NCBI GenBank assembly: GCA_008501785.1
Contig: QQUD01000474.1
Span: forward strand, 1-6,095
Source: Chloroflexota bacterium
GTDB lineage: Bacteria > Chloroflexota > Anaerolineae > Promineifilales > Promineifilaceae
Length of the DNA: 6,095 nucleotides
Direction of reading: 5' to 3'
Shown here: piece by piece, positions 1 to 6,095 of the stretch
How the letters are laid out: every line of letters begins with the position of its first letter
How positions within the stretch are numbered: the stretch's first letter is position 1
Notes under the pieces: generated by a model
Database searches by the model: none
Told to the model about the DNA's origin: nothing
What the model saw: the letters and a program-made list of their open reading frames with translations, nothing else
Position numbers and translations under genes: made by a program

Positions 1-311
1 CACCCATGCACACCTTTGCTTTGCTCAAACAGAGGCATAAATTTTTCTGCAACTGGCTTCACCATGCGAGCCTGAAATTCAATGGCTGCCTGACGATCAT
101 CATCATAATCTTGCAATACTTCCAGTAATATCTGTTTGGTAAAATCCCCGTGCTCAGGGTGATCCAACATCTTTTGGGTATACGATGGATTATTGGTGCA
201 ACCCAGTGCGCCATGTTCAAGGGCCAAATCTGCTTGAGCACGAGTCGGATTGTTAATCCAAAACATGGTTGGTGATTGTCTTGTAACGCGATGAAAATAA
301 GTGTTGTTCAT
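1..311 (-). CDS. Transaldolase-family protein, N-terminal part only (gene runs off the left edge)
   Basis: This is the first 103 codons of a gene continuing beyond the window. The ATG at 311-309 is preceded by GGAGG at 316-320, four bases upstream. The protein begins MNNTYFHRVTRQ and then has FWINNPTRAQADLALEHGA followed by GCTNNPSY (about residues 38-45). This resembles the early barrel strand of transaldolases, where a T-T-N-P-S/T motif lies after a helix with a conserved Gly-Ala. Transaldolases move a three-carbon dihydroxyacetone unit between sugar phosphates through a Schiff-base lysine in the cytoplasm. That lysine would lie in the missing part, so activity cannot be judged. The segment before the TNNPS motif reads WINNPT rather than the usual classical transaldolase strand, pointing to a divergent subfamily. 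It is probably the last-transcribed gene seen here, 82 AT-rich bases (312-393) after the SnoaL-like gene, with no terminator between them. Another class I aldolase of the same fold is possible. Confidence 0.72.
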   Translation of the reverse strand, partial: MNNTYFHRVTRQSPTMFWINNPTRAQADLALEHGALGCTNNPSYTQKMLDHPEHGDFTKQILLEVLQDYDDDRQAAIEFQARMVKPVAEKFMPLFEQSKGVHG

Positions 312-393
312 TTTTCCTCCAAAAAGGTAGGCTTAATAATTTTAAATTTGTGTTTGTTTAATGTATTTGTTTAGATTTTAAGGGTTTCACCAA

Positions 394-1365
394 TTATTTA
401 TAAGCAGCGATTTGGGCGTAAACGGCCGTTTCATCCACCCCCATGCACTCATTCACAATCAAGCCACTTCGCAGTTCAAAGTGGGAAATGCCGAGCAGGG
501 TTAGGGGACAACCGGTGGGGGAACCGTAACGGCCGTTTCCCTCAAAGCTACCGCAGTAAGACCAGCGCAGTGCGACACGGATTGGCCGCTCGGGTTCTTG
601 GCGAACGATGACGTGGTGGGGGTGAAAACGGCCGTTTGGAATAGATGCCAGGATAGATGAGAGGCGGGTGGCGGTGCGGAAACGGCCGTAACACAAATCA
701 CCAGCCGGTCCTTCAAACCGCACAGCCCGATCATACCTTTCTTGCATGACGTTCAGATTTTTCTTGTTCCAGATGGCGTCATAAGCATCTACAATTTGGT
801 TTGCAATCGTTTGATCACCTGTCATTGTGGTGCCATTAGGGTCTGCCCAACGCTGCTGCATAGCATCATTGCCAATGGTGTACGCATCTCGATTTCCCTG
901 CCCGAGAGATGTTCCATGTGCAATCGGATCAAGCCCTAGCTGGCGCACAATCGCCGCCTGATCCCGAATCAGCCATTCACGCACCACCTGATTATCGCGG
1001 CAGAGGCAGTCCGCAATTGCTAACAAAGTAATCGGCTGATTCGTCGCGTTTCCAAATGCGCCGCTGCCCAAATGTGTTGCCGTGGATCGCACGCGATGCG
1101 AAGAGTAAAACCCCTCGTGCTTGTCGCCAATGATCACATCTTCGGCAAACAGCTCCCGATCAGGAAATTCATGCATCGTTTCCAGCGTGTGCTGCACCAC
1201 TTTTTCAACGGTGTTGGTCACACCATGTGGTGTAAACACGGGGCACTTCGGTGCATACCATTCATTAATCAGACCGATACCACGTTCTTCCCAAATTCGA
1301 TACGTGATGTCGATGATATATTGCTCTGGCGTTTTAAATTCTGGTGCAAAATTTTGCATGCCCAT
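394..1365 (-). CDS. Tandem two-domain SnoaL/NTF2-like protein, function unknown
   Basis: A 323-residue protein, about twice the length of a usual SnoaL-like polyketide cyclase domain. It appears to hold two such domains: about residues 14-146 (beginning EQYIIDITYRIWEERGIGLI, with W-Y-A and H-x-V-R-S-T segments) and about 188-321 (beginning ANQIVDAYDAIWNKKNLNVM). Both open with an I-[IV]-D-x-x-Y/D-x-IW helix and both contain charged, aromatic-rich strands, as expected for cone-shaped alpha+beta barrels. The family contains cyclases, dehydratases, isomerases and non-catalytic binding proteins, so no reaction can be assigned. No signal peptide is visible, so it is probably cytoplasmic. The start at 1365 lies 7 bases after the permease stop, so it is probably co-transcribed and perhaps translationally coupled. 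The ribosome site is weak and a second ATG two codons in (1359-1357) is an alternative start. Its 3' third carries four copies of the ACGGCCGT palindrome. Its place between sugar permeases and a transaldolase suggests a role in sugar or sugar-derivative metabolism (inference). Confidence 0.75.
   Translation of the reverse strand: MGMQNFAPEFKTPEQYIIDITYRIWEERGIGLINEWYAPKCPVFTPHGVTNTVEKVVQHTLETMHEFPDRELFAEDVIIGDKHEGFYSSHRVRSTATHLGSGAFGNATNQPITLLAIADCLCRDNQVVREWLIRDQAAIVRQLGLDPIAHGTSLGQGNRDAYTIGNDAMQQRWADPNGTTMTGDQTIANQIVDAYDAIWNKKNLNVMQERYDRAVRFEGPAGDLCYGRFRTATRLSSILASIPNGRFHPHHVIVRQEPERPIRVALRWSYCGSFEGNGRYGSPTGCPLTLLGISHFELRSGLIVNECMGVDETAVYAQIAAYK
420..691. repeat. Cluster of four ACGGCCGT palindromes inside the SnoaL-like gene
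   Basis: Copies: AAACGGCCGTTT at 420-431, AACGGCCGTT at 528-537, AAACGGCCGTTT at 626-637, and AAACGGCCGTAA at 680-691. Centres are about 107, 99 and 54 bases apart. In the gene they encode E-T-A-V, N-G-R-Y, N-G-R-F and Y-G-R-F, so at least two codon phases are used here. Confidence 0.9.
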
Positions 1366-1372
1366 GATTGTT

Positions 1373-2200
1373 TTACTTCACAGCTCCCATTGTCATCCCT
1401 TGCACAAAATGTTTGCGAATTGTCAGCGACAAAATAAACACCGGAATCATCACAATCAGCCCCGTGGCCGACATCCAATCCCAGCGAATGCCTGTCGCCG
1501 TATTTGTACTCAACAGGCCAATCGTCAGCGTGCGTGCTTCCTGCCGCGTTAGAATGAGGGCGTACAGGAATTCATTCCAGGTGATGATGAAGGAGAAAAC
1601 GCCAGCAGTAATGATACTGGGCGCCAGTAAGGGCAGGGTGATATAGCGCAAGGTTTGGAACTCGTTACAGCCGTCAATCAACGACGCCTGCTCAATTTCG
1701 GTGGGCAGAGCATCGACAAAGCCTTTTATCATCCAAATAGAATAGGGCAGAACAATAGATAAATTGATCCAAATTAGACCGATTCTTGTATCCACCAATT
1801 GCAATTGTCTAAAGAGAGCGAAGAAAGGCAGGACGACAACCACCGGCGGCAAAAATTGCGTAACCAGAACCCAAATGAGTAACGGCCGTTTCCCCCGAAA
1901 TGTATAACGCGAAAAAGCATAGGCCGCCATCACTGCTAAAGGCAAGGCAATCAACACCGTACTGGTAGAAATCACAAGACTGTTGACCGTAAGCGGCCAA
2001 AAAGCCAGCGGGTCTTGAAAAATAGCACGGAAGGAATCCAGCGTCGGCGCAAAGCGGAGTTCTGTTGAAAATACGTACCGCTCTGGCTTAAAAGCCGTGA
2101 TTGCTATCCAAAAAATGGGGAATATCAGGAACAAAATGATCAATATACCAGCAAAACCATTCGCTAAATCACCTAATTTCTTGCTGAGTTTATAATTCAT
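1373..2200 (-). CDS. Carbohydrate ABC transporter permease, MalG type (CUT1 family)
   Basis: An inner-membrane permease of 275 residues from the ATG at 2200, a normal length for the MalG side of a CUT1 importer. About six hydrophobic helices are visible (near residues 13-35, 72-98, 107-130, 139-163, 192-216 and 242-262). The cytoplasmic EAA loop, which docks the ATPase, is clear at about 168-195: E-x-E-Q-A-S-L-I-D-G, then Y-I-T-L-P-L-L-A-P. The segment ITWNEFLYALILT near 206-218 and a C-terminal QGMTMGAVK are typical of the family. The frame could open at a TTG at 2203, but the ATG at 2200 is better: it overlaps the TGA of the preceding permease as TGATG and has GGGAGG 8 bases upstream. This arrangement implies translational coupling of the two permeases. 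It would pair with the upstream permease and an ATPase encoded elsewhere. One copy of the ACGGCCGT palindrome lies in codons 103-106. Substrate unknown. Confidence 0.93.
   Translation of the reverse strand: MNYKLSKKLGDLANGFAGILIILFLIFPIFWIAITAFKPERYVFSTELRFAPTLDSFRAIFQDPLAFWPLTVNSLVISTSTVLIALPLAVMAAYAFSRYTFRGKRPLLIWVLVTQFLPPVVVVLPFFALFRQLQLVDTRIGLIWINLSIVLPYSIWMIKGFVDALPTEIEQASLIDGCNEFQTLRYITLPLLAPSIITAGVFSFIITWNEFLYALILTRQEARTLTIGLLSTNTATGIRWDWMSATGLIVMIPVFILSLTIRKHFVQGMTMGAVK
1881..1891. repeat. ACGGCCGT palindrome copy in the second permease gene
   Basis: AACGGCCGTTT. Read on the gene strand it is in the phase AAA CGG CCG TTA (K-R-P-L), a third codon phase different from all the other coding copies. 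Confidence 0.85.
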
Positions 2201-3074
2201 CAAATGCCTCCCTTACCATACAGCGCACGAACGTAAAAGTAAGCCAAAATAGACATGACAATGATGAGAATATAAGAAAGCGCCGAGGCATAACCCATAT
2301 CCAGCGTTACGAATGCCGTCTGATACACATAATAATTGAGCGTCTGCGTAGCTCGCCCCGGCCCGCCTCCGGTCATTGTCACCACCTGGTCAAACATTTT
2401 GAGAGAAAAGATAGTCTTTAGCAACGTGGCAATGACGATTACGGGGCTAAGCAGAGGGAGAGTGATGTGGCGAAAAAGCTGCCAATTATTCGTCCCTTCT
2501 ACCTTCGCCGATTCAAAGATGTCGGTGGGAATGGCATTGAGCGCACCAATGAACATGAGCGCCATCAGCGGCGCCCAGCCATATGTTTCCGTCACCGATA
2601 ACCAGAATAAGGCCCAAAACTCATTTGCTAACCAGACCAGATCGGCTGAAAGTGGAGAAATAAGTCAATCAATGCATCGAGAATGCCATACTCGGGATTG
2701 AGCATAAAGCGGAAGGTGTAACCTTTGAGTGCCGGACTGACGGCAAAAGGAAAGATAAGCAAGGTTTTGATAAACATATTAAACCCGCCCGGTTTTTGTA
2801 ATATCAGCGCCATGCCCAAACCAATGAGAATCGTTAACCCCACAGAAAAGACCGTAAAAATAGCCGTCACCTTTATGCTATTCACAAAAAAACGGTCATC
2901 AAAAGCACGCAAATAGTTGTCAAAACCAATAAATTTCCCAGGTGTAGGCGAGCGGGACAACTGCCAGCGTCGAAAACTGGAACTAAGTGCAAACAACAGC
3001 GGATAGGCTGAAGTCGCAGCTATGACCAGCAGCGCTGGCGCTAATAAAGTAAAAATGAGAGATTTTCTTTGCAT
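2200..3074 (-). pseudogene. Carbohydrate ABC transporter permease, MalF/UgpA type, split by a -1 frameshift
   Basis: The 5' part (3074 to the TAG at 2630-2628) gives 148 residues: an N-terminal helix, a periplasmic stretch with FIGFDNYLRAF, and helices near 68-92 and 100-118. The 3' part continues in another frame to the TGA at 2202-2200. It contains the EAA loop (F-E-S-A-K-V-E-G, then H-I-T-L-P-L-L-S-P) and the TGGGPGRATQTL motif usual in MalF-type permeases. The second frame stays open upstream through LVWLANEFWALFWLS, so it does not really begin at the GTG at 2595. Adding one T to the TTT run at 2660-2658 joins the halves into 291 residues, the normal family length, with the expected F-S-P-L-S-A-D-L-V-W-L junction. 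The ATG at 3074 follows AGGAGG at 3081-3086. A lone restart at the GTG would lack the first helices. Either a recent disabling deletion or a sequencing or assembly error; if the base is restored this is a normal transporter subunit. Confidence 0.88.
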
Positions 3075-3147
3075 TCTTTTCCTCCTTCCAAAATGCCAAC
3101 ATTCTCAACAAGAAGCTCCCAATCAAACCGCACTCCATTCCCCTATA

Positions 3148-3185
3148 TAAAAATGAGGCGGAGTCGTTACTCCGCCTCATTTTTA
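3148..3185 (-). terminator. Strong intrinsic terminator or attenuator hairpin after the binding-protein gene
   Basis: Two perfectly complementary 17-base arms (3148-3164 and 3169-3185) flank a 4-base loop. The GC-rich centre is GAGGCGGAGT / ACTCCGCCTC, with A-rich bases on one side and T-rich bases on the other. On the minus strand the stem begins 14 bases after the binding-protein stop and ends in a T run followed by ATAT, the form of a rho-independent terminator. The symmetry would let it act on either strand. It lies in the 125-base gap between binding protein and first permease, so it most likely ends most transcripts there while some read through, or protects the 3' end of the binding-protein mRNA (inference). 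Confidence 0.9.
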
Positions 3186-3199
3186 ATTTGACAAACTAA

Positions 3200-4711
3200 T
3201 TAGTCGTAATAACCAGCGCGTTCCATCACTGCGCGAATATCTTCTGCGACTTCATCCAGTGTTTCTTGGACATCAGCGCCATTAGCAGCCATATCGTTGA
3301 TGGCCACTTCCAGAAGTGAGAGAATTTCCGGCCATTCCGGAAGCAATGCTTGCGAGCGAGCAGTTTCTAATACTTCCGCACCCACTGCCTGCAAGCCACC
3401 ATGCGCGGCATTGACTTCTTCATCAGCCAACACACTCAAGCGCACAGCCACATTTGTATCATACGCCGGATCATCGGCAGCAAGAACGATCTCTTTTTCG
3501 ATTTCCTCATTCAAGAAGAACTTCATGTATTCCCAAGCCGCATCTTGGTTGCGGGAGAATTTATTAATCCCCGTCTGCCAGATGTGACCGTATGACGAAG
3601 TGCCTTTACCTTCCCAGCCAGGCACTTTGGCGAAGCCAGCATTTTCACACACTTTGGCCGGATTAGCTTCGCAGTTGGTGCCGCGACTATACATCCACCA
3701 CCAACCGGTGAACATGGCCGCCCGACCTGCGTTGTATTCGGCATTGGCTTCTTGCTCATTAAAGGCCACGGAGCCGGGGCTGGAATAACCTTTGTTGAGA
3801 AGATCGATGTAACGCTGTGTCGCTTCTACACCTTCAGCGCTGTTGAATATTGGTTCAAAATTCTCATCAAAAATGTCGCCGCCATTGGACCACAACATGC
3901 TCTCCCAAACAAAAATATTCTGTCCACCGCCAACACCATAATACATGGAGGTAGGGTAGATTTTACTCCCTTCAGCATCGGTCAAGTCTGCCGCCAGAAT
4001 TGCCTCAGAGGCTGCTTCAAACTCGGCCCATGTTGTAGGCGGTTCAAGTCCCAGGTCGGCAAAAATATCCTCGCGATAGAACATCATAAAGGGATGGCCA
4101 CGTAGTGGGATACCGTAGCGAACACCACTAAGATAACCTAAACCAGCTTGAAGATAGGCGTCTGGATAGTTATCCAGGTCCCAACCATCTTGCTCTATAT
4201 AACCATCCAATGGCTGTAGGTAATTTTCGATACTGGGGCCCCAGGCATCAACGTAGGCAATCAGATCAAAGGCCGGTGAGCCAGCGGTTACTTCAGCGAT
4301 GATCTTGCTTTGAAACTCTGAAAAGGGTGAATCAGCCCAGTTGATAGTGATACCAGTTAATTCGGTGAATTCGGCAGAACGTTTATTGAGGGCGGCGAAT
4401 TGGGGCGCTGTGGCACAACAGATAAGGAAGTTGAGTTCGGTACCATCGTATGGCTTGCCGGGAGTAAGGCCATAGGGTAATTCTTCCATCTCTTCTTCTT
4501 CGGCCATGACTTCAACAACACGGGTGACTTCGACTTGTTCGGTAACGACTTCACCTTCTACAACGCGAGTGACTTCTACTTGCTCGGTGACGGTTTCAAT
4601 TTGCGTCTCTGTAACAACTCGGGTGACTTCAACTGTTTGTGGCTGGCAAGCTGCCAATAACCCGATCCCCAGAAGCAGTGTCAGCATAAGAAATAAGCGT
4701 GTCTTTTTCAA
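3200..4711 (-). CDS. Sugar ABC transporter substrate-binding lipoprotein (CUT1, extracellular family 1 type)
   Basis: A 503-residue extracytoplasmic binding protein that would capture a sugar and deliver it to the permeases. It starts with KK, a hydrophobic stretch (residues 6-21) and a lipobox L-L-A-A-C with the lipidated cysteine at 22. A Val/Glu/Thr-rich linker follows (about 23-80) with three V-E-V-T-R-V-V units and an acidic run of EEEE. The binding domain begins near 88: GTELNFLICCATAP, then GSPAFDLIAYVDAWGPSI, YGIPLRGHPFMMFYREDIF, PPTTWAEFEAA, WSNGGDIFDENFEPIFNS, and YNAGRAAMFTGWWWMYSRG, all in family order. Paired cysteines at 98-99 and at 347/355 may form disulfides. The start is a TTG at 4711-4709 with AGGAGG 8 bases upstream. 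It is longer than most relatives because of the linker. It is first in the operon after the control region and is followed by a terminator. The sugar cannot be named; the aromatic WWWMY cluster suits sugar stacking. Confidence 0.95.
   Translation of the reverse strand: MKKTRLFLMLTLLLGIGLLAACQPQTVEVTRVVTETQIETVTEQVEVTRVVEGEVVTEQVEVTRVVEVMAEEEEMEELPYGLTPGKPYDGTELNFLICCATAPQFAALNKRSAEFTELTGITINWADSPFSEFQSKIIAEVTAGSPAFDLIAYVDAWGPSIENYLQPLDGYIEQDGWDLDNYPDAYLQAGLGYLSGVRYGIPLRGHPFMMFYREDIFADLGLEPPTTWAEFEAASEAILAADLTDAEGSKIYPTSMYYGVGGGQNIFVWESMLWSNGGDIFDENFEPIFNSAEGVEATQRYIDLLNKGYSSPGSVAFNEQEANAEYNAGRAAMFTGWWWMYSRGTNCEANPAKVCENAGFAKVPGWEGKGTSSYGHIWQTGINKFSRNQDAAWEYMKFFLNEEIEKEIVLAADDPAYDTNVAVRLSVLADEEVNAAHGGLQAVGAEVLETARSQALLPEWPEILSLLEVAINDMAANGADVQETLDEVAEDIRAVMERAGYYD
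4514..4633 (-). repeat. Threefold V-E-V-T-R-V-V coding repeat in the binding-protein linker
   Basis: Residues 27-33, 45-51 and 60-66 of the binding protein are each V-E-V-T-R-V-V. Their DNA copies are at 4613-4633, 4559-4579 and 4514-4534, with related TE/VTEQ spacers. The DNA copies differ at several third codon positions, so the protein pattern is conserved more than the DNA. It probably acts as a stalk between the lipid anchor and the binding domain. Confidence 0.9.
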
Positions 4712-4719
4712 TTTAGTTT

Positions 4720-4725
4720 CCTCCT
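4720..4725 (-). promoter_or_regulatory. Ribosome binding site fixing the TTG start of the binding protein
   Basis: AGGAGG on the minus strand, 8 bases before the TTG at 4711-4709. No ATG or GTG lies at a suitable distance, and the reading from TTG gives a proper lipoprotein signal peptide, so this site decides the unusual start codon. Confidence 0.85.
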
Positions 4726-4742
4726 AAAATTCTCAATTTATT

Positions 4743-4755
4743 GTTACTATGTAAC
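4743..4755. repeat. Short inverted repeat GTTAC-TAT-GTAAC in the leader of the binding-protein gene
   Basis: Five-base arms around a 3-base spacer, 18 bases upstream of the AGGAGG site. It could be a minor operator or a weak mRNA hairpin near the ribosome site. It is short and AT-rich enough to be chance. Confidence 0.3.
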
Positions 4756-4793
4756 TGTTAAGATGCCCGGAAATGGCTCGGTCTGGAAACCGG

Positions 4794-4807
4794 CCATAGC
4801 GGTATGG
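4794..4807. promoter_or_regulatory. Candidate operator for the LacI-family repressor
   Basis: CCATAGCGGTATGG is a 14-base palindrome matching at six of seven pairs with CG at its exact centre, the form typical of operators bound by LacI-family proteins that insert a hinge leucine at a central CpG. The neighbouring repressor has such a hinge (PNALARSL). The site is 83 bases upstream of the TTG start and begins 15 bases past the TTGGCA hexamer on the minus strand, where bound repressor could block RNA polymerase. A palindrome of this quality can occur by chance in a 300-base region, so this is a suggestion only. Confidence 0.35.
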
Positions 4808-4851
4808 TTAAACCTGTGTTTTGCCAACTGTTTGAATCTATTTTTTGATGC

Positions 4852-4863
4852 TCACCTCCTCAT
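4852..4863 (-). other. Orphan Shine-Dalgarno-like site and three-codon mini-ORF (ATG AGG AGG TGA)
   Basis: The minus strand reads ATGAGGAGGTGA. This is both a near-perfect anti-16S match (AGGAGGTGA) with no usable start codon 5-10 bases downstream and a minimal Met-Arg-Arg-stop frame. It may be chance, a remnant of a lost gene start, or a leader element where ribosomes stall on tandem AGG codons. Confidence 0.3.
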
Positions 4864-4950
4864 ATGCTTTTACAGGATTCAAAGGGACACACCTATATTT
4901 TTGTGCTATAACATGATTATCTACAGGTGTAATGCCTTTGGATACATAAT

Positions 4951-4990
4951 GAGCCACTCTTACGATTTTTGCGAAGGGTATGGGTGGCTC
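4951..4990. repeat. Imperfect inverted repeat downstream of the repressor gene
   Basis: Arms GAGCCAC (4951-4957) and GTGGCTC (4984-4990) enclose 26 bases that can form a smaller imperfect hairpin (CTTACG against CGAAG). On the minus strand it begins 32 bases after the repressor stop, the right place for a terminator, but no T run follows on that strand. On the plus strand TTTCTTT follows, yet no plus-strand gene needs ending. Possibly a weak or factor-dependent terminator. Confidence 0.35.
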
Positions 4991-5008
4991 TTTCTTTATG
5001 AATTTGTT

Positions 5009-5018
5009 ACGGCCGTTT
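5009..5018. repeat. ACGGCCGT palindrome copy after the repressor stop
   Basis: ACGGCCGTTT, ending four bases beyond the repressor stop codon. It is the only intergenic copy in the window, so the element is not confined to coding sequence. Confidence 0.85.
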
Positions 5019-5021
5019 TCC

Positions 5022-6044
5022 TCAACCCACTTCCTGCTCCAGCCGCCGGGTCGATGCCCGTTCAATTAAACGTCCAGGCTCCAACCGCAAAACGGGAGGC
5101 ATACCAGGTGCTTTTGTGCGCTCATTCAGCAAAGCTATCGTGGTGTCAATCATTTTGCTCACAGGCTGGCGAATCGTTGTCAGTGCATAGGATGGCCTGC
5201 GACATGCCGGAATATCATCAAATCCGACCACACACAGCTCGTCTGGTATACGCATACCCAGCTCAAATCGTGCTGCATCCATGCAGCCCATGGCGATGAT
5301 GTCGTTGGCGCAAAAAATGGCGTCGGGTGGATTGTCTTGGTTTAGCAAACGGATGGCTGCATCAAACCCCGATTGGAAAGAATAGGTTCCCGGCTCGCGT
5401 TGATACTGTGTTATGCCGTGTGCTTGCAGCCGATTACGAAACCCTTTTTCACGGTCAATATTGGTTGATGTGTTTTCGTTGCCAGCAATAAACGCTAAAC
5501 GCTGTTTGCCCAAATTGAGCAGATAGTCTGCGACCATCTCTCCACCCCTCAAATTGTCGCACGATACGGCGCTGACAGCACTGTCGAGTGCGTATCGATT
5601 AAACAAAATGACAGTCATCCCCTGCCTGGCGCACTCGTTTGCAATTTCAGATGAAATCGTAGCCGAAGCAATGATCATCGCTTCCATCTGATATTGCAAG
5701 GCGCGAGGCAGAATATCATCAACATCCCCATTCGGCGGCACATGAAATAACAAAACTTGTTTATCAAGTTCCTGAAACCGAAGGGTAAATTTTTCGAGCA
5801 CATTAGGGTAAAAGGGATTGGTGATGTCGGCCATGACAATGCCCACTAAGTTGGAGCGTTGTGTGGTGAGGCTGCGGGCGAGCGCGTTAGGTTTGTAGCC
5901 AAGTTTGTAGGCCGCCGACAGAACGCGCTCTTTTGTCTGGGGTGTGAAACGGCCGTTTCCGCTCAACACCCGCGAGACAGTAGATTGAGAGACACTCGCC
6001 TCCCGTGCGACATCAACCGAGGTTATCCGCTTTTTAACCATCAT
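5022..6044 (-). CDS. LacI-family transcriptional repressor
   Basis: A 340-residue regulator of normal LacI family length. The N-terminal helix-turn-helix spans about residues 7-31 (ITSVDVAREASVSQSTVSRV), with Q20, S21 and R25 at the base-reading positions of the recognition helix. The hinge helix PNALARSL (52-59) ends in the leucine that inserts into the minor groove in this family. A periplasmic-binding-protein-like sensor domain follows from about 66 (NLVGIVMADITNPFYPNVLE) through CDNLRGGEMVADYLL, DAIFCANDIIAMGCMDAA and VVGFDDIPACRRPSYALTTI, the usual family landmarks. It likely binds a sugar or sugar phosphate and controls the adjacent transport operon, with which it shares strand and direction. 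The ATG at 6044 is followed at once by another at 6041; the upstream ribosome site is weak (AGAG about 11 bases away). The codons for N30-G31-R32-F33, just after the recognition helix, contain the 14-base GAAACGGCCGTTTC palindrome. Confidence 0.95.
   Translation of the reverse strand: MMVKKRITSVDVAREASVSQSTVSRVLSGNGRFTPQTKERVLSAAYKLGYKPNALARSLTTQRSNLVGIVMADITNPFYPNVLEKFTLRFQELDKQVLLFHVPPNGDVDDILPRALQYQMEAMIIASATISSEIANECARQGMTVILFNRYALDSAVSAVSCDNLRGGEMVADYLLNLGKQRLAFIAGNENTSTNIDREKGFRNRLQAHGITQYQREPGTYSFQSGFDAAIRLLNQDNPPDAIFCANDIIAMGCMDAARFELGMRIPDELCVVGFDDIPACRRPSYALTTIRQPVSKMIDTTIALLNERTKAPGMPPVLRLEPGRLIERASTRRLEQEVG
5946..5959. repeat. Fullest palindrome copy (GAAACGGCCGTTTC) within the repressor DNA-binding domain codons
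   Basis: A perfect 14-base palindrome, the longest of the seven copies, in the phase AAC GGC CGT (N-G-R). Confidence 0.9.
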
Positions 6045-6056
6045 GCGCTTTATTTC

Positions 6057-6071
6057 TCTAATGTAATTAGA
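6057..6071. repeat. Inverted repeat upstream of the repressor gene
   Basis: TCTAAT-GTA-ATTAGA has 6-base perfect arms around 3 bases and lies 12 bases upstream of the repressor ATG. It could be an autoregulatory operator or overlap the promoter, but its sequence does not resemble the CG-centred site at 4794-4807, and short AT-rich palindromes arise easily by chance. Confidence 0.3.
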
Positions 6072-6095
6072 TGATGTGGCGTACAGAAGCGAGGT

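Follow-up and report, generated by a model that had tools for sequence, protein, structure and literature searches.

A dispersed palindrome with a constant CGGCCG core and lineage-specific edges in one order of Chloroflexota and in viral DNA

Seven copies of a palindrome in a 6-kb window

The window, the whole 6,095-nucleotide stretch of Chloroflexota DNA analysed here, carries on its minus strand the genes for a 323-residue SnoaL-type ester-cyclase-like protein (394–1365; Pfam PF07366 and PF12680), whose named homologs are chiefly from Chloroflexota, an ABC transporter inner-membrane protein (1373–2203; PF00528), and a LacI-family regulator (5022–6044; PF00356 and PF13377). Within and beside these genes lies the palindromic octamer ACGGCCGT. 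The initial annotation counted seven copies, and seven exact copies are present, starting at positions 422, 529, 628, 682, 1882, 5009, and 5949, but the last occupies 5949–5956 and had been placed one base late, at 5950–5957. ACGGCCGT is the most frequent palindromic octamer of the window, with seven copies versus two for the next. In 200 dinucleotide-preserving shuffles of the window it averaged 0.09 copies with a maximum of 2, and seven copies were reached in 0 of 200. All seven CGGCCG hexamers of the window lie within ACGGCCGT, and five of the seven within AACGGCCGTT.

Four copies fall in the ester-cyclase-like gene, one in phase 0 (422–429, reading ACG GCC GT) and three in phase 1 (529–536 and 628–635, both Asn-Gly-Arg, and 682–689, Tyr-Gly-Arg). 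The copy at 1882–1889 lies in the ABC permease gene in phase 2 (Lys-Arg-Pro, reading AAA CGG CCG), the copy at 5009–5016 is intergenic, five bases beyond the LacI stop, and the copy at 5949–5956 lies in the LacI-family gene in phase 1 (Asn-Gly-Arg). The phase-1 copies (529, 628, 682, and 5949) span AAC/TAC GGC CGT. These assignments, derived by hand from the open reading frames, agree with the earlier claim that the copies occupy all three codon phases and once fall between genes. A Gly-Arg pair underlies four of the six coding copies, three of them in the cyclase gene at well-conserved residues.

The nearest relative compared, G001, shares 73–78% DNA identity with the window and belongs to an order of 56 Chloroflexota genomes. 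The copy at 682 has an exact match in G001, which thus keeps one of the five alignable copies. At 422 G001 reads ACGGATGT (this copy is retained with its flanks in G004), at 529 GCGACCGT, and at 628 the one-off word TCGGCCGT, and the copy at 1882 is lost. The copies at 5009 and 5949 are without an aligned relative.

Genome-wide excess and dialects

Genome-wide counts were taken from relatives rather than from the window's own genome. In 1.17 Mb sampled from 28 genomes of the order, ACGGCCGT occurs 1,680 times, and in four groups of the order it reaches 79–121 times the expectation of a motif-masked Markov-3 model; an unmasked order-5 model of the pooled sample, trained on the word itself, leaves only a 2.3-fold excess. 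Of the 396 genomes of the class, 23 have whole-genome counts of at least 79 AACGGCCGTT, and all 23 belong to this one order. The palindrome is thus far above Markov expectation in the window's relatives, as the initial annotation had proposed to examine, and the rich genomes are confined to one order. The word GCGATCGC of cyanobacterial HIP1, described in 1995, is outside the top five palindromes in all 28 genomes sampled.

Copies are dispersed through all coding phases and intergenic DNA, at 1.4–1.8 per kb in coding and 0.9–1.25 per kb in intergenic sequence of three A-dialect groups. The phases in coding DNA are uneven. Spacing in the A-dialect groups is about random rather than even (coefficient of variation 1.1), with a slight deficit below 50 bp. 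A plasmid search returned no match, and among the open-licence papers listed no report of the word in Chloroflexota was found in titles or abstract openings.

The window word is a highly iterated palindrome (HIP) with a constant core, CGGCCG, and lineage-specific edges. Among the 56 genomes, 28 use ACGGCCGT (the A dialect), two TCGGCCGA, one GCGGCCGC, and six the bare CGGCCG, and the remaining 19 have a weak dialect or none. The edges thus vary between A, T, G, weakly C, and none within a single order while the core is unchanged. The genome G341 is nested in the A-dialect clade yet lacks a HIP excess (29 AACGGCCGTT in 4.7 Mb versus 36 of the reversed control), and the bare-core genome G157 is the sister of G403, which uses TCGGCCGA.

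Viral stretches, several of them with phage structural genes, bear the same dialects as the genomes, at densities that equal or exceed those of the hosts. Stretches of at least 3 kb were picked by two close copies of a word; among the matches listed, 22 of 107 were rich in ACGGCCGT and 3 of 113 in TCGGCCGA, whereas the control ACGCGCGT gave none in 113. Each of the 22 ACGGCCGT-rich stretches carries 0–1 copies of TCGGCCGA, and the two clean T-type stretches have no ACGGCCGT. The strong excess in both genomes and viral stretches is the opposite of the avoidance typical of a restriction site. Lineage-specific edges and viral copies go beyond the initial interpretation.

Retention of copies, flanks, and one-off words

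At identical amino acids in rpoB, copies are kept in 1396 of 1576 comparisons (89%) versus 5994 of 28,747 (21%) for composition-matched 8-mers, figures that rest on nine non-independent columns in related genomes, four of them singletons and one present in 7 of 24. Four rpoB sites recur in 22, 20, 17, and 16 of the 23 A-dialect genomes sequenced at those positions. Where HIP-poor genomes encode the same residues, the word is present in 42 of 670 comparisons (6%). A stretch of G410 behaves similarly: exact copies are retained at 30/34 sites against G408 (matched 8-mers, 112/382), 27/33 against G409 (87/352), and 16/21 against G411 (55/197). The ortholog comparison suggested by the initial annotation, carried out in part, therefore indicates upkeep beyond neutral in rpoB and in the G410 stretch, where the word is retained at the DNA level and, for rpoB, mostly absent from HIP-poor genomes, but not at the window sites, with one of five kept in G001.

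These data bear directly on a codon or protein-motif effect, by which Gly-Arg and similar pairs would generate the word. The Gly-Arg pairs of the window and the uneven phases fit such an effect, as does L003, outside the order, with nine copies over 8 kb, several of them coding for the same peptides in cyclase genes. Against it stand the three phases, the intergenic copies, the lineage-specific edges, and the contrast of 89% with 21% in rpoB and 6% in HIP-poor genomes, which together make it hardly credible and uphold the earlier statement that neither protein motif nor codon preference accounts for the copies. Neither a count near the Markov expectation nor conservation explained by the proteins, both named at the outset as evidence against a HIP-like reading, was found in the relatives; the excess, the confinement to one order, and the DNA-level retention support that reading.

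Preferences extend beyond the octamer. In the A-dialect groups, A is favored in the adjoining position and G three and four bases out, about equally on both sides and with the sides mutually independent; the profiles pool both sides, and symmetry was tested with the sides apart. Intergenic copies show these flank preferences as well. Such graded preferences out to four bases, equal and independent on two sides, together with the presence of copies everywhere in coding and intergenic DNA, would suit a site for a chromosome-organizing or nucleoid DNA-binding dimer. We consider this role improbable, given the random spacing and an enrichment within phage genes that it would not predict.

One-off words show a related asymmetry between edge and core. 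In four A-dialect groups the outer-base variants TCGGCCGT (4.9–7.3 times expectation) and GCGGCCGT (2.2–3.7 times) are raised and the core variant ACCGCCGT is depleted in all four (0.21–0.63 of expectation), whereas the other core variants scatter around expectation (0.3–2.5, small counts) and CCGGCCGT, at 0.9–2.0 times, is not clearly raised. Elhai explained cyanobacterial HIPs as a functionless by-product of a methyltransferase and mismatch repair, in which the word arises and persists through repair that a methylated C has biased. The raised outer-base variants are what the available part of that account gives for HIP1 (PMC4390886), the depletion of ACCGCCGT agrees with it, and MutL is above cut-off in 51 of the 56 genomes. 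MutL, however, is no guide to whether a genome is HIP-rich or HIP-poor and was rejected as a discriminator, and the remaining core variants do not follow the expected pattern. The model also requires a G beside the methylated C, where the edge here is A, T, G, or none, and a viral density at or above that of the hosts is no obvious outcome of host repair. A pure repair by-product therefore seems unlikely.

Candidate readers, known words, and a proposed role

A methylation mark or a recognition mark is the likeliest role of the word. A candidate reader is a protein that we call HipM (a working name), a solitary predicted N4-cytosine/N6-adenine DNA methyltransferase of ~660–690 residues. Scored as matches with E below 1e-80, HipM is present in 29 of the 31 genomes with an 8-base dialect (26 of 28 with the A dialect), in 0 of 6 bare-core genomes, and in 14 of the 19 with a weak or no dialect. 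Since those 14 genomes, which include all eight of the G073 family, and class members outside the order with few AACGGCCGTT also carry HipM, it is not sufficient for the word; two stretches of HipM genomes outside the order, of 4.9 and 4.0 kb, show no dialect but are too short to judge by. The A-dialect drafts G139 and G415 give a short and weak HipM match or none, so that HipM may not be necessary either. G341 gives no match, and G157 lacks the HipM of its sister G403. On these sequence matches, HipM appears to track the word partly. The bare-core genomes would need another reader.

Of 14 HipM frames inspected, 12 contain both methyltransferase motifs, with motif I preceding motif IV. The match in the T-dialect genome G100 is split over two frames, and those of G398, G409, G200, and G418 are listed with internal stops; these last four matches begin ahead of the likely start codon, and their stops may lie upstream of the gene. 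HipM scores above cut-off for PF01555 and matches a portion of the DUF1156 antiphage model, and its best structural match, from a weak AlphaFold model (mean pLDDT 66, catalytic parts poor), is CcrM, which suggests a likeness to DUF1156/CcrM-like methyltransferases. It differs from them in its length, in its motif order, in falling far under the NCBIfam cut-offs, and in lacking an immediately adjacent restriction gene in G410 and G413 (read by eye).

Other enzymes follow the word less well. C5 methyltransferases (PF00145) occur in 26 of 56 genomes, are absent from 14 of the 28 A-dialect genomes, and belong to scattered families. A C5 cluster of the bare-core genomes G004, G419, and G157 is also present in HIP-poor G073 and looks Dcm-like, its matches being PRK10458 and best PDB entries that we take to be Dcm; bare-core G210 has no C5 and no N4/N6 methyltransferase match. 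PF01555 as a whole is scattered over 52 of 56 genomes at E 0.001 (45 over cut-off), and the weak matches of ten genomes lead to HipM and to proteins resembling RNA methyltransferases. No close HipM was found in viruses, where the long matches among 31 loci do not exceed 32% identity and none of the loci lies in a stretch passing the HIP filter. Two viral matches of higher identity span only ~30 residues. Methyltransferase-like frames in the viral stretches are diverse, and a shared viral methyltransferase was rejected.

To our knowledge, none of the known uptake and Chi words is palindromic. Uptake sequences (DUS) are non-palindromic and read by a pilin, and Chi is oriented and strand-biased, whereas the word here is a perfect palindrome without orientation. 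This speaks against a word recognized in DNA uptake or in recombination, which we regard as quite unlikely despite two parallels: as far as the source texts available describe them, Neisseriaceae DUS dialects also combine a constant core with lineage-specific outer bases and reach thousands of copies in some genomes (PMC3630211), a similar pattern of density and dialect, and uptake words also build up in some prophages, such as those of Pasteurellaceae (PMC7371117), as would suit the viral stretches.

The closer likeness is to HIP1 and the alternate HIPs. In the portion of Elhai 2015 available (PMC4390886), these are likewise palindromic octamers on a palindromic hexamer core at about one per kb, with one-off words skewed to the outer bases, and HIP1 is linked to solitary methyltransferases and swapped for alternates in some lineages. 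HIP1 is said, in the accessible part of another study, to be maintained by selection (PMC6604393). The present word differs in its core, CGGCCG, which stays fixed while the edges switch within one order, in C5 enzymes that do not track it, in viral contigs that share its dialects, and in its phylum.

We tentatively favor the interpretation that a CGGCCG-core HIP, with ACGGCCGT as its local dialect, marks one Chloroflexota order and same-dialect viral DNA and has an enzyme, likely HipM, as its reader. The word would be recognized, as two equal half-sites, by a sequence-specific DNA enzyme, putatively HipM in 8-base-dialect genomes and some other protein in bare-core genomes. Marked, probably methylated, sites at one to several per kb would identify the cell's own DNA and so serve repair, recombination, or nuclease protection. 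Marking of this kind would place the sites under selection, a virus sharing them would gain, and the edge base would shift when the specificity of the reader shifts. An extension that is possible, though rather doubtful, is a switchable self-tag. Each lineage would label its DNA with a dialect of its own on the fixed CGGCCG core, a cellular system would treat dialect-less DNA as foreign, and viruses would be under selection to adopt the dialect of their hosts in their genes, at a density equal to or above that of the host genomes.

No function of HIP1 is agreed on in the portions of the literature available. The Chloroflexota word offers an independent HIP outside the cyanobacterial phylum, with replicates supplied by nature: the core is shared, the edges come in several dialects, a HIP-rich clade contains a single apparent loss (G341), and viral contigs match the dialects. 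The dialects, this loss, and the viral contigs make the reader, the function, and virus-host matching testable by comparison, and, if the word is indeed a self-tag, it would record which virus pairs with which host.

The palindrome in the window and across the order

The octamer ACGGCCGT occurs seven times in the window, as the initial annotation had claimed, and none of 200 shuffled sequences reached this number (mean 0.09); the seventh copy starts at 5949 rather than 5950. All seven CGGCCG cores lie within ACGGCCGT and five of them within the flanked form AACGGCCGTT. Codon phases assigned by hand bear out the earlier observation that copies occupy all three phases and one intergenic site: the six coding copies, all in minus-strand genes, fall in phases 0, 1, 1, 1, 2, and 1 in window order, and the copy at 5009 is intergenic. 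The window encodes a SnoaL-type cyclase-like protein, ABC permease frames, a solute-binding protein, and a LacI regulator. The second permease (2200-3074, minus strand) is divided into two frames, 2200-2595 and 2628-3074, by an intervening stop, with a PF00528 match only in the first listed half; this is a frameshift, either genuine or introduced during assembly.

Named cyclase homologs are mostly from Chloroflexota, including Candidatus Leptofilum, Promineifilaceae, and Chloroflexi bacterium TSY, with one from Pseudomonadota. The names of relatives hint that the class and order described here may be the Anaerolineae and the Promineifilales. Scanning genome contigs yielded 25 loci. The best match among the order's 56 genomes is G001, which aligns across two contigs with identities of 75% (1-324), 73% (400-2834), 77% (2821-3073), and 78% (3151-4657); the LacI part has no match in this genome.

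Across 396 genomes of the class, AACGGCCGTT is present in 79 to 5060 copies in 23 genomes, all members of one order, and in at most 29 copies in the rest. Within the order, 34 of 56 genomes hold at least 79 copies, and the richest has 5060 in 6.2 Mb versus 7 of the reversed word. Ranked by excess, ACGGCCGT comes first among palindromes in 18 genomes whose edge base is A (the A dialect; 13.8-140 kb sampled from each). The proposed enrichment holds in a Markov-model count run on relatives, where ACGGCCGT far exceeds the masked expectation (79, 91, 121, and 109 times in four A-dialect groups; order 3, CGGCCG masked before training). An unmasked order-5 model over a pooled 1.17 Mb gives 2.3-fold for ACGGCCGT, 3.7-fold for AACGGCCGTT, and values below 1 for the three remaining NCGGCCGN palindromes; this model is trained on the word itself, and its lower figure is to be read beside the masked one. 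In three A-dialect groups, the density of copies is 1.4-1.8 per kb within genes and 0.9-1.25 in intergenic DNA; they occur in every phase unequally (e.g., 207, 130, 63) and are spaced near-randomly.

Two loci show other features. L003, from a genome outside the order, has, by reading, three or more ester-cyclase-like genes in tandem (1141-4127) and nine ACGGCCGT in 8 kb, yet its genome has only seven AACGGCCGTT; these copies either reflect a constraint on the peptides or were transferred from a lineage rich in this highly iterated palindrome (HIP). L113 contains short dispersed repeat families of ~30-75 bases (979-1009, 12570-12645, and 18530-18581) with many matching places in genomes G408, G409, and G411, two families occurring on both strands.

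Edge dialects and their history

Dialects were assigned in all 56 genomes from 3 to 162 kb each, some of it from loci excised around methyltransferase and rpoB genes. ACGGCCGT makes up 1680 of 2651 CGGCCG in the 28 A-dialect genomes, TCGGCCGA 113 of 152 in the T dialect (G403 and G100), and GCGGCCGC 44 of 56 in the G dialect (G187). Six bare-core genomes (G157, G287, G419, G004, G420, and G210) have 3.6 CGGCCG per kb, or 6 to 58 times the expected number; in a pool of five of them, counts for the 16 edge combinations range from 18 to 39, and hexamers one base off stand at 0.9-1.3 of expectation. A weak CCGGCCGG excess (38 of 174) marks G230, G278, and G327. CGGCCG stands at 0.5-3.2 times in 12 genomes of the order and at 3-7 times, without a clear edge, in G416, G417, G418, and G421 (3-13 kb).

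The base adjoining the octamer shows little preference in the G352 clade, is a further A in 90% of cases in G398 and G378, and is A or T in 96-97% in the T-dialect genomes. G is favored at the third and fourth bases out in A-dialect groups, intergenic copies included. Analyzed apart, the left and right sides display about equal and mutually independent preferences, which is what two equal half-sites would give. It is possible that repair bias makes the word, as in the Elhai model of methyltransferase and mismatch repair for cyanobacterial HIPs, but that model requires G at the edge, and only one genome here has it.

An rpoB tree (quick method, SH-aLRT support) covers the 50 of 56 genomes with a usable gene, four A-dialect genomes being without one. 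A single clade (support 88) unites 23 A-dialect genomes with the HIP-poor G341. Next to it, in ambiguous order, branch G001, which has the A dialect, and the G073 group of seven HIP-poor genomes, so the A dialect may have disappeared from that group or may have arisen twice. G403 (T dialect) and G157 (bare core) are sisters, adjacent to the second T-dialect genome, G100, and four bare-core genomes form a separate clade. These positions indicate that the edges changed more than once, with the core constant.

A candidate reader enzyme

C5 methyltransferases (PF00145) are absent from 14 of 28 A-dialect genomes and were rejected as the protein recognizing the word, its reader; the C5 enzyme common to G004, G419, and G157 is Dcm-like. 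PF01555 enzymes, common but scattered across genomes, were also rejected. G401, G402, G407, and G305 have 20 to 27 PF01555 matches each, many of them DNA methyltransferases.

The weak PF01555 matches of ten genomes include a protein of ~660-690 residues, with DPMMGGGTT before TDPPYFD, that we call HipM. At E below 1e-80, HipM is present in 26 of 28 A, 2 of 2 T, 1 of 1 G, 0 of 6 bare-core, and 14 of 19 other genomes, and was not found in the HIP-poor G341, G405, and G313. Fisher tests, uncorrected for kinship and draft quality, give p = 1e-5 for eight-base dialects against bare-core genomes and 0.001 against all others. The G100 match is split over two frames, and four matches list internal stops, possibly upstream of the start codon. 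The family extends to other orders (at E 1e-40, 75 of the class's 396 genomes have a match, with this order's own members counted in), and close named homologs include 'DNA methyltransferase [Candidatus Leptofilum sp.]' (85-86%). A structural search on a weak model suggests a likeness to CcrM and N4-cytosine enzymes. No close HipM copy was found in the viral contigs searched. HipM is, at perhaps even odds, the best candidate reader for the eight-base dialects; it is not sufficient and may not be necessary.

By reading, no restriction gene directly adjoins HipM in G410 or G413. In G410, a frame that reads as an HNH-type endonuclease-like gene is found two genes away from HipM (L746, 1378-2127), and in G413 HipM adjoins genes named by reading as MoxR-type ATPase, DUF58-like, and transglutaminase-like (L199, 12658-18715).

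Retention of copies and viral stretches

A 20-kb stretch of G410 holds 39 copies. Exact matches make up 30 of the 34 aligned copies in G408 (84% overall identity), 27 of 33 in G409 (78%), and 16 of 21 in G411 (80%); same-composition 8-mers are exact in 29%, 25%, and 28%, respectively. Where rpoB windows encode the same amino acids, A-dialect copies recur unchanged in 1396 of 1576 comparisons with other A-dialect genomes (matched 8-mers, 5994 of 28747), 42 of 670 with HIP-poor genomes (2504 of 11938), and 67 of 561 with other-dialect genomes (1484 of 13772); drawn from nine alignment columns and related genomes, these are not independent trials. Four columns are common to 22, 20, 17, and 16 of the 23 genomes with sequence there, a fifth occurs in 7 of 24, and the remaining four are singletons. 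In the two columns shared most widely, G341 has ACGGTCGT and ACGGTCGC, which would fit decay after reader loss, short of proving that copies once stood there. Low retention at the window's own sites counts against maintenance: one of five alignable copies persists in G001 (682) and one of five in G004 (422).

Among IMG/VR contigs, 94 stretches carry GAAACGGCCGTTTC, and 38 of these hold at least five ACGGCCGT; one of 13.2 kb has 49, for instance, and one of 13.8 kb has 42. With one copy omitted from each, the 38 have a median of 1.75 per kb, no fair mean because they were chosen as rich, and 29 exceed the pooled host density of 1.44. To avoid selection by one flanked word, a second scan used two octamers 30-60 bases apart and counted stretches of at least 3 kb (118 of at least 120 A stretches examined). 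Word-rich stretches among the matches listed, some sharing a contig, number 22 of 107 for A, 3 of 113 for T, and 0 of 113 for a control palindrome, counts that are not population rates. Among these listed matches, the 22 A stretches have 0-1 TCGGCCGA each, the T stretches L504 and L487 (GC 51-52%) have zero ACGGCCGT, and the third T stretch comes from a contig of 68% GC that abounds in other words containing CGGCCG, its richness probably being chance.

Phage genes in the viral stretches encode terminase and portal (L340), tape measure (L348), head protease (L308 and L312), DnaB (L307), and primase (L331); 5 of 10 proteins searched in the set with the last four kinds gave no match. Of eight phage genes examined, seven contain copies; the portal gene has seven and the DnaB gene none. 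L270, with ParA and FtsK-like genes, bears a closer resemblance to a plasmid or an integrative element, and some viral contigs may be proviruses.

That the octamer serves as a DNA uptake word seems unlikely. This alternative is strengthened by a passage in PMC7371117 reporting that uptake words, too, accumulate in some prophages, and by the split HipM frame of G100, both of which slightly weaken the main explanation. The findings agree with a HIP-type recognition mark, in which a DNA enzyme would read a word made up of two equal halves and each site would be kept individually; taken as a whole, this explanation is held tentatively, as a serious possibility rather than a probable one. Viral stretches with matching dialects at or above host density would point to a possible benefit of the word itself: DNA carrying it might, for example, be taken for self.
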